64,000 nt of DNA. Source: Stenotrophomonas lactitubi. Its GTDB lineage: Bacteria > Pseudomonadota > Gammaproteobacteria > Xanthomonadales > Xanthomonadaceae. Shown here piece after piece: positions 1 to 64,000 of the stretch. A model generated the notes under the pieces. The model did not search any database, was not told the origin of the DNA, and saw nothing but the letters and a program-made list of their open reading frames with translations. Made by a program: the position numbers and the translations under genes. The DNA lies in NCBI RefSeq assembly GCF_002803515.1, contig NZ_PHQX01000001.1, positions 2,480,001 to 2,544,000 on the forward strand. Reading direction: 5' to 3'. Numbering within the stretch: position 1 is the stretch's first letter; the number at the start of each line of letters is the position of its first letter.

Positions 1-299
1 AACGCATGGCCCAAGGGTTCCAGTTCCGCGCGCAGCTCGGCGAAGTTGTAGACCTCGCCGTTGTAGGCCATCACATAGCGGCCGTCGGCCGAGGCCATCG
101 GCTGGTGGCCCAGCGGTGAAAGATCGAGGATGCTCAGGCGCCGGTGGGCCAGGGCGATGCCGGCGGCGGCATCGACCCAGGTACCGCCGTCATCCGGCCC
201 GCGATGGTGCAGCGCCTGGCCCATGGCCAGCGCCTGCGCCTGCAGGACCTCGGCCGGCGTCTGAGCCGCCGGCAACAACATTCCCGCCAATCCACACAT
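1..299 (-). CDS. Asparagine synthase (glutamine-hydrolysing), N-terminal part, cut by window edge
   Basis: The protein begins MCGLAG, so removing Met exposes the Cys nucleophile of a class II (Ntn) glutamine amidotransferase. HHRGPDDGG (about residues 33-41), RRLSILDLSPLGHQPM and YNGEVYNF are the classic AsnB glutaminase motifs. Only about 99 residues lie in the window; the ATP-dependent synthetase domain is missing to the left. AsnB moves amide nitrogen from glutamine to aspartate, but many family members act instead in polysaccharide or natural-product pathways. The start lies 3 nt after the stop of the E1 gene, so the two are almost certainly co-transcribed. That unusual partner makes a specialised role as likely as plain asparagine synthesis. 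Confidence 0.9.
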   Translation of the reverse strand, partial: MCGLAGMLLPAAQTPAEVLQAQALAMGQALHHRGPDDGGTWVDAAAGIALAHRRLSILDLSPLGHQPMASADGRYVMAYNGEVYNFAELRAELEPLGHA

Positions 300-302
300 G
301 CA

Positions 303-2582
303 TCAGGGTTCCTGCGCCAGGTCGAGGGCGGCGCCAATCACCGCATTGTCGCTTGGAAGCCCGAACATTGCTGCCCCCGCCAGCGGCGTATAGGTATCGG
401 CACCACAGACCCGGCGCACCGGCAGGTGGCCATGGCCGGCCTCGACCAGCGCGGTGATCACGCCCTCGCCGACGCCCCCGCTCTGCCGCCCCTCGTCCAG
501 CACCAGCACCCGTTGCGCGGTGGCGGCCTGGGCGCCGATGAAGGCGGCATTCAACGGCACCAGCCAGCGCAGGTCGACCACCCGCACCTGCCAGCCCAGC
601 TGCTGCTCGATAGCGGTCGCTGCGCGCAGCGCCATCGGCACACCGTTGCCGTAGGTGAAGATCACCAGATCGGTGGCATCCGGCGCGTACACCCTGCCCT
701 CGCCCAGCACCAGCGCCTGCCCGGGTGCGGGGTAGTCGAACAACCACTGGCCATCGCCGGCCGTGTGCAGATCCTTGGTCATGTAAAGGGCAATCGGTTC
801 CAGGAACACCGCTACCCGGCCATCCACGCGGGCCAATGCCGCCAATGTGCGCAGCATCATCACCGCATCATCGCCACGCGACGGACAGCCCACCACCAGC
901 CCCGGGATGTCACGCAGCGCCGTGATCGAGTTGTCGTTGTGGAAATGGCCGCCGAACCCCTTCTGGTAGCCCAGCCCGGCCACCCGTACCAGCATCGGGT
1001 TGCGGAACTGGTCATTGGAGAAGAACTGCAGCGAGCAGGCCTCGCCACGCAGCTGGTCGATGGCGTTGTGCAGGTAGGCCAGGTACTGGATTTCCGGAAT
1101 CGGCAACATGCCCATGTTGGCCAGCCCCTGGGCCATGCCCAGGATCAGGGTCTCGTCCAGCAGCGTGTTGAATACCCGGCGCGGGCCGAAACGGCGCAGC
1201 AGGTCGCGCGTCACCGTGTAGACGCCGCCTTTCTGCGCGACGTCCTCGCCAAACAGCAGCGCCTGCGGATACTTGCCCAGCAGTTCCTGCAGCCCGTGGT
1301 TGATCTGGATCGCCAGGTGCCGCGGCGGTTGCCGCTCGGGCAGCGCGTCGGCACCGCCGTACAGCGCCTGCCGGGCCTCGACGGGCGCCACGCGCTCGGC
1401 CTCGGCCTGTACCGCTGCCGGCGTATAGGGTGCCAACGGCGTGATCACTTCCTGCAATGTCTGCAGCTTCGGACGCGTATCGGCATCAATGGCAGCGGCC
1501 ATGCAGCGCGCGCGCAGGGTTTCATAGGCGGCCTCGACGCCGGCCGCATCCATCCAGCCCGATTCCAGTGCGATCTGCGCCGAGCGCAGCAGCGGGTCCT
1601 GCGCCTCGGCCGTGCACAGCTCCGCCAGCGCACGCCATTCCACCTCGAAGTCGGTACCGGCATGGCCCATCAACCGCGTGGTCCGCAGGTGCAGGAAGGT
1701 AGGCCGACGCGTGCGCCGGCAATGCTCGACCGCCGCCTGCACCTGCGCGTGCCCGGCCGCCAGGTCCAGGCCATCGGCGAAGAAATAGTCCAGGCCCGGT
1801 TGCCGGCTGAAGCGCTCTGCGATCCATCCTTCAGGTGTTTTCACCGAAATGCCAAGGCCATTGTCCTCGCACACGAACAGGATCGGCACCGGCAGCTTCT
1901 GGTAGGCCGACCACATCGCGGTATTGAACGCAGTCTGCGCGGTGGCATGGTTGGCCGAGGCATCGCCGAAGGAGCACATCACGATGCTGTCGGCTGGAAT
2001 CGGCAGTGGCTGGCTCAGGCGCCTGCCACTTTCGATCGCCAGCGCGGTACCGAGCGCCTTGGGCAGGTGCGATGCGATGGTCGAGGTCTGCGGCAGCACC
2101 CACAGCGGTTTGCTGCCCCACACTTTGTGGCGGCCGCCACTGGCCGGATCGTCGGCACTGGCGGCGAAGGACAGCGCGGCGTCGAGAACCGGATCCATGC
2201 CTGGCACCAGCCGTGCGCGCTCGGCCATGAAGGCGCCGGAACGGTAGTGCAGGAAGGCGGGATCGGTGTGCCGGCAGGCGCGCGCAAGCAGCGCGTTGCC
2301 TTCGTGACCGGACGAGCCGATGGTGTAGAAGACCTTGTTCTGCACGCGCAGCACGCGCGCCATCAGGTCCAGCTGGCGACTGAGCAGCTGCGATTCGAAC
2401 AGTTCGCCGAAGGCGGCGGCCGTCAGGGTGCTGCCCGGCAGGATCGGCGCATCCGGCGCCGGGCGCGGTCGCGGCATACCGCGCCAGGCGCGTACGGCCT
2501 CGAGGAAATTGACGTCACAGACTTCGGCGCGGTTGAGACCGCGCATGCGTGCGGGAATGGGATCTGGAACCACAGCGAACAT
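303..2582 (-). CDS. Thiamine-diphosphate dehydrogenase E1, alpha and beta subunits fused
   Basis: This 759-aa protein joins an E1-alpha domain to an E1-beta transketolase-like domain. The alpha half (about 50-380) has the ThDP motif GDASAN at about 206-211, closing with CEDNGLGIS. The beta half starts at about residue 430, with LLFGEDVAQKGG and the C-terminal domain near VLVLDEGRQSGG. The family decarboxylates 2-oxo acids (pyruvate or branched-chain type) and passes the acyl group to a lipoyl E2. No E2 or E3 gene lies in view; the next gene is an AsnB-type amidotransferase 3 nt downstream. The start at 2582 has a GGAGG site about 8 nt upstream; an in-frame extension to 2642 lacks one. The substrate cannot be read from sequence. 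Confidence 0.88.
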   Translation of the reverse strand: MFAVVPDPIPARMRGLNRAEVCDVNFLEAVRAWRGMPRPRPAPDAPILPGSTLTAAAFGELFESQLLSRQLDLMARVLRVQNKVFYTIGSSGHEGNALLARACRHTDPAFLHYRSGAFMAERARLVPGMDPVLDAALSFAASADDPASGGRHKVWGSKPLWVLPQTSTIASHLPKALGTALAIESGRRLSQPLPIPADSIVMCSFGDASANHATAQTAFNTAMWSAYQKLPVPILFVCEDNGLGISVKTPEGWIAERFSRQPGLDYFFADGLDLAAGHAQVQAAVEHCRRTRRPTFLHLRTTRLMGHAGTDFEVEWRALAELCTAEAQDPLLRSAQIALESGWMDAAGVEAAYETLRARCMAAAIDADTRPKLQTLQEVITPLAPYTPAAVQAEAERVAPVEARQALYGGADALPERQPPRHLAIQINHGLQELLGKYPQALLFGEDVAQKGGVYTVTRDLLRRFGPRRVFNTLLDETLILGMAQGLANMGMLPIPEIQYLAYLHNAIDQLRGEACSLQFFSNDQFRNPMLVRVAGLGYQKGFGGHFHNDNSITALRDIPGLVVGCPSRGDDAVMMLRTLAALARVDGRVAVFLEPIALYMTKDLHTAGDGQWLFDYPAPGQALVLGEGRVYAPDATDLVIFTYGNGVPMALRAATAIEQQLGWQVRVVDLRWLVPLNAAFIGAQAATAQRVLVLDEGRQSGGVGEGVITALVEAGHGHLPVRRVCGADTYTPLAGAAMFGLPSDNAVIGAALDLAQEP

Positions 2583-2672
2583 CGAACACCCTCCGTGCCG
2601 TTGTTGCGAACCGTGGCGCCAGGCCTGCTCGACCCTTTCCACCGGTCGAGCACGCCCGACGCTGCAGGGGAA

Positions 2673-3332
2673 TCAATCCGGTGCGTTGAACCGCGCGCGC
2701 ACCTCGGCGGTCACCGCAGGCATGGCCACGAAGCGAGGCTGCGCGCGCACCCGCTGCAACCAGGCCCGCACCTGCGGGAATGCATCCAGCGCGATGCCAC
2801 CGTCGGCGGCGACATCGGAATAGGCGAACAGGGCGATATCGGCGATACCGTAGTCGGCGCCGGTGAACCACTGCGCCTGCTGCAGATGCTGTTCCATCAC
2901 CGCCAGCGCGCTGGCAGCGCGCTCATGCAGGCGCGGCAGTTCAGCACGGCGTGGTGAGTCGGAAGGTGTCCAACCGCGGATGAAGCGTGCCACCGCCACG
3001 CAGGGCTCGTGCGTGTACTGTTCGAAGAACATCCAGCTCAATGCCTGCGCACGCTGCCAACCGTCGGCCGGAAGGTACGGCGTGCCCTCGGCCAGCCAGA
3101 ACAGGATCGCATTGGATTCGGTCAGCACGCGGCCGTCGTCGCGCACGATCAATGGCACCTTGGCGTTGGGGTTGAGAGCGAGAAATTCCGCGCTATGGGT
3201 CTGGCCGTGGGCACTGTCCACCTCCACCCAACGGTAGCGGCTTCCCAGCTGTTCCAGCAGCAGGCGCACCTTGTGGCAATTGCCCGAGACCGACATGCCA
3301 TGCACCGTCAACGGAATGCGCTCTTCCACCAT
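2673..3332 (-). CDS. Glutathione S-transferase family protein
   Basis: A 219-aa cytosolic GST of usual length. The N-terminal thioredoxin-like domain (about 1-85) has the active-site region MSVSGNCHKVRLLLEQLG, the NPNAKVPLIV segment with cis-Pro and the glutathione-binding LTESNAILFWLAE. The C-terminal helical domain has WFTGADYGIADIALFAY, the N-capping and hydrophobic-staple segment. Such enzymes conjugate or reduce electrophiles and peroxides in the cytoplasm; the substrate cannot be predicted. The start at 3332 matches the family N-terminus; the longer frame to 3620 runs through a SMAG repeat. It follows the GNAT gene on the same strand, with the repeat between them, so it may have its own promoter. 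Confidence 0.88.
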   Translation of the reverse strand: MVEERIPLTVHGMSVSGNCHKVRLLLEQLGSRYRWVEVDSAHGQTHSAEFLALNPNAKVPLIVRDDGRVLTESNAILFWLAEGTPYLPADGWQRAQALSWMFFEQYTHEPCVAVARFIRGWTPSDSPRRAELPRLHERAASALAVMEQHLQQAQWFTGADYGIADIALFAYSDVAADGGIALDAFPQVRAWLQRVRAQPRFVAMPAVTAEVRARFNAPD

Positions 3333-3434
3333 TGCCTGCTCCAGTGAGGTTCCGGCCTGCAGCCGGCTGCCCGCAGTCTGGCAAGCAGCCTGGCGATTGC
3401 CAAGCGCGGGTGCAGCATGGCGGGCGATGCATCC

Positions 3435-3500
3435 TGTAGAGCCGAGCCCGTGCTCGGCTGCTGCTCGCCGAATGCAGCCGAGCATGGGCTCGGCCCTACA
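3435..3500. repeat. SMAG/REP inverted-repeat dimer (GTAG type)
   Basis: Two arms, GTAGAGCCGAGCCC and its near-complement GGGCTCGGCCCTAC, face each other around a short spacer. Each arm is itself a small hairpin (GCCGAGC..GCTCGGC). This is the GTAG-tagged REP type described in S. maltophilia. The distal CTAC overlaps the last codons of the GNAT gene and supplies its TAG stop. Confidence 0.85.
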
Positions 3501-4044
3501 ACGGCGAACGGCGCTGTTGCCACTGCTCGCGCGATTGCCCCCAGATTTCCAACGGCTTGCCTTCATACGGCGGTGGCAACTGCCCCATGCGCAGCAGCGT
3601 GCTGCCCAGCTTGCGCGCAACCACTTTCGAGTTCTCGTTGTCTTCGGCGATGGTGTGGATCACCTCGTCCCAGCCCAACGTATCGAACGCCCAGTCGATG
3701 GCGGCGATCGCCGCCTCCGGTGCATAGCCCTTGCCCCAGCTGGCACGGCGGATGCTCCAACCGACCTCGGTACCGGGCCAGTCCTGCGGCTGCCACGGTC
3801 CCATGCGACCGATCCATTCGCCGCTCGATTTCTCGATCACGCTGAACATCGAGAAGCCGAACAGCTGCCACGCGCCGGCCAGGCTGCAGAAGCCGCGCCA
3901 TGCCACCGAGGGTGACTGCACGCCACCCAGCGTGCGCATCACCTCTTCGTCGGCACAGAACGCCAGATAGGGTGCGTAGTCCTGCCGCTGCGGCGGGCGC
4001 AGGATCAGGCGTTCGGTTTCGATGCGCAGGTCGAAGATGCTCAT
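3496..4044 (-). CDS. GNAT family N-acetyltransferase (RimJ/RimL-like)
   Basis: A 182-aa single-domain acetyltransferase. It opens with IETERLILRPPQRQDYAPYL, typical of the RimJ/RimL branch that modifies N-termini or small amines. EVGWSIRRASWGKGYAPEA carries motif A (here W-G-K-G-Y-A) that binds acetyl-CoA. ENSKVVARKLGSTLL is the usual ENxxSxxVxxKLG motif B region. The start at 4044 fits the fold, since coding sequence upstream would cross a repeat; no good Shine-Dalgarno is visible. The stop codon lies inside the downstream SMAG element, so the final residues may have been shaped by it. The substrate is unknown. Confidence 0.88.
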   Translation of the reverse strand: MSIFDLRIETERLILRPPQRQDYAPYLAFCADEEVMRTLGGVQSPSVAWRGFCSLAGAWQLFGFSMFSVIEKSSGEWIGRMGPWQPQDWPGTEVGWSIRRASWGKGYAPEAAIAAIDWAFDTLGWDEVIHTIAEDNENSKVVARKLGSTLLRMGQLPPPYEGKPLEIWGQSREQWQQRRSPL

Positions 4045-4053
4045 GGGGTCATG

Positions 4054-4076
4054 GTAGATCCACGCCACGCGTGGAT
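4054..4076. repeat. SMAG/REP monomer (GTAGATCCACGC type)
   Basis: GTAGATCCACGCCACGCGTGGAT forms one hairpin with the GTAG head. It lies 9 nt before the GNAT start codon, so it would sit in that gene's leader. Confidence 0.8.
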
Positions 4077-4091
4077 GAACCCCATCCCTGC

Positions 4092-4122
4092 AAAAAAAAA
4101 CAGGCCGGCAAAAGCCGGCCTG
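4092..4122 (-). terminator. Rho-independent terminator of the glycine-zipper gene
   Basis: A 9-bp stem CAGGCCGGC/GCCGGCCTG with an AAAA loop is followed, on the minus strand, by nine T residues. It begins 26 nt past the stop of the gene ending at 4148. Confidence 0.9.
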
Positions 4123-4147
4123 TTCGATGCTGCGTCGTAGCCTGGGA

Positions 4148-4987
4148 TTACTGGCGGTTGGCCGTCGAATCCGCGGCGGCGGCGGTCTGGGTGACCAGCT
4201 GCCCATCCACCACCGGCAGGCGATCGCTGGCCGGCTTGTTGTCCAGGCGCACGGTCTTCTCTGCACCGTCGTAGCGGTAGGTCACGTTGTAGCCCTTGAC
4301 CACGTCGCTGGTGCCCATGGCAATGCGGTTGCCCGGCTTGCTGCCCATGCGCATGGTGCCGGTGGTGCCGTCTTCATTGCGGTAGGTCACGTTGTAGCCG
4401 GTGACACGGCTCGACTCGGAGGTCGCCGTTTCGGTGTGGCACTGGCGCTCGGTGCGGTTGACCACGCGGCCACCCACGTGGCGCTTGTCGACCTGGTTGC
4501 CGATGAAGCCACCGGCCACGGCACCGGCGGCAGTTGCAGCCTTCTTGCCGTTGCCGCCGCCCACCTGGTTGCCCAGCAGGCCGCCGACCACGGCACCGAC
4601 CACGGTGCCACCGACGTTGCCATCACGCTCGGGCAGGCGCTCCTGCACCACCACGTCCTGACAGACCTCATGCGGGGTCTGGGTAGTGGACGTCTCGCGC
4701 ACCGGATCGGTGCCGATCACAGTGGCATAGGCCTTCTGCTTCTCGGTGATCGGATCGACCTTCAGCACATCGGCGTATTCCAGACCCCGCGGCGCAGTGG
4801 CGTCCACTGCGTCGCCACGCGCGCCATCGTCGGTGGCATTGCCATCGACCAGACGAGATTCACTCGGGTTTCCGGCGCTCAGCTGCTCAGGCGACTTGTC
4901 GCCACTCTTCATGAAGGCGGCGGTTGCGATACCACCGACCAGCAGCGCGCCCGCTGCGACCAGGACAGTTGTAGTTGTGCTTTTCAT
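4148..4987 (-). CDS. Glycine-zipper 2TM-domain envelope protein
   Basis: A 279-aa protein with an N-terminal membrane anchor or signal (TTVLVAAGALLVGGIATAAF). The central Gly-zipper region GGTVVGAVVGGLLGNQVGGG, then AATAAGAVAGGFIGNQV (about 127-165), matches the Rick_17kDa/SlyB-like fold that inserts in membranes. After it come two related beta segments, each with GYNVTYR, a short internal duplication. The family is periplasmic or outer-membrane linked and often stress-induced, but its exact role is unknown. An AAGGAG site lies 5 nt before ATG 4987, which fixes the start. A strong terminator follows, so it is probably a single-gene unit. Confidence 0.82.
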   Translation of the reverse strand: MKSTTTTVLVAAGALLVGGIATAAFMKSGDKSPEQLSAGNPSESRLVDGNATDDGARGDAVDATAPRGLEYADVLKVDPITEKQKAYATVIGTDPVRETSTTQTPHEVCQDVVVQERLPERDGNVGGTVVGAVVGGLLGNQVGGGNGKKAATAAGAVAGGFIGNQVDKRHVGGRVVNRTERQCHTETATSESSRVTGYNVTYRNEDGTTGTMRMGSKPGNRIAMGTSDVVKGYNVTYRYDGAEKTVRLDNKPASDRLPVVDGQLVTQTAAAADSTANRQ

Positions 4988-5150
4988 GACCTGCTCCTTG
5001 CGGACCGTCCGCAACGTTCTCAGGCCAGATTGCAGCATGCGGTGCCTGAACGGAATCTCCACATTTCCTGCTCACCGCCGTAACCCATTCAGCATCGGGA
5101 AATGCTGGGCCCGTGGTAGCGTTTGCACATTCCCCCAGGAGGACCCCGTC

Positions 5151-5366
5151 ATGGCCAACCCGATGCTGCTGCCGGTCCTGCAATGGGCGCGCCGGCTGCG
5201 CTACCCCACCCTGTTCAAGCTGACCGCCGGCCTGTTCGCGCTGACCCTGTTCATCCCCGACCCGATTCCGTTCGTCGACGAACTGATGCTGGGCCTGGGC
5301 ACGCTGCTGCTGGCCAACTGGAAGAGCCGCAGCGCGACCACGCCACCGCCGCTGGAGCAGCGTTGA
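5151..5366 (+). CDS. Small DUF6116-like membrane protein
   Basis: A 71-aa protein with motif QWARRLRYPTLFKLTAGLF, then a hydrophobic LTLFIPDPIPFVDELMLGLG and a polar tail. This is the pattern I associate with DUF6116 proteins of xanthomonads; the assignment is from memory. One or two short membrane segments are likely. The start is fixed by CAGGAGGA 7 nt upstream of ATG. Its TGA overlaps the TTG start of tatD, so the two genes are translationally coupled. Its function is unknown. Confidence 0.75.
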   Translation: MANPMLLPVLQWARRLRYPTLFKLTAGLFALTLFIPDPIPFVDELMLGLGTLLLANWKSRSATTPPPLEQR

Positions 5367-6136
5367 ACCTGCTGGTCGACAGCCACTGCCATCTGGACGC
5401 CAACGAATTCGACGGTGACCGCGAGGCGGTCATCGACCGCGCACGCGCTGCCGGCGTGCAGTGGCAGGTGGTGCCGGCTGTCACTGCGGTCAGCTGGCCA
5501 AAGCTGCGCGCGGTCTGCCAGCAGGCGACGGGCCTCTACCCCGCCTATGGCCTGCACCCGATGTTCCTGGACCAGCACCGGCCTGAACACCTGCCGCAGC
5601 TGCGTGAATGGATCGAGCAGGAGCGACCCTGCGCGATCGGCGAATGCGGACTGGATTTCTTCGTCGAGGGCCTGGATGCCGAGGCCCAGCAGGACTATTT
5701 CCTCGGCCAGCTGAAGCTGGCGCGCGAGTTCGATCTGCCGGTGATCGTGCATGCCCGCCGTGCAGTGGATGCGGTGATCGCCGCGATCCGCCGCATCGGT
5801 GGCCTGCGCGGGGTGGTCCACAGCTTTTCCGGCAGCCCGGAACAGGCCGCGCAGTTGCACAAACTGGGATTCCTGCTCGGCCTGGGCGGACCACTGACCT
5901 ACGAGCGCGCGCAGCGCCTGCAACGGCTTGTCCGCGAGATGCCACTGCAGCAGTTGCTGCTGGAGACCGATGCGCCGGACCAGCCCGACGCGGGTATCCG
6001 TGGCCAGCGCAACGAGCCGGCGCGGCTGGCGGTCATCGCCCGCCACGTCGCCGCGCTGCGCGGAATGGACATTGAAGACGTGGCGCGGGCCACCACGGAC
6101 AACGCGCGGCGGCTGTTCAGCCTGCCCGCACCGTAA
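5363..6136 (+). CDS. tatD: TatD family metal-dependent DNase
   Basis: A 257-aa TIM-barrel hydrolase. VDSHCHLD near the N-terminus gives the first two metal-binding His. IGECGLDFF carries the metal-binding Glu, PVIVHARRAV and VVHSFSG the next His residues, and LLLETDAPDQ the catalytic Asp. TatD proteins are Mg-dependent 3'-5' DNases or deoxyribonucleases linked to DNA repair. I chose TTG at 5363, which overlaps the stop of the upstream gene; no ATG or GTG lies close before the conserved VDSHCHLD. Length fits the family (about 255-265 aa). Repeats lie immediately downstream. Confidence 0.9.
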   Translation: MNLLVDSHCHLDANEFDGDREAVIDRARAAGVQWQVVPAVTAVSWPKLRAVCQQATGLYPAYGLHPMFLDQHRPEHLPQLREWIEQERPCAIGECGLDFFVEGLDAEAQQDYFLGQLKLAREFDLPVIVHARRAVDAVIAAIRRIGGLRGVVHSFSGSPEQAAQLHKLGFLLGLGGPLTYERAQRLQRLVREMPLQQLLLETDAPDQPDAGIRGQRNEPARLAVIARHVAALRGMDIEDVARATTDNARRLFSLPAP

Positions 6137-6141
6137 CGATC

Positions 6142-6213
6142 GTGCCGGCCGCTGGCCGGCAACCCCGGAACGCTTGAATCAGCGCAGATGCCGGCCAGCG
6201 GCCGGCACTACCC
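6142..6213. repeat. SMAG/REP inverted pair between convergent genes
   Basis: GTGCCGGCCGCTGGCCGGC and its complement GCCGGCCAGCGGCCGGCAC flank a 29-nt spacer, with TAC closing the right arm. It fills the gap between tatD and tcdA, which converge, and may fold at both mRNA ends. Confidence 0.85.
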
Positions 6214-6215
6214 GA

Positions 6216-7043
6216 TCACACCCCGGCCTCTGCCTCAACCGCTTCGGCTTTCACCTTCTTCGGCTCCAGCAGCATCTCCAGCGCCTTGCCCACCGCCGCG
6301 AACGCGAACGCGCCGGTGATGTGGGTGGCCGCACCCAGACCAGCGCCGCAATCCAGCTTCAGGGCGGCATCCGCGCCCAGGTTCGGCCGCAGGCCACAGA
6401 CGCTGCCATCGGCCTGCGGATACTTCACGTTCTCCAGCGAATACACCGCCGGCACGCCGAAATAGCGCTTGGCATTCTTCGGGAAGTTGAATTCGCTGCG
6501 CAGCTTCTTGCGGATCAGCGCCAGCATCGCGTCATGCTCGGTGCGCGAGACATCGCGGATGCGCACCAGGGTGGGATCGGTGCGGCCGCCGGCCGCGCCG
6601 ACGGTCAGCAACGGCAGCTTGCGGCGGCGGCACCAGGCGATGGTTTCCACCTTCACCCGGAAGCTGTCACAGGCGTCGATCACCAGGTCGAAACCGCGGT
6701 CCAGCAGTTCGGCCATGTTGGCCGGGGTCAGGAACGCCTGCACGGCGTCGACCTCGATCTGCGGATTGATTGCCCGGCAGCGCTCGGCCATGGCCTCGGC
6801 CTTGTTGCGCCCGTAGTTGCCCTCCAGCGCCGGCAGTTGGCGGTTGGTATTGGATACGCAGATGTCATCGGCATCGATCAGGGCCAGATGGCCGACCGCC
6901 GAGCGCGCCAGCGCCTCCACCACCCACGAGCCCACGCCGCCCATGCCGACCACGGCGACACGGCTGCCCTGCAGGCGCTCGAGCGCGCCGACGCCATACA
7001 GCCGTTCGATGCCGGCGAAGCGTTGTTTGACCTGTTCGTTCAT
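6216..7043 (-). CDS. tcdA: tRNA threonylcarbamoyladenosine dehydratase
   Basis: A 275-aa E1-like (ThiF/MoeB fold) enzyme. VAVVGMGGVGSWVVEALARSA is the ATP-binding glycine-rich loop. LIDADDICVSNTNRQ gives the Asp and the Asn/Arg that contact ATP, and DLVIDACDSF is the usual middle motif. TcdA/CsdL cyclises t6A37 of ANN-decoding tRNAs to ct6A using ATP. Near the C-terminus, CGLRPNLGADAALKLDCGAGLGA resembles the loop seen in E. coli CsdL. The length matches the family (about 268 aa). It converges on tatD and diverges from the gene at 7123. Confidence 0.92.
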   Translation of the reverse strand: MNEQVKQRFAGIERLYGVGALERLQGSRVAVVGMGGVGSWVVEALARSAVGHLALIDADDICVSNTNRQLPALEGNYGRNKAEAMAERCRAINPQIEVDAVQAFLTPANMAELLDRGFDLVIDACDSFRVKVETIAWCRRRKLPLLTVGAAGGRTDPTLVRIRDVSRTEHDAMLALIRKKLRSEFNFPKNAKRYFGVPAVYSLENVKYPQADGSVCGLRPNLGADAALKLDCGAGLGAATHITGAFAFAAVGKALEMLLEPKKVKAEAVEAEAGV

Positions 7044-7122
7044 CGGGCTATTTTAGCGTGCAGATCCCCTGACTACTGCACGCCGACACCGAACCCAACG
7101 TTGCACGCCCGGAGCGCCCGCC

Positions 7123-7557
7123 ATGAGTGCCAGCCCACCCCGCCGCCCGTCCACCGCCTACCGCTATCTGTTCGTACTCGGTCTGGGCCTGATGATCGGC
7201 CTGATTGCCACGGTGATGGTCGGCCGTGCCCTGCAGGCGCGCCGCGATCCGTTTCCGGACAGCCTGATGCAGGTGATGCAGCGGCAGGCGGATCTGCTGC
7301 TGCAGGCGCAGCAGCAGAACCGCTGCAGCCTGGGCGACAGCGTCCCGCGCCTGCAGGTGCTGCGACTGCTGTCCAACGACCTGGACCTGGCCTTCCCCGG
7401 GTTGAAGGACAGCCGGCAGTTCCAGCAGCACGCCAGCAAGTACCGCGCCGACCTCAATGCGGCTTTGGCCAGCCCTCCCACCGACTGCACTGCGTTGGCG
7501 CAGCAGGTGCAGGCCCTGAAGGACGATTGCCGGGCCTGTCATCAGGATTTCCGCTGA
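7123..7557 (+). CDS. Membrane-anchored protein with C-terminal c-type haem motif
   Basis: A 144-aa protein with one N-terminal membrane segment (YLFVLGLGLMIGLIATVMVG, about 15-34). A helical region rich in Leu and Gln follows, and the protein ends in CRACHQDFR. The CxxCH at the extreme C-terminus and the helical build suggest a class II (cytochrome c'-like) haem protein facing the periplasm. Two further Cys (RCSLGD and TDCTAL) could pair or bind metal. Haem binding is an inference from one motif. It is a single gene, and ATG 7123 is the first in the frame. Confidence 0.65.
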   Translation: MSASPPRRPSTAYRYLFVLGLGLMIGLIATVMVGRALQARRDPFPDSLMQVMQRQADLLLQAQQQNRCSLGDSVPRLQVLRLLSNDLDLAFPGLKDSRQFQQHASKYRADLNAALASPPTDCTALAQQVQALKDDCRACHQDFR

Positions 7558-7687
7558 TTCATCTTCGAGTGGGCGAAGGCCGATGTGGTTGGCGCCTTGT
7601 TCACGTTGAAAAGAGGAGGATTCGCTCACCCTGCTGCATGACGCAGTACCACCCAACGCACCCGCCTTCACGGCCAGGAGACGCCCC

Positions 7688-8185
7688 ATGAAGATCCAGC
7701 TCATCGCCGCCAGTGTCATCGCAACCGTCGGCCTGGCCGGCTGTGCCACCTCGCCGGGCTATGGCGGTGGTGGTTACAACAACAACGGCTACAACAACGG
7801 CGGCTACGGCAACAACTCCGGTTACAACCAGGGCCGTTGCGCCGACTGCGGCATCGTCACCCGCATCAATGCCGTGCAGTCTGGCCGTACCGCGCCTTCC
7901 GCCACCGGCGCGATCCTCGGCGGCATCGTCGGCGCGGTCGCCGGCCATGAGATCTCCGACCACACCGGCGGCAGCCGCGGCAACAAGAACATCGCCGCCG
8001 CCGCCGGCGCCGTGGGTGGTGCACTGGCGGGCAACCAGATCCAGAAGAACGTGACCAGCGATACCTATGACATCAGCGTGCGCATGGATGACGGCCGCAC
8101 CATCGTGGTCAACCAGCGCGACCTCGGCGGCATCCGCGAAAACACCTATGTCCGCGTGGTCAACGGCAAGGTCATCCTGCGCTGA
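7688..8185 (+). CDS. Glycine-zipper outer-membrane lipoprotein
   Basis: A 165-aa lipoprotein. The signal peptide ends in the lipobox LAGC (Cys at about 18). A Gly/Asn/Tyr-rich linker with repeated NNGYNNGGYG follows, then CADCGIV and a Gly-zipper pair GAILGGIVGAVAGHEI and AAAAGAVGGALAGNQI. The C-terminal part (DISVRMDDGRTIVVNQRDLGG) resembles SlyB/PcP-type 17-kDa lipoproteins. These sit in the outer membrane and are often part of envelope-stress responses. AGGAG lies 9 nt upstream of the ATG. It shares the glycine-zipper type, but no obvious homology outside it, with the protein at 4148. Confidence 0.82.
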   Translation: MKIQLIAASVIATVGLAGCATSPGYGGGGYNNNGYNNGGYGNNSGYNQGRCADCGIVTRINAVQSGRTAPSATGAILGGIVGAVAGHEISDHTGGSRGNKNIAAAAGAVGGALAGNQIQKNVTSDTYDISVRMDDGRTIVVNQRDLGGIRENTYVRVVNGKVILR

Positions 8186-8222
8186 ACCGAAGCGGGCCCC
8201 GGCCGAACAGAACCGGAGCAAT

Positions 8223-8252
8223 AAAAAAAGGCCCGCTTGCGCGGGCCTTTTT
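8223..8252. terminator. Bidirectional rho-independent terminator
   Basis: AAAAGGCCCGC TTGC GCGGGCCTTTTT has A and T tracts on both sides. It can end both the lipoprotein gene (plus) and the cold-shock gene (minus). Confidence 0.92.
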
Positions 8253-8273
8253 CATGCCGGCGAGCGGCAGGTA

Positions 8274-8483
8274 TTACGCCGGCTGGACCTTGTCGGCCTG
8301 CAGACCCTTCTGGCCCTGCACGACTTCAAAGCTCACAGCCTGGCCTTCCTTGAGGCTCTTGAAGCCCTGGGTCTCGATGGCACGGAAGTGCACGAACACG
8401 TCCTCGCCATTCTGCCGGCTGATGAAGCCGAAGCCCTTGGCATCATTGAACCACTTCACGGTACCGTTCTCACGATCAGCCAT
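8274..8483 (-). CDS. Cold-shock family protein
   Basis: A 69-aa single cold-shock domain. It has [15 protein letters not shown] (RNP1 KGFGFI) and DVFVHF (RNP2), the aromatic surface that binds single-stranded RNA/DNA. CspA-type proteins melt mRNA structure; the paralogue cannot be named from sequence. The start at 8483 has GGGAG about 9 nt upstream. Upstream of it lies a leader of more than 100 nt, typical of cold-regulated csp mRNAs. On the minus strand a TTGACA (plus 8687-8692) is a possible -35, without a clear -10. The gene diverges from the one at 8721. Confidence 0.93.
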
Positions 8484-8720
8484 CTCACTAACTCCCTTTG
8501 ACTCTCTACTTGTTGTTGGATACGCCTGTTGGGCGGCTGACAAGCAAGGGGGAAGCGAGGTGCATCGATGCAGCGGATCGGAACGATCTTGCTTCATCAG
8601 GCCACGATCCACGGTGACCTTGCCAAGCTCAGCGACTGCAACTTAACCCGACCAAAACGAAAAAGCAACTGGCAAAAACCTTTCACTGTCAACCCCAAAA
8701 ACACAACCATACTGGACAGC

Positions 8721-9206
8721 ATGGACCTCTCATTCATCTTGTATCTGCTAGCGGTCATTTTTGTCCTGATCGGCATCGCAGGCATCGTCCTGCCGGCCCT
8801 GCCGGGCATCCCGCTGGTCTTCGTCGGATTGGTACTTGCTGCGTGGGCAGATGGCTTCGTCCATGTCGGCTGGCCGACCCTGCTGATCCTCGGCGTACTG
8901 ACCGCGCTGTCGCTGCTGGTCGACGTGCTGGCGACCGTGGTTGGCGCCAAGCGCGTGGGCGCCAGCCGCAAAGCACTGTGGGGCACCTTCATCGGCAGCA
9001 TCGTGGGCCTGTTCTTCATGCCGATCGGCTTGTTCGCCGGGCCCTTGCTCGGCGCCCTGCTGGGCGAGTACTGGCATACCCGCGAGCTCGGCCGCTCGAC
9101 CAAGGTCGGGCTGGCCACGTGGTTCGGCATCCTGCTGGGCCTGGCGCTGAAGCTGGCGCTGGTGATCGCGATGCTGGGCCTGTTCGCCTTCGCCTGGTTC
9201 CTGTGA
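8721..9206 (+). CDS. DUF456 family membrane protein
   Basis: A 161-aa, highly hydrophobic protein with about five membrane segments. The N-terminal FVLIGIAGIVLPALPGIPLVF (Pro-Gly-rich) and the Gly-rich FIGSIVGLFFMPIGLFAGPL are typical of DUF456 proteins. The function of the family is unknown; the glycine-zipper-like segments suggest tight helix packing in the inner membrane. ATG 8721 is preferred because residues added by the longer frame are polar and lie in the cold-shock intergenic region. The ribosome site is weak (CTGGACAG). Confidence 0.8.
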   Translation: MDLSFILYLLAVIFVLIGIAGIVLPALPGIPLVFVGLVLAAWADGFVHVGWPTLLILGVLTALSLLVDVLATVVGAKRVGASRKALWGTFIGSIVGLFFMPIGLFAGPLLGALLGEYWHTRELGRSTKVGLATWFGILLGLALKLALVIAMLGLFAFAWFL

Positions 9207-9328
9207 GGCAGGCGGCCTTCACGCAGCGCGCACGCACACGCCGGGCATAAACCCGTGGGGCTGGCCGTTACCGGATGCAGCCGCCACACTGTCCCTCTTT
9301 CCGCATTCATTCCGAAGGGCCTGCTGCA

Positions 9329-10483
9329 ATGACCCTCTCTCCGTTGTTCCCCCGCCTTGCACCGCTGGCGTTGGCCCTGGCCAGCGCGCCACTGGCAGCG
9401 CAGGAATTCGCGCCCAGTGCCGAGGCGTCGCCGGCCGCCTGCGCAGCCATCACTACCGATGCGGCACGTCTGGCCTGCTACGACCGCCAGTTCGGGCGCA
9501 CGCCGCAGGCCACCGCCGAAGCTGATGCGGCCGCCGAAGCCGCAGCACAGGCACGCCGCGAGCAGCGCGACACCACGCGGGTAAGCCAGGGTGAAGAAAA
9601 ACTGCGCGAACGTGTCAGCGATCTGTTCCGTTCCGAAGCTCCAGACAGCGCCCTTGCCAATGCCGGCCGTGGTTCGCTGCTGGACAGCCGCTGGGAACTG
9701 GCCGAGGACTCCAAGTTGGGCCCGTTCCAGCTGCGTGCGTACAAGCCCGTGTACCTGCTGCCGGCCTTCTGGACCAGCGATCGCAACACCATGCCGCACT
9801 CGCCGAACCCGGCCAACAGCGTGACCACCCCGCAGGTGCTGGACAGTGCCGAGCTGAAATTCCAGATCAGCTTCAAGACCAAGATCGCCGAGAACCTGTT
9901 CGGCGACAACGGCGACATCTGGGCCGGCTACACCCAGAGTTCGCGCTGGCAGGCCTACAACGGCGAGGACTCGCGCCCGTTCCGCGAGACCAACTACGAG
10001 CCGGAAGTGATGATGGTGTTCCGCAACGGCTACTCGATCGGTGGCTGGCGTGGGCGGATGACCGGCATCAGCCTCAACCACCAGTCCAACGGCCGTGCCG
10101 ATCCGCTGTCGCGCAGCTGGAACCGGGTGATCCTGAATGTCGGCCTGGACCGCGAGAACTGGGCACTGGTGCTGCGTCCCTGGTACCGCATTCCCGAGAC
10201 CCGCAGCGACGACAACAACCCGGACATCGAGGACTACATGGGCCGCGGCGACGCGACCCTGACCTGGAACCACAAGGGTCACGAGGTCTCGTTGATGGCG
10301 CGTCACTCGTTGCGTACCGGTGACCGCTCGCACGGCGCCCTGCAGCTGGACTACGGCTTCCCGATCAGCAACCTGCTGCGCGGCCATGTGCAGATCTTCG
10401 ACGGCTATGGCGAAAGCCTGATCGACTACAACCACAAGGCGACCTATGTCGGCGTGGGCGTGTCGCTGCTGGAATGGTTCTGA
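9329..10483 (+). CDS. pldA: Outer-membrane phospholipase A
   Basis: A 384-aa protein with a signal peptide ending near PLAAQEF. The catalytic OMPLA motif NHQSNG carries the His and Ser of the Ser-His-Asn triad, with Asn in the following SRSWNRVIL. A Ca-dependent dimeric beta-barrel cleaves phospholipids and lysophospholipids in the outer leaflet. It is longer than E. coli PldA (289 aa) because of a roughly 100-residue N-terminal extension with an Ala/Glu/Arg helix (about 68-115). The barrel part begins near LLDSRWEL. The end overlaps arsC by one base (TGATG). Confidence 0.92.
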   Translation: MTLSPLFPRLAPLALALASAPLAAQEFAPSAEASPAACAAITTDAARLACYDRQFGRTPQATAEADAAAEAAAQARREQRDTTRVSQGEEKLRERVSDLFRSEAPDSALANAGRGSLLDSRWELAEDSKLGPFQLRAYKPVYLLPAFWTSDRNTMPHSPNPANSVTTPQVLDSAELKFQISFKTKIAENLFGDNGDIWAGYTQSSRWQAYNGEDSRPFRETNYEPEVMMVFRNGYSIGGWRGRMTGISLNHQSNGRADPLSRSWNRVILNVGLDRENWALVLRPWYRIPETRSDDNNPDIEDYMGRGDATLTWNHKGHEVSLMARHSLRTGDRSHGALQLDYGFPISNLLRGHVQIFDGYGESLIDYNHKATYVGVGVSLLEWF

Positions 10484-10824
10484 TGGAGGTGACCATCTGG
10501 CATAACCCCGCGTGCAGCAACTCGCGCGGGGCGCTCAAACTGATCCGCGACGCGGGTGTCGAACCGGTGGTGATCGAGTATCTGGGCAACCCACCCGACG
10601 TGGCCACGCTGCGCCAGGTGCTGGCCGAATCCGGCCTGACAGCGACCGAACTGGTGCGCAGCAAGGAACCCGAGTTCGCCGCACTGGGCCTGCAGGGAAG
10701 CGACGACGACGCCCTGCTGGCCGCGATGGCCACCCACCCACGGCTGATCAACCGCCCGGTAGTACGCACCGCCAAGGGCACCCGCCTGTGCCGGCCCCCG
10801 GAAACGGTGCTGGAGATCCTGTAA
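10483..10824 (+). CDS. arsC: Arsenate reductase (glutaredoxin type)
   Basis: A 113-aa ArsC. HNPACSNSRGAL carries the catalytic Cys (position 11) in the family's CxxS loop. LINRPVV and the downstream Arg-rich GTRLCRPPE give the oxyanion-binding arginines. The enzyme reduces arsenate to arsenite with glutathione and glutaredoxin, or belongs to the YffB-like relatives. The start is ATG 10483, overlapping the pldA stop by one base; an in-frame ATG at 10474 would overlap further. No arsR, arsB or acr3 is nearby, so the role may be housekeeping. Confidence 0.87.
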   Translation: MEVTIWHNPACSNSRGALKLIRDAGVEPVVIEYLGNPPDVATLRQVLAESGLTATELVRSKEPEFAALGLQGSDDDALLAAMATHPRLINRPVVRTAKGTRLCRPPETVLEIL

Positions 10825-10838
10825 CCCGCCCCGCTTTG

Positions 10839-10904
10839 GTAGAGCCGAGCCATGCTCGGCTGCGATCCGCGTGCTAAATGCAGTCGAGCATGGCTCGGCT
10901 CTAC
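10839..10904. repeat. SMAG/REP inverted pair
   Basis: GTAGAGCCGAGCCATGCTCGGC and its partner GTCGAGCATGGCTCGGCTCTAC face each other. It lies between convergent arsC and the GST gene and ends 8 nt from the GST stop. Confidence 0.88.
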
Positions 10905-10912
10905 AGAACGAT

Positions 10913-11548
10913 TTACCGCCAGTCGGTGATGCCTTCGCGGCGATAGACCTCGGCGAACGCCGGGCGCGCCTTCAGGCGGTCCGCATACGCCTTCAACACC
11001 GGCCAGTGGTCGCTGGGCGTGGGCATGTTGCGCGACCAGCGCATCAACATCACCAGCATGAAATCGACAACGCTCGGCGCATCGCCAAGCAGGTAGGGGC
11101 CGCCGCTCTGCAGGTGCGTGGCAACGTGCTGCCACGCCGCTTCCAGCTGCTGCCGCGCCATCGCACGCACGCCGTCGATGCACTCGCCACCCGCCGCTTC
11201 ATGCGCGTAGAACCAGGCGCGGTACGCCGGCTGCACGGTGTTGGCACACCAGAACATCCAACGATAGGCCTCGCCGCGTGCCGGCGTGCCGACGGCAGGC
11301 AACAACCCCGCCTGCGGATGACGGTCTGCCAGATACAGCGCGATCGCGGCCGCCTCGGTCAGCACCTGGCCGTCGATCAGCAGGGTCGGCACCTTGCCGG
11401 CCGGATTCAGGGCCAGGTAGTCGGCCGACTTGTGCTCGCGCGTGTCGAAATCGAGCAGCACCAGTTCGTGCTCGATACCCAGCTCGATCAGCAGCCAGTG
11501 CACCACCAGCGAGGCGGTGCTGGTGGAACCATACAAGGTGGTGCGCAT
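10913..11548 (-). CDS. Glutathione S-transferase family protein
   Basis: A 211-aa GST. The N-terminal thioredoxin-like domain has LYGSTSTASLVVHWLLIELG, NPAGKVPTLLIDG (with cis-Pro) and LTEAAAIALYLADRHP for glutathione binding. The C-terminal domain has GPYLLGDAPSVVDFMLVML. Its active-site Ser region and length resemble bacterial beta/nu-like GSTs. It is not a close copy of the GST at 2673. The start at 11548 gives a normal N-terminus. It is a single gene, and its substrate is unknown. Confidence 0.87.
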   Translation of the reverse strand: MRTTLYGSTSTASLVVHWLLIELGIEHELVLLDFDTREHKSADYLALNPAGKVPTLLIDGQVLTEAAAIALYLADRHPQAGLLPAVGTPARGEAYRWMFWCANTVQPAYRAWFYAHEAAGGECIDGVRAMARQQLEAAWQHVATHLQSGGPYLLGDAPSVVDFMLVMLMRWSRNMPTPSDHWPVLKAYADRLKARPAFAEVYRREGITDWR

Positions 11549-11601
11549 ATGACCGGTCCTGTGCGGGGAACGGCTGATTATGCGCGCTGTCACCGGCGTG
11601 G

Positions 11602-11946
11602 TCAGCCGCAGCTGCTCATGCAGGTATCACGACGCTCGCCGCAGCCCATCATCGGCGCCCGCAGCGTGCAGTCGTGCGCTTTCAATTCGCAGGAACGTCG
11701 CAGTTCCGGATGCTCGATGTCCTTGCAGCGCTTGTCCGGCGTTGGTGCCACCTGCTGCTCGCAACTGGACTGGCGGCTGCCGATCCCCTGGTCCTCGGCC
11801 ATGCAGCTGCGATAGCTGGCCTGGCATTGCATCTGGCACTGGGCACCGGCGCTGAAGCCGCCCCCACCGTCATACGACAAAGACGATGTACTGCATCCGG
11901 CAAGAACCAGCAGGCCGACAAAGCAAAGGCTGCGCAACAGGTTCAC
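11602..11946 (-). CDS. Cys-rich lipoprotein, first of a paralogous pair
   Basis: A 114-aa lipoprotein with signal FVGLLVLAGCST; the lipidated Cys is at about 18. The mature part carries CQMQCQASYRSCM, CEQQV, RCKDIEHPELRRSCELKAHDC and a C-terminal CGERRDTCMSSCG, about ten Cys that could form disulfides. The start is GTG 11946 with AAGGAG 7 nt upstream; no ATG fits. The function is unknown. The neighbour ending at 11961 has the same layout (lipobox, C-x3-C pairs, Cys near the end), so the two look like diverged duplicates in one transcript. Confidence 0.75.
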   Translation of the reverse strand: MNLLRSLCFVGLLVLAGCSTSSLSYDGGGGFSAGAQCQMQCQASYRSCMAEDQGIGSRQSSCEQQVAPTPDKRCKDIEHPELRRSCELKAHDCTLRAPMMGCGERRDTCMSSCG

Positions 11947-11960
11947 AGGACACTCCTTGT

Positions 11961-12377
11961 TCAATAGACCGGAAGACTGCCGGAAGAACGGGTTTCGCTT
12001 ACCGATCCGCCGCAATCGAGTACACACTGGGCCCGGGTCGCATCACAGGCGCGCGTATCGGCTGCAACGGCGCAGTACGCGCCGGCGCCACGTGCGCCCT
12101 CGCAACGATGCCGCATCTTTTCGTCAGCGATATCGCTGCACTTGTCGATGACACGTGCTTTGTCCGCCTGACAGCTCTGCTGCGCCGTTTCGGCCATCGA
12201 GCGCGCCTGACCCGCACATTGCAGATGCCGCTGTGCGCACCCTGCCGCACACACGCGGCCTGCCTCGCTGGTGGGTTGCTCCACGTAGTACTGCGGCGCG
12301 CAGCCCGCCAGCAACAGGATGGCAACTACAACAAGAACTGCACTTGTTCCTTGACGCACAAGCAGCTTCCCTTCCAT
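11961..12377 (-). CDS. Cys-rich lipoprotein, second of a paralogous pair
   Basis: A 138-aa lipoprotein; AVLVVVAILLLAGCAPQ is the signal with lipobox LAGC. Mature Cys pattern: CAAGCAQRHLQC, QSCQADKARVIDKC, RHRCEG, then CAVAADTRAC and CVLDCGG. I place the start at ATG 12377. GTG 12389 and GTG 12359 are both possible, and the latter has a GAAGGG site at good spacing. It runs 14 nt into the next lipoprotein gene's leader, so the pair is probably an operon. The function is unknown; envelope anchoring with disulfide folding is an inference. Confidence 0.68.
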   Translation of the reverse strand: MEGKLLVRQGTSAVLVVVAILLLAGCAPQYYVEQPTSEAGRVCAAGCAQRHLQCAGQARSMAETAQQSCQADKARVIDKCSDIADEKMRHRCEGARGAGAYCAVAADTRACDATRAQCVLDCGGSVSETRSSGSLPVY

Positions 12378-12425
12378 GGCAACGCGCACACCCTAGCAAA
12401 GCAGCGCCTGCGCATGCGTTAAACG

Positions 12426-12453
12426 AAAAACGGCGCCACCAGGGCGCCGTTCT
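12426..12453 (-). terminator. Rho-independent terminator of the fumarase gene
   Basis: On the minus strand AACGGCGCC CTGGT GGCGCCGTTTTTCG forms a stem with a T tract. It begins 34 nt past the fumarase stop. Confidence 0.85.
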
Positions 12454-12486
12454 GCAATCGGACAGGCGTGGACGACGCCGCGCCGA

Positions 12487-14004
12487 TCACTCCACCACGA
12501 CAGGAATCTTGCCGATGCGGGCCTGCCATTCGCGCGGGCCGGTCTTGTGCACCGACTCGCCGGTGGAATCGACGGCCACTGTCACCGGCATGTCTTCCAC
12601 GGTGAACTCGTAGATCGCTTCCATGCCCAGGTCGGCGAAGCCGACGACCTTGGCCGCCTTGATCGCCTTGGACACCAGGTAGGCCGAACCACCGACGGCC
12701 ATCAGGTAGGCCGACTTGTGCTTCTTGATCGCTTCGATCGCGGCCGGGCCGCGCTCGGCCTTGCCGACCATGCCCAGCAGGCCGGTTTCGCTCAGCACCT
12801 GTTCGGTGAACTTGTCCATGCGGGTGGCGGTGGTCGGACCGGCCGGGCCCACCACTTCGTCGCGCACCGGATCGACCGGACCGACGTAGTAGATGAAGCG
12901 ACCCTTGAGATCGACCGGCAGCTGCTCGCCCTTGTTGAGCATGTCGACCATGCGCTTGTGCGCGGCGTCGCGGCCGGTCAGCAGCTTGCCGTTGAGCAGC
13001 AGGGTCTGGCCCGGCTTCCAGTTGGCCACGTCTTCCGGGGTGATCGTGTCCAGGTCCACGCGGGTGCCCTTGGAGGCGTCATAGGTCAGCTTCGGCCAGT
13101 CTTCCAGCGACGGCGGGTCCAGCATCACCGGGCCACTGCCGTCCAGCGTGAAGTGCGCGTGGCGGGTGGCGGCGCAGTTCGGAATCAACGCCACCGGCAG
13201 GTTGGCCGCGTGGGTCGGGTAGTCATTGATCTTGATGTCGAGCACCGTGGTCAAACCACCCAGGCCCTGCGCACCGATGCCCAGCGCGTTGACCTTCTCG
13301 TACAGCTCCAGGCGCAGCTCTTCGATGCGGTTGGACGCACCGCGGGCCTGCAGCTCGGTGATATCGATCGGCTCCATCAGCGCTTCCTTGGCCAGCAGCA
13401 TCGCCTTCTCGGCGGTGCCACCGATGCCGATGCCGAGCATGCCCGGCGGGCACCAGCCTGCGCCCATGGTCGGCACGGTTTTCAGCACCCAGTCGACGAT
13501 CGAGTCGGACGGGTTGAGCATGGCGAACTTGGTCTTGGCTTCCGAACCACCGCCCTTGGCGGCGACGATCACCTCGACGGTGTTGCCCGGCACCACCTTG
13601 ACGTTGACCACGCCGGGGGTGTTGTCCTTGGTGTTGATGCGCTTGCCGGCCGGATCGGCCAGCACCGAAGCGCGCAGCTTGTTGTCCGGGTACAGGTAGG
13701 CGCGACGGATGCCCTCGTTGGCCATGTCCTCCACGCCCATGGTGGCGTCATCCCAGCGCACGTCCATGCCGATTTCCAGGAACACAGTGACGATGCCGGT
13801 GTCCTGGCAGATCGGCCGGTGGCCTTCGGCGCACATCCGCGAGTTGATCAGGATCTGCGCGATCGCCTCCTTCGCTGCCGGCGACTCCTCGCGCTCGTAG
13901 GCGGCGGCAAGGTTCTTGATGTAGTCGACCGGGTGGTAGTACGAGATGTACTGCAGCGCGTCGGCGACGGACTGGATGAGGTCTTCCTGCTTGATCGATG
14001 TCAC
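12487..14004 (-). CDS. Fumarate hydratase, class I (iron-sulfur)
   Basis: A 505-aa [4Fe-4S] fumarase of single-chain type, converting fumarate to malate in the TCA cycle. The N-terminal alpha domain has EAIAQILINSRMCAEGHRP and CQDTGIVTVF; a third conserved Cys is in HPVALIPNCAATRHAHF, so the three cluster ligands are present. The C-terminal beta domain has the swivel segment RDAAHKRM and GPTTATRMDKF. The length matches E. coli FumA/FumB (548 aa) somewhat loosely. It is a single gene with its own terminator. The class is O2-sensitive, so superoxide damage is expected; the sodA gene in the window fits such a cell. Confidence 0.94.
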   Translation of the reverse strand: MTSIKQEDLIQSVADALQYISYYHPVDYIKNLAAAYEREESPAAKEAIAQILINSRMCAEGHRPICQDTGIVTVFLEIGMDVRWDDATMGVEDMANEGIRRAYLYPDNKLRASVLADPAGKRINTKDNTPGVVNVKVVPGNTVEVIVAAKGGGSEAKTKFAMLNPSDSIVDWVLKTVPTMGAGWCPPGMLGIGIGGTAEKAMLLAKEALMEPIDITELQARGASNRIEELRLELYEKVNALGIGAQGLGGLTTVLDIKINDYPTHAANLPVALIPNCAATRHAHFTLDGSGPVMLDPPSLEDWPKLTYDASKGTRVDLDTITPEDVANWKPGQTLLLNGKLLTGRDAAHKRMVDMLNKGEQLPVDLKGRFIYYVGPVDPVRDEVVGPAGPTTATRMDKFTEQVLSETGLLGMVGKAERGPAAIEAIKKHKSAYLMAVGGSAYLVSKAIKAAKVVGFADLGMEAIYEFTVEDMPVTVAVDSTGESVHKTGPREWQARIGKIPVVVE

Positions 14005-14073
14005 GGATTGCTCGCTTGCTGAAGGCTGGCGGGGGTAATCCGCCCATTTTACCCCCTCCCTCGGCCGCGGGGT

Positions 14074-14096
14074 GGCAGTGCCGGCCGCCGGCCGGC
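14074..14096. repeat. SMAG/REP monomer
   Basis: GGCAGTGCCGGCCGCCGGCCGGC is a single GTAG-family arm with GCAG in place of GTAG. It stands alone between fumarase and the sigma-factor promoter. Confidence 0.7.
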
Positions 14097-14116
14097 AAGA
14101 TCTGAGCCCTGCCCTC

Positions 14117-14143
14117 TGTCACACCCGCGCCTGCCCCGGCGTC
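14117..14143 (+). promoter_or_regulatory. ECF41-type promoter
   Basis: TGTCACA (14117-14123), exactly 16 nt, then CGTC (14140-14143). This is the bipartite motif I recall for ECF41 autoregulated promoters. Transcription would begin near 14150-14153, at or just before the sigma gene ATG (14153), so the mRNA would be leaderless or nearly so. The positions are seen in sequence; use as a promoter is an inference. Confidence 0.75.
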
Positions 14144-14152
14144 CTTGCCCAT

Positions 14153-15052
14153 ATGAACGCCGAAACCGCCTTCCATACCCACCGCCCGCGCCTGATGGCG
14201 CTGGCCTACCGCCTGCTGGGCAGCCGCACCGACGCCGAAGACGTGGTCCAGGATGCCTGGCTGCGCTGGTCAGGCACCGATACGGCGGCCATCGTCGACC
14301 CCGAGGCCTGGCTGGTGACCACCACCACCCGCCTGGGCCTGGACCGGCTGCGCACGGCCAAGCGCGAACGCGCGCACTACGTGGGCCCGTGGCTGGCTGA
14401 ACCTCTGGCGATCACCCTCGAACCTGATCCGGCGCCCGGCCCGGCGCAGCTGCACGCGCTGGCCGACGATGTCTCGGTGGCCTTCCTGACCCTGCTCGAG
14501 CAGCTCGGCCCGGAAGAGCGCGCCGCGTTCCTGCTGAAGGAAGCCTTCGACCATGACTACCGCGAAATCGCCGATCTGATCGGCCACAGCGAGGCCAACT
14601 GCCGGCAGCTGGTGCACCGTGCCCGGCAGCGCCTGCAGGCGGGGCGGCCACGCTTCAACGCCGACGCCAGCCAGCACCGGCAACTGTTGGCGCGCTTCAT
14701 GGATGCCTCCCAGCGCGGTGACAGCGAAGCGATCCAGGCGCTGCTGCATGCCAATGCGCTGCTGGTCTCCGATGGCGGTGGCGTGGTTACCGCGGCGGTG
14801 CGTCCGCTGCTGGGCGCCGAGCGCATTGGCCGCCTGTACTGGGCGATCGCCCGCCGCGGCGCAGCGCATCCGGCACAGCTCGGCTACGTCAACGGCGAGC
14901 CGGCGATCCTGCGTTTCGAAGGCGACCACCTGCACTCGATCACCACCATCGAGGTGGTCGATGGCCGCATCGCCAATCTCTACAGCGTGCTGAATCCAGA
15001 AAAACTGCCTGCGGTTGTCACGCGCAGCGATGCTGCGGCGTCCTTGTACTGA
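14153..15052 (+). CDS. ECF41-group sigma factor (SigJ-like) with C-terminal SnoaL-like domain
   Basis: A 299-aa sigma factor. Region 2 includes HRPRLMALAYRLLGSRTDAEDVVQDAWLRW and the DNA-melting loop. Region 4 has LGPEERAAFLLKEAFDHDYREIADLIG and a helix-turn-helix NCRQLVHRARQRL (residues about 110-165). A fused NTF2/SnoaL-like domain follows (about 180-299) with the conserved DGGG (SDGGGVV) and a terminal NPEKL, both hallmarks of ECF41, where this domain controls the sigma factor in place of an anti-sigma. It is followed by an AhpD-like gene, the usual ECF41 partner, and preceded by an ECF41-type motif. The inducing signal is unknown. Confidence 0.92.
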   Translation: MNAETAFHTHRPRLMALAYRLLGSRTDAEDVVQDAWLRWSGTDTAAIVDPEAWLVTTTTRLGLDRLRTAKRERAHYVGPWLAEPLAITLEPDPAPGPAQLHALADDVSVAFLTLLEQLGPEERAAFLLKEAFDHDYREIADLIGHSEANCRQLVHRARQRLQAGRPRFNADASQHRQLLARFMDASQRGDSEAIQALLHANALLVSDGGGVVTAAVRPLLGAERIGRLYWAIARRGAAHPAQLGYVNGEPAILRFEGDHLHSITTIEVVDGRIANLYSVLNPEKLPAVVTRSDAAASLY

Positions 15053-15085
15053 AAGGCGGCCATGGTGGCCGCCGTGGAGCTGAAG

Positions 15086-15535
15086 ATGTCCAACCATGCC
15101 TCTCCCCGCGTTCCCTACACCCGCCTCGCAGCCGAAGCCTTCAAGGGTCTGCTGGCCACCAGCAAGGCGGTGCATGACAGTTCGATCGATCCGACCCTGA
15201 TGGAACTGGTGTTCCTGCGCGTCTCGCAGCTCAACGGCTGCGGCTACTGCATGGACATGCATGCCACCACGCTGCGCAAGGGCGGCATCGAACCGCGCAA
15301 GCTGGATACGCTGCCTGCCTGGCACGAAAGCCGCTTCTTCGACGACCGCGAGCGCGCGGCGCTGGGCTGGGCCGAGGCGCTGACCCGGTTGACCGACGGT
15401 GCACCGTCGCAGGCGACGTTCGATGCGTTGGCGCCGCACTTCGATGAGAAGGGCATCAGCGACCTGAGCATGGGTATCGCGGTGATCAATGCCTGGAACC
15501 GGTTGGGCGCCGGGCTGCTGCCGCCGCTGCCGTAA
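15086..15535 (+). CDS. AhpD-like carboxymuconolactone-decarboxylase-family protein
   Basis: A 149-aa helical protein. LRVSQLNGCGYCMDMHATTLRKGG carries the CxxC (CGYC) plus His of AhpD-like peroxidatic/disulfide chemistry. The family includes alkylhydroperoxidase D and carboxymuconolactone decarboxylase, but the ECF41-linked branch usually has unknown substrates. The start is ATG 15086 with GGAG 6 nt upstream. ATG 15062 (157 aa) is in frame behind AAAGG and 9 nt after the sigma stop, so the choice is uncertain. It is co-transcribed with the sigma gene and is its probable target. Confidence 0.85.
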   Translation: MSNHASPRVPYTRLAAEAFKGLLATSKAVHDSSIDPTLMELVFLRVSQLNGCGYCMDMHATTLRKGGIEPRKLDTLPAWHESRFFDDRERAALGWAEALTRLTDGAPSQATFDALAPHFDEKGISDLSMGIAVINAWNRLGAGLLPPLP

Positions 15536-15574
15536 AAGGGGGCCAGCCGGCTGGGTCAGGTTCCTGCAGCTGTT

Positions 15575-15718
15575 GGTAGGTGTCGACCTTGGTCGACACA
15601 GTAGATCCACGCCATGCGTGGATGGAGGTGGGTCGGCCCCCTTCGCACTGCGAAGGGCTCTGACCCGATGTGGGTCGCTGGGGTCAGAGCCCTTTGCCGC
15701 GCAAAGGGATCTGACCCC
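15575..15718. repeat. Repeat cluster: two SMAG arms and two GGGTC hairpins
   Basis: 15575-15600 (GTAGGTGTCGACC..GGTCGACAC) and 15601-15623 (GTAGATCCACGC..GCGTGGAT) are SMAG monomers head-to-tail. 15630-15668 and 15678-15718 are two hairpins of another repeat type, GGGTCGGCCCCCTTCGC../..CTGACCC and GGGGTCAGAGCCCTTTGC../..CTGACCCC. No gene is seen in the 244-nt gap; the exporter start follows at 15780. Confidence 0.8.
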
Positions 15719-15779
15719 GGTGTCAGCCACACGGCTGCGCTGACCCCACCTGCACGTATCAGGCGCGCACAATAGCGGC

Positions 15780-17651
15780 ATGCCTGCTTCCCCCATTGCC
15801 GGCGCTGCCGGCGCCGAGAAACCCAGCCTGCGTCAACGCTTCAAGGCGATGCGCAACCTGCCGCCGTTCCTGCGCCAGGTGTGGCAGACCAGCCGCGCCC
15901 TGACCCTGGCCAGCCTTGGCCTGCGCCTGATCCGTGCGCTGTTGCCGGTGGCGATGCTGTACGTCGGCAAGCTGATCATCGATACCGCGCTGCACCTCAG
16001 CCAGCACGACGCGGGCTTCCCGCCGCTGGGCGAGGCGCTGTCCAGTGGGCTGCTCAATCCGCTGCTCGGCCTGCTGGCGCTGGAGCTGGGCCTGGCCATC
16101 GCCTCGGACCTGCTCGGCCGCCTGGTCAGCTACGCCGATGCCCTGCTGTCGGAACTGTTCGCCAACGTCACCAGCGTGCGCCTGATGGAACACGCGGCCA
16201 CCCTCGACCTGGAGGACTTCGAGGACCCGGACCTGCAGGACAAGCTGGACCGTGCACGGCGCCAGACCATGGGTCGGATGAACCTGATGAGCCAGCTGTT
16301 CGGCCAGGTGCAGGATGCGATCACCGTCGCCAGCCTCGCCGTCGGCCTGCTGGTCTATGCGCCGTGGCTGATCCTGCTGCTGGCGCTGGCACTGGTGCCG
16401 GCCTTCATCGGCGAATCGCACTTCAATGCGGCCGGTTACAGCCTCAACTTCCTGTGGACGCCGGAACGCCGCCAGCTGGACTACCTGCGCCAGCTCGGCG
16501 CCAGCGTGGAAACGGCCAAGGAAGTAAAGATCTTCAACCTGCACCGGTTCCTGGTCGACCGCTACCGCAGCTTGTCGGCGGCGCTGTTCCTGGCCAACCG
16601 CGCGCTCGCCCGGCGGCGTGCGTTCTGGGGCACGCTGCTGGCCGCGCTGGGCACGCTGGGCTACTACACCGCGTATGCCTATATCGCCTGGCGCACGGTG
16701 CGCGGCGATTTTTCGATCGGTGATCTGACCTTCCTCGCCGGCAGCTTCCTGCGCCTGCGCCAGTTGCTGGAAGGCCTGCTGATCGGCTTCTCGCAGGTGG
16801 CCAGCCAGGCGTTGTATCTCGACGACCTGTATTCGTTCTTCCAGATCGAACCGGAAATCCACTCGCGCAAGGACGCGGTGCGCGTGCCGCAGCCGATCCG
16901 CGAAGGCTTCGTGTTCGAGGACGTGGGCTTCCGCTATCCCGATGCCGAGCAATGGGCCGTGCGTCACCTCGATTTCCAGCTGCACGCGGGCGAAGTGCTG
17001 GCACTGGTCGGTGAGAACGGCGCGGGCAAGACCACCCTGGTCAAGCTGCTGGCACGCCTGTACGAACCGGACGAAGGCCGCATCCTGCTCGATGGCCGCG
17101 ACCTGCGCGACTACGACCTGGACGACCTGCGCGCCAATCTCGGCGTGATCTTCCAGGACTTCGTGCGTTACAACCTCAGTGCCGGCGAGAACATCGGTGT
17201 CGGCCAGGTGGAAGCGATGGACGACCGTGCGCGGATCACCGATGCCGCCCGCCGCGGAATGGCCGAGGAAGTCATTGCTGCCCTGCCCGGCGGCTACGAC
17301 CAGCAGATCGGCCGCCGCTTCAAGCAGGGCGTGGACCTGTCCGGTGGCCAGTGGCAGAAGATCGCCATCGCCCGCGCGTGGATGCGCGATGCACAGGTGA
17401 TGATCCTGGATGAGCCCACCGCGGCGCTGGATGCCCGCGCCGAGTTCGAGGTGTTCCAGCGGTTCAGGGAGTTGGCGGATAATCGCACCGCAGTGCTGAT
17501 TTCCCACCGTTTCTCCTCCGTGCGCATGGCCGACCGCATCCTGGTACTGGCCGATGGCCGGATCGAGGCCAGCGGCACCCACCAGGAGCTGATGGCACAG
17601 GGCGGCCGCTATGCCGAGCTGTTCGAACTGCAGGCGGCAGGTTACCGCTGA
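15780..17651 (+). CDS. ABC exporter, fused membrane and ATPase domains
   Basis: A 623-aa half-transporter of the MsbA/type IV exporter group. Five to six membrane segments cover about 40-310 (ALLPVAMLYVGKLI, LLGLLALELGLAIA, ILLLALALVPAFIG). The ATPase domain covers about 370-610 with Walker [14 protein letters not shown], the signature LSGGQWQK, Walker B VMILDEPTAALD and the H-loop ISHRFSS. As a homodimer it would drive export of a lipid, drug or peptide; the substrate is unknown. It has no partner protein and no adjacent transport gene. ATG 15780 is the first in frame, 4 nt past a GCGGC; no good Shine-Dalgarno. Confidence 0.9.
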   Translation: MPASPIAGAAGAEKPSLRQRFKAMRNLPPFLRQVWQTSRALTLASLGLRLIRALLPVAMLYVGKLIIDTALHLSQHDAGFPPLGEALSSGLLNPLLGLLALELGLAIASDLLGRLVSYADALLSELFANVTSVRLMEHAATLDLEDFEDPDLQDKLDRARRQTMGRMNLMSQLFGQVQDAITVASLAVGLLVYAPWLILLLALALVPAFIGESHFNAAGYSLNFLWTPERRQLDYLRQLGASVETAKEVKIFNLHRFLVDRYRSLSAALFLANRALARRRAFWGTLLAALGTLGYYTAYAYIAWRTVRGDFSIGDLTFLAGSFLRLRQLLEGLLIGFSQVASQALYLDDLYSFFQIEPEIHSRKDAVRVPQPIREGFVFEDVGFRYPDAEQWAVRHLDFQLHAGEVLALVGENGAGKTTLVKLLARLYEPDEGRILLDGRDLRDYDLDDLRANLGVIFQDFVRYNLSAGENIGVGQVEAMDDRARITDAARRGMAEEVIAALPGGYDQQIGRRFKQGVDLSGGQWQKIAIARAWMRDAQVMILDEPTAALDARAEFEVFQRFRELADNRTAVLISHRFSSVRMADRILVLADGRIEASGTHQELMAQGGRYAELFELQAAGYR

Positions 17652-17671
17652 GAACGCCTCTCGTTCCGCCT

Positions 17672-17690
17672 AATGAGAACCTGTCTCATT
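17672..17690 (+). promoter_or_regulatory. Candidate Fur box before fpr
   Basis: AATGAGAACCTGTCTCATT is a perfect 7-5-7 palindrome of 19 bp. Against the Vibrio-type Fur consensus AATGANAATNATTNTCATT it matches 13 of 16 fixed bases. It lies 40 nt upstream of the fpr ATG, where repressor binding would block transcription. The palindrome is seen; the Fur call is an inference. Confidence 0.5.
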
Positions 17691-17730
17691 TGAGATAGAA
17701 TTGTCCCGACGACTTCCGATAGATACGCCC

Positions 17731-18510
17731 ATGTCCTCCGCTTTCGGCGCCGAAACGGTGCTTGAGGTCCGCCACTGGACCGACGCCTACTTCAGCTTCA
17801 CCCTCACCCGTGACAGCGGTTTCCGCTTCGAGAACGGCCAGTTCGTGATGATCGGCCTGGAGACCGACGCGCGGCCGCTGCTGCGCGCGTACTCCATCGC
17901 CAGCGCCAACTGGGAAGAGCACCTGGAGTTCTTCAGCATCAAGGTGCAGGACGGCCCGCTGACCTCGCGCCTGCAGCACATCAAGCCGGGCGACAAGGTG
18001 CTGGTCGGCAAGAAGCCCACCGGCACCCTGCTGATCAGCGACCTGCACCCCGGCAAGAACCTGTACCTGCTGGGTACCGGCACCGGCATGGCGCCGTGGC
18101 TGTCGGTCATCAAGGACCCGGAAACCTACGAGCGATTCGACAAGGTGATCCTGTGCCATGGCGTGCGCTACGAAAAGGACCTGGCCTACCGCGACTACTT
18201 CGAAAAGGAACTGCGCGAGCATGAGTTCCTAGGCGAAATGGTCGGTGACAAGCTGCTGTACTACCCGGCGGTGACCCGCGAACCGTTCCCGAACCAGGGC
18301 CGCCTGACCCAGCTGATGGAAAGCGGCGAGATGCAGCGCACCCTCGGCCTGCCGGAGCTGAGCCCGGAAAACGACCGCGCGATGATCTGCGGCAGCCCGC
18401 AGATGCTGGCCGACCTGCGCACCGTGCTGGACAGCCGCGGCTTCCAGACCTCGCCGCGCATCGGTACGCCCGGCCACTACGTGTTCGAGCGCGCGTTCGT
18501 CGAGAAATAA
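17731..18510 (+). CDS. fpr: Ferredoxin/flavodoxin--NADP+ reductase
   Basis: A 259-aa FAD/NADPH reductase of the short bacterial FPR type. RAYSIAS (about 52-58) is the FAD-binding RxYS motif. LLGTGTGMAPWLS (about 113-125) binds NADP pyrophosphate. ICGSPQML and the C-terminal HYVFERAFVEK, ending in a short tail after an aromatic, close the FAD site. It hands electrons between NADPH and ferredoxin or flavodoxin, for oxidative-stress defence and Fe-S or bacterioferritin chemistry. Start ATG 17731, with ATAGATAC in front and no strong Shine-Dalgarno. A candidate Fur box lies upstream. Confidence 0.93.
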   Translation: MSSAFGAETVLEVRHWTDAYFSFTLTRDSGFRFENGQFVMIGLETDARPLLRAYSIASANWEEHLEFFSIKVQDGPLTSRLQHIKPGDKVLVGKKPTGTLLISDLHPGKNLYLLGTGTGMAPWLSVIKDPETYERFDKVILCHGVRYEKDLAYRDYFEKELREHEFLGEMVGDKLLYYPAVTREPFPNQGRLTQLMESGEMQRTLGLPELSPENDRAMICGSPQMLADLRTVLDSRGFQTSPRIGTPGHYVFERAFVEK

Positions 18511-18521
18511 GCCGGGCTGTG

Positions 18522-18612
18522 GTAGAGCCGAGCCCACGCTCGGCTGCTCTGCCGGCCGACCATGGCAGGCACGCACGCTGCGCGCGCAAGCCCAGCGTGG
18601 GCTCGGCTCTAC
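18522..18612. repeat. SMAG/REP inverted pair
   Basis: GTAGAGCCGAGCCCACGCTCGGC and its partner CCCAGCGTGGGCTCGGCTCTAC, with a 45-nt spacer. It fills the convergent gap between fpr and the peroxidase gene, ending 10 nt from the peroxidase stop. Confidence 0.87.
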
Positions 18613-18621
18613 AGAGAGCGG

Positions 18622-19101
18622 CTACAGCAGCGCTTCGATGCCGCCGCGCAGCTGCTCCGGCTTGGTGGTCGGCGCATAGCGATCCACCACCTGCCCCTCG
18701 CGATCAACCAGGAACTTGCTGAAGTTCCACTTGATGCGGGCGATGCCCAGCAGCCCGCGCTTCTCGTGCGACAGCCACGCCCACAGCGGGTCGGCCCCCT
18801 CGCCGTTGACCTCGATCTTCTGCGACAGCGGGAAGCTGACCGGGTAATCAATCGAACAGAACTGGCGGATCTGCGCGGCATCGCCCGGTTCCTGCGCGCC
18901 GAACTGGTTGCAGGGAAAGCCGATCACCACCAGGCCACGATCACGGTAGTCCTGCCACAGCTGCTCAAGCCCGGTGTACTGCGGGGTGAAGCCACAGCGG
19001 CTGGCCACGTTGACCAGCAGCAGCGGACGGCCCTGGTACTGCGCCAGCGCGTGCGGCTGGCCGTCGAGGTCGCGGAAGCTGAAATCGTAGGCGGTGGTCA
19101 T
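18622..19101 (-). CDS. Glutathione peroxidase family protein (Cys type)
   Basis: A 159-aa peroxidase. NVASRCGFTPQYTGLEQL carries the peroxidatic Cys; no in-frame TGA, so it is a Cys rather than selenocysteine enzyme. VIGFPCNQFGAQEPG is the conserved second motif with the Gln, and WNFSKFLVDREG has the catalytic Trp. Bacterial members usually run on thioredoxin and remove lipid or organic peroxides. The start at 19101 gives TAYDFSF.., a normal N-terminus; the large open frame upstream on this strand is antisense to dcp and not real. It may protect membranes together with the nearby fpr and sodA. Confidence 0.9.
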   Translation of the reverse strand: MTTAYDFSFRDLDGQPHALAQYQGRPLLLVNVASRCGFTPQYTGLEQLWQDYRDRGLVVIGFPCNQFGAQEPGDAAQIRQFCSIDYPVSFPLSQKIEVNGEGADPLWAWLSHEKRGLLGIARIKWNFSKFLVDREGQVVDRYAPTTKPEQLRGGIEALL

Positions 19102-19263
19102 GGCAACGGGCCTGGGAGGCGGTGTTCTCCATGGTACCCGGGCAGCCACCCATGGAGTGGCTCTGCAGCAGGTCTGCGTTGCCAACATGCCTTTTGACAC
19201 AAGTGCAGGCGCGCCGGGCCGGGTTACCCTCGGGCCCTTGTTTGCCTTACCGGAGTATCGACC

Positions 19264-21429
19264 TTGACCACCCGCCTTGCCCTTGCCGTGGCCATGACCC
19301 TCGGCCTTGCCCTGCCCGCCTATTCGGCCAGCGCCGCCACCCCGGCCGCTGCCAACGCCCAGCAGGCCAATCCGTTCTTCGCCGACAGCCCGCTGCCGCT
19401 GCATTTCCCGCAGTTCGACAAGATCAAGGACAGCGACTTCGCCCCGGCCTTCGACGCCGGCATGGCGCAGCAGCTGAAGGAAGTGGAAGCGATCGCCAAC
19501 ACCAAGGCCAAGCCGACCTTCGACAACACCATCATCGCTCTGGAAAAGAGCGGTGACACCCTTGATCGCGCGACCACCGTGTTCTTCAGCCTGGTCGGCG
19601 CCGATACCAACGACACCCGCAAGAAGCTGCAGGCCGACTATTCGGCCAAGTTCGCCGCGCACAGCGATGCGATCGCGCTGAACGGCAAGCTGTTCGCGCG
19701 CATCCAGGCGCTGTATGACAGCCGCACCACCCTGGGCCTGGACGCTGAAGGCGTGCGCCTGGTCGAGAAGTACTACGACAACTACGTGCGCGCCGGCGCC
19801 AAGCTGTCCGAGGCCGACAAGACCAAGCTGAAGGAAATGAACGCCGAGCTGGCCAACCTGGGCACCAAGTTCAGCCAGAACGTGCAGTCGGAAGTGAACG
19901 CTTCGGCGATCACCGTCAACGACGTCAAGGAACTGGACGGCCTGTCCAAGGAGCAGATCGCCGCCGCCGCCGAAGCCGCCAAGGCCCGCGGCCTGGACGG
20001 CAAGTACGTGATCACCCTGCTCAACACCACCGGCCAGCCGCCGCTGACCAACCTGGCCAACCGCGCCCTGCGCCAGAAGATCTACGAGGCCTCCACCACC
20101 CGCGGCAGCCGCGGCGGTGAGTTCGACAACACCGCGCTGGTCGCGCGCATCATGCAGCTGCGCGCCGACAAGGCCAAGCTGATGGGCTTTGCCAACTTCG
20201 CCGCCTACAACCTGACCAACCAGACCGCCAAGACCCCCGAAGCGGTCAACGCGATGCTGGGCAAGCTGGCCCCGGCCGCGGTGGCCAATGCCAAGCGCGA
20301 AGCCACCGACCTGCAGGCGATGATCGACCAGGAACAGAAGGCCGCCGGCAAGCCGACCTTCAAGCTGGAACCGTGGGACTGGGCGTTCTACAGCGAGAAG
20401 GTGCGCCAGGCCAAGTACAACTTCGACGAGTCGCAGCTGAAGCCGTACTTCGAGATGAAGAACGTGCTGGAAAACGGCGTGTTCTACGCCGCCAACCAGG
20501 AATTCGGCCTGACCTTCAAGCAGCGCACCGACCTGCCGGTGTACCACGATGACGTCACCGTCTATGACGTGTTCGATGCCGACGGCAGCCAGCTGGCGAT
20601 CTTCATCTTCGACCCGTACGCACGCGCCTCCAAGCGCGGTGGTGCATGGATGAACTCGTACGTCTCGCAGTCCAAGCTGACCGGCTTCAAGCCGGTGGTG
20701 GCCAACCACCTGAACATCCCCAAGCCGCCGGCCGGCCAGCCGACCCTGCTGACCTGGGATGAAGTGAGCACCACCTTCCACGAATTCGGCCACGCCCTGC
20801 ACGGCATGTTCTCGAACGTGAAGTATCCGTACTTCTCGGGCACCGCGGTGCCGCGCGACTTCGTCGAGTTCCCCTCGCAGGTCAACGAGATGTGGGCCGA
20901 CAACCCGGCCATCCTGAAGAACTACGCCAAGCACTACCAGAACGGTTCGGCGATGCCGCAGGCGCTGCTGGACAAGGTGCTGGCCGCGGCCAAGTTCAAC
21001 CAGGGCTTTGCCACCACCGAGTACCTCGGTGCCGCCATGCTCGACCAGCGCTGGCACCAGATCGGCCCGGACCAGGTGCCGGCCGCCAAGGACGTGATGG
21101 CCTTCGAGCGCGCCGCGCTGGAGAAGGACGGCATCTACTACGCGCCGGTTCCGCCGCGCTACAAGACCCCGTACTTCAGCCACATCATGGGCGGCTACTC
21201 GGCCGGCTACTACGCCTACATCTGGTCGGAAGTGCTGGACGCCAACACCCAGAAGTGGTTCCGCGACAACGGCGGTCTGAGCCGCAAGAACGGCGACCAC
21301 TTCCGCGCGACCCTGCTGTCCAAGGGTGGCAGCGTGGACGCGATGCAGCTGTTCCGCGATTTCGCCGGCCACGAGCCGCAGATCGAACCGCTGCTGGAAA
21401 AGCGTGGCCTGACCGGCACCGGCAACTGA
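19264..21429 (+). CDS. dcp: Peptidyl-dipeptidase Dcp (M3 metallopeptidase), exported form
   Basis: A 721-aa zinc peptidase. HEFGHALHG (about 504) is the HExxH zinc motif, with the third ligand in FVEFPSQVNEM, about 25 residues on. The family removes C-terminal dipeptides from oligopeptides. An N-terminal signal (RLALAVAMTLGLALPAYSASA) suggests periplasmic location, unlike E. coli Dcp. The start is TTG 19264 with CCGGAG 8 nt upstream; ATG 19294 would cut the signal. A strong terminator follows at 21454. It ends with KRGLTGTGN. Confidence 0.93.
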   Translation: MTTRLALAVAMTLGLALPAYSASAATPAAANAQQANPFFADSPLPLHFPQFDKIKDSDFAPAFDAGMAQQLKEVEAIANTKAKPTFDNTIIALEKSGDTLDRATTVFFSLVGADTNDTRKKLQADYSAKFAAHSDAIALNGKLFARIQALYDSRTTLGLDAEGVRLVEKYYDNYVRAGAKLSEADKTKLKEMNAELANLGTKFSQNVQSEVNASAITVNDVKELDGLSKEQIAAAAEAAKARGLDGKYVITLLNTTGQPPLTNLANRALRQKIYEASTTRGSRGGEFDNTALVARIMQLRADKAKLMGFANFAAYNLTNQTAKTPEAVNAMLGKLAPAAVANAKREATDLQAMIDQEQKAAGKPTFKLEPWDWAFYSEKVRQAKYNFDESQLKPYFEMKNVLENGVFYAANQEFGLTFKQRTDLPVYHDDVTVYDVFDADGSQLAIFIFDPYARASKRGGAWMNSYVSQSKLTGFKPVVANHLNIPKPPAGQPTLLTWDEVSTTFHEFGHALHGMFSNVKYPYFSGTAVPRDFVEFPSQVNEMWADNPAILKNYAKHYQNGSAMPQALLDKVLAAAKFNQGFATTEYLGAAMLDQRWHQIGPDQVPAAKDVMAFERAALEKDGIYYAPVPPRYKTPYFSHIMGGYSAGYYAYIWSEVLDANTQKWFRDNGGLSRKNGDHFRATLLSKGGSVDAMQLFRDFAGHEPQIEPLLEKRGLTGTGN

Positions 21430-21453
21430 TCGCCGGCACCGTAGCGTGAAATG

Positions 21454-21486
21454 AAAACCGCCCGGGAGACCGGGCGGTTTTTTTTT
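21454..21486 (+). terminator. Rho-independent terminator of dcp
   Basis: AAAACCGCCCGG GAGA CCGGGCGG followed by nine T. It begins 24 nt past the dcp stop; the A tract gives weak activity in reverse too. Confidence 0.93.
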
Positions 21487-21490
21487 GCGT

Positions 21491-21558
21491 CATCCACGCA
21501 TGGCGTGGATCTACCGCAGGGTTGCGTGATCCCAGTAGATCCACGCCATGCGTGGATG
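21491..21558. repeat. SMAG/REP inverted pair (GTAGATCCACGC type)
   Basis: CATCCACGCATGGCGTGGATCTAC at 21491 and its complement GTAGATCCACGCCATGCGTGGATG at 21535 face outward. It lies between dcp and cfa, 10 nt from the cfa stop. Confidence 0.88.
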
Positions 21559-21568
21559 CTCTTCCAGA

Positions 21569-22687
21569 TCACCGCGGCGCCACATATCCCCCGGGTACGC
21601 CTTGCGGCGACAGCACCAGCTGCCACAACTGCGCATGCCGGCTGCGGAACGTCGCCATCGATCCGGCCAGGTAGAACCGCCACAGGCGACGGAACCGCTC
21701 GTCATAGCGTCGCGCATCCAGTGTCGGCCATGCCGCTTCCACATTGCGTCGCCACGCCTGCAGCGTCAGGTCATAGTCGGTACCGAAGTTGTGCCAGTCC
21801 TCCAGCACGAAACGCCCTTCAAACGCGCGGCTGATCTGCGCCGCCGATGGCAGCATCGAGTTGGGGAAGATGTAGCGCGCGATCCATGGATCAGTGCGAT
21901 GGCGCGAGATGTTGCTGCCAATGGTGTGCAACAGCAGCAGGCCACGCGGCGACAGGCAGCGTCGCGCCACGTCGAAGAAACTGCGGTAGTTCTTGTCGCC
22001 GACGTGCTCGAACATGCCGATCGAGAAGATCGCATCGAACGGCTCGTCCAGTTCGCGATAGTCCTGCAGCCGGATCTCGATCGGCAGGCCAGCGCACAGC
22101 TCACGCGCGTAGTCGGCCTGCTCCTGCGAAATGGTGATGCCCACGCCACTGACGCCATAGCGCTCGGCCGCGAACTTCAGCGACTCGCCCCAACCGCAGC
22201 CGATATCCAGCACGCGTTGCCCGGGGCGCAGCCCGAGCTTGCGGCACACCAGATCGAGCTTGGCTTCCTGCGCCGCATCCAGATCGTTGGCGTTGCGCCA
22301 ATACCCGCAGCTGTAGACCAGGCGCTGGCCAAGCATCGCCTGGTAAAGATCATTGCCGAGGTCATAGTGGCGACGGCCGACTTCATAGCTGCGTTGCCCG
22401 GCCTGCAGGTTGAACAGACGCGCCTTCAAAGCGTCGGCCACTTCGCGCCAGCCGTGCACCCGTTCGTCCAGGTGCGCCTGCATCAGGTGGTACAGAAACT
22501 CATCAAGAACGTTGCCATCCCACCAGCCGTCCATGTAGCTCTCGCCCAGGCCGAGTGAGCCGTGCGCCATGACCCGCGCGAAAAAGCGCGGGTCATGCAC
22601 CTGGATATCCTGCGGCCGGGTTCCATCGATCTGGACCCCGGCCTCGTGGAGCAGGCCGGTGACCCGCTCCTGCAACCCTGTATCCAC
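21569..22687 (-). CDS. cfa: Cyclopropane-fatty-acyl-phospholipid synthase
   Basis: A 372-aa SAM-dependent methyltransferase. VLDIGCGWGESLKFAAERYG is the SAM motif I. The N-terminal part has GESYMDGWWDGNVLDEFL, and YDLGNDLYQAMLGQRLVYSCGYW is the hallmark segment with catalytic Cys. IFSIGMFEHVGDKNYRSFF has the conserved Glu/His pair. It adds a methylene across lipid double bonds at the inner membrane, usually on entry to stationary phase or under acid stress. The start is GTG 22687 with GAGGAGG 8 nt upstream; longer frames have no site. Slightly shorter than E. coli Cfa (382 aa). Confidence 0.93.
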   Translation of the reverse strand: MDTGLQERVTGLLHEAGVQIDGTRPQDIQVHDPRFFARVMAHGSLGLGESYMDGWWDGNVLDEFLYHLMQAHLDERVHGWREVADALKARLFNLQAGQRSYEVGRRHYDLGNDLYQAMLGQRLVYSCGYWRNANDLDAAQEAKLDLVCRKLGLRPGQRVLDIGCGWGESLKFAAERYGVSGVGITISQEQADYARELCAGLPIEIRLQDYRELDEPFDAIFSIGMFEHVGDKNYRSFFDVARRCLSPRGLLLLHTIGSNISRHRTDPWIARYIFPNSMLPSAAQISRAFEGRFVLEDWHNFGTDYDLTLQAWRRNVEAAWPTLDARRYDERFRRLWRFYLAGSMATFRSRHAQLWQLVLSPQGVPGGYVAPR

Positions 22688-22706
22688 GACACCTCCTCGT
22701 CTGCGG

Positions 22707-23561
22707 TTACCCGCGCGCGAACAGCTCCACGTAGTCCTTGGCCACGTGCGGCAGCAACACCGAGGCCGGTACATCGGCGGTCTGGGTGCCATCCGAGTAT
22801 GGACCCACCTGGTAGGGCGGGAACACGAAGCGCAGCGCGGTGATCTGACCCTTGTCGTCGGTCAGCGGCTGGAACTGGCTGAAATTGTCGGCCTGCGGAC
22901 CGGTGCCGTCAGCGATCATCCGCGAGGCATTGCGCAGCGATTCCTGCAGCTGCGACGGGTCCATGTCCTCACCGCTGAGGCGGGTGGCCACGCGCTCACG
23001 CAGCTGGTCGGCGACGAAATCGCTGATCGCTTTCCAACCCTTGGCGTCGGTCACCAGCTTGTCGGCGCTCAGCATCTGCTGCTGCGCCGGCAGCCACACG
23101 AAACGTGCCACCAGCGGTTCGCCATGGGCGCCACCGGTGTAGCGGCTGCCGTCGGCACTGACCACCACCAGCTGCGGCGTCTCCAGCAGCTTCTCGAAGC
23201 TCAGCGACAGCTCATAGGGCATGGTCGGCTTGTCGTTGCCCAGCCCGTCCAGCGCCTGCTGCAGATCGCTGCGGGCGGAGGTGGCATAGGCCTGCAGCGC
23301 GCGCGCCAGGCCCGGATAACGATCGATGCCCGCCGGGTAACTGATGCCGACCACTTCACGTTCGTTGTTCTCGATCACATCGCGCAGATCCAACGGCGCT
23401 TCCGCTGCGGGGGCCTCGGCGGTGCCAGTGGCTTCTGCCGCAGGTGCGGCGTCGGTGGCAGGTGCCGCCTCGTTCTCGCGCTGGCAACCGGCCAGCAACA
23501 GCACGCCCATAGCGCCGGCCAGCACGCTGGCGTGCAGTGGCCGGTTCTTTCCAATCTTCAT
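22707..23561 (-). CDS. DUF3298/DUF4163-type lipoprotein
   Basis: A 284-aa lipoprotein. The signal LAGAMGVLLLAGCQRE has lipobox LAGC (Cys about 26). An Ala/Glu/Pro-rich linker runs to about 63. The folded part contains SARSDLQQALDG, YELSLSFEKLLETPQLVVVSADGSRYTGGAHGE and, near the end, DDKGQITALRFVFPPYQVGPYSDGTQTADVP, the pattern of DUF4163 followed by DUF3298 (RsiV-like, lysozyme-binding in Bacillus). The function in Gram-negatives is unknown. The start at 23561 has AGGGG 7 nt upstream. It is 19 nt from cfa on the same strand, so co-transcription is possible. Confidence 0.8.
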   Translation of the reverse strand: MKIGKNRPLHASVLAGAMGVLLLAGCQRENEAAPATDAAPAAEATGTAEAPAAEAPLDLRDVIENNEREVVGISYPAGIDRYPGLARALQAYATSARSDLQQALDGLGNDKPTMPYELSLSFEKLLETPQLVVVSADGSRYTGGAHGEPLVARFVWLPAQQQMLSADKLVTDAKGWKAISDFVADQLRERVATRLSGEDMDPSQLQESLRNASRMIADGTGPQADNFSQFQPLTDDKGQITALRFVFPPYQVGPYSDGTQTADVPASVLLPHVAKDYVELFARG

Positions 23562-23624
23562 CGGGATCCCCTGTTCATGTTCATACATCATCGCCTGCCC
23601 TGGCTGAAGCGTGGCCCGCTGGAA

Positions 23625-23927
23625 TCAGCCCACAAGCAGATCGTGATACTCCTCGTGCCGCTGCAGGAAGGCCTCGGCATAGGCACATGCCGGCACCACC
23701 TTGTACTTCTGCTCCCGGGCGAAACGCAGTGCGACCCGGGTCAGCTCACCGGCAATGCCACGGCCAGCGATCGGCTCGGGCACTTCGGTATGGGTGATGA
23801 CCATCCGCCTGCGCTTGATCTGGTAGTCCAACAGTGCCACCTGCCCGCGCACGCGGGCGGTGAACCGGTGGTTGACCTGATCGTGTTCGACCTCGTAAGC
23901 CAGACCGGGGGGCGTGACCGAAGCCAT
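23625..23927 (-). CDS. Short GNAT-fold protein (YjdJ/YidJ-like)
   Basis: A 100-aa minimal GNAT domain. HTEVPEPIAGRGIAGELTRVAL carries the R-G-x-G-x-A acetyl-CoA loop, and VVPACAYAEAFLQRHEEY follows. LDYQIKRRRMVITHTEVP is the substrate-side beta region. Members of this short family are often annotated as N-acetyltransferases without a known substrate. ATG 23927 has GGAGAC about 7 nt upstream. It is followed by the DUF3298 gene on the same strand with 63 nt between. Confidence 0.82.
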   Translation of the reverse strand: MASVTPPGLAYEVEHDQVNHRFTARVRGQVALLDYQIKRRRMVITHTEVPEPIAGRGIAGELTRVALRFAREQKYKVVPACAYAEAFLQRHEEYHDLLVG

Positions 23928-24084
23928 GGGACTGTCTCCTGCGGCGACTGCGTGGATGGTGCGCAGCCGGGCGCCATGATCGCGTGAAGCCTGAACAGGG
24001 ACAAGTCTGTGCCTGCTGCGTCAGTTGTTGCCCTCAAGCTGCGGTCTGGCCGGCCGCTAACCCCTCTGCAGGGGTGCGCCAAGC

Positions 24085-24099
24085 TGGCATACCCCTTGC
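24085..24099 (+). promoter_or_regulatory. Sigma-54-type promoter (-24/-12)
   Basis: TGGCATACCCCTTGC has GG, ten bases, GC, as RpoN promoters require, with consensus TGGCA and TTGC. Start of transcription would be near 24111, 25 nt before the small gene's ATG. Just upstream, CCCCTCTGCAGGGG (24061-24074) is a perfect palindrome. The spacing is seen in sequence; use by RpoN is an inference. Confidence 0.55.
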
Positions 24100-24135
24100 G
24101 ACAGTCGACCAAGCGATCTGCCGTGGAGGCCCGCG

Positions 24136-24297
24136 ATGCACCCCAGCGATTCCCATTCCGATACCGATCACGCCCTGCTGGAGGGCCTGCTGCAACTGGC
24201 CGTGGAGGGACAGACCGAAGACCAGGCGTTCCAGAGCATCGGCGAGGAAGTGTTCTCCCGCCTGCTCGATACCTACGGTCAGGAAACCCGGGCCTGA
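24136..24297 (+). CDS. Small acidic protein of unknown function (53 aa)
   Basis: A 53-aa open frame beginning MHPSDSHSDTDHALLEGLLQ. It is helical, acidic, and contains LQLAVEGQTEDQAFQSIGEEV. GTGGAGG lies 8 nt before ATG. The codon choice is GC3-rich like real genes here. A sigma-54-type promoter lies 37 nt before it, which strengthens the call. No function is known to me. It is too short for most gene finders. Confidence 0.6.
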   Translation: MHPSDSHSDTDHALLEGLLQLAVEGQTEDQAFQSIGEEVFSRLLDTYGQETRA

Positions 24298-24304
24298 CCC
24301 GGAG

Positions 24305-24346
24305 CGGGGCCGCAGCCCCGGGGGTCGGATCCAGCGGATCCGACCC
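24305..24346. repeat. Two small hairpins after the 53-aa gene
   Basis: CGGGGCCGCAGCCCCG (24305-24320) and GGGGTCGGATCC..GGATCCGACCCC (24320-24346) form adjacent stems. The second is of the GGGTC repeat type seen near 15.7 kb. It sits between convergent genes. Confidence 0.65.
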
Positions 24347-24355
24347 CAACCACCC

Positions 24356-24981
24356 TCAACCGCCGCCGAGGCGGAAGGTCGGGTTGGACAGCTCGCGCAG
24401 GAAGTGACTGAAGATGCTCGGCTGCATGGCCAGCATGAAGATCACGCCGAACGCCGCACCGGCCAGGTGCGCGCTGTGGTTGATGCGATCGCCACCACGC
24501 TTGTCCATCCAGATGCTGTAGCCGACGTAGAACGCGGCATAGACGATCGCCGGCGCCGGGATGAAGAACACCAGGATGATCGACCACGGCTTGATCAGGA
24601 TGAAGGCGAACAGCACCGCCGACACCGCCCCGGACGCACCGAGGCTGAGGTAGTTCGGGTTCTTCTGGTTCTTCAGGTAGCTGGGCAGGATCGAGACCAG
24701 CAGCGCACCGACGTAGAACGCCGGATAGACCAGGTAGCTGCCGGTCAGCTGCACCATCACGCTCTCGATGAATCCCCCGAAGAAGAACAGGGTGATCATG
24801 TTGAAGATCAGGTGCGACCAGTCGGCGTGGATGAAGCCGTAGGTGATCAGGCGGTCGTACTGGCGGGGCGATCCACCGCCGGCGGCCACAGGATCAGGCG
24901 GTCGGCCAGCTTGCGGTTGTTGAACGCCATCCACGACAGGATGGCGGTGATGGCGATCAACAGCAGATTGACGGGGGTCAT
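24356..24981 (-). pseudogene. Rhomboid-family protease, frameshifted
   Basis: Two frames together encode a 208-aa rhomboid. The first part (24981 to about 24870) begins MTPVNLLLIAITAILSWMAF. The rest, from DRLITYGFIHADWSHLIFNM, has the catalytic Ser in LGASGAVSAV (GxSG) and the His in NHSAHLAGAAFG. Reading breaks at GGGG (24865-24868 on plus, CCCC in the gene), where one more base would restore ..WPPAVDRPRQYDRL... This may be a true loss of function or a sequencing error in the short homopolymer. Six or so membrane segments are encoded. The start at 24981 lies 10 nt before the end of the POT gene on the same strand. Confidence 0.8.
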
Positions 24982-24988
24982 GTCAGGC

Positions 24989-26554
24989 TCAGGCGGTGCG
25001 GTAGTTGTCGACCATACGATAGCGTTTCGCATACCAACCGAAGGCCAACGCCGCGACGAAAGCAAAACCGGCGAAGAAGAACATCAGGAATGCCGCCTCG
25101 CTCAGGCCCGTACTGGCGATCTTGTGGGTGACCGTGTCATTGCGCACGGCGGCATTGGACAGCAGCACCCACAGGTTGCCGATGGTGGTGGTCAGGTTCC
25201 AGAAGCTCATCACCACACCCTTCATGGCCTGCGGTGCCTGGCTGTAGGCAAACTCCAGGCCGGTGGCCGAGACCAGCACTTCGCCGAAGGTCAGCAGTGC
25301 ATACGGCAACATCTGCCAGAAGATCGACATCGCGTTGCCACCATCCATCACCACCTGGATGCCACCGACCACGATCCAGGCCAGGCCGCTGAAGGCGATG
25401 CCGGCGGTCATCCGCCGCAGCGCGGTCGGCTCGAAGCCGAAGCGGCGCAGCGCCGGGTACAGCACCAGGTTGTTGAACGGGATGAGGATCATCACCAGCA
25501 GCGGATTCAGCGCCTGCATCTGCGAGGCGGTGAACCAGCTCGGCATCTGCATCTGCTGGCCCTGCAGCACCCAGGTCGAGGCCTTCTGGTCGAACAGCGA
25601 GAAGAACGGGGTGGTCAGCGCGAAGATCACCAGCACCCGCAGCACCGAGCGCACGCCCTCCACGGCTTCGGCCGGGTGCTGGCCGCGGGCGCGGTCCAGC
25701 TGCAGCCAGGTACCACCACCGATGCCTGCCAGGATCGACACCAGCGCCAGGCACAGGCAGATCACGATGCCGAGCGAGCCGACCAGGCCGAACGAGGCCA
25801 CAGCCAGCACCAGCCCGGCCACGGCCATGACCAGGCCCGGACGGCCCTGGCCGGCGACGCGCGCGGTCAGCGCGGTGCGCACCACGTTGGCGAACGAATG
25901 CGGGTCCTTCGGCGGCAGCGGCACCAGCACGTAGCGCTTGCGGCCCAGCCAGAACACGAAGGTGGCGATGAACATCAGGATGCCCGGAATGCCGAAGGCC
26001 CACTGCGGGCCCCAGTTCTTCAGCACCAGCGGGATCAGCAGCGAGGCGAACAACGAGCCGAAGTTGATGATCCAGTAGAACGCGTCGAAGACGATCTTGG
26101 CCAGGTGCTTGTTGCTCTGGTCGAACTGGTCGCCCATGAACGAGGCCACCAGCGGCTTGATGCCACCGGCACCCAGCGCGATCAGGCCCAGGCCGAGGAA
26201 GAAGCCCTCACGGCTGCCCTCGAACAACGCAAGGCACAGGTGGCCCATGCAGTAGACCAGGCTGAACCACAGGATGGTGTGGTACTTGCCGAAGAACTTG
26301 TCGGCCAGCCAGCCACCGAGCAGCGGGAAGAAATACACGCCGATCATGAAGCTGTGCATGATGTCCTTGGCTTCACCGGCACGGCCTTCCGCAGTGAGTT
26401 CCTGCAGCAGCAGCGAGGTGATCAGGAACTGCACCAGGATGTTGCGCATCCCGTAGAAACTGAACCGCTCGCAGGCCTCATTGCCGATGATGTACGGGAT
26501 CTGGCGCGGCATCTTTCCCTGGCCGGCGATGGGGGCGACTGCGTCGTGGCTCAT
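24989..26554 (-). CDS. Proton-dependent oligopeptide transporter (POT/PTR family)
   Basis: A 521-aa transporter with about 14 membrane segments. NEACERFSFYGMRNILVQFL has the ExxER..YG signature needed for proton coupling. FMGDQFDQSNK is the second POT motif, and a further FFSLFDQKASTWVLQGQQM fits the Pro/Trp region. It imports di- or tripeptides with protons across the inner membrane. MSHDAVAP at 26554 is the chosen start; MPYR at 26566 is possible but its AGGA is too near. Followed within 8 nt by the rhomboid start. Confidence 0.92.
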   Translation of the reverse strand: MSHDAVAPIAGQGKMPRQIPYIIGNEACERFSFYGMRNILVQFLITSLLLQELTAEGRAGEAKDIMHSFMIGVYFFPLLGGWLADKFFGKYHTILWFSLVYCMGHLCLALFEGSREGFFLGLGLIALGAGGIKPLVASFMGDQFDQSNKHLAKIVFDAFYWIINFGSLFASLLIPLVLKNWGPQWAFGIPGILMFIATFVFWLGRKRYVLVPLPPKDPHSFANVVRTALTARVAGQGRPGLVMAVAGLVLAVASFGLVGSLGIVICLCLALVSILAGIGGGTWLQLDRARGQHPAEAVEGVRSVLRVLVIFALTTPFFSLFDQKASTWVLQGQQMQMPSWFTASQMQALNPLLVMILIPFNNLVLYPALRRFGFEPTALRRMTAGIAFSGLAWIVVGGIQVVMDGGNAMSIFWQMLPYALLTFGEVLVSATGLEFAYSQAPQAMKGVVMSFWNLTTTIGNLWVLLSNAAVRNDTVTHKIASTGLSEAAFLMFFFAGFAFVAALAFGWYAKRYRMVDNYRTA

Positions 26555-26716
26555 CCTGTAAGGCATTCCTGCAAAACGAAAGGCGCAAGAGTACCGGAAC
26601 CTGTGCGTGCGAAGCACGCTGCAGGGCTGCATGACAGCCGCGCCAAAGCATGGCAGGCACATGCAGCCCTGCCGGAAGTCACGGAACCTGCACGGCAAAA
26701 GCGTAAACTTATCGTT

Positions 26717-27553
26717 ATGCGCCCCCTGCCCTTTGCCCGCATCCTGCCCAGCTGCCTTGCCCTCATGCTGGCCGTGCCTGCGCTGGCCCGGCCACAGGCG
26801 CCGCCGGCCACAGGCCTTGCCACAGAGGTGCGGCAATTGACTGTCGCCGCGCTGGAACTGCCCAGCCGTGACGAAGGCCAATGGAAGCAGCGCCGCGAAC
26901 AGGTGCTGCAGCTGCTGACCGATCTGCAGCCGGATGTGATTTCGGTGCAGCAGGTACTGCAGCAGCAGGGGCGCAATCCGGCCTGCTGGTTGGCCAGCCG
27001 GTTGCGCTACAGCTGCGATTTCGTCACCGCTGACCCGCCGAGCCAGCCGGTCCGGCACGGCAACGCGATGCTCAGCCGGCTGCCGGTCAGCGAGGACGGG
27101 GTCACCCTGCTGCATCCGCCGGGCACCTTCAGCGCCGCCGGCATGATGCGCCTGCGGCTGGGCGACAACGACGTCAACGTCTACATCGCGCGCCTGCGCC
27201 CGGATCCCGACGAGGTCAATGCCCGGCAACATCAGACCAGCGACCTGATGACCTGGATCGGCGCCACGGCCGAGGGCATGCCGAGCCTGATCGCCGGAGA
27301 TTTCTCCGCCAGCACCGTCGAGCTGGTGCGCAGCACGCCCGGCTTCCAGCCGGCTCGGCGCAATCCTGGCGCACCGACGGCCAGCGGCGGTGGTGCCAGT
27401 GGCCATGGGCTGGATGTGCTGTTCCAGGTCAAGCACTTCGGCGGCATCCGCCAACAGGCGATCCTGCTGCCCGCCGATGGCGACCTGCCCGGGCTGCGCC
27501 TGGGTGTGATGGCGACGCTGCGGCTGCAGGACGTGCCCGCCACCACCGAATGA
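26717..27553 (+). CDS. EEP-fold secreted protein that lacks catalytic residues
   Basis: A 278-aa protein with signal LPSCLALMLAVPALA. The order of segments follows endonuclease/exonuclease/phosphatase hydrolases: ISVQQVLQQ, HGNAMLSR, LIAGDFSAS, GLDVLF. Compared with the intact paralogue at 38987, the catalytic Glu is Gln (position 79), the Asn of GDFNA is Ser (197), the DH of IDHIF is DV (233-234), the ATH and the final SDH are gone. Only GD of GDFSA stays. It is probably a non-catalytic scaffold or binding protein. ATG 26717 follows AAGCGTAAACTTATCGTT. A signal-peptide export is likely. Confidence 0.75.
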   Translation: MRPLPFARILPSCLALMLAVPALARPQAPPATGLATEVRQLTVAALELPSRDEGQWKQRREQVLQLLTDLQPDVISVQQVLQQQGRNPACWLASRLRYSCDFVTADPPSQPVRHGNAMLSRLPVSEDGVTLLHPPGTFSAAGMMRLRLGDNDVNVYIARLRPDPDEVNARQHQTSDLMTWIGATAEGMPSLIAGDFSASTVELVRSTPGFQPARRNPGAPTASGGGASGHGLDVLFQVKHFGGIRQQAILLPADGDLPGLRLGVMATLRLQDVPATTE

Positions 27554-27568
27554 GCGCGCCGCTGCGCT

Positions 27569-27626
27569 CGCCGGGCACGGCCCGGCGCTACCCCCGTTTC
27601 CGGTAGCGCCGGGCCATGCCCGGCGG
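27569..27626. repeat. SMAG/REP inverted pair
   Basis: CGCCGGGCACGGCCCGGCGCTAC (27569-27591) and GTAGCGCCGGGCCATGCCCGGCGG (27603-27626), arms with GTAG heads. Between the EEP gene and sodA's terminator. Confidence 0.86.
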
Positions 27627-27644
27627 GTGCGGTCACAGACAAAC

Positions 27645-27673
27645 AAAAAGGCCGGGGTCTCCCCCGGCCTTTT
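27645..27673 (-). terminator. Rho-independent terminator of sodA (bidirectional)
   Basis: AAAAAGGCCGGGG TCTC CCCCGGCCTTTT has T tracts on both strands. It lies 23 nt past the sodA stop and can also end the EEP gene. Confidence 0.9.
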
Positions 27674-27695
27674 CGCGTTCACGCAGGCACTGAGA

Positions 27696-28307
27696 TCAGG
27701 CGATCGCTTCCTGGTAACGACGCTCGACTTCATTCCAGTCGATGACGTTGAAGAACGCGCCGATGTATTCCGGACGGCGGTTCTGATACTTCAGGTAGTA
27801 CGCGTGTTCCCACACGTCCAGACCGAGGATCGGGGTGTTGCCTTCCATCAACGGGCTGTCCTGGTTGCCGCTGCTTTCGACCACGACCTTCTTGTCCGGG
27901 GTCACGCTCAGCCACGCCCAGCCACTGCCGAAACGGGTCAGCGCGGCCTTGGTGAAGGCATCCTTGAACTTGTCGAAACCGCCCAGGTCCTTGTCGATCG
28001 CCTTGGCCACATCACCGACCGGGTTGCCGCCGGCGTTCGGGGCCATCACGGTCCAGAACAGCGAGTGGTTGGCGTGACCGCCACCGTTGTTGCGCACCGG
28101 ACCCTGCAGGTTCTCCGGCAGCGACTTCAGCTTCTTCACCAGTTCTTCGACCGGCAGGTCGGCGTACTCGGTGCCTTCCAGCGCAGCGTTGACGTTGTTG
28201 ATGTAGGTCTGGTGATGCTTGGTGTGATGGATTTCCATCGTCGCCGCATCGATATGCGGTTCCAGCGCGTCGTAGGCGTAGGGCAGCTTGGGCAGGGTGT
28301 AGGCCAT
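27696..28307 (-). CDS. sodA: Superoxide dismutase, Mn/Fe family
   Basis: A 203-aa dismutase. Metal ligands appear in [10 protein letters not shown] and HANHSLFW, and as Asp and His in [27 protein letters not shown] with Gln at the Mn-type position, plus GGHANHS, favour a Mn or cambialistic enzyme. The protein is cytoplasmic (no signal). Start ATG 28307 has GGAG 6 nt upstream (GGAGATGCATC). The gene is divergent from the ribonuclease gene, with 223 nt between; no Fur or other palindrome is clear there. Confidence 0.93.
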
Positions 28308-28530
28308 GATGCATCTCCTGATAGCGAGGGCACCCGACGGCATCGTCGGGCGTTGCGCGGTGAATGATGGGGACAGACCGCAAGATTACCAAGGGGGATG
28401 TAAAGGAAATTGCGTCCTGCAGGTGAGCATGCCGGCAATTGTTACGCAGCAGTGACGCAGCGCGTGCCCTCATGCAGGGTGCAGCGCGCAGGCGCTACAG
28501 TGGGCGCACCACCCTCGCCCGCCACTGCCC

Positions 28531-28986
28531 ATGCGCAACCCCCGGCTGTTGATCACCGCCATCGCCCTGCTGCTGCTCGGCCTGGTCGTCAATCATTTCC
28601 TGCAGCGGCCGCCGCCGCCGCAGTTCGCGCCTGACCTGCAGAGCACGCCGGCCGCCAGTGCACCCGCGGTGCGCAGCAACGGCACTGACAGCGGCCTGCC
28701 CGCCTTCCTGCCGGCCGAAGCCCGCCAGACCATCGCGCTGATCCAGCGCGGCGGCCCGTTCCCGCATCGCCAGGACGGCAGCACCTTCGGCAACCGCGAA
28801 CAACAACTGCCACAGCGTCCGCGCGGTTACTACCGCGAGTACACCGTCGACACGCCTGGCGCGGGCAACCGCGGTGCGCGGCGCATCGTCACCGGTGGCA
28901 ACCCGCCCGATGCCTGGTACTACACCGATGACCACTACGAATCGTTCCGCAGCTTCACCGTACCGGCCTCAGGAGAACGTCCATGA
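28531..28986 (+). CDS. Barnase-type guanyl ribonuclease, membrane-anchored or secreted
   Basis: A 151-aa ribonuclease of the N1/T1-barnase group. The signal or anchor is LLITAIALLLLGLVVNHFL. The catalytic set is Glu in YREYTVDTPG, Arg in RGARRIV and His in DDHYESFRSF. The N-terminal half after the anchor is Pro/Ala-rich. It likely degrades RNA outside the cytoplasm; the immunity gene follows directly, overlapping by 4 nt (ATGA). It is probably an exported nuclease with its own immunity, rather than a classical plasmid toxin. Start ATG 28531 with no strong Shine-Dalgarno. Confidence 0.87.
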   Translation: MRNPRLLITAIALLLLGLVVNHFLQRPPPPQFAPDLQSTPAASAPAVRSNGTDSGLPAFLPAEARQTIALIQRGGPFPHRQDGSTFGNREQQLPQRPRGYYREYTVDTPGAGNRGARRIVTGGNPPDAWYYTDDHYESFRSFTVPASGERP

Positions 28987-29402
28987 GCCACGATGATTTC
29001 GGCCTCGGCCTGCATGACATCAACAATGCCGGCGTCTACGCGATCGACACCTCGGATATCAGCGCGCTGTCGGCAGCGATGCGCGATGCCGACCTGAAGG
29101 TGATCCGGATCGACCTGGATGGCGTGAGCGACAAGCGCACCCTGCTGGCACGGCTGGCCGCCCAGCTTGATTTCCCTGCCGGCTTCGGCGGCAACTGGGA
29201 TGCACTGGCTGACAACCTGCGCGACCTGCAATGGCTACCGGCCAACGGGTACGCGCTGTTCCTGGCCGATGTCGATGCCCTGCGCGCCGGCGCCGGTGCA
29301 GGCAAGGAGTTCGACACGCTGCTGGACATCCTTGATGAAGCCAGCCGTGACTGGGTGGGCCGCGACGTCCCGTTCTGGGTATTCCTGTCGCAGAGCGCGT
29401 GA
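28983..29402 (+). CDS. Barstar-family ribonuclease inhibitor
   Basis: A 139-aa inhibitor of barnase-type RNases. LKVIRIDLDGVSDKRTLL and FGGNWDALADNLRDLQWLP match the barstar helix with the conserved Asn-Trp-Asp, the part that plugs barnase. It has a long N-terminal stretch of about 40 residues before the fold. The start overlaps the RNase stop by 4 nt, which couples translation. GGAG lies 10 nt upstream. The protein has no signal and would neutralise enzyme in the cytoplasm. Confidence 0.88.
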   Translation: MSHDDFGLGLHDINNAGVYAIDTSDISALSAAMRDADLKVIRIDLDGVSDKRTLLARLAAQLDFPAGFGGNWDALADNLRDLQWLPANGYALFLADVDALRAGAGAGKEFDTLLDILDEASRDWVGRDVPFWVFLSQSA

Positions 29403-29406
29403 CCTG

Positions 29407-29519
29407 GTAGAGGCCGACCTTGGTCGGCATGCACGCGCAAGCGCATGGATCATCCACGCATGGCGTGGATCTACCCGGTGCAGCTGGATGCTCAATAGAT
29501 CCACGCCATGCGTGGATGC
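29407..29519. repeat. Cluster of three SMAG/REP arms
   Basis: 29407-29430 (GTAGAGGCCGACC..GGTCGGCAT), 29451-29474 (CATCCACGC..GTGGATCTAC) and 29495-29519 (TAGATCCACGC..GCGTGGATG). The last two form an inverted pair. The cluster fills the gap between the barstar gene and the convergent repetitive-protein gene at 29526. Confidence 0.86.
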
Positions 29520-29525
29520 GGCACC

Positions 29526-31280
29526 CTACCGGCTGCCGTTATCTTCCTGCAGCTCTTTCTTGAACGGGATATCCGGCGGCGGACGCGCCACCGCCGGCTG
29601 GTCCTGCATGTTCGGATCGGTGAGGCCGCAGCCGCCACCGGCCTGCAGGATCGAGATCACGCAGGAAATCTTCGTGCTGGTGCCCGGCAACGGAATCTCC
29701 ATCGCCTTGACGCCCTTGCGCACCCATTCGGCAAGCAGCGATTCCTGCGGCACCCAGTACTTATCGAACGAGGTGGGCGTGTAGTCGTACGGCGGCCGCT
29801 TCAACCATTTGCCGGACTCGGCGATGCGTTCCTTGCTCCAGCCGTCGTTGGCTCCACCAGGTGCGCCACGCTCGGCCTTGCCAGCGCCGTCCTGGCCGGC
29901 CACGCGCACGCTGCCGTCGGCATTGAACAGACCTTCCCCCTTGCCGGCGCTGGCCTGCGCGGCGCCCTGATTGGCACCATCGCGATTGCGGCTGGAAGCG
30001 CCCCAGTCGTCCCCGCGTGCAGGTGTCGCCCAGTTGCCCGGGGTCGGCGCCGGGCGTGCACCCGCCTGCGCGGGGGCAGTACTGGTCGCCGCAGGACGCG
30101 CCGCGCTGGCGCTGTTCTGGGCTGCGCTGCCTGCGGGTGCCGGCGTAGGCGTGGTCGCACTGCCGGCCGAGGTCGACGCAGCCGGTAGCGGAGCGGCTGC
30201 AACCTCGCGTTCGCGCACCTGCACTTCGCGCCCGGCAGGCGCACGCACGGTGGGCTCGCGCCCTGCGACGGCGGCCATGCGCACCTGCGGATCGGTCATG
30301 GCCTGCACTTCGCGTTCGCGCACCTGCACCTCACGCTGCGGCACGCGCACCTGGATGTCGGTGGTGCGCATCGGCTGCGGCGCCACCGGCGCTTCAACCG
30401 TGCTGATTTCGCGCTCCTGCACCTGTACATCGCGCACCCGCGGCGCCTGCACTGCCACCTCGGGCGTGCGCACTGGCGTTGGTGTCGGCGCAGCCTGCAC
30501 CGGCTGCACGCTGCGCTCGCGCACGGTCGGGACGGTGTCTCGCGGAACGATGCTGACTTCGGTTCGCGGCGGCGCCATCGGCGGCACCACGAAATCGCTG
30601 GTGGCCTGCGCCACTTCGGTGGCCTGCACCGGTGAGGGCGGTGGTGCGGCCACCGGCGCCGGCTCAACCTCGGGCGGCGGCGGCACGCTGGCAGTCGGTG
30701 CCGTGGCAGCGGCAGCGGAAGACGGCGCAGGCGACGCCGGTTGCGGGCGCGGTGCAGTTGCGCCCCCCGCGTCCTGGCCTGCGGCTACGGCACCGGCTGC
30801 TGCAGCAGCAGCCGCCTCGGCTCCGGCCTGGTCGCCGCCGCCTTCCTGCGCAGCACGGCCGACGAATTCAATCTGCACGCGCTCACCCTCGCTGCCCTGC
30901 TCGTCCGGCGAAGACGTGCGGATCACCGCTACCCACAGCAGCAACAGGAAGAACAACAGATGCAGCAGCGCGCTGAGCAGCGCCGAGGTCCAGCGCAACC
31001 AACGCTGGTCGCGAGGCGCCGGATCCCAGTCCTGCCAGAACAGGCGGCGCAGGGACGCCCATGGTCCCAGCGCCGGCAATTGCCCCGGGGGGCCTGGCAG
31101 CGGTCGCGGCAGCAGCACCGCGATCACTTCGCGCGCGTGCAACGGACGTGGCAGCGGCGTCAGCGTCCGCAGCCAGATCGCCCAGCCGTACGGCAGGCCG
31201 GTGTTCTTCTCGAGGATGGGCGGTCGCTGCTGGCGCGCCAGCAGCAGGTCGATGAGTTGCTCGGCTCTGGGCAGAGGCAC
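29526..31280 (-). CDS. Repetitive membrane protein of unknown function
   Basis: A 584-aa protein with one clear membrane segment (SALLSALLHLLFFLLLLWVAVI, about 100-122). A Pro/Ala-rich linker leads to a region of short repeats: VQVQEREI, IQVRVPQREVQ, VQVREREVQ, VQVREREVA. A Gly/Ala-rich section and a C-terminal globular part (KRPPYDYTPTSFDKYWVPQESLL, ending GCGLTDPN..) follow. The layout resembles xanthomonad 'transmembrane repetitive' proteins; no function is known to me. The start is GTG 31280, 10 nt past the nfuA stop. An in-frame ATG at 31352 lies inside nfuA. The last 38 residues carry two Cys (CVISIL, GGCG). Confidence 0.62.
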   Translation of the reverse strand: MPLPRAEQLIDLLLARQQRPPILEKNTGLPYGWAIWLRTLTPLPRPLHAREVIAVLLPRPLPGPPGQLPALGPWASLRRLFWQDWDPAPRDQRWLRWTSALLSALLHLLFFLLLLWVAVIRTSSPDEQGSEGERVQIEFVGRAAQEGGGDQAGAEAAAAAAAGAVAAGQDAGGATAPRPQPASPAPSSAAAATAPTASVPPPPEVEPAPVAAPPPSPVQATEVAQATSDFVVPPMAPPRTEVSIVPRDTVPTVRERSVQPVQAAPTPTPVRTPEVAVQAPRVRDVQVQEREISTVEAPVAPQPMRTTDIQVRVPQREVQVREREVQAMTDPQVRMAAVAGREPTVRAPAGREVQVREREVAAAPLPAASTSAGSATTPTPAPAGSAAQNSASAARPAATSTAPAQAGARPAPTPGNWATPARGDDWGASSRNRDGANQGAAQASAGKGEGLFNADGSVRVAGQDGAGKAERGAPGGANDGWSKERIAESGKWLKRPPYDYTPTSFDKYWVPQESLLAEWVRKGVKAMEIPLPGTSTKISCVISILQAGGGCGLTDPNMQDQPAVARPPPDIPFKKELQEDNGSR

Positions 31281-31290
31281 GCGTTGGCGA

Positions 31291-31890
31291 TCAGGCGGCG
31301 TTGCCGCGCGGAATATACGGGGCGTGGCCGCTGTCGTGATCGGTGGCGTCACGCACGGCGGTCACTCCAGGCACACGGCCCATCAGGGTCTTCTCGATGC
31401 CCTGCTTGAGGGTGACGTCGGCCATGCCGCAACCCTGGCAGCCACCGCCGAAGCGCAGCAGCACCACGCCTTCGGCCGAGACTTCCTGCACGGCCACCTT
31501 GCCGCCATGCGAGGCGAGCTGCGGATTGACTTCGTTCTCCACCACCCAATGCACACGTTCGACCAGCGAGGCGGCATCGCCGGGCGCTTCGCCCTTGATC
31601 CGCGGCGCTTTGATCGTCAGCTGCTGGGTGCCGGCCGTACCGGGCACGATGTCGATCTCCGCGCCGTCGAGCCAGCCAACGCTGGTGGCGTCGACATAGA
31701 GCGTGAAGCCATCACAGTCCACCGCCCACTCGTCGCCGAGCAGGTCGGTCGGCTCGGCGAACTCCAGCCGGGCGTCGGCACGCGGGGTTCCGGGTTCGAC
31801 CGCACTCAAGCGCACGCCCATGCCGGGCACGCCCTCGCGTTCGATCAGCTTGCGGAAATGGGTCTGGGCAGTGTCGGAGATCTGGATCAT
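31291..31890 (-). CDS. nfuA: Fe-S biogenesis protein NfuA
   Basis: A 199-aa protein with an N-terminal degenerate A-type domain (about 1-100, [13 protein letters not shown]) and a C-terminal NifU domain. [20 protein letters not shown] holds the CxxC that carries a [4Fe-4S] cluster as a dimer. NfuA delivers clusters to apo-targets, especially under iron or oxidative stress. The length matches E. coli NfuA (191 aa). It is a single gene apart from the repetitive protein downstream. Confidence 0.94.
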
Positions 31891-31980
31891 CAGGCTATTC
31901 TAGCCAAGTAAGCGTCAGCCGCTCATTCGTTTTATACACCGGCCGGCGCATTGTTCAGTCAACACGAGGTGGAGGAACCC

Positions 31981-32331
31981 ATGGCCGACCTGATTCCGCT
32001 GGCGCAGGCCCATTGCGTGCCGCGCAAAGGCAGCGACCACAAGCTGGGCGAGGCCCGCCTGGCCGAACTGTTGCCGCAGGTTCCCGGCTGGGAGCTGGCC
32101 GAGGCCGGCCAGGCGCTGGTGCGCACGTTCCGCTTCAAGGATTACTACGCCACCATGGCCTTCGTGAACGCGCTGGCCTGGATCGCCCACGGCGAGGACC
32201 ATCACCCGGACCTCGGCGTCCACTACGACCGTGCCGTCGTCCGCTACTCCACCCACGACGTGGGCGGCCTGAGCGAGAACGACTTCATCTGCGCAGCGAA
32301 GACTTCGGCCCTGACGGAGCAACTGAAATGA
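31981..32331 (+). CDS. phhB: Pterin-4a-carbinolamine dehydratase
   Basis: A 116-aa PCD/DCo[20 protein letters not shown] has the paired catalytic His residues, and [19 protein letters not shown] matches the C-terminal helix. It recycles the 4a-hydroxy-tetrahydropterin formed by phenylalanine hydroxylase. GGAGG 5 nt upstream of ATG 31981 fixes the start (a longer reading from 31951 lacks one). No phhA is in view. It shares a 4-nt overlap with the TonB-domain lipoprotein downstream. Confidence 0.92.
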
Positions 32332-32744
32332 ACGTGCGATTGCTGAGCCTGTCCCTGCTTGCCGCGACCAGCCTGGCCGGCTGCGGCACCTCCGAGCCGC
32401 CGGCAGCGCCGGCTGCGGCCCCCACCGAAGTGGCTGCGGTGAAGACCCCGCCGCCGCAATACCCGCTTGAACTGGCCTGCACCGGCGTGGGCGGCACCAG
32501 CACCTTCAAGGTGGTGATCGGCACCGACGGCAAGCCCAGCGAGGTCACCCTGCTGACCGGCGCGGGCAACCCGCAGCTGGACGATCTGGCCAAGACCGCC
32601 GTGCAGGGCTGGCAGTTCAAGGCCGCCACCCGCAATGGCGAGGCCGTGCCGGCCACGATCCAGGTGCCGGTCAGCTTCAACCCGCCGCAGCCGAAGCCGG
32701 ACCAGTGCTTCGCCATCGAAGAAAGCCTGCGCCGCGGCGGCTGA
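32328..32744 (+). CDS. TonB C-terminal-domain lipoprotein
   Basis: A 138-aa protein. [19 protein letters not shown] is a lipoprotein signal with lipobox LAGC. The rest carries a TonB-C-like beta region: [50 protein letters not shown] and VPVSFNP. Unlike real TonB it lacks a membrane-spanning anchor and the Pro-rich spacer, so it cannot transduce energy from ExbBD in the usual way. The ATG overlaps phhB's stop by 4 nt, an odd pairing. The mature part has two Cys (ACTG, DQCF). Confidence 0.75.
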
Positions 32745-32841
32745 TCGCCTGCCGCTGACGAGGCCAGCCGACGCCCGCCTCGCCTTTGCCGCCCCGGCCC
32801 TTGCCGGGGCGATTGCTTGATGACAAGGAACGCGTCGGAAC

Positions 32842-33651
32842 ATGCTGCAGATTCCCCCCGAAAACATCTGGATCGCCCTGGCGGTCACCCTCGCTGCGGG
32901 CCTTGCCACCGCCATCGGCAGCCTGCTGGTGCTGTTCTCGCGCCGCCCCAACCCGCGCCTGCTGGCCTTCGGCCTGGCCTTTGCCGGCGGCGCGATGGTG
33001 TATGTCTCGCTGTCGGAGATCCTCAACAAATCCATCGCCTCGTTCGCGCTGGCCTATGGTGAGCGCACCGGCTTCACCTACGGCACCCTCGCCTTCCTGC
33101 TGGGCGTAGTGGTGATCGTGTTGATCGACCACTTCATTCCCAACCCGCATGACAGCCTGGACAAGCAAGACCCGGCGTTCCGCGAGAACAGCCGCGAATA
33201 CCTGAAGCGGGTCGCCCTGCTGACTTCGGTGGCGATCACCGCGCACAACTTTCCGGAGGGGCTGGCGACGTTCTTCGCGACGCTGGAGAGCCCGTCGGTG
33301 GGCATGCCGCTGGCCTTCGCCATTGCCATCCACAACATTCCCGAGGGCATCGCCATTGCGGTGCCGGTGTACTTCGCCACGCAGAACAAGTTCTACGCGT
33401 TCGCCGCCAGCCTGTTGTCAGGCCTGGCCGAACCGGTCGGCGCAGCGATCGGCTATGTACTGCTGTCCGGCTCCCTGTCCCACGCCACATTCGGCTGGGT
33501 GTTCGGCCTGATCGCGGGGGTGATGGTGTTCCTGGCGCTGGACGAGCTGCTGCCGGCGGCGAAGCGCTACGCCAAAGGGCACGAGACCGTGTACGGGCTG
33601 GTGGCGGGCATGGGTACGCTGGCGATCAGCCTGGTGCTGTTCAAGTGGTGA
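32842..33651 (+). CDS. zupT: ZIP-family zinc transporter ZupT
   Basis: A 269-aa ZIP importer with eight predicted membrane segments. The paired metal motifs HNFPEG and HNIPEG (about 135 and 156) are the ZupT signature; a His-poor cytoplasmic loop lies at about 92-115. It imports Zn and other divalent metals. ATG 32842 follows a GGAAC and a palindrome GCCCCGGC..GCCGGGGC at 32790. The downstream gap to rluC is the large palindrome. Confidence 0.93.
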   Translation: MLQIPPENIWIALAVTLAAGLATAIGSLLVLFSRRPNPRLLAFGLAFAGGAMVYVSLSEILNKSIASFALAYGERTGFTYGTLAFLLGVVVIVLIDHFIPNPHDSLDKQDPAFRENSREYLKRVALLTSVAITAHNFPEGLATFFATLESPSVGMPLAFAIAIHNIPEGIAIAVPVYFATQNKFYAFAASLLSGLAEPVGAAIGYVLLSGSLSHATFGWVFGLIAGVMVFLALDELLPAAKRYAKGHETVYGLVAGMGTLAISLVLFKW

Positions 33652-33658
33652 AGGGTGT

Positions 33659-34140
33659 CCGGCCAACGGGCTGAGCCCCCTCGCGGCTGGCGCATTCCAC
33701 AGTATCGAGAGGTCACGGGCGGGGTCGATTCGCGGGGGACGCCGTAAACCCTTCCCTGGGGGCTTGGCCGCGGCATCCATGCCGCGGACACCCCCGCGAA
33801 CCGACCCCGCCCGCGCCCCGTCATTTTTCCGTGCGTGCCAGCCGCGCAATGAAAGAATGAAAAGCGAAGCCCGCGCTGCGCGCGTGAGTCGAGCATGGCT
33901 CGACTCTACCCGGGCCGCCGCGCGGACCGGGTCTGCTTTTCTTTTGATGTTCCGTGGCTGGCACGCGCGCGATCTGTCTGGCGCTGGGTGGGGTGGGCTT
34001 GCGGGGGTATCCGCGCCATGGATGGCGCGGCTAAGCCTACAGGGACGTACTTGCGGCGTCCCCCGCAGGCCCACCCCGCCCAGAGCTCCCCGGCAATCCG
34101 TCACAGTGCCAGCCACGAGGGGGCTGCGCCCGTTGGCCGG
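33659..34140. repeat. 482-bp composite palindrome between convergent genes
   Basis: Seen in the sequence: arms A (33659-33693) and A' (34107-34140), B (33717-33813) and B' (33986-34083), C (33829-33865) and C' (33935-33969), in the order A B C centre C' B' A'. Each arm is a near-complement of its partner (A about 31 of 35 matches). B and B' are themselves quasi-palindromes (GGGCGGGGTCG../..CGACCCCGCCC). The centre is a SMAG-type hairpin (33886-33909). The whole gap between zupT and rluC is this structure. Single-strand folding would give one giant hairpin with nested side stems. Confidence 0.85.
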
Positions 34141-34155
34141 TCAGCCCCGCAGGGG

Positions 34156-35130
34156 CTACTTCAGCCTGTCCAGCGCCTCGACCAGCTCATCCGCCAGCGG
34201 CGCACTCAGCACATATGGGCTCTTGCCGTCGTCCAGCGCGAACTCCAGTGACGCAGCATGCAGGAACAGGCGCTTCAGCCCGATCTGCTCACGAAGCCGC
34301 TTGTTGACTGCAGGATCGCCGTATTTGTCGTCTCCGGCCACAGGATGTCCCAGATGCTGGGCATGCACACGGATCTGGTGAGTGCGGCCGGTTTCGATGC
34401 GTACTTCGCAGTAGGAATGGCCACCCTTGCGCTCCAGCACCCGGAAATGGCTGATGGATTCCTTGCCGATCGCATTGACCTGCACATGGCGCTCGCCGCC
34501 CTGGCGCAGGCCTACGTGCAATGGCGCATCGACCGTCATCACACCATCCGGCATGCGCCCGGCAAGCAGGGTCAGGTAGCGCTTGCGGATGCCGGAGCCG
34601 TGGTCTTCACGCAGCAGCGCCTGCAGCTCGCTCAGCGCCGAACGCTTCTTGGCCACGATCAACAGGCCCGAGGTGTCACGGTCCAGCCGGTGGACCAGCT
34701 CCAGGGTCTGCCCGGGGCGCAGGGCGCGCAGGGTCTCGATGGCGCCGAAGCTGATGCCGCTGCCGCCATGGCTGGCGACGCCGGTCGGCTTGTTCAGCGC
34801 CAGCAGGCGGGCGTCTTCGAAAACGATGGCCTGCTCCAGCCGACGCATGAACGCCTCGGGTGGACCCGCCTTGTCTCCCTCTTCAGTGAGACGAACGGGC
34901 GGTATCCGCACTTCGTCGCCAGCCTCCAGCTTGCGCTCGGCCTTGGCGCGGCCGCCATTGACGCGCACCTGGCCGCTGCGGACCAGCTTGTAGACAAGGC
35001 TGCGCGGGGCACCCTTGAGCTGGCCGAGCAGGAAATTGTCCAGGCGCTGGCCGGCACGGTCGGCCGGAACGGTGATCATGCGCACGGAAGGCTTGTCGCC
35101 GGCCGGCTTGGTAGGGTCTTGTGCAGTCAT
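34156..35130 (-). CDS. rluC: 23S rRNA pseudouridine synthase RluC
   Basis: A 324-aa RluA-family pseudouridine synthase. An S4 domain is near the N-terminus (GQRLDNFLLGQL, GQVRVNGGRAKAERKLEAGDEVRIP). LVHRLDRDTSGLLIVAK carries the catalytic Asp (HRLDRDTSG). The C-terminal part has RTHQIRVHAQHLGHPVAGD. It modifies U955, U2504 and U2580 of 23S rRNA in E. coli. Start ATG 35130; the N-terminal MTAQDPTKP fits. It diverges from rne, a conserved arrangement that leaves rne a long leader. Confidence 0.93.
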   Translation of the reverse strand: MTAQDPTKPAGDKPSVRMITVPADRAGQRLDNFLLGQLKGAPRSLVYKLVRSGQVRVNGGRAKAERKLEAGDEVRIPPVRLTEEGDKAGPPEAFMRRLEQAIVFEDARLLALNKPTGVASHGGSGISFGAIETLRALRPGQTLELVHRLDRDTSGLLIVAKKRSALSELQALLREDHGSGIRKRYLTLLAGRMPDGVMTVDAPLHVGLRQGGERHVQVNAIGKESISHFRVLERKGGHSYCEVRIETGRTHQIRVHAQHLGHPVAGDDKYGDPAVNKRLREQIGLKRLFLHAASLEFALDDGKSPYVLSAPLADELVEALDRLK

Positions 35131-35536
35131 CAGCCTGTTTATTCTGTTACACTCGGGGGGCGAGATAAGGGATTGATTTCGTTGGAAGTTACTTAGGGCC
35201 AGAAGCCCCGCTTCCGACGAATCCGGCACAGTGCGCGACCACCGCCCGCGGGGCGGCCATGTTAGCGGCTCACCGGCGTTCCCGGCCATCGCCGATTGCC
35301 TGACACGCAGTCGCGCTGAACATGTCCCGTGCGGCGCTCCAGCCTGGCTGACAGCTGCCTCCGGCCCTGCAACACCCAAAACCAGAAAATTGAAGCGCTC
35401 CCGCGGCCTGCCGTGGTGTCGTAGCGCTGGAAACCCAAGCCGCCCTCCCCGCGCTTGCGCGAATGGGCGGCGAGCCGTGTCCAGAGGCGAAACTCCATGG
35501 CGTTCCGCGCGGTAGCCGCTTGCGAGGAACGCAACA
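35131..35536 (+). other. rluC-rne intergenic region; probable rne leader
   Basis: No gene is seen in these 406 nt. In gammaproteobacteria rne has a long 5' untranslated region with hairpins by which RNase E controls its own mRNA; the same could apply here. The right part holds several GC stems (for example GCCGCCC at 35440-35476). Divergent promoters for rluC and rne must lie here, but I cannot fix them. Confidence 0.6.
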
Positions 35537-38500
35537 ATGAAGCGAATGCTGATCAACGCCACGCAGGCTGAAGAGCTGCGTGTTGCCATCGTGGATGGCC
35601 AGTCGTTGTATGACATCGACATCGAGCAGCCGTCCAAGGAACAGAAGAAGTCCAACATCTACAAGGGCCGGATCTTCCGCATCGAGCCCTCGCTGGAAGC
35701 GGCCTTCGTTGAATACGGTGGCGGCCGCCACGGCTTCCTGCCGCTGAAGGAAATCTCCCGCGATTACTTCCAGGCCGGTGTCGACCACAACAAGGCCGGC
35801 ATCCGCGAGCTGCTGAGGGAAGGCCAGGAAATCGTCGTCCAGGTGGACAAGGAAGAACGTGGCAACAAGGGCGCTGCCCTGACCACGTTCATCTCCCTGG
35901 CCGGCCGCTACATGGTGCTGATGCCGAATTCGCCCAGCGCCGGCGGTGTCTCCCGTCGCATCGAGGGTGAAGACCGGGCCGCCCTGAAGGACGCCCTGGA
36001 CAAGCTGAACATCCCCGACGAAATGGGCGTCATCATCCGTACCGCCGGCGTCGGCCGCGATGCGGAAGAGCTGCAGTGGGATCTGGATTACCTGCTGAAT
36101 GTCTGGCGCGCCATCGCCGAAGCTGCCCTGAGCAAGCCGGCCCCGTTCCTGATCTACCAGGAATCGCGCCTGATCGTGCGCGCCCTGCGTGACTACCTGC
36201 GCGCCGACATCGGCGAGATCCTGGTGGACACCGAGGAGATGTACGAGCACGCCAAGGAGTTCATGCAGCAGGTGATGCCGCAGACCCTGCGCAAGCTCAA
36301 GCATTACAAGGACGACATCCCGCTGTTCAACCGCTTCCAGATCGAATCGCAGATCGAAGGCGCCTACGAGCGCAACGTGCGCCTGCCGTCGGGCGGCTCG
36401 ATCGTGGTCGACCAGACCGAAGCGCTGACTGCCGTCGACGTCAACTCCTCGCGCGCCACCAAGGGCAGCGACATCGAGGACACCGCGTTCCAGACCAACC
36501 TGGAAGCGGCCGAAGAAGTGGCCCGCCAGCTGCGCCTGCGCGATCTCGGCGGCCTGGTGGTGATCGATTTCATCGACATGGCGTCCAACAAGCACCAGCG
36601 CGAAGTCGAGAACCGTCTGGCGAATGCGCTCAAGTACGACCGTGCACGCGTGCAGGTCGGCCGCATCTCGCGCTTCGGCCTGCTGGAAATGAGCCGCCAG
36701 CGTCTGCGACCGAGCCTGGGCGAATCCAGTCAGATCGTCTGCCCGCGTTGCGACGGCCATGGCCGCATGCGCAGCGTCGAGTCGCTGTCGCTGTCGATCA
36801 TCCGCGTCGCTGAGGAGCATGCGATGAAGGAGAACACCGGGCAGGTGCTGGTACAGGCCCCGGTGGAGATCGCCAATTACCTGCTGAACGAAAAGCGCGG
36901 CGCGCTGGGCGAAATCGAGAAGCGCCACGAGGCGCCGATCGTGATCGTTGCCGACGAGCAGCTGCACACCCCGCATTACACCGTCACCCGTCTGCGCGAC
37001 AACGAACTGGGCGAGGAAAGCGGCAAGCCGAGCTACCAGCGCGGTACCCCGCGCAAGCTGCCGGTACACGCGCTGACCAAGGGCCAGCTGAACATCCCGC
37101 CGCCGATGGTGACCCAGGTCAAGCACAACTCCCCCGCCCCGGTGCGGGACGAAGTGGAACCGACCGCAGCGCCGGCACCCGCGCCGGTGGCCGCAGTGGC
37201 TCCGGCTGCCGCCGCCAGCGGTGGCGTGGTTGGCTGGCTGAAGCGCATCTTTGGCGGCGAGCCCGCTCCCGCTCCTGCACCGGCACCGGCCGCGCGCCAG
37301 CAGCAGGATGGCGGCCGCCGTGACCGCAACAAGGATCGCAACAAGGACCGCAAGGACCGTCGCGAGGACAGCCGTGGCAACGGCGGCAATGGCAATGCGC
37401 AGCAGCAGAAGGACGGCGGCAACCGCAAGGACCGCGGTGAGCAGCGCAAGGATGGCCGCAACGGCGGCAACCAGGCCAATGGCAATGGCAATGGCCAGCA
37501 GCAGCCGCAGCAGCAGGGCAAGCCGAAGGACGCCCAGCAGCAGCCGCAGCAGAACAAGCCGCGTAACGAACAGGGCCAGGGTCAGGGCCAGGGCCAAAGC
37601 CAGCAGCAGCCGAAGCTGAAGCAGCCGAAGCAGCCGCGCCCGCAGGACGGTGACAAGCCGGCCGAGAAGCCGCAGCGTGCCGCTGCCGAAGCCCCGGCCG
37701 ACGTCGTGACCGCAGCAGCTGCCGTGGCCACCACGACCGCGGTTGCGGCCACGGTCGCGGTGCAGGAAGAGAAGGCACTGGCACCGGCCGTTGCTACTGA
37801 AAACGTGGTCGACACTGTCGCGGCCGTGGATACCACCGCCGCCGCGACCGACGCCGAGGTCGTGGTTGCGACCGGCGCTACCGAAGAGGCTGCAGCCGAT
37901 GCCGCAGGCGATCAGACCGGCGAAGGCGCAACGCGCCGCCGCCGTGGTCGTCGCGGTGGTCGCCGTCGTCGTCGTGGTGGTGCCGAGAACGCCGCCGGAG
38001 GCGACGTGCTGGGTGATGACCTGGACGACGGTGATGATGCCGAGGGCGATGACAACGACGGCGATTCCGTCGAGCACAGCGCCCAGGCTTCGGTGGACGC
38101 CCCGGTTGCCGCCGCGCAGCCGTCGCGTTCGCAGCCGGAATTCGATTTCGATGACGAAGTCGAGCCGGCCGCCGCTGATGCCGGCAAGCCGGCACGTGCA
38201 CCGGTTGCGGTAGCCGCCGCAGTTGCTCCGGTCGCTGCCGTCAGCAGTGCCGTGGTCGAAGCAGCCGCTCCGGTGGCAGCCACGGTGCAGACCCCGGCTC
38301 CGCTGGAAGCCGTCGCCAAGGTCGAACCGACCCCGTCGCCGGTGCAGACCAGCATGCTGGATGCCATCGACGCGGCGACGCCCGTGCAGCCCGCGCCTGA
38401 AGCGGCTCCGGTGATCGAGGCGAAGCCGCCGGTGGTCGAGACCGCTGTCGCGATCGAAGCAGCCCCGGTCGCTGAACCGACCGCGGTGGTCGAAGCCGCT

Positions 38501-38794
38501 CCGGTGGCCGAGCCGAAGCCGGTGGTAGCCGACGTCGCGCCGGTGGTGGAAGCTGCTCCGGCAGTCGAACCGAAGGCCGCGGTTGAAGTCGCCCCGGTCG
38601 TCGAGCAGCCGGCAACGCCGGTGGCTGTCGAAGCCGCACCGGTGGAAACCGCTGCACCGGTCGCCGAGCCGGTCGTACCGGCGGCGGTCGACCCGATCGC
38701 CGATGGCCACGCCGACGCTGCCGCACAGGCCGCCGACGCGCAGGCTTCGGAAGAAGACGAAGACGCCGGCAAGCGCACGCCGCCTGCCGCCTGA
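35537..38794 (+). CDS. rne: Ribonuclease E
   Basis: A 1085-aa endoribonuclease. The N-terminal catalytic half (about 1-530) starts [20 protein letters not shown], has the S1 domain ([22 protein letters not shown]) and the DNase-I-like region with VVIDFIDM. Zn-link CPRCDGHG (about 399-406) supports tetramer formation. The C-terminal half is low-complexity: Arg/Asn/Gln-rich ([17 protein letters not shown]), then [16 protein letters not shown], then an Ala/Val/Pro/Glu tail of about 200 residues. The tail is the degradosome scaffold and RNA-binding part and is poorly conserved. It is followed by a strong terminator. Confidence 0.96.
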
Positions 38795-38817
38795 TCGATC
38801 GTTGATCGGCAACAACG

Positions 38818-38852
38818 AAACGGCGGGGATCGATGATCCCCGCCGTTTTTTT
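38818..38852 (+). terminator. Rho-independent terminator of rne
   Basis: AAACGGCGGGGATC GATGATCCCCGCCGTTTTTTT has a GC stem and seven T. It begins 23 nt past the stop. Confidence 0.92.
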
Positions 38853-38899
38853 GTGCGTCTGGCGCCCACCGTCCCCTGCCATCAATAGGGCGCGCTCTG

Positions 38900-38975
38900 G
38901 TAGAGGCCAACCTTGGTTGGCACCGTGGGTTTCATGCACGCGGCAGCGCCTGTGCCAACCAAGGTTGGCATCTAC
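38900..38975. repeat. SMAG/REP inverted pair
   Basis: GTAGAGGCCAACCTTGGTTGGCA and TGCCAACCAAGGTTGGCATCTAC face each other. It lies between rne and the convergent EEP gene. Confidence 0.86.
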
Positions 38976-38986
38976 CGAGGCGTGCG

Positions 38987-39868
38987 TCAGTTTGCCGGCG
39001 CGAACTGCAGCCGGGTCCACACCCCGTAGTGATCCGACGCCCAACGGCCGCCGTCATCCGGCTGGTCGAACAGGATCTTCGCTTCGCGCGCGACCATCTC
39101 GTCCTGTTGGAAGAAGATGTGGTCAATCCGCGACGGCGCCTGGTAGTAGTGACGGTTGAGCGTACTGACACCGGCCAGGTCGGTGTTGACGTGCACGCTG
39201 CCGTAGCTGTCGCCGTAGTGGCTGCGCAGCTCGCTCAGATCGCCGGCATCGACCAGTGCATTGAAGTCGCCGGCAATCACCACCGGCGCACCCGCAGCGC
39301 TGCCGGCAATGAAACGCAGCAGGTCCTCGACCTGGCTGCGGCGGATGCGCTGGCCGGCGTCGTCACTGCGCTCGTTGAGATGGGTGGCATAGACATTGAC
39401 CGGCTTGCCGTCCACGTCGATGCGCAGATGGGCCACGGTGCGGTAGTCATCCAGCGGCAGCAGCAGGTGCTCGCCACGGGCCAGGATCGGGCGCCGGGTC
39501 AGCAGCGCATTGCCATACCGCTTGGGCGCTCCCACCGGATCGGTGGACACGAATACGTAGCGGTAACCGAGCTGGCTGGCCAGCCACTGCGCCTGGTTGC
39601 GCACGTTGCGCTTCTGGATCACTTCCTGCAGCGCGATGGCATCGGGCTGCAGGCGCTTGAGCTCAGCCACGATCGTGCGACGGCGGCTGGGCCAATCCTC
39701 GCGGTCATGGTGCAGGTTGAACGTCACCATGCTCATGCCAGGCTCGCTGACGGCCGCCGCGTTCGCCGCGGCGACCGGCTCAGCGGCTGCGGCCAGCCCC
39801 GGCAGGGCCAGCGCGATCGCCAGCCCCAGCACGCGGAGACGGCGGCCGATCCCGATCGGTTGACGCAT
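38987..39868 (-). CDS. EEP-family secreted hydrolase (intact catalytic set)
   Basis: A 293-aa protein with signal RVLGLAIALALPGLAAA. It has the complete endonuclease/exonuclease/phosphatase set: LQEV (Glu 82), RYGNALLTR, ATHLNERS, IAGDFNALVD (Asp 201, Asn 203), RIDHIF and a final SDHYGV. Family members cleave phosphodiesters or phosphate esters with Mg; the substrate here is unknown. It is the last gene of the sugar operon, 2 nt from the 1055-aa gene, so a role in sugar-phosphate or lipid turnover is possible but unproven. Start ATG 39868. It is a paralogue of the degenerate protein at 26717. Confidence 0.85.
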   Translation of the reverse strand: MRQPIGIGRRLRVLGLAIALALPGLAAAAEPVAAANAAAVSEPGMSMVTFNLHHDREDWPSRRRTIVAELKRLQPDAIALQEVIQKRNVRNQAQWLASQLGYRYVFVSTDPVGAPKRYGNALLTRRPILARGEHLLLPLDDYRTVAHLRIDVDGKPVNVYATHLNERSDDAGQRIRRSQVEDLLRFIAGSAAGAPVVIAGDFNALVDAGDLSELRSHYGDSYGSVHVNTDLAGVSTLNRHYYQAPSRIDHIFFQQDEMVAREAKILFDQPDDGGRWASDHYGVWTRLQFAPAN

Positions 39869-39870
39869 GG

Positions 39871-42800
39871 TTACTGCCCTTTGCGTTCGGCGCGGCGCAC
39901 TGCGCTCGGCACGTCGATCTCGACCCGTGCCGGCAACTGGTGCACATGCAGCTCGTTGTTGATCCATTCCACCGCCTCGCCGTTGACCGTCGCCTGGCCC
40001 GGCTCGCCGGCATACGGCCATGGCAGCACCACACCACCGGCCGGCGGTACCAGGCCGGGCTGCACGTCCAGCACCAGCTGCTTGTCGCTGCGCTGCAGGC
40101 GATAGTTGAGCTGCCCCTGCGGCGTGCGCAGGCCCTGCACGGCGATGCCCTCGCCCTGCAGCCACGACACCGGGATACCCGCAGCGAGTACCAGTGCCTC
40201 ATCCGCATCGCGGTTGTAGGCGAACATATCCAGCGCCGAACGGACGAAGTCCGAGGCCACCCATGCATGCGGCAGGTCACCAACAAAGAACGGCTTGCGC
40301 GGCGTACGCGAGACCACCTCGGCCCACTGGTTCCAGGCCTGCGGCGCGCGATCCTTGAAGAAGAACTCGGTGGCCTGCCAGGCGCGATCGCGCCAGCCCA
40401 GGCGCACGAACGCGGCGACGTTGCGCCATTCGTACGGCGTGTAGTCCTTCCATTCGCGCTTGCCATCGCGGCGCGCGACGAATTCGTTCCAGTAGCGCTG
40501 GAAGGTCGCGTCCAGCGCCTCCTGCGGCAACCGCCCCTGCTCGCCGCCCGGCGCCAGCGCGATCGTGGTGGACGTGGCATCGAAATCGCCCAGCTCGGCC
40601 GAGCCGGGCAGATAGTCGATGCGATGCTGTTGCATGGCCGCCAGCAGCGAGGCCTGCAGGTCATCACGGAACTGATCGCGCGATTCACTGATCTGCATCG
40701 CTTCGACCTTGCCCAGCTGCGCTGCCAGTTGCGCGGCGTCCTTGTAACCACGCAGCGCCCAGAAGTTGTCCCAGTACGAATGCATCGGCTTGGCCGAATA
40801 GCCCTCGTGGCTGATCGAGGCCGGCATCATCCCGTAGAAGGCAGGATTGCGCGCACGGTTCTCCTCGGTGCGCTCGCTGCCGCGCAGTTGTTCCATGTAG
40901 CTATAGGCGCCCAGCACGTGCGGCCACATCTGCTCGAGGAAGGCAGTGTCGCCGGTGTAACGGCCGTATTCGGCGATGTTGTAGATCAGCTCACCGTGGC
41001 TGTCGTTCTCCGGCACCGGATCGCTGCCACGCGCATCGACGCAGCACGGCACCTTGCCGTTCTCAAACTGATAGGGCGCATACCAGGTCACGTAGTCGCG
41101 CACGGCATCGCTGCGGCCCATCCGCAGCAGGCCTTCGGAGATCATCGCGCCGTCGCGGATCCAGCTGCGTGCGTACGAGCGCGTACCCGGCTGCAGACGC
41201 GGGCCGACCCGTGAGATCAGCATGTGTGCCACCGCCGTGCGCAGGGTTTCCACCAGCGGCTGGCCGGCAGCCGGCACCTGCAGGGTCACAGCACCCAGCT
41301 TGTCGCGCCACATTGCCGCGACCTGCTGCTGCGCCTTGGCCACGTCCAGCGCCTGCGGCGCCCAGCTGCCGGTCTGTGGCAGCACGATCGCCACTTCGCG
41401 GCTCTGCCCGGGTTCGAGCTTGATCGTGTACAGCAGCGCGCCGGACGCCATGCCGGTCGGATCCTTCACGGCGGTGGTGCCGGGCAGCTTGCCGCTGGCC
41501 AGGTGCATCGCATCCAGCTTGCCGTCGAAGCTGCTGGCAAAGCGCGCATCCGGCACCTGCAGGGGATACAGCCGCGGTTCGCCATTGATGCGCACCAGCT
41601 GCTCGCCCACGTCCAGGCTGTCGATGCGGCTGAAGCCGCCCACCGTGTTGAGGAACTGGGTGGGCGGATTAACCTGCCACGGACGGATCGCCAGTGCCAG
41701 GGTGTATTCGTGCGCGACCTTGTCCGGATTGCTCAACCGGTAGCGCCCGATCAGCTGCGCGCGCTCGGGCGTGCCCTGCACGAAGCTGGTCACCGACAGG
41801 CCGGCCTTCTCGTGCACCCAGTCGACCGTGGCGATCGGCAGGTAGCGATCCTGCAGCGACTGGGTGATGGCAACGTCGGCCCATTCCAGCAGCTTGCCGT
41901 CGAGGCGGATGAACGGCTCGATGCTGAAGCTGCCCTTGGCCGGCTCCAGTGCGCCGTCCTCACTGATCAACGCCTGTTCCTGGCCACCGTCCAGGCCAAG
42001 CAGGGTCCAGTACGGCTGCTCGCCAACGTAGGCACGCGGCAAGCTGCCACGCGGCAGGTCGGCCGCCACCGAGGACAGGAAGGCATTGGGGGTCGCGGCG
42101 AACGCGAGCGGCTTCAGGGTGATGTCACGGATGCCGTAGCGCCAGTTCGGCCCGCCCTGCAGGTCGAAACGCACGTAGCGTGCATCGGTGTCGGGCAGTG
42201 CCAGCCAGTCGCGGCCTCCGGCACCGGCGGTCACTTCGCGCACGGTACGCCAGTCACGACCGTCCTCGGAGGTGCGCACGGTGTAGCGGTTCGCTTCCAG
42301 GCTGGGCAGCCAGTCGATCACCGCACCGCCGATCTCGCGGCTCTTGTGCAGGTCCAGGCTGATGGTCTGCTGCTTGACCCCGCCACTGATCCAGAAGGTA
42401 TCGGACTTGCCGTCGATCATCCGGTCCTGCAGCGCGGTTGCGGTATCGGCGATCACCGAGGGCCGCAGCGCCGAATCATCCTGCGCGGGCAGGCCCTGCA
42501 GGGTCAGCTTGTCGAAGCACACGGTGCCACGACCACCGACCTTGCTGTAGATCGTGAACTCCATCGACGCGCTGCGCGTCATGTCCTTCTCTGGCGATGG
42601 CCCCCAGGCCTTGTCGATCTGCCGGCGGCGGTACTCCACCGGCGTCCACGCCTTGGGGAAGGCGTAGCCGGGACGGTTGACCCACCACACGTTGTCGCCG
42701 CTGGCGTCGATCAGCTTGAACTGCAGGTCGTTGGCGGGCGAATCACCGCGCAGCTGGAAGCCGAAACGGTAGTTGGCCGGGTACTCGATGTTCAGCGGGC

Positions 42801-43038
42801 GACGGATGCCGACGTAGCCGGAGACCTCATGGAAGTCGTAATCCAGGCACAGCGCGCGGCCACCGCCGGCACCACTGACCGGCCGCAGCGAGCCGCTGAC
42901 CTGGTCGGACAGCACCAGCTTCCATGCGCTGATGTCGTCGAAATCATCCAGCACCTTCGGCGCGGGCAGCGCCGGTGGTGCGGCGATCGCCAGGGAAGAC
43001 CACAACAGGCCCAGTCCAACGGCGATCGCACGCTTCAT
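39871..43038 (-). CDS. Large secreted discoidin/six-hairpin glycosidase-like protein
   Basis: A 1055-aa protein with signal AVGLGLLWSSLAIAA. An N-terminal beta region (about 28-185) is followed by an F5/8-type discoidin domain (about 195-310: DRMIDGKSDTFWISGG, WLPSLEANRYTVRTSEDGRDW, YVRFDLQGG). The C-terminal 500 residues form an (alpha/alpha) barrel of the six-hairpin glycosidase kind, with YARSWIRDGAMISEGLLRMGR, DSHGELIYNIAEYGRYT and HSYWDNFWALRGY. Carbohydrate hydrolysis is likely; bond and substrate are unknown. ATG overlaps the permease stop by 4 nt. It follows an ABC sugar importer. Confidence 0.8.
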   Translation of the reverse strand: MKRAIAVGLGLLWSSLAIAAPPALPAPKVLDDFDDISAWKLVLSDQVSGSLRPVSGAGGGRALCLDYDFHEVSGYVGIRRPLNIEYPANYRFGFQLRGDSPANDLQFKLIDASGDNVWWVNRPGYAFPKAWTPVEYRRRQIDKAWGPSPEKDMTRSASMEFTIYSKVGGRGTVCFDKLTLQGLPAQDDSALRPSVIADTATALQDRMIDGKSDTFWISGGVKQQTISLDLHKSREIGGAVIDWLPSLEANRYTVRTSEDGRDWRTVREVTAGAGGRDWLALPDTDARYVRFDLQGGPNWRYGIRDITLKPLAFAATPNAFLSSVAADLPRGSLPRAYVGEQPYWTLLGLDGGQEQALISEDGALEPAKGSFSIEPFIRLDGKLLEWADVAITQSLQDRYLPIATVDWVHEKAGLSVTSFVQGTPERAQLIGRYRLSNPDKVAHEYTLALAIRPWQVNPPTQFLNTVGGFSRIDSLDVGEQLVRINGEPRLYPLQVPDARFASSFDGKLDAMHLASGKLPGTTAVKDPTGMASGALLYTIKLEPGQSREVAIVLPQTGSWAPQALDVAKAQQQVAAMWRDKLGAVTLQVPAAGQPLVETLRTAVAHMLISRVGPRLQPGTRSYARSWIRDGAMISEGLLRMGRSDAVRDYVTWYAPYQFENGKVPCCVDARGSDPVPENDSHGELIYNIAEYGRYTGDTAFLEQMWPHVLGAYSYMEQLRGSERTEENRARNPAFYGMMPASISHEGYSAKPMHSYWDNFWALRGYKDAAQLAAQLGKVEAMQISESRDQFRDDLQASLLAAMQQHRIDYLPGSAELGDFDATSTTIALAPGGEQGRLPQEALDATFQRYWNEFVARRDGKREWKDYTPYEWRNVAAFVRLGWRDRAWQATEFFFKDRAPQAWNQWAEVVSRTPRKPFFVGDLPHAWVASDFVRSALDMFAYNRDADEALVLAAGIPVSWLQGEGIAVQGLRTPQGQLNYRLQRSDKQLVLDVQPGLVPPAGGVVLPWPYAGEPGQATVNGEAVEWINNELHVHQLPARVEIDVPSAVRRAERKGQ

Positions 43039-43871
43039 CCCTTCACGCTCCCCAGCAACAATCCTTGGATGTAGTACCGCTGCAGCACCAGGAACAGCGC
43101 CAGCACCGGAACCACGGTGACCACTGCGCCGGCCATCATCATTTCCACGTCCATGATGTGTTCGCGCGAGAGGGTGGCCAGGGCCACGGGCAAAGTGTAG
43201 TGCTCCTGGTCGGTCAACACGATCAGGGGCCACATGAAATCGTTCCATGCGCCCATGAAGGTGAAGATCGCCAGCGTCACCAGCACCGGCTTCAGCATCG
43301 GCAGCACGATCTGGAAGAAGATCCGCAGCTCCCCTGCCCCGTCGATGCGCGCCGCTTCCAGCAGCTCATCGGGAATCGAGCGGGCGTACTGGCGCACCAG
43401 GAAGATGCCGAACACGCTGGCCAGCGCCGGCACGATCACGCCGCCGAAACTGTTGACCAGGCCCAGCTGCTTCATCAGCAGGAACAGCGGCAGCATCGCC
43501 ACCTGAGCCGGGATCACCAGCGCCGCCATCAGCACCTGGAACAGGCGCTCACGACCGACGAAGTTGAGCTTGGCGAAGGCGTAGCCGGCCATCGTGTTGA
43601 GCAGCAGCGAACCGAGGGTGATCGCCAACGATACCAGCAGGCTGTTGGCGAAGTTGCCACCCATGCCGGTGCGCGCGAACAGCTCCGTGTAGTTGTGCGT
43701 GGTGATGCTGGACGGCAGCAGCGGCGGCGGGAAATGAGTCGCCTCGCCCTGCGGCATGAACGAGACCGACAGCATCCACAGCAATGGTGCCAGGCTGACC
43801 AGGGCCAGCACCAGCAGCGCGCCGTTGATCATCCACGGGTGCCAGCGTGACTGGCCGATTTCACGACTCAT
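43035..43871 (-). CDS. Sugar ABC transporter permease (MalG-type)
   Basis: A 278-aa permease with six membrane segments. The EAA loop SIPDELLEAARIDGAGELRIFFQIVLPML fixes the family, and its GAWNDFMWPLIVL and QEHYTLPVALATL segments are MalG/CUT1-like. It passes the sugar through the inner membrane as partner of the other permease. Start ATG 43871 overlaps the upstream permease by 4 nt. No ATPase gene lies in the cluster, so it must borrow a shared one (MsiK/UgpC-like). Confidence 0.9.
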   Translation of the reverse strand: MSREIGQSRWHPWMINGALLVLALVSLAPLLWMLSVSFMPQGEATHFPPPLLPSSITTHNYTELFARTGMGGNFANSLLVSLAITLGSLLLNTMAGYAFAKLNFVGRERLFQVLMAALVIPAQVAMLPLFLLMKQLGLVNSFGGVIVPALASVFGIFLVRQYARSIPDELLEAARIDGAGELRIFFQIVLPMLKPVLVTLAIFTFMGAWNDFMWPLIVLTDQEHYTLPVALATLSREHIMDVEMMMAGAVVTVVPVLALFLVLQRYYIQGLLLGSVKG

Positions 43872-44749
43872 ACCAACTGCCTCTTGCGGCCAAAGCGCAG
43901 CATCACGGTGGTCACCGCCAGGATGATCAGGAACAGCAGGAACGCCACGGCCGAGGCGCGTCCCAGGTTCCACCACTTGAAGCCTTCCTCGAACATGAAA
44001 TACAGCACGCTGACGGTGCTCTGCAGTGGGTCGCCGCGGGTCATCACATAAGGTTCGGCGAACAGCTGGAAGTAACCGGAAACGGTAATCACCCCGACCA
44101 CCAGCAGCACCGGGCCGAGCATCGGCAGGGTGATGTGCAGGAACTGCTTCCAGCGCGAAGCGCCGTCGATGCGCGCGGCCTCGTACAGATCATGCGGGAT
44201 GGCCTGCAGGCCGGCCAGGAAGATCACCATGTTGTAGCCGAAGTTCTTCCACACCGCGAATAACATGATGGTCGGCATGGCCCAGTTGGGATCGCCCAGC
44301 CAGTCGATCGGGCTGATGCCCAGGTGGCCCAGGCCGTAGTTCACCAGACCGTAGCTGGTGTGGAACAGGTAGCGCCAGATCACCGCCACCGCCACCAGCG
44401 TGGTCACCACCGGGGCGAACAGCGCCGTGCGGAACAGCGCCTTGAAGCGTGCCGCCGGGGCATTGAGCAGCATCGCCGCGCCCAGCGATACGCCGATCGA
44501 CAACGGCACGCCGATCACCACGAAATACGTGGTGTTCCACAGCGACTTCCAGAACATCGGCGTCTGCAGCAGGTCGATGTAGTTGCCGAGGCCCACGAAG
44601 CGCAGGTTGCTGCTGTCGGCCAGCGCGTACAGGTCGAAGTCGGTCACGCTCAGCGCCAGCGCCGAGGCTACCGGCAGGCCGAAGAACACACCGAGCACGA
44701 TCAGCGAGGGGCCGGCGAAGATCCAGCCGGCAAGGGAAGAACGTTTCAT
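43868..44749 (-). CDS. Sugar ABC transporter permease (MalF-type)
   Basis: A 293-aa permease, six membrane segments, with EAA loop IPHDLYEAARIDGASRWKQFLHITLPML. SLIVLGVFFGLPVASALALS and the YAL motif DFDLYALADSSN match CUT1 sugar importers. Start ATG 44749 overlaps the binding-protein stop by 4 nt. It is shorter than E. coli MalF because it lacks the large periplasmic loop. Confidence 0.9.
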   Translation of the reverse strand: MKRSSLAGWIFAGPSLIVLGVFFGLPVASALALSVTDFDLYALADSSNLRFVGLGNYIDLLQTPMFWKSLWNTTYFVVIGVPLSIGVSLGAAMLLNAPAARFKALFRTALFAPVVTTLVAVAVIWRYLFHTSYGLVNYGLGHLGISPIDWLGDPNWAMPTIMLFAVWKNFGYNMVIFLAGLQAIPHDLYEAARIDGASRWKQFLHITLPMLGPVLLVVGVITVSGYFQLFAEPYVMTRGDPLQSTVSVLYFMFEEGFKWWNLGRASAVAFLLFLIILAVTTVMLRFGRKRQLV

Positions 44750-46086
44750 TGCGGGCTCCCGGCCGCGACTGCACTGGTCGAACCCGAGGGGGGTGCGCTG
44801 CGCTGCAGGCGTTGTTGTTCATGCATCCAGCGACGCTTGGCCAGCACCTTGTCCACGCGCTGGTCCAGTTCGGCCACGGCCTTGTCCTGCGGCAGGCCGC
44901 CACGCACCACCTGTTCGGTGACGATGCGCATTTCCTGCACGATACGCTCCCATTCGAGCACCTTCGGGGTCGGCTTCACACGCTCCAGCTGGTCGCGGAA
45001 CGCGGCGGCAAGCGGATCGTTGGCCAGCGACGGCGCGTCCCACGTGCTGCGGCGCGGCGGCAGGTCGCCGATGATCGCGTGGAAGCGCGCCTGGATTGCC
45101 GGCCGCGACAGGAACTCGATCAGCTTCCAGGACGCTTCCTTCTGCTGCGACTTGCGGAAGATCACCAGGCTGGTGCCGCCGGCGATGCCCGCGCCCGGAC
45201 CATCCGGACCCGGCAGCGCGGCGGTGCCCCACTGCCCTTCCAGTTCCTTCGGCTGCAGCTTCTTGAACTCGCGGATGTTCCAGGGGCCTGAGATGTAGAA
45301 CACGTTGAAGCCGCGGAAAAATTCATCCCAGACGTTGGAGATCTGCGTCTCGGACATCTTCGGCGCCCAGCCCTGCTCGAACATGTTGGCGTAGAAACCG
45401 AGCGTGCGACGGAAACCGGGGCTGGAGAAATTGCCGCGGGTGTCATCGTCGCGCAGCAGCGGATCGGGCTGCTGCAGCGCCAGCGACAGCTGCTGCTCGA
45501 ACTCGTTGATCGGCATCAGCACGGCATAACGGTTCGGGCCCTGCATGCGCTTGATCGCGGCCATCTGCTCGTTCCATTCTGCCCAGGTACGCGGCGGGTG
45601 GTCGAAGCCGGCCTTGGCCAACAGATCCTTGCGGTAGTAGATCAGGCGGGTATCGACGTACCACGGCACGCCGACCAGCTCGTCGTGGATCACGTTGGTA
45701 TCCCAGATGCCCTGGAAGTAGTCCTTCGGATCGACCACGGTCGAGCGCTGCACGAACGGCTGCAACGGCGTCAGTGCGTTGAGTTCGGCGAATTCGGGCA
45801 CCCAGGTGTTGCCGAGCTGGCATACGTCGGGCAGGCCATCGGCGGCGAACGCGGTCAGCAGCTTTTCGTGCGCTGCCGTCCACGGGATGTTCTGCACATC
45901 GACCTTGATGCCGGGGTTCTCCGCTTCGAATTCGTGGATCAGCTCGCTGACCACTTCGGCCTCGCGCCCCATCGCCCAGAAGCGCACGGTGGTGGTGCCC
46001 TGCTCGGGGCGGGCACAGCCGGCCATGACCAGCGCGGCCAGTGCAGGCAATGCCCAGCGTCGCAGGCGGTGTTTCCAGTCGTGCAC
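44746..46086 (-). CDS. Sugar ABC transporter substrate-binding lipoprotein
   Basis: A 446-aa CUT1-type binding protein. Signal WALPALAALVMAGC has a lipobox MAGC (Cys about 25), so it is tethered to the membrane. VRFWAMGREAEVVSELIHEFEAENPGIKVDVQ and QLGNTWVPEFAELNAL are typical of the MalE/UgpB group. The start is GTG 46086, with GGGAAG 9 nt upstream; a longer frame from 46251 lies in the glycosidase. It starts 4 nt after the glycosidase stop. Ligand unknown. Confidence 0.88.
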   Translation of the reverse strand: MHDWKHRLRRWALPALAALVMAGCARPEQGTTTVRFWAMGREAEVVSELIHEFEAENPGIKVDVQNIPWTAAHEKLLTAFAADGLPDVCQLGNTWVPEFAELNALTPLQPFVQRSTVVDPKDYFQGIWDTNVIHDELVGVPWYVDTRLIYYRKDLLAKAGFDHPPRTWAEWNEQMAAIKRMQGPNRYAVLMPINEFEQQLSLALQQPDPLLRDDDTRGNFSSPGFRRTLGFYANMFEQGWAPKMSETQISNVWDEFFRGFNVFYISGPWNIREFKKLQPKELEGQWGTAALPGPDGPGAGIAGGTSLVIFRKSQQKEASWKLIEFLSRPAIQARFHAIIGDLPPRRSTWDAPSLANDPLAAAFRDQLERVKPTPKVLEWERIVQEMRIVTEQVVRGGLPQDKAVAELDQRVDKVLAKRRWMHEQQRLQRSAPPSGSTSAVAAGSPQ

Positions 46087-46090
46087 CTTG

Positions 46091-47695
46091 TTACTTCCCC
46101 TGGCCGGTGTTGCGGTTGGCATTGTTTTTCTGTTCCTGCGCGGCGGCCGCACGTGATTCAGCGATACCGACCGCACGTGCCGCCGCGGCCTTCTCATCCT
46201 TCTGCAGCTCCAGCGGCTGGAAGGAACCTTCCGGCGCCAGCCAGCCACCACTGAAGCCCGCCCGTTCCAGGCCCTTGCGGATGTACGGGTTCTTCTTCAT
46301 CACATCCCAGACGAAGTCGTTGCGGTAGTTGGCGATCATGGTCAGGATCGGGCCCTGGTCGATGGCGATGTAGTCGCTGGCGACCCAGCCGCGATCAGGC
46401 ACCACGCGCCCGGTCTTGATCGGGATGTCGTAGTTGAAACTGGGATTGAACGAATCCAGGAAGCCATAGCTGGAGTAGATGTAGTCGCCGTAGCGTTTGT
46501 GCATCTCCAGCGTGGCCGGGATCACTTCCTCGGGCGCGAACACGACCGAGGAGATCGCGGCGGTTGGCGCGATCGTGCCGTCATCGAAATTCTCGCGCAG
46601 GCCTGCGCCGCGCGAAGAGTAATGGCGGAACTGGCGCTGCTCGCCGCGGTATTCCTGGGTGGTGTTCTGCGGACCATCGCTGGCGGTGAGGCCCCACACG
46701 TTCTCGCCGTACTCTTTCCAGTTCATCGGATTGGCGATGGCGTACTCACGCTGGGCCAGCGCGGCCGAACGGCTGTTGAGGAAGTAGGTGCTGCCACGCT
46801 CGCGCATGTAGGCATCCTGGATGTCGCGGAAATCAATCCAGACGTGGCTGTACTGGTGGCCGAACAGCGGGCCGAAGGACAGGTATTCCTGGCCCTGGTA
46901 GACACCCCAGTCGTTGTCGTAGGTCCGCGTCCACACCGTCCACGCATCCGGACTGACCGGATGGCTGGGCGAACCCAGGGCGAGGATGTAGACCATCATC
47001 GCCTCGTTGTAGCCCATCCAGTCATGGTCGATGAAGCCGTTCTCGGGGAACCAGCCCATCGAGATCAGCGGCGCACGCTGCTGCAGCCACGGCCAGTCGA
47101 CCTGCTTGTACAGGGTGTCGGCGATCTGCCGGATTTCCTTCTCGCGCGGATCGTCGCCGTCGTAGTACGACTGGGCGAACAGCACGCCCATCATCAGCAG
47201 CGCGGTGTCCACCGAGGACAGTTCCACCCAGCTGTCGTAGCGGCGCCCTTCCTGCATGTCCAGGAAGTGGTAGTAGAAACCCTTGTAGCCGGCCTTGCCG
47301 GTGCGCTGCGGGCCCATCGGCACGTCGCGGAAGAACTTCAGGGTGGTCAGGGTGCGGTCGATCGCCTGGTTGCGGCTGACCCAGCCGTTCTCGATGCCGA
47401 TCGGATACGCGGTCAGGGCGAAGCCGACCGAGGCGATGCTGGCGAACGGCCGCGACGGATAACGGTCCGGGGTGAGGCCGTTGATCTCGTTGGTGGTATC
47501 CCAGAAGAACTGGAAGGTGCGGCGCTCGAGGTCATCGAACAGTGGCGGCAGCTCGGGCTTCATCGGCCGAGGCGGTGCGTCCGCCTCGATCAGGATCACC
47601 GGCGGGCGCGGCTTGGCAGGCTCCTGCTGGGCCGGTTTGCAGGCGGCGATGGCCAGGGTCATCGCAGCGGCGGTCATCAGGTGGCGTGCCTGCAT
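46091..47695 (-). CDS. PF10091/GH144-like glycosidase, lipoprotein
   Basis: A 534-aa protein. Signal AAAMTLAIAACKPAQ has a lipobox AAC (Cys about 19). The (alpha/alpha) barrel includes RRTFQFFWDTTNEING, ASIASVGFALTAYPIGIENGW, YDSWVELSSVDTALLMMGVLFA, ISMGWFPENGFIDHDWMGYNEAMMVYILALGS and GPLFGHQYSHVWIDFRDIQDAYM. This is the 'glucoamylase'/PF10091 pattern, most characterised members of which are GH144 endo-beta-1,2-glucanases. Specificity is an inference. ATG 47695 has GGAGGA 9 nt upstream. The terminator of the receptor gene lies upstream, then a LacI-type operator, so this gene begins a second operon. Confidence 0.82.
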   Translation of the reverse strand: MQARHLMTAAAMTLAIAACKPAQQEPAKPRPPVILIEADAPPRPMKPELPPLFDDLERRTFQFFWDTTNEINGLTPDRYPSRPFASIASVGFALTAYPIGIENGWVSRNQAIDRTLTTLKFFRDVPMGPQRTGKAGYKGFYYHFLDMQEGRRYDSWVELSSVDTALLMMGVLFAQSYYDGDDPREKEIRQIADTLYKQVDWPWLQQRAPLISMGWFPENGFIDHDWMGYNEAMMVYILALGSPSHPVSPDAWTVWTRTYDNDWGVYQGQEYLSFGPLFGHQYSHVWIDFRDIQDAYMRERGSTYFLNSRSAALAQREYAIANPMNWKEYGENVWGLTASDGPQNTTQEYRGEQRQFRHYSSRGAGLRENFDDGTIAPTAAISSVVFAPEEVIPATLEMHKRYGDYIYSSYGFLDSFNPSFNYDIPIKTGRVVPDRGWVASDYIAIDQGPILTMIANYRNDFVWDVMKKNPYIRKGLERAGFSGGWLAPEGSFQPLELQKDEKAAAARAVGIAESRAAAAQEQKNNANRNTGQGK

Positions 47696-47748
47696 GGCGC
47701 GGTTCCTCCGGTGGGCTGATCGATGAAAGAGCATAACGTCCAATGACC

Positions 47749-47762
47749 TGAAATCGTTTACA
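47749..47762 (-). promoter_or_regulatory. LacI-type operator before the glycosidase operon
   Basis: On the minus strand TGTAAACGATTTCA fits the LacI/CRE consensus TGNAANCGNTNNCA at every fixed position. It lies 53 nt before the ATG of the glycosidase and 10 nt past the receptor's terminator. A similar site precedes lacI. Confidence 0.7.
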
Positions 47763-47771
47763 AAGTGCGGT

Positions 47772-47795
47772 CTTAAAAAACCACGGAAACGTGGT
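47772..47795 (-). terminator. Rho-independent terminator of the TonB-receptor gene
   Basis: On the minus strand GACCACGTTTCCGTGG is followed by six T. The stem is short (CCACG/CGTGG). It is well downstream of the receptor stop (47942), after two strong hairpins. Confidence 0.75.
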
Positions 47796-47810
47796 CGATG
47801 ACACCGCGGT

Positions 47811-47856
47811 CATTGTCCACGCCATTGCCCCCTGCCTGGCAATGGCGTGGACAATG
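47811..47856. repeat. Perfect 19-bp inverted repeat in the receptor-glycosidase gap
   Basis: CATTGTCCACGCCATTGCC (47811-47829) pairs without mismatch with 47838-47856 around an 8-nt loop. A second hairpin, CGGAGCCATCGG CGAA CCGATGGCTCCG, lies at 47891-47918, 24 nt past the receptor stop. Neither has a T tract; they may stabilise or attenuate the mRNA end. Confidence 0.85.
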
Positions 47857-47941
47857 GACCAGCCCGGAGGCCGGCCATTGCCGTTGAAGCCGGAGCCATC
47901 GGCGAACCGATGGCTCCGTGATGCTGCACCAGGCGTTCCGC

Positions 47942-50900
47942 TTAGAAGCGGAAGCCCACTTCCGCCTTGACCTGGCGCGGGGTACCGACGATGTCGCCGG
48001 TCTCGTTGTAGCTCGCGGTCAACTTGCCGTTCTTGTAGTAGTTGTAGTTCGAGAAGTTGTCGAAGTTGAACACGTTGATGATGTCGATACGCGCATACAG
48101 CTCGGTATCGCCCGCCATCTTGAACGTCTTGGTAGCCTGCAGGTCGACCGAACGGTAGCCGAAGATCTTGCCGCCCAGCAGGAACTTGCCATTGCCACCC
48201 GGAACCGCCGCCATCGGGGTCGGCAGATCGAAGCCGTTGGCCTGCGGCACACCGTACCAGTCATTGATCGCGGTCGGCGTGGCCAGGGTGATCTTGCCAC
48301 CGAAGGTAATGCCCCAGAAGCCCGCGTACGAACCGGTCACCACCAGGCGGTGGCGCGGCGCGCCGTTGGAGCGGATGGTCGGGTAGTCACCGATCACGCC
48401 GCGGTCGAACGCGTAGTGCTCGTTGATGTCACGGTTGTGGCGGGCAGTGGTCCAGGTATAGGCAATCGAGGTACCCCAGCCACTTTCCTGGGTGAACGGC
48501 TTCTGCGCCGACAGCAGGATCTGGGTGGCGCGGGTCTTGATGCCCTGCTGGCCGATGATCAGGCTGCCGAAGCCCGGCACATTGCAGCTCCAGGCCTGGC
48601 CCAGACCGGGTTCGGTGCCACCGCACAGGCGCGGGTCATCGAAGAAGTTGCCGGTCGGGTAACGGTTGCCCAGGGTGAAGGCGAAACCATCGTAGGTCAG
48701 CGTGCGCGCGATGGTGGCATCGGTCAGCCAGTCGCCGATCTGGTTGCTCATGCCCAGGCTGAACTGGTCAGCGTAAGGCACCTTCAGGTTGTTGTTCAGC
48801 AGGTCGACTTCCAGGCCGGCATTGCTGGTCGAACCGACCAGGCTCTGCAGGTTGCCGATGCCGTTGAGCAGGTTCGGGTTCCAGTCATAGCAGGCTGCAT
48901 TGCCCTGGAAGCACTGGCCGGTGGCCGGGTTGCGGAAGTAGATGGTCGGTTGCGGCAGGGCCAGCTTGGTGGTTTCCAGCTGCAGGTAGTCGAACAGATC
49001 GCGGTCGTAGGAACGGCCCGCGCCACCGTGGATCACGTGCTGCTCGTCGGCATTGATGTCATACGAGAAGCCCAGGCGCGGCTGCCAGGCATTCTTGAAT
49101 GCCTTGCGGTTGTGGCCGTTGCTGATGTAATCGTTGATGTTCAGGCCACTCAGCGCCAGCGTATCGGCGTAGCTCTGGCCGGCCGCGGCACGCGGGTCCT
49201 GCGCGAACAGTGCGTTGACCACTTCCGGCGGGGTCACGAAGTCCAGGTAGGACGGGTTCTTTTCGTAGTCCCAGCGCAGGCCGAGGTTCAGCTGCAGGTG
49301 GTCGTTGACCTGCCAGTCGTCCTGGATGAACAGGCCGATCTGCTTGACCTTCGAACGCACTTCGCCGGACACGCCGGACACGCCGGTGACCGGCTTCACG
49401 AACTGCGCCTTGTACGGGATGCTGTCCGGGAAGGTCGGGTTGTCGATGGTGTAGTAGAACTGCGGATTGATCTGCGCCGCGTCGGAGGCGTACAGGTCGA
49501 TCTGCTTGTACTTGGCACCCATCTTGATGGTGTGGTCACCGGCCCACTCGATGCCGTCCAGGGTCAGGTTGTCTTCGATCGACCAGCCCTTCTGGCCCTT
49601 CACCTGCGACGACATCGCCGAGGAGCCACCGATGGAGACGATCGGGCGCTCTTCGTTGGCGCCGTCCGGAGCGGTGTAATTGAAACCGTTGCCCAGGCTC
49701 AGCGGCTTGGGATTGTTGAACGACTCCTCGTGGGTGACCATCAGCTCGTTGTAGTAACGCTCACCGCTGTGGTTCCAGCGCAGCGCGTAACGACGGTCGG
49801 TGTTCTTGGTTTCCTTGCCGGCCATCGGCGCGGTCTGGTCCGAGAACTGCTGCTGGGTTTCGTCACGGTCCTGGAAGGTCAACTCCAGGCGGTCGTTGTC
49901 GGTCGGCTCGAAGTCGATCTTGGCGAAGATCAGATCCTGCTGGAACGGCTGGCTGGCCGGGCCCAGGCCCGCCTGCGCATCGGCCGGCACACGGTCGGCC
50001 TTGTTGGTCACCGAGCCGTGCGGAGCGATGGTCACCGGCAGGTCGAAGCGCTTGGCTTCATAGGTCACGAAGAAGTGGGCCTTGTCCTGGATGATCGGAC
50101 CGCCCAGGGCGAAGCCGTATTCCTTCTCGGCCGAATCTTCCTTGCCCTTGTTCGGCTGACGCTCGGCCGGGGTCATCGCACGCATGCTGTCGTTGGTGTA
50201 ACGGTAGAAGGTTTCACCCTTGAACTCGTTGGTACCCGACTTGGTCGCAGCGGTGACGGCAGCGCTGGACACCTGGCCGTACTCGGCCTTGTAGTTGCCG
50301 GTGATGACCTTGTATTCACCGATGGCCAACTGCGGGAACGGGTTGCCGGCGCTGCCGGACTGGCCGGCCACGCCGCCACCCTTGACGTAGCTCTTCTGGC
50401 CCACGCCGTCGATGTAGACGTTGGTGCCGTCGGAGTTGGTGGCACCGCCGCGCAGCGAGGTGTTGCCCTTGGCATCGCGGGTGAAGATCATGCCCGGCAC
50501 GGCGTCGGCGAACTCCAGGAAGTTGCGCGACACCTGCGGGGTGGTCTGGATCTGCTGCAGGCTGACGGTCTTGCCGACTTCGGAGGTACGCACTTCCTGC
50601 AGCAGGGTCGGCGCGACGACGTTGACGGTGTCCAGATTGGTGGCGGCGGTCGTACCGGTGCCACCGGCGGCGGCGCCAGCAAAGTTGAGCGTCGAGGTCG
50701 AGGCGACGGTGACGGTGACCTTCTGCGTCTGGCCGTTCGCCACAACGTCATAGGTGCCCGGGTCCAGGCCCATCAGCGAATAGCTGCCGTCGGCACGCAC
50801 GGTGCCGCGACGCACGGTACCGGTGGCGACGTTGGTAGCGGTGACTTCGGCACCGGCCTGCGCGCCGGAGACCTGGCCACGCAGGCTGGCGTTGGCCGAC

Positions 50901-50998
50901 TGCGCCATGACGTTCGGGGCGGCGGCCAGCATCAGGCAGCTGACCAGGGCGGTGCTCAGCAGCCGGCGCGCCGGCGTGCGGATCGTGGAATGCATCAT
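47942..50998 (-). CDS. TonB-dependent outer-membrane receptor, Oar/CarboxypepD-reg type
   Basis: A 1018-aa receptor. Signal LLSTALVSCLMLAAAPNVMAQ. An N-terminal carboxypeptidase-regulatory-like fold (about 35-110: SLRGQVSGAQAGAEVTATNV, TVRADGSYSLMGLDPGTYDVV) precedes the plug (TLLQEVRTSEVGKTVSLQQIQ, SRNFLEFADAVPGM, SLRGG) and the barrel, ending VKAEVGFRF with a terminal Phe, as barrels do. It imports a large ligand with TonB energy. Start ATG 50998 (or 50995) with GGAG 9 nt upstream. It lies 76 nt after lacI on the same strand and is likely co-transcribed. The ligand is inferred from the operon to be an oligosaccharide. Confidence 0.9.
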   Translation of the reverse strand: MMHSTIRTPARRLLSTALVSCLMLAAAPNVMAQSANASLRGQVSGAQAGAEVTATNVATGTVRRGTVRADGSYSLMGLDPGTYDVVANGQTQKVTVTVASTSTLNFAGAAAGGTGTTAATNLDTVNVVAPTLLQEVRTSEVGKTVSLQQIQTTPQVSRNFLEFADAVPGMIFTRDAKGNTSLRGGATNSDGTNVYIDGVGQKSYVKGGGVAGQSGSAGNPFPQLAIGEYKVITGNYKAEYGQVSSAAVTAATKSGTNEFKGETFYRYTNDSMRAMTPAERQPNKGKEDSAEKEYGFALGGPIIQDKAHFFVTYEAKRFDLPVTIAPHGSVTNKADRVPADAQAGLGPASQPFQQDLIFAKIDFEPTDNDRLELTFQDRDETQQQFSDQTAPMAGKETKNTDRRYALRWNHSGERYYNELMVTHEESFNNPKPLSLGNGFNYTAPDGANEERPIVSIGGSSAMSSQVKGQKGWSIEDNLTLDGIEWAGDHTIKMGAKYKQIDLYASDAAQINPQFYYTIDNPTFPDSIPYKAQFVKPVTGVSGVSGEVRSKVKQIGLFIQDDWQVNDHLQLNLGLRWDYEKNPSYLDFVTPPEVVNALFAQDPRAAAGQSYADTLALSGLNINDYISNGHNRKAFKNAWQPRLGFSYDINADEQHVIHGGAGRSYDRDLFDYLQLETTKLALPQPTIYFRNPATGQCFQGNAACYDWNPNLLNGIGNLQSLVGSTSNAGLEVDLLNNNLKVPYADQFSLGMSNQIGDWLTDATIARTLTYDGFAFTLGNRYPTGNFFDDPRLCGGTEPGLGQAWSCNVPGFGSLIIGQQGIKTRATQILLSAQKPFTQESGWGTSIAYTWTTARHNRDINEHYAFDRGVIGDYPTIRSNGAPRHRLVVTGSYAGFWGITFGGKITLATPTAINDWYGVPQANGFDLPTPMAAVPGGNGKFLLGGKIFGYRSVDLQATKTFKMAGDTELYARIDIINVFNFDNFSNYNYYKNGKLTASYNETGDIVGTPRQVKAEVGFRF

Positions 50999-51074
50999 CA
51001 ACTCAATCTCCGGGTGGCGGTGACCGCTTGCGCGGCACCTGCGATCAATCAAAAAAGAAGGAACGCCTCTGGCT

Positions 51075-52097
51075 TCAATGGCCGGATGGCGGAGTGGTGG
51101 AATCGCGAACAATCAGGCGCGGGACCAGGGTCTGCTTGTCCCCTGTCCCATCCGTGGAGGTGCCGTCCATCAACTGCAGCAAGCGCGACATCGCCCGATC
51201 GCCCAGTTCGGCGATGCTGACCTGCATGGTGGTCAGCGACGGGTGGACGAAACGCGCAAGCGGAATGTCATCGAAACCGGCCAGGGCGACATCGGACGGC
51301 ACATGGACACCTGCCTGCGCGAAGGCATACAGGCAACCAAGGGCCATCATGTCGTTGGCGGCGAATACGGCATCGGGCAGCGTGCCGGCTGCCAGCAACT
51401 CCTGACCGGCGCGATGGCCGGAAGCTTCGTCGAAATCACCGGGCAACTCGATCCCCTCGGCGCCACCGCCAAAAGCCGCCAGCGCATCACGGAAGCCGCG
51501 CAGGCGCTCACGCGCGTCGAAGTTGAGGTCCGGGCCAGAAATGAATGCAATGCGCCGATGGCCGGCGTCGAGCAGGTGGCGGGTCATCGCCATCGCCCCG
51601 GCGTGGTCATCAATGCTCAACACCGGATGGTCCTGCCCAGGCAGGTAGGTGTTGATGAGTACCGTCGGCAATGCCTGCGGCAGGTTGTCGGTCAGGAACC
51701 CCGGGCTCTCGGCATAGGGTGAGAGCACCAGCAGACCGTCGACCCGGCCGCGCATGGCACGCAGGGCTGCGCCCTGCTGCTCCTGGTCGCCGTGATAGCT
51801 CGACACCAGCAGGTGCTGGCGCCGGCTGCGGGCGACGTTGTCGATGCCACGCATCAGCTCGGAGAAGAATTCGCCGTACAGGTCTGGAAGCACTACGCCC
51901 ACCGTATTGGTGCGGCGGCTGCTCAGGCTGCGGGCGGCGGCGTGCGGGGTGTAACGCAGCCGTGCGGCCACCTCCAGCACAAGCTGGCGGACCGGTTCGG
52001 CGACATTTTCATGCCCGTTGAGCGCGCGCGAAACGGTGGCCACAGAGACCTTGGCTTCACGGGCGACGTCTTTGATTGTTATGGCTGCTTTGTTCAC
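51075..52097 (-). CDS. LacI family transcriptional regulator
   Basis: A 340-aa repressor. The N-terminal helix-turn-helix IKDVAREAKVSVATVSRALNG and the hinge AAARSLSSRRTNTVGVV identify LacI. The C-terminal sugar-binding core has DHAGAMAMTRHLLDAGHRRIAFISG and NDMMALGCL. It would bind a sugar and release the operators before its own gene and before the glycosidase operon. Start GTG 52097 with GGAGGG 8 nt upstream; GTG 52112 is in frame but has no site. A promoter with an overlapping operator lies 43 nt upstream. Confidence 0.93.
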   Translation of the reverse strand: MNKAAITIKDVAREAKVSVATVSRALNGHENVAEPVRQLVLEVAARLRYTPHAAARSLSSRRTNTVGVVLPDLYGEFFSELMRGIDNVARSRRQHLLVSSYHGDQEQQGAALRAMRGRVDGLLVLSPYAESPGFLTDNLPQALPTVLINTYLPGQDHPVLSIDDHAGAMAMTRHLLDAGHRRIAFISGPDLNFDARERLRGFRDALAAFGGGAEGIELPGDFDEASGHRAGQELLAAGTLPDAVFAANDMMALGCLYAFAQAGVHVPSDVALAGFDDIPLARFVHPSLTTMQVSIAELGDRAMSRLLQLMDGTSTDGTGDKQTLVPRLIVRDSTTPPSGH

Positions 52098-52139
52098 GAA
52101 GCCGCCCTCCACGGCTTGGATCTACCAGCAATGGCGCGG

Positions 52140-52169
52140 AATGTAAGCGTTTCCATCTGCGCTTGTAAA
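52140..52169 (-). promoter_or_regulatory. lacI promoter with overlapping LacI-type operator
   Basis: Minus strand TTTACA (52164-52169), 18 nt, TACATT (52140-52145) gives a -35/-10 pair. The site TGGAAACGCTTACA (52142-52155 minus; TGTAAGCGTTTCCA on plus) matches the LacI/CRE consensus TGNAANCGNTNNCA and overlaps the -10. Self-repression is expected. Confidence 0.65.
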
Positions 52170-52208
52170 CAGTCCGTTAGGCGAATGTCCCTAAACGGAC
52201 ACAGAAAT

Positions 52209-52247
52209 CTGTCCTTGGCAGGCCCCTCGACGGACCTGCCAGGACAG
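52209..52247. terminator. Hairpin after bolA
   Basis: CTGTCCTTGGCAGG pairs with CCTGCCAGGACAG, one base bulged, around a 12-nt loop. It is 15 nt past the bolA stop. No T tract is present, so a terminator role is only likely. Confidence 0.5.
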
Positions 52248-52261
52248 CTCGGGACAGGGTT

Positions 52262-52537
52262 TCAGCCCTGCTCTGACGGGGTGTGTGCGCGGATGGACAA
52301 CGCGTGGATGTCGGTTTCCATCAGCGTGCCCAGCGCCGCGTAGACCGCGCGATGACGGGCCAGCGGCGCCATTCCCGCGAAGCGCTCGCTGACCACGTGC
52401 ACGTTGAAATGGCCACGACCATCGCGCGCTCCGGCGTGGCCTGCATGGCGATGGCTGTCGTCTTCGATCTCAAGCACGCTGGGGGCCAGTGCTTGTTGCA
52501 GCGCATCACGAATCTGCTCGATCCGTTTCGCGTTCAC
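52262..52537 (-). CDS. BolA family protein
   Basis: A 91-aa KH-like protein. [32 protein letters not shown] and [28 protein letters not shown] match BolA with the ligand His and Cys-less loop. Such proteins pair with monothiol glutaredoxins over a shared [2Fe-2S] cluster, or regulate morphology genes. The start is GTG 52537, overlapping the YciI stop by 4 nt (GTGA). It has the extended insert [11 protein letters not shown]. It is co-transcribed with YciI. Confidence 0.9.
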
Positions 52538-52839
52538 GGCAGCACCTTGCGGAACGGACGCACCTGTACCCGCACGTAGACGCCTGCGGCGACGTAGGGG
52601 TCGGCATCGGCCCAGGCCTGGGCCTGCGGCAGCGAGTCGAAGCTGGCAATCACCACCGAGCCACTGAACCCTGCCGGGCCCGGGTCTTCGCTGTCGATCG
52701 CCGGACACGGCCCCGCCAGAAGCAGGCGGCCTTCATCGCGCAGTGCGGTCAACCGCGCCAGGTGCTCGGGCCGCGCCTGCAGCCGCTGGGCCAGTACATC
52801 CTGGCCGTCATATCCTTCAATCACATACCACACCGGCAT
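52534..52839 (-). CDS. YciI-family protein
   Basis: A 101-aa dimeric ferredoxin-like-fold protein. [40 protein letters not shown] and [26 protein letters not shown] carry the conserved His-Asp pair of YciI. Function is not settled; some relatives break chlorinated muconate derivatives. Its position right before bolA is widely conserved in proteobacteria. ATG 52839. Confidence 0.88.
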
Positions 52840-53205
52840 TTCCTCGCTCGCGTTGCTGGTGAAGCGATTCTAGCCAATCCCGCCCCCTGCCCGGCCTCGG
52901 CTGGACACTGGCGCGGCAAAGGCTTACCCTAGCAACCATTGCACGTGGCTGGATGCAGCAGCCCGTCGGTTTTTGCGGCCAACGCAGCCCCCGACGACCG
53001 ACCCGCTGCTTCGAACCGATCCACACGACCGGGCCCCGTAGACGACCTCCCGTAGTCCTGTCGCTGCCGTGTCCTGCGGAGCGTCCTGTTGTTTGATGTG
53101 TGGAACCGCGCCGAGACAGGCGTGCCTGGTGTCCTGGCGGTCCGTGGCAGTTGCCCGGTATGCCAGCTGCCGCGACTGGTCCGTTGCAATCCTGATCTCC
53201 ATTAG
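52840..53205 (+). other. Gap before scpA: no gene seen
   Basis: These 366 nt hold the divergent starts of yciI and scpA. I see no further gene, repeat or clear promoter. The region is GC-rich without a strong palindrome. Confidence 0.5.
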
Positions 53206-54111
53206 ATGACTTCCGAACTCGCGCTCGACGCGAACACGCCAACCCGGCCGCCCGCCCCCCAGCAGCAGGAAATGCCGCTGGCCGTGGTGCATGGGCAACC
53301 GGTCCTGCAGATTCCGCAGGACCTGTACATCCCGCCGGATGCGCTGGAAGTCATCCTGGACGCCTTTGAAGGACCGCTGGACCTGCTGCTGTACCTGATC
53401 CGCCGGCAGAACCTGGACGTGCTGGACATCCCCGTGGCCGAGATCACCCGGCAGTACGTGGAATACATCACCGTGATGCGCGAGCTGCGCTTCGAGCTTG
53501 CCGCCGAGTACCTCGTGATGGCGGCGATCCTGGCCGAAGTGAAGTCACGCATGCTGCTGCCCCGCCCCCCCAGCGTGGAGGGCGAGGAAGCCGATCCGCG
53601 TGCGGAGCTGGTGCGACGGCTGCAGGAGTACGAACGCTTCAAGCAGGCTGCCGAGGACATCGACGCCCTGCCCCGGCAGGACCGTGACACCAGCGTGGCG
53701 CATGCCTTCATGCCCGAGCGCGCCGCAGTGAAGCTGCCGCCGCCGGTGGACCTGAAGGAAATGCTGATGGCGCTGCACGACGTGCTCAAGCGCGCCGAAC
53801 TGTTCACCGGCCACGCGATCAAGCGCGAGGCACTAAGTGTCCGGCAGCGCATGGGCGAAGTGCTGGGACGGCTTGAAGACGGCAGGTTCTATCGTTTTGA
53901 AAACCTGTTCACCGCCGAAGAAGGCAAGCTGGGCGTGCTGGTCACGTTCCTGGCCGTGCTGGAACTGGCCAAGGAGCAGCTGCTGGACCTTGTGCAGGAA
54001 GAACCGCTGGCGCCGATCTACGTGAAGTCCCTGGCCGCCGGCAATACCAATGCCCCGCTGCAGTTCAGCAGCGAATTCGACGACAACGACGCCGCCAATG
54101 AAAACGAGTGA
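53206..54111 (+). CDS. scpA: Segregation and condensation protein A
   Basis: A 301-aa kleisin. FEGPLDLLLYLIRRQNLDVLDIPVAEIT is the N-terminal Smc-binding helix, and ELAAEYLVMAAILAEVKSRMLLP follows. The C-terminal winged helix has FLAVLELAKEQLLDLVQEEPLAPIYV. It joins the two heads of Smc with ScpB to condense the chromosome. A Pro-rich N-terminal stretch of about 45 residues is extra. Start ATG 53206; scpB begins 13 nt after the stop. Confidence 0.94.
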   Translation: MTSELALDANTPTRPPAPQQQEMPLAVVHGQPVLQIPQDLYIPPDALEVILDAFEGPLDLLLYLIRRQNLDVLDIPVAEITRQYVEYITVMRELRFELAAEYLVMAAILAEVKSRMLLPRPPSVEGEEADPRAELVRRLQEYERFKQAAEDIDALPRQDRDTSVAHAFMPERAAVKLPPPVDLKEMLMALHDVLKRAELFTGHAIKREALSVRQRMGEVLGRLEDGRFYRFENLFTAEEGKLGVLVTFLAVLELAKEQLLDLVQEEPLAPIYVKSLAAGNTNAPLQFSSEFDDNDAANENE

Positions 54112-54124
54112 GCGCTGACTGCCG

Positions 54125-54997
54125 ATGGATCAAACGCTGATCAACCGCATTGTCGAAGGTGCGCTGCTGGCCTCCAGCCAGCCGCTCACCCTGGCCCAGC
54201 TGAAGGACCTGTTCCCGGAAGATGAGCCGGCGCCGCCGGGCAGCATCGAACGTGCGCTGGAACGGCTGCGCGAGAGCTGCCAGGACCGTGGCGTGGAACT
54301 GGTGGAGGTCGCCTCCGGCTTCCGCTACCAGGTGACTGCCGAAGTACATGGCTGGATCAGCCGGCTGTGGACCGAACGCAAGACCCGCTACACCCGCGCC
54401 ACCCTGGAAACGCTGGCACTGATCGCCTACCGGCAACCGATCACCCGTGGCGAGATCGAGCAGGTGCGCGGCGTGGCGGTCAGCAGTAACATCATCCAGG
54501 CACTGGAAGAGCGCGAGTGGATCCGCGTGGTCGGCCACCGCGACGTACCCGGCAAGCCCGCCCTGTTCGGCACCACCAAGGGCTTCCTGGACTACTTCGG
54601 GCTGAAACGCCTGGACGAACTGCCGCCCCTTTCCGAGCTGAAGGACCTGGGCGACCTGGAACCGCAACTGGCGCTGGATCGCGACGCCCCCCTCGCCGCC
54701 AGTGCCGACGGCCCGGACGTGAGCGCCGACCCGGATACCGCTGCAAATGACGACGCCGGCATCACCGCTGGCGACACCCCCGATTCTGCCGACGCACTTC
54801 CTGCGGCGGCCGACGATGAGCAAGCACCTTCGCCCTCCGATGATGGGCACCCCGATTCCGCGCCGGGCGAGCGCGCGGTGACAGTGAACGAACGCGAAGA
54901 CAACGCCGTCGCGAAGACGACCGTGGCTGTTGACCAAGCCGATTCCGAACCAGAGGCCGACCTCGAAACCGTCGGCCGGAGCAAAACTGATGAGTGA
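54125..54997 (+). CDS. scpB: Segregation and condensation protein B, long acidic tail
   Basis: A 290-aa protein. The two winged-helix domains cover about 1-185 (IVEGALLASSQPLTLAQLKDL, FRYQVTAEVHGWISRLWTERK, YRQPITRGEIEQVRGVAVSSNIIQALEEREWI). The next 105 residues are an acidic, disordered Asp/Ala/Pro/Glu tail not needed in typical ScpB (about 180-200 aa). Start ATG 54125. The stop overlaps the rluB start by 8 nt. The tail may be a xanthomonad-specific addition. Confidence 0.9.
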   Translation: MDQTLINRIVEGALLASSQPLTLAQLKDLFPEDEPAPPGSIERALERLRESCQDRGVELVEVASGFRYQVTAEVHGWISRLWTERKTRYTRATLETLALIAYRQPITRGEIEQVRGVAVSSNIIQALEEREWIRVVGHRDVPGKPALFGTTKGFLDYFGLKRLDELPPLSELKDLGDLEPQLALDRDAPLAASADGPDVSADPDTAANDDAGITAGDTPDSADALPAAADDEQAPSPSDDGHPDSAPGERAVTVNEREDNAVAKTTVAVDQADSEPEADLETVGRSKTDE

Positions 54998-56726
54998 CAC
55001 CCCCCGCAAGCCCTCGTTGAACAAGCTTTCGCTCAAGCGCGAAGCCACGTCCGAACAGTTCAAGCTGGAAGAACGCCTGCACAAGGTCCTGGCCCAGGCC
55101 GGCCTCGGCTCGCGTCGTGCGCTGGAACAGCGCATCGCTGAAGGCCTGGTCAAGGTCAACGGTGAAGTCGCGCAGACCGGCATGTCGGTCAAGAGCGGCG
55201 ACAAGATCGAGCTCGACGGTCGCGGCTTCGTCGCCACCGCGCTGGCCGAGCCCTCGCGCGTGCTGGTCTACAACAAGCCGGAAGGCGAAGTGACCACCCG
55301 CGAAGACCCCGAAGGTCGCCCGACCGTGTTCGAATCCCTGCCGGCGCTGAAGGGTGCCCGCTGGATCGCCGTCGGCCGCCTGGACATCAACACCACCGGC
55401 CTGCTGCTGGCGACCACCGACGGTGAGCTGGCCAACGCCATGATGCACCCCTCGTTCGAGGTGGAGCGCGAGTACGTGGTGCGCGTGCGTGCCCCGGAAG
55501 GCGAGGACAAGGTGCCTGACGCCGTCGTCGACCGCCTCACCCGTGGTGTCGCGCTGGAAGATGGCCCGGCCAAGTTCGATGAGATCGAACGCATCGGCGG
55601 TACCGATTCGCACGACTGGTTCCGCGTCGTGGTGAAGGAAGGCCGCAACCGCGAAGTGCGCCGCCTGTGGGAATCGCAGGGCTGCCAGGTCAGCCGCCTC
55701 AAGCGCACCCGCTACGGCAAGGTCAGCCTGCCGCGCGAACTGGCCCGCGGCCAGTCCGTCGAACTGCCGGGCAGCCAGGTCGAAGCGCTGCGCGCCGAAC
55801 TGAAGCTGGAAGAAGGCGCGCCGTCGGCCCTGACCCTGCAGCCGGTGATCGGCCAGCGTCGTGCCGCCAAGACCACCGTGCGCGTGCGCGAAGGTGGCCG
55901 CGGCAACGCCTACGTCAACGGTCACAACACCGCTGATGAAGGTCGCGAACTGCGTCGCTTCGACAACGTCCGCGAAGACCGCGGCCGCGGTCGCGGCGGC
56001 AAGGGTGGCGGCGGTTTCAAGGGCGGCCTGACGGTCAGCGGCGAAGCCGCAGCCAAGCAGGCGCAGCGCCCGTTCAAGCAGCGCGCGCCGAAGAACGACC
56101 GCTCGCTGCCGGAAGGCAACCCGGCCGCATTCCGTACCTGGTACGTGCCTGATGGCGTCAGCACCGGCCCGAGCGGCCACCGCAATGCCGGTCCGGGCGC
56201 ACGTGGCCCCGGCGCGCGTGGTCCGGGCGCAGGTGCAGGTGCAGGCGGCCAGGGCCGTCCGTACGGCAAGCCGAAGGGCCCGGGCGCAGGCGCCGGTGGT
56301 GGTCAGGGTCGTGGCGGCTACGGCGGTGAAGGTCGCGGTGGCTACGGTGGTGAAGGACGTGGTGGCGCCGGTGGCGCCGGTGGCCAGGGTCGTCCGGCCG
56401 GTGCGGGCAACCGCTCGCAGGGCCAGGGCAACAAGCATCCGTACGGCCATCCGGGCAATGCCCCCAGCTTCCCGTCCGACCACGCCAATCCCGGCTTCAG
56501 TCCGTACGGCACCTCGCGTCCGGCCGGCAACGGTCGTCCGGGCGGCAATGCGAATGCACGTCCGGGTGGTAACCGTGGTCCGGGTGGTCCGGGCGGCAAT
56601 CGCGGTCCGGGTGGCCCCGGTGGCAACCGTGGTCCCGGCGGCCCGGGTGGCAACCGCGGCCCGGGTGGCCCCGGCGGCAACCGTGGCCCGGGTGGCCCGC
56701 GTCGCAGCGGCCCGCGCGGCGGCTGA
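54990..56726 (+). CDS. rluB: 23S rRNA pseudouridine synthase RluB with long Gly/Arg/Pro tail
   Basis: A 578-aa protein. The first 270 residues are RluB: an S4 domain (ERLHKVLAQAGLGSRRALEQRI, VKVNGEVAQTGMSVKSGDKI) and the catalytic region WIAVGRLDINTTGLLLATTDGELA (GRLDINTTG with catalytic Asp). It modifies U2605. From about 320 on the sequence is low-complexity, rich in Gly, Arg and Pro, with five perfect repeats of GGNRGPGGP at the end. Such tails bind RNA in other proteins. Start ATG 54990 inside scpB's last codons; a longer start at 54930 is possible. Length is twice E. coli RluB (291 aa). Confidence 0.92.
   Translation: MSDTPRKPSLNKLSLKREATSEQFKLEERLHKVLAQAGLGSRRALEQRIAEGLVKVNGEVAQTGMSVKSGDKIELDGRGFVATALAEPSRVLVYNKPEGEVTTREDPEGRPTVFESLPALKGARWIAVGRLDINTTGLLLATTDGELANAMMHPSFEVEREYVVRVRAPEGEDKVPDAVVDRLTRGVALEDGPAKFDEIERIGGTDSHDWFRVVVKEGRNREVRRLWESQGCQVSRLKRTRYGKVSLPRELARGQSVELPGSQVEALRAELKLEEGAPSALTLQPVIGQRRAAKTTVRVREGGRGNAYVNGHNTADEGRELRRFDNVREDRGRGRGGKGGGGFKGGLTVSGEAAAKQAQRPFKQRAPKNDRSLPEGNPAAFRTWYVPDGVSTGPSGHRNAGPGARGPGARGPGAGAGAGGQGRPYGKPKGPGAGAGGGQGRGGYGGEGRGGYGGEGRGGAGGAGGQGRPAGAGNRSQGQGNKHPYGHPGNAPSFPSDHANPGFSPYGTSRPAGNGRPGGNANARPGGNRGPGGPGGNRGPGGPGGNRGPGGPGGNRGPGGPGGNRGPGGPRRSGPRGG
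56565..56699 (+). repeat. Five 27-bp tandem repeats in rluB
   Basis: Units encode GGNRGPGGP. The DNA varies at third positions (GGT/GGC, CGT/CGC), so the protein repeat is exact while the DNA repeat is not, which suggests selection on the protein. Confidence 0.9.
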
Positions 56727-56748
56727 TCGACCGCACTGCTGACACATG

Positions 56749-56777
56749 AAAAACCCCGGCTCCGGCCGGGGTTTTTC
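56749..56777 (+). terminator. Rho-independent terminator of rluB
   Basis: AAAAACCCCGGC TCC GGCCGGGGTTTTT with T tract, 22 nt past the stop. Confidence 0.92.
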
Positions 56778-56784
56778 TTTAAAC

Positions 56785-56863
56785 AGGGGACGGAGGGGAT
56801 CAAGTCGTTTTTGCCAGACTGTGTGTCGAACGGGCGAAAGCGACTTAATCCCCTCCGTCCCCT
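56785..56863. repeat. Second-type inverted repeat overlapping the AraC gene end
   Basis: AGGGGACGGAGGGGATCAAGTCG and CGACTTAATCCCCTCCGTCCCC face each other across 33 nt. This is not of the GTAG type. The right arm carries the last five codons and stop of the AraC gene (read on minus as GDGGD, stop). Confidence 0.8.
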
Positions 56864-57633
56864 TTTGCGTGGCGCTGGAAGGCGGCGGGTGTGGTGCCAG
56901 CCATGCTGCGGAAGAAGGCAATGAACGGGCTCTCTGCCGAGAAGCCGGTGTCCTGCGCGACGTGTGCGACGCGATGGCCAAGCAGCAGCAGTTCCATCGC
57001 CCGCATCAGGCGCCATTGCTGGCGCCAGGCCTGGTAGCCCATGCCGGTGTCGCGCTGCATCAGCCGGCCCACGGTGCGCACGCTCAAGCCCGTGCGTGCG
57101 GCCAGCTCCCCCAGTTCGGGCGGCAGGTGTTCGGCCAGCGGCAGGCAACGTGCGATGCGTGGATCGTGCGGCAATGGCAGGTCCATCGGCGCTACCGGTG
57201 CGGCGGCGATCTCCAGCAAGCACAGCGCGAGCTGATGGTGCGCACGTGGCGCCTGCCAGTCGTGATCGAACGGTGCCTGCGCGATCGGCTCCAGCAGCGC
57301 CTGCAGCAAGGGCCCCACCCCGATGATTGCCGGCTGCTGCGGCAGCTGTGTCGACAGCGTGGTATCGAAGTACAGCGAGCGGTAGTCCACCGCCTGGCGC
57401 ATCTGCGCCCGATGGCGCAGGCCGCCAGGGATCCACGCCGCGCGCGACGGCGGCAGCAGACTGATGCGGTCACCAAAAGTCAGCCGCGTGCAGCCCTGTC
57501 GCGTGTACAGCAGCTGCGCACGTGCGTGCTGATGCCAGCCCGAATCGTGATCAGCCAGCGACGAGGCAATGCCCAGCACCGGCGCGTCCCAGGCATCGGC
57601 ATCGAAGTGCGCATCCGGCTGCAGCCAGGCCAT
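56845..57633 (-). CDS. AraC-family transcriptional regulator
   Basis: A 262-aa regulator. A cupin-like N-terminal part has HQHARAQLLYTRQGCTRLTF. The C-terminal HTH pair has LGELAARTGLSVRTVGRLMQRDTGMGY and VAHVAQDTGFSAESPFIAFFRSMAGTTPAAFQRH. It lies divergent from a drug-type MFS gene, so it is probably its activator or repressor. Start ATG 57633. The last residues are encoded by a repeat. An inverted repeat CTGTC..GACAG lies in the 90-nt gap, a possible operator (57650-57665). Confidence 0.92.
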   Translation of the reverse strand: MAWLQPDAHFDADAWDAPVLGIASSLADHDSGWHQHARAQLLYTRQGCTRLTFGDRISLLPPSRAAWIPGGLRHRAQMRQAVDYRSLYFDTTLSTQLPQQPAIIGVGPLLQALLEPIAQAPFDHDWQAPRAHHQLALCLLEIAAAPVAPMDLPLPHDPRIARCLPLAEHLPPELGELAARTGLSVRTVGRLMQRDTGMGYQAWRQQWRLMRAMELLLLGHRVAHVAQDTGFSAESPFIAFFRSMAGTTPAAFQRHAKGDGGD

Positions 57634-57723
57634 GTCCGATTTCCTACACTTTCTGTCAGGACCGACAGATTGCGCCAATGCGCCGGCCACCACAATGCGC
57701 GGCCCCGATTCCGGAGCGCCCGC

Positions 57724-58851
57724 ATGTCGCGTCGCCTGTTGCTGCTCACCATCGCGCTGCTGATGTTCCCGCAGCTGGCCCAGACCCTGTACAGCCCCGC
57801 CCTGGCCGATCTCGCCGGGCGCTTCGCGCTGCCCCCGGGCGCCGCCAGCCAGGCGATGAGCCTTTACCTGTTCGGTTTCGCCGCCGGTGTCGCGCTGTGG
57901 GGATGGCTGGCCGACCGTATCGGCCGCCGCCCAGCCCTGCTCGGCGGCCTGGCCGTGTTCGCACTGGCGGCCTGCGGAGGCCTGCTGGCCAGCACGTTCG
58001 GCCAGGTCCTGCTGGCCCAGGCACTGGCCGCGCTGGGCGCGGCGACGGCCTCGGTGGTGACGCAGACAGTACTGCGCGATCACCTGCAGGGGCCGGCCTT
58101 GGCGCAGGCGTTCTCGTGGATCGGCATGGCGCTGGCATTGAGCCCGGCGATCGGGCTGGCACTGGGGACGTTGCTGGTTGCCACCCATGGCTATGCCGGC
58201 GTGCAGGCAGGCCTGCTGCTGATTGCCCTGCTGCTGATGCTTGGATGCACATCCGGCCTGCACGAGAGCCGCCCTGCCAACGTCGGGCACACCCCTCTGC
58301 TGCCACTGCTGCGGCAACTGCTCTGCGACCGCTGGATCTGGTCACAGGCGCTGCTGGTGATGGCATTCAACGTGGCCATGTACAGCTGGTACGCCCTGGG
58401 GCCCTTCGTGTTCGAGCGACTGCACTGGCCGCTGGCCTGGTTCGGTGCCAGCGGAGCGCTGCTGGCGCTGGGTTCGGCGCTGGGCGCCTGGGGCAATGGC
58501 CGCCTGCTACGCGCAGGCGCGTGCGCCACCACCCGCATCCAACTCGCCGCGGGGCTGGTGCTGGCCGGTGGCCTGTTGGCTGTACTGCTGCATGATCGAC
58601 CCGCTCTGGTCGTGGCGATGGTGCCGGTGGTGACCGGCTTCGGCCTGGCCATTCCCAATGTGCTCGGCCAGGCCCTGCGCGGCTATCCGCATTGCCTCGG
58701 CAGCGCAGGCGCGCTGTTCGGCCTGCTCTATTACCTGTTGATCGGCGTGGCGATGGCCGTGGTCGGTGCACTGCAGCTGCTGGCACCGACGCTCATCGCA
58801 TGCGGGCTGCTTGCACTTTGGCTGCAGCGGCCGCGCGCCGTTGTGGCCTAG
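57724..58851 (+). CDS. MFS transporter, Bcr/CflA-like drug exporter type
   Basis: A 375-aa transporter with about 12 segments. SPALADLAGRFALPPGAASQAMSLYLFGFAAG and GWLADRIGRRPALLGGLAVF (motif A, GWLADRIGRRP) match the Bcr/CflA exporters. RDHLQGPALAQAFSWIGMALALSPAIGLALGTLL is the motif C region. Substrate unknown; drug or small-molecule efflux is usual. Start ATG 57724. It is regulated, by inference, by the AraC gene it diverges from. Confidence 0.88.
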   Translation: MSRRLLLLTIALLMFPQLAQTLYSPALADLAGRFALPPGAASQAMSLYLFGFAAGVALWGWLADRIGRRPALLGGLAVFALAACGGLLASTFGQVLLAQALAALGAATASVVTQTVLRDHLQGPALAQAFSWIGMALALSPAIGLALGTLLVATHGYAGVQAGLLLIALLLMLGCTSGLHESRPANVGHTPLLPLLRQLLCDRWIWSQALLVMAFNVAMYSWYALGPFVFERLHWPLAWFGASGALLALGSALGAWGNGRLLRAGACATTRIQLAAGLVLAGGLLAVLLHDRPALVVAMVPVVTGFGLAIPNVLGQALRGYPHCLGSAGALFGLLYYLLIGVAMAVVGALQLLAPTLIACGLLALWLQRPRAVVA

Positions 58852-58946
58852 GAATTATTGCAAAGGCCATGCGCTGTGCGCTGCTTCCGGAATCGCCCCC
58901 TATGCACTGGCTATCGTGCGCACTCTCCCCAACGAGGCAGATGCCC

Positions 58947-59240
58947 ATGATCACCATCACCGCCGAACAGGCCCGCGCCAACGCAGATGCCGCTACGCGT
59001 CCTGTCGACCAGTACTACCGCGATCTCGACACATCGATCCAGGCGGGGTCGGAAAATGGCCGCCGCTACATCGTGTTCGGCTTCAGCCAGGCTTTGGCCA
59101 GCGAGCGGCTCGTCGAGGGCGTCGTCGCGCAGTTGCAGAAGAATGGCTTCGAGGTCGAACGACTGCCCAGCGATGCCGAGCAGCATTACATCCGCATCAG
59201 CTGGGAAGGAGCCGCGCCGGCCCGGCTCAACGCCGGCTGA
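58947..59240 (+). CDS. Small conserved-looking protein of unknown function (97 aa)
   Basis: A 97-aa soluble protein, no signal. TITAEQARANADAATRPVDQYYRDLDTSI and NGRRYIVFGFSQALASERLVEGVVAQLQKNGFEVERL suggest an alpha-beta fold. I do not recognise the family. ATG 58947 has GAGG 9 nt upstream; ATG 58941 is in frame too. Its 3' end overlaps the convergent gene at 59227 by 14 nt. Confidence 0.68.
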   Translation: MITITAEQARANADAATRPVDQYYRDLDTSIQAGSENGRRYIVFGFSQALASERLVEGVVAQLQKNGFEVERLPSDAEQHYIRISWEGAAPARLNAG

Positions 59241-59664
59241 TGGTGAACGCCGCGCCGTCCACACCCAGGTCCCAGCCCTTGCCGGTGCCGGACAGTGCCA
59301 GCGAGATATCGCCCTTGGTCATCACCTGCGCGTTGCTGGACTTCACTGCACCCGCGTGCGCGCCTACCGAGGCGTAGGTGCCCAGCAGCTCGCCGACGCT
59401 GCTGGCGCCGGTGAAGCTGCCACGGCCATCGGTGATCTTCGACTTGCCGACAGTCAGGCCGCCGCCCTTCAGCTGGATCCGCACCGGCATGCTGGAACCG
59501 TTGGTGCAGTGGATGGTGCCGTTGCCCGAGGCGGTCTTGTAGATCAGCGACCAGCCCGACAGGTTGTAGCGCAGCTGGCAATCGAGGTTGCCACCGGCCT
59601 GCGCGGTCGGGGCCAGGGAGGCGGCGGCCAGCGCCAGCAGCAGGGCAAAGGGCTTGGTATTCAT
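59227..59664 (-). CDS. Secreted protein of unknown function (145 aa)
   Basis: A 145-aa protein with signal FALLLALAAASLAPTAQA. The mature part is small-residue-rich: LDCQLRYNLSGWSLIYKTASGNGTIHCTNGSS and GRGSFTGASSVGELLGTYASVGAHAGAVKSSN. It looks like a beta-barrel or lipid-binding fold; two Cys could pair. I do not recognise the family. Start ATG 59664. It overlaps the 97-aa gene at 3' ends. Confidence 0.72.
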   Translation of the reverse strand: MNTKPFALLLALAAASLAPTAQAGGNLDCQLRYNLSGWSLIYKTASGNGTIHCTNGSSMPVRIQLKGGGLTVGKSKITDGRGSFTGASSVGELLGTYASVGAHAGAVKSSNAQVMTKGDISLALSGTGKGWDLGVDGAAFTISRR

Positions 59665-59769
59665 CGGCAGAACGTCCACATCGGTCGGAATGTGGGCGAA
59701 TCTAGCAGCGCACGCGTGCACGTTGGATGCAGGCGCGCGCGGTGAGGCGGCAGGCGTTCAGCCGCCGTA

Positions 59770-60576
59770 TCAGGCCTGCACATCCAGATGGAAGGCATCG
59801 GCATCGAGCATCGCCGGGAAGCGTGCACGGTGCGAGGCCAGCGCTTCGGCCGAGATGGTGGTAGTCACCACCTGTTCCCGTTCGCGGATCTCCACCTGCG
59901 GCTGGCCGAGGAAGTCGATGACTGCGCTGTCACCTGCGTAGTGCAGCTGGTTGCCGTCCACGCCTACGCGGTTGACCGCAGCGACGAAGCACAGGTTCTC
60001 GATCGCCCGCGCGCGCAACAGGGTCTTCCACGCATAGGCGCGCGCCGACGGCCAGTTGGCGACGAAGATCTGCAGATCGAAGTCCAGCTGTTCAACACGC
60101 TCGACGTTGTAGCGGTTGCGGCAGAACACCGGGAAACGCAGGTCGTAGCAGACCTGCGGATTGATCCGCCAGCCCTTCCATTCCACGCACAGGCGGTCGC
60201 GGCCGGCGGCATAGCGCTCGTGCTCGCCGCCGTAACGGAACAGATGGCGCTTGTCGTAGTACTGCAGGCCACCGTCGGGGGTGGCGAACAGCAGGCGGTT
60301 GTAGACACCCTCGCCATCGCGCAGCTGCACGCTGCCGATCACCGCCGCGTTCAAGGCCTTGGCCTGTTCGCGCACCCAGGCCACGGTCGGGCCGTCCATG
60401 CCTTCGGCCTGGGCGATGGCTTCGTTGGAAAAGCCACTGGTGAAGGTCTCCGGCAGGATGACCAGATCGGTGGTCCCGGCCAGCGGCGCCAGCAGCGCAC
60501 CGTAGTAGGCGCGGTTACCGGCCGGGTCGTGCCAGCGGGTGTCGCCTTGCACGAGGGAAATGCGCAGGTCCTGCAT
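59770..60576 (-). CDS. yafV: Omega-amidase, carbon-nitrogen hydrolase family
   Basis: A 268-aa nitrilase-fold enzyme. Catalytic triad: Glu in LVILPETFTSGFS, Lys in YYDKRHLFRYGGE, Cys in INPQVCYDLRFPVFCRN. It hydrolyses alpha-ketosuccinamate and alpha-keto-glutaramate. With the aminotransferase beside it (14 nt upstream), it completes the glutamine-transaminase/omega-amidase route, in which amido-keto acids formed by transamination are removed. Start ATG 60576. Confidence 0.88.
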   Translation of the reverse strand: MQDLRISLVQGDTRWHDPAGNRAYYGALLAPLAGTTDLVILPETFTSGFSNEAIAQAEGMDGPTVAWVREQAKALNAAVIGSVQLRDGEGVYNRLLFATPDGGLQYYDKRHLFRYGGEHERYAAGRDRLCVEWKGWRINPQVCYDLRFPVFCRNRYNVERVEQLDFDLQIFVANWPSARAYAWKTLLRARAIENLCFVAAVNRVGVDGNQLHYAGDSAVIDFLGQPQVEIREREQVVTTTISAEALASHRARFPAMLDADAFHLDVQA

Positions 60577-60590
60577 GCCGTCTACTCCGC

Positions 60591-61739
60591 TCACAGCAGG
60601 CGCAGGCGTTCGATCGCCGCGTCCAGGGTGGCCTCGTTCTTGGCGAAGCACAGGCGCACCAGGCGCTGGCCGGCCGGCGCGGTTTCGTAGAACGGCGACA
60701 GCGGGATGGCGGTGACGCCCTTCTCGATGGTCAGCCACTTCACGAACTCGTGGTCCGGCAGGTCACTGATGGCCGAATAATCGACCAGCTGGAAGTAGCC
60801 GCCCGGCACCGGCAGCGCCTTCAGGCGGGTACCGGCCAGCTGCTCGCGGAAGCGGTCGCGCTTGGCTTCATAGAACGCGCCCAGTTCCAGATGGTGCTGC
60901 GGTTCGTCGCGGATCATCGCGGCAAAACCGTACTGCGCCGGGCCGAAACTGGTGAAGGTGTTGTACTGGTGCACCTTGCGGAATTCGGCGGTCATCGCCT
61001 GCGGCGCCACCGCGTAGCCGATCTTCCAGCCAGTGCAGTGGTAGGTCTTGCCGAAGCTGGAGATGACGAAGGTGCGCTCGCGCAGCTCAGGGTAGCGCAG
61101 TGCCGATTCATGACGGCGGCCGTCGTAGATGATGTGCTCGTACACCTCATCGGAAATCAGGTAGATCTGCGTGCCGCGCAGCACGTCGGCCAAGGCCTGC
61201 ATGTCCGCTTCGTCCAGCATCGCGCCGGACGGGTTGTGCGGGGTGTTGACCATCAGCAGGCGGGTGCGCGGGGTGATCGCCGCACGCACGCGGTCCCAGT
61301 CCACCGCGAAGGTCTGCGGGTCCAGCGGCACATGCACCGCCGTAGCACCGGCCAGTTCGATCGCCGGTTCGTAGCAGTCGTAGGCCGGGTCGAGCACGAT
61401 CACTTCCTCACCGGCACGCACCACGGCGTGGATGGCGTTGAAGATCGCCTCGGTGGCGCCGCTGGTGACGGTGATCTCGGTGTCCGGATCGATCTGCGCG
61501 CCGTACAGGTCCAGCGACTTCTGTGCGATGGCCTGGCGCAGCGGCGCCACGCCGGTCATCGGCGGGTACTGGTTCAGGCCGGCGGCCATCGCCTTGCTGG
61601 TTTCGTCGATCAGCCGCTGCGGCGCGGAGAAATCCGGGAACCCCTGGCCGAGGTTGACCGCGCCATGTTCGGCGGCGAGCTGGGACATCACGGTGAAGAT
61701 CGTGGTACCGACCTTGGGCAGCTTGGTGTTCGGTTGCAT
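60591..61739 (-). CDS. ybdL: Methionine aminotransferase, PLP type I
   Basis: A 382-aa aminotransferase. ISSFGKTYHCTGWKIGY carries the PLP Lys. VNTPHNPSGAM, DEVYEHIIYDG and VRLCFAKNEATL match the kynurenine/methionine aminotransferase group. It is most like YbdL, which uses methionine with glutamine or other partners; kynurenine or other aromatic activity cannot be excluded. Start ATG 61739. Followed at 14 nt by the omega-amidase gene. Confidence 0.88.
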   Translation of the reverse strand: MQPNTKLPKVGTTIFTVMSQLAAEHGAVNLGQGFPDFSAPQRLIDETSKAMAAGLNQYPPMTGVAPLRQAIAQKSLDLYGAQIDPDTEITVTSGATEAIFNAIHAVVRAGEEVIVLDPAYDCYEPAIELAGATAVHVPLDPQTFAVDWDRVRAAITPRTRLLMVNTPHNPSGAMLDEADMQALADVLRGTQIYLISDEVYEHIIYDGRRHESALRYPELRERTFVISSFGKTYHCTGWKIGYAVAPQAMTAEFRKVHQYNTFTSFGPAQYGFAAMIRDEPQHHLELGAFYEAKRDRFREQLAGTRLKALPVPGGYFQLVDYSAISDLPDHEFVKWLTIEKGVTAIPLSPFYETAPAGQRLVRLCFAKNEATLDAAIERLRLL

Positions 61740-61807
61740 CGGCCTGGGCTGTGGGGAAACAAGGGCTGGAAGTGTACGAAATCCCGACCCGGCCTGCGGC
61801 GCCGACG

Positions 61808-61889
61808 GTAGCGCCGGGTCATACCCGGCGGCTCTTTGCACATGCCACACCGGCGCCTGGCAGAGCTGCCGGCCAGCGGCCGGCACTAC
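61808..61889. repeat. SMAG/REP pair before ccmA
   Basis: GTAGCGCCGGGTCATACCCGGCGG (61808-61831) and GCTGCCGGCCAGCGGCCGGCACTAC (61865-61889), two GTAG-type arms in opposite orientation. The arms differ in sequence, so this is a mixed pair. Confidence 0.8.
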
Positions 61890-61947
61890 CTGATGCGGTT
61901 TCACCGCTACAATTGCCGCCGCACTCCTGCATGAAGACCCCTGCGCC

Positions 61948-62577
61948 TTGAACACCCCTGCATTGCTGGCTGCCAGCGGCCTGAGCTTCTCCCGCAATGA
62001 CGAGCCGGTGTTCGGCCCGCTGGACTTCCACGTGGATGCCGGCGAAGCGCTGCTGGTGCAGGGCGGCAACGGTGCCGGCAAGACCACCCTGCTGCGCGTG
62101 CTGTCGGGCCTGGCGCGCCCGGGCGCGGGCCAGGTGTTGATCGACGGCAAGCCGGCCAGCAACGCCGAGCGTGCGCGCTATGTCGCCTACCTCAGCCACC
62201 TGCCGGCGCTGAAGCCGGACCTGGACACGCTGGAGAACCTGCATTTCCTGTGTGGCCTGCACGGTCGCCGCGCACGGCAGATGCCGGGCAATGCGCTGGC
62301 CATCGTCGGCCTGGCCGGCTACGAGGACACCCTGGTGCGGCACCTGTCGGCCGGACAGAAACGGCGCCTGGCACTGGCCCGCATCTGGCTGTCGCCAGCA
62401 CCGCTGTGGCTGCTCGACGAACCCTATGCCAACCTCGACCTGGAAGGCATCAACCTGGTCAACCGGATGATTTCCGCACACCTGCGCAGCGGCGGCGCCG
62501 CCCTGGTCACCACCCATGGCGCCTATGCCGCACCGCCGGTACGCACCCGCCAGCTCGATCTGGGCGGTGAAGCATGA
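61948..62577 (+). CDS. ccmA: Haem exporter ATPase CcmA
   Basis: A 209-aa ABC ATPase. Walker [15 protein letters not shown], signature LSAGQKRRL, Walker [13 protein letters not shown], and H-loop TTHGAY. It powers release of haem-loaded CcmE from CcmCDE in c-type cytochrome maturation (system I). The start is TTG 61948; an upstream ATG in another frame ends in TGA across it. It begins a ccm operon with ccmB overlapping by 4 nt. Confidence 0.93.
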
Positions 62578-63269
62578 TCGCGCCGGGCACTGAACCGGGC
62601 CTATGGCAGACCGCCCGCGCCCTGGTGGCGCGCGACCTGCGCCTGCTCTGGCGCCGTCGCGGCGATGCACTGCAGCCGCTGCTGTTCGCCCTGCTGGTGG
62701 TGGTGCTGTTCGCCCTCGCCCAGGGCCGGGATCCGCAGCCGCTGGCTGCCACCGCCGGTGCGGTGCTGTGGTTGGCGGTGCTGCTGGCCGGGCAGCTGGC
62801 GCTGGATTCGCTGTTCCGCTCCGATGCCGAAGACGGTTCACTCGAACAATGGCTGCTGGCGCCGGTGCCACTGGCGTGGCTGGTGCTGGTGCGCGTGCTG
62901 CTGCATTGGGCGACCACCGCCCTGCCGTTGATCCTGCTGAGCCCGCTGCTGGCGGAAATGCTGCATCTGCCGCATGACCAGCTGCCGATGTTGCTGGCAT
63001 CGTTGCTGTTGGGAACACCGTTGTTGAGCCTGATCGGTGGCGTGGTCGCTGCACTGACCGTGGGCATCCGGCGCTCTGGTATTCTCGTGGCGTTGCTGTC
63101 GTTGCCGCTGTACGTACCGGTGCTTGTCTTCGGTGCCGGCAGCCTGGCGGCAGCCAGCCGCGGACAGGATCCGGTCGGTGCGCTGCTGATGCTGGGCGCT
63201 GGACTGGTGATCGCCCTGGTGCTGGCACCGCTGGCGACCGCTGCTGCGATTCGTATTTCTCTGAGTTGA
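62574..63269 (+). CDS. ccmB: Haem exporter membrane protein CcmB
   Basis: A 231-aa protein with six membrane segments ([52 protein letters not shown]). [19 protein letters not shown] and the short [17 protein letters not shown] match CcmB. Partner of CcmA. The ATG overlaps ccmA's stop by 4 nt. Confidence 0.92.
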
Positions 63270-63312
63270 CCGAGCTGAGAGCCAATCCACCCCTGCTGGA
63301 TAGCCGCCACGC

Positions 63313-64000
63313 ATGAATCCGATTGTCCGCTGGTTCCATCAACTCGGCTCGCCTCCCACGTTCGATCGTTTCGCTGCCCGCTGGTCGCGACTGTTCTACA
63401 TCGCCGCGGTACCGGTGCTGCTGGTCGGCATGTGGCAGGCGCTGCTGGTGGTGCCGCCGGAAGCCCGCCAGCTGGACAGCTTCCGCATCCTCTACATCCA
63501 CGTGCCCAGCGCCTGGATGAGCCTGTTCGTGTTCGCGCTGATGGCGCTGTATGCCGCCATCGCACTGATCTGGCGGATCAAGATCTGCGAGATCCTGGCC
63601 ATGGCGTGCGCGCCGATGGGCGCCGGTTTCACCCTGATCACCCTGGTGACCGGCAGCATCTGGGGCAAAGGCACCTGGGGCACGTGGTGGGACTGGGACC
63701 CGCGCATGACCAGTGAGCTGGTGCTGCTGTTCCTGTATCTGGGCGTGATCGGGCTTTACCACGCCATCGAAGACCGCCGCAGTGCCGCGCGTGCCGCCGG
63801 CCTGCTGGCCATCGTCGGCGTCAGCCTGTTGCCGGTGATCCGTTACTCGGTGGACTGGTGGGGTGGCCTGCACCAGCGCCAGTCGATCAGCGTGTTCGGT
63901 GAATCGGCCATCCGTACCGAGCTGATTGCTCCGCTGTGGTGGATGGTGATCGCCACCAAACTCTGGTTCTGTGGTTCGCTGCTGGCCAAGGCACGCGCCG
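63313..64000 (+). CDS. ccmC: Haem-handling membrane protein CcmC, 3' end outside window
   Basis: Open to the window end, about 229 codons seen of the usual 240-250. WWDWDPRMTSELVLLFLYLG is the tryptophan-rich WWD haem-binding domain, and FRILYIHVPSAWMSLFVF the conserved segment before it. It loads haem onto CcmE. Not closed by a stop in the window. ATG 63313 has a weak GCCGCC ahead; 43 nt from ccmB. Confidence 0.92.
   Translation, partial: MNPIVRWFHQLGSPPTFDRFAARWSRLFYIAAVPVLLVGMWQALLVVPPEARQLDSFRILYIHVPSAWMSLFVFALMALYAAIALIWRIKICEILAMACAPMGAGFTLITLVTGSIWGKGTWGTWWDWDPRMTSELVLLFLYLGVIGLYHAIEDRRSAARAAGLLAIVGVSLLPVIRYSVDWWGGLHQRQSISVFGESAIRTELIAPLWWMVIATKLWFCGSLLAKARA

Follow-up and report, generated by a model that had tools for sequence, protein, structure and literature searches.

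The 64-kb window (the whole stretch of Stenotrophomonas lactitubi DNA that was analysed, 64,000 nucleotides) contains two convergent genes whose stop codons are separated by an intergenic gap of 504 nt (33652..34155), and this gap is occupied by a composite palindrome. What is such a structure, and what could it do between two genes? The gene on the plus strand is zupT (32842-33651), with a score above the NCBIfam ZupT cut-off and a protein 97-99% identical to named S. maltophilia-group records. Facing it on the minus strand is a gene ending at 34156, which profile models place among the RluC/RluA-type pseudouridine synthases. We call it rluC-like, as the top model for its product was RluC with 332 bits, below the RluC cut-off of 378, while the cut-off of the RluA subfamily was exceeded.

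A preliminary description of this DNA had proposed that three pairs of near-complementary arms lie nested around a SMAG-type hairpin, and the palindrome is indeed real. Arm A, a type I outer arm directly after the zupT stop (33653..33691), is 87% complementary over 39 nt to arm A' (34108..34146), and this pair provides terminal inverted repeats of the kind by which MITEs are recognized. B and B' are 79% complementary over 96 nt (33717-33812 with 33986-34081), and C and C' 85% over 20 nt (33830..33849 with 33950..33969; arms A, C, C' and A' are all given on the plus strand). All arms stood well above background in the alignment. B and B' are also each self-complementary, the former over 28 nt at 89% (33711-33738 with 33791-33818) and the latter over 34 nt at 82% (33981-34014 with 34053-34086). 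By eye, the central hairpin (33886..33909, minus strand) is SMAG-like, its CTAC end being a GTAG start on the other strand. The region folds far beyond chance, both as RNA (-365.3 kcal/mol vs -244.7 +/- 8.2 kcal/mol for shuffled sequences, z -14.6) and as DNA (z -15.0), with 0 of 100 shuffles as stable in either case. No Rfam family reached its gathering score in 33400-34400; the 11 sub-threshold matches at E up to 1 were mostly to miRNA models, and none was to a Csr/Rsm family. A consensus scan of 33500-34300 gave 0 promoter-like sites. A phage origin was rejected with 0 matches among 50,697 phage records, as was a plasmid origin, the single plasmid record that matched covering only query 3-83, which lies within the coding end of zupT.

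The palindrome is not a one-off. A search of the genome with the focal element returned 115 pieces, its own locus and mirror hits counted in, and the B part of the element belongs to a dispersed family. An exact pattern of the conserved B heart had 105 matches, divided almost evenly between the strands (53 and 52), and its reversed control had 0; counts by this pattern are lower bounds, the pattern being too narrow for a census. With a covariance model of B, all 150 of the 150 candidates scored (from 5727 first-look candidates) matched at E <1e-13, and the genome therefore holds at least 150 copies. Throughout, 40 or 150 candidates were scored per genome, copy numbers are minima, and an absence of matches refers to the candidates scored. 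In the focal gap, the model placed the left B module in + orientation at 33714..33816 (102.9 bits; C1:2513714-2513816, the window coordinate being the place minus 2480000) and the right module, B', in - orientation at 33982..34084 (109.5 bits; C1:2513982-2514084).

In 77 regions of the genome (39 + 38) we found 128 B copies, arranged as 49 pairs and 30 singles, that is, 79 elements. All 49 of the 49 pairs are inverted in the order '+ then -', with a spacer of 114-207 nt in 44 of them. According to gene calls by our own codon-usage script, the flanking genes are convergent for 30 elements, tandem for 41 and divergent for 8; none of the 79 overlaps a predicted gene. Together with the lack of a phage match, this speaks against the concern that B might be a coding or phage fragment. 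The order '+ then -' also applies to adjacent B modules in 24 of 24 same-genus pairs and in 7 of 7 pairs from families f7 and f4, so that the GGA-loop module is the second to be met by a transcript; in other genera and distant species, 12 adjacent pairs are '+ -', 2 are '- +' and 1 is '- -' (3 of 15 deviate). Separately, runs of GGCAAC/GTCAAC units by a GCAGGGCTGCGCCCTGC-like hairpin occur in type II outer flanks (e.g. L040, L043, L069); their unit number differs between loci, and they look like a variable tandem repeat.

Across 47 aligned modules (45 distinct), B is a three-way junction in which an outer stem of ~23 bp carries two small hairpins, hp1 and hp2. In the 45 distinct rows, 26 of 37 pairs vary on both sides. 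Paired cells make up 98.3%, compared with 80.8% after shuffling and at most 44% with the partner slid, and the covariation of 0.446 compares with 0.141 for shuffled alignments (0 of 500 shuffles reach it) and at most 0.056 for slid versions. The suggestion that the locus is an expanded REP array thus holds in part: REP-like hairpins do serve as building blocks, but B is not SMAG/GTAG, having no GTAG at its foot, and is a separate module of ~100 nt.

The mismatches in B indicate which strand folds. We refer to the strand complementary to the B orientation as R; in the focal gap, it is the minus strand for the left B and the plus strand for B'. Wobble pairs are few overall in the B alignment. 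Read on the B strand, the outer stems of the own genome contain 40 A.C and 10 G.T mismatches (96 unique stems; 2 of 128 copies, with no recognisable heart, were left out), and three other sets gave ratios of 28:7, 32:3 and 19:5. Summed over all four sets, whose copies share ancestry, 119 A.C stand against 25 G.T on the B strand, equivalent to 119 G·U against 25 A·C on R. Since the mismatches are mostly G·U wobbles when read on R, R looks like the strand that folds. Replication-strand bias cannot cause this skew, because the two modules of an inverted pair have R on opposite strands; an element-linked C-to-T mutation bias on R could in part produce the A.C excess.

On R, the two small hairpins end in loops that match the RsmA/CsrA site, which the preliminary description had not remarked on. 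The ANGGAN hexaloop is a site for CsrA/RsmE, and SELEX yielded the consensus RUACARGGAUGU (PMC7652899). Exactly two C-ANGGAN-G hexaloops closed by at least 3 bp are present on R in 126 of the 128 own copies (the deviating ones lie in L056 and L132), with 254 ANGGAN hexaloops on the R strand and 0 on the B strand. For comparison, the whole window has 8 such hexaloops on both strands, 4 of which are focal. In hp1 of the 126 copies, the first N is any of the four bases and the second is T, C or A, while A-GGA is fixed. Two hexaloops were likewise present in 63 of 68 short-loop copies from the same genus (duplicates removed), in 41 of 44 from other genera and distant species (43 of 46 before the removal from set A4 of two copies held twice by overlapping loci) and in 44 of 46 from families f7 and f4 of the same order, with 0 on the B strand in each case; these counts omit three long-loop copies and, in set A3, the loci L287 and L303 of the own genome. 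The copies in f7 and f4 keep A-GGA, although their outer and hp2 stems are unrelated and both loops have a variable N. The model R1 was built from copies with ANGGAN loops, so searches with it favour such loops to some degree. A third GGA in the inner flank was dropped as part of the motif, as it is not strand-specific (118 vs 100 of 128).

The distance between the two GGA motifs is 20 nt in 119 of the 128 own copies, 24 nt in 8 and 19 nt in 1. Bridging of two sites by a dimer has been reported for distances of 10-63 nt, with an optimum of >18 nt (PMC7652899), and the spacing in B falls inside this range, above 18 nt. The hexaloops themselves are close to the SELEX consensus, as in hp1 of the focal B' (UACAGGGACGUA); the hp2 stem of 8-10 bp, in contrast, exceeds the stems of the SELEX ligands, which are mostly <=4 bp (PMC7652899). 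Whether the loops are open differs between the hairpins. When single modules with exactly two hexaloops are folded on R to minimum energy, the GGA of hp2 stays unpaired in 116 of the 126 own copies, 58 of 63 from the same genus, 38 of 41 from other genera and distant species and 41 of 44 from f7/f4, whereas the hp1 GGA is fully unpaired in 73 of 126, 25 of 63, 30 of 41 and 26 of 44, respectively. Both focal modules follow this trend. The hp2 hexaloop is AUGGAU in each (33775..33780 on the minus strand in B, 34018..34023 on the plus strand in B') and its GGA is open; the hp1 hexaloop is AGGGAA in B (33752..33757, minus strand), with its GG paired, and AGGGAC in B' (34041..34046, plus strand), with the first G of GGA paired. 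The hp1 stem is short and has competing pairings, and presentation of its loop may depend on RsmA or may fail to occur. Because the hp1 GGA is so often paired, two sites per module cannot be claimed firmly, and our confidence is lower for it; the energy model allows, but does not predict, presentation of both loops. A single CsrA/RsmA gene is present in the genome, and its product contains the residues L4 and R44, which take part in RNA binding.

In some relatives, the loop of hp1 or hp2 holds an insert of several hairpins, as judged by eye (L146, L170, L174, L175). Folded on R, the long form in L174 has the loops CAGGACG and CAGGACAG, the former identical to the CsrB repeat CAGGA(U/A/C)G (PMC7652899), while those of L146 and L175 have no CAGGA loop of this kind; the evidence from long-form loops thus comes from few copies. 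A 23-base part of the hp2 insert is present in 16 of 19 genomes searched. Among the 66 listed matches to it that bear mismatches, counted by hand irrespective of their location inside a B loop, 38 differ at the two bases beside TCCT and 1 inside TCCT.

Our preferred reading, to which we assign a probability of roughly 65%, is that the locus is one of a dispersed set of REP-like composite palindromes in which the B module is the functional part and encodes a candidate RsmA-binding RNA in both directions. On the R strand, B would give an RNA three-way junction able to present two RsmA/CsrA hexaloops ~20 nt apart, a spacing at which one RsmA dimer could bridge both. Because the two modules are inverted, one RsmA-type module would be part of any transcript that arrives from either gene: such a transcript would run first through the TCC-loop form of one module and then through the GGA-loop form of the other, where RsmA might dock near the 3' end of the transcript. 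The docking domain could stabilise or mark the RNA, and the docking domains of at least 150 copies together could draw off RsmA. We infer that B modules are transcribed, bind RsmA and may affect the mRNA or the RsmA pool, and the many related elements suggest, short of proof, a dispersed supply of putative RsmA-binding RNA in the genome. In a global fold of the whole element, B can pair with B', which hides the loops. When no pair spans more than 112 nt, the folds of 48 elements keep a mean of 87% of the global energy (1 of the 49 pairs was too long; the open form is not the minimum), so that local folds may form first during transcription.

How unlike the stems within a pair are bears on the same point. 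One single-linkage stem class comprises 35 of the 128 own copies. The idea that pairs avoid the same stem was rejected at this level, with the same class in 12 of 49 pairs vs 11.1 expected; a pair stem similarity >0.85 was found in 0 of 49 pairs vs 3.7 expected, a weak hint of unlike stems. The RsmA reading would provide a reason for inverted pairs with unlike stems, namely that each strand needs its own working RNA fold, and would mean that intergenic palindromes in bacteria have a definite RNA function that can be tested. Among the papers listed by searches of PubMed Central, outside which most subscription papers lie, no title or abstract addressed the B repeat or a link between dispersed palindromes and RsmA binding.

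Comparison with relatives reveals how these elements come and go. At the zupT-rluC gap, B was present in 5 of 23 comparable relatives, and the remaining 18 gave no match to the model (1 of 24 loci, L092, is without the zupT end and was left out). The occupied gaps differ: L071 has two B modules of another subtype, one of them truncated, L072-L074 have the left B module only, and L089 has two that belong to a distant subtype. Of 80 named zupT loci, 11 had a B match of at least 57 bits, with two modules in S. maltophilia ATCC 700475 and one each in [Pseudomonas] hibiscicola ATCC 19867 and S. maltophilia IAM 12423; for the comparison of rluC, 19 of the 80 had no rluC in the fetched stretch and were left out. 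At a second locus, L051, 21 relatives were compared, and 9 of the 16 with both flanks found have a two-B element. Eight of these nine share a frame in which whole B cassettes have been exchanged, both arms together (L141, L143 and L144 vs L051); three relatives have other sequence containing an open frame. At a third locus, L043, 12 of 21 relatives could be measured, of which 7 have B and one has the frame without B, and empty gaps of 22 nt (L178/L179) and about 2-8 nt (L181/L182, with extrapolated flanks) contrast with 548 nt in the occupied state. The comparisons at L051 and L043 cover relatives with both flanks. At the three loci, elements have thus been gained, lost and re-equipped with B cassettes between species.

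The family reaches beyond the genus. The B model had matches in 11 of 11 genomes from 6 genera, ten of them picked by the heart pattern and one (G306) by locus, and in 17 of 22 further genomes it had none among the candidates scored, a useful negative control. Two genomes of family f7 gave 39 and 45 matches and family f4 gave 3 weak ones; the same-genus genomes G245 and G256, with 0 matches by the heart pattern, had 28 and 53 by the model, and four same-genus genomes had no B among the candidates scored. All these model counts may include weaker mirror matches on the opposite strand. B therefore recurs at other gaps of its own genome and in other Stenotrophomonas, where the preliminary description had proposed looking for it, and also in other genera and families.

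A few other sequences were noticed in the compared gaps. In L073, L074 and L078, the zupT-rluC gap contains other sequence with an inverted tract (GGTTACTTT.CTTTGC...GCAAAGAAAGT) that either takes the place of the element's right half or occurs by itself, and looks like a separate dispersed repeat. Some type II centres at the L043 locus (L169, L173, L174, L176) consist of an almost perfect palindrome (GGGGTCAGATCCG...CGGATCTGACCCC), which may be another repeat. The 429-nt zupT-rluC gap of Xanthomonas chitinilytica (L088/L228) appears, by eye, to have a small open frame, perhaps TonB C-terminal-like. A record titled Bacillus subtilis SK7B5 (L233) has a Stenotrophomonas-like zupT-rluC region with 84% and 92% protein identity, and is probably a contamination or mislabelled.

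Such turnover fits mobility, and the locus had indeed been suspected to be the scar of a mobile element. B might accordingly be the recognition end of a non-autonomous mobile element, with an HUH/Y1 transposase reading the hairpins of the R strand and conservation serving transposition and not RsmA. The high copy number, the stem class with 35 of 128 copies, the strand specificity of the hairpin and the whole elements missing from orthologous gaps would all be in keeping with this, as would the 5 Y1_Tnp genes in the genome. DNA hairpins tolerate G.T better than A.C, and the mismatch bias can be counted here as well. However, the 5 Y1_Tnp genes have no B in the flanks retrieved, about 1.5 kb on each side, B has no GTAG foot, and an ANGGAN loop with a free N is not what a transposase site would predict. 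Target site duplications were not seen either, though the compared elements run from stop to stop and leave no flank in which one could be read. Presence/absence and cassette exchange fit mobility, but no transposase link was seen in the retrieved flanks, and we consider a transposition end an unlikely explanation for B.

The gene context of the elements bears on another possibility, that the palindromes are bidirectional transcription ends, or stabilise mRNA 3' ends by stem strength alone, with the GGA loops incidental. The elements are mostly in convergent or tandem gaps (30 + 41 vs 8 divergent), the convergent excess has p = 0.006 against the 52 gaps of the window, and the L051 orthologous set has, by eye, a T-flanked central GC hairpin. 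When the 23 window gaps of at least 100 nt serve as the reference, however, the excess of convergent gaps loses significance (p = 0.21); for the deficit of divergent gaps, p is 0.29 with all 52 gaps and 0.04 with these 23. The focal gap has one terminator-like site in 33500-34300 (33922-33936) vs 0.4 expected in the consensus scan. The scan gave the earlier proposal of a bidirectional transcription end no support, and elements also lie in tandem (41 of 79) and some divergent (8 of 79) gaps. Nor does stem strength predict the invariant A-GGA loops or the one-strand wobble bias, and we regard this explanation as distinctly improbable. Single modules between tandem genes have R in sense in 6 cases and in antisense in 9, and this lack of a sense preference argues against a simple 3'UTR role. 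Lastly, the palindromes could be passive and without function, kept by template switching and gene conversion within or between copies, to which the paired exchange of stem arms in a constant frame, the low number of wobble pairs and a B/B' chimera in L171 (by eye) would lend themselves, but copying explains neither the fixed A-GGA with a free N despite stem turnover across families nor the one-strand wobble preference, and we give it very little credence.

Returning to B as a candidate RsmA-binding RNA, we can ask what it would mean at the scale of the genome. In Stenotrophomonas and its relatives, RsmA might be titrated in a distributed manner, by hundreds of hexaloops in gene 3' regions on mobile-like inverted modules, besides or instead of a CsrB-type RNA; we put this forward tentatively and at somewhat less than even odds. 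If it were true, free RsmA would follow the summed transcription of many genes, the spread of the elements would occur with the help of RsmA or despite it, and unlike stems with a common heart would keep the RsmA-type fold out of a long duplex. At least 150 copies with two consensus RsmA loops each would also name candidate RsmA partners for the group.

How does B compare with known systems? SMAG/GTAG REPs and REPINs are, like the B elements, intergenic palindromes near gene 3' ends that form inverted dimers, often heterodimers (PMC3733652, PMC3686654). They have GTAG at one end of a palindrome of 20-40 bp, whereas B is ~100 nt, branched and without the GTAG foot; SMAG-like hairpins do occur inside the composite, and the one at its centre has the GTAG end. 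SMAG/GTAG REPs are tied to RAYT (Y1_Tnp) genes, and we rejected a RAYT as mobiliser of B, the fetched flanks of all 5 Y1_Tnp genes being without a B match. CGTC REPs resemble the B elements in being palindromic, mostly in inverted dimers and without a dedicated transposase, and are described as an 8-9 bp stem with a 4-5 nt loop and a CGTC tag at one end (PMC3733652); B, with its outer stem of ~23 bp and two internal hairpins, is not of this type. On the RNA side, the sRNAs CsrB and RsmX/Y/Z share with B several hairpins with GGA loops, the ANGGAN/CAGGA motif and a spacing suited to dimer bridging (PMC7652899). They are single RNA genes, whereas B modules number at least 150 and sit between genes, for the most part as inverted pairs, and the focal site differs from the CsrB/RsmZ type in having neither an Rfam family at gathering score nor a promoter-like site. 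RsmU of Xanthomonas campestris, which we compared by description only, is unlike B a single locus, reported as conserved only in Xanthomonas, and changes to its GGA motifs did not abolish RsmA binding (PMC7694677). Like the RNA that we propose for B, it is an RsmA-binding RNA, derived from a 3'UTR, with 3-4 predicted GGA motifs, and it comes from a related genus (PMC7694677).
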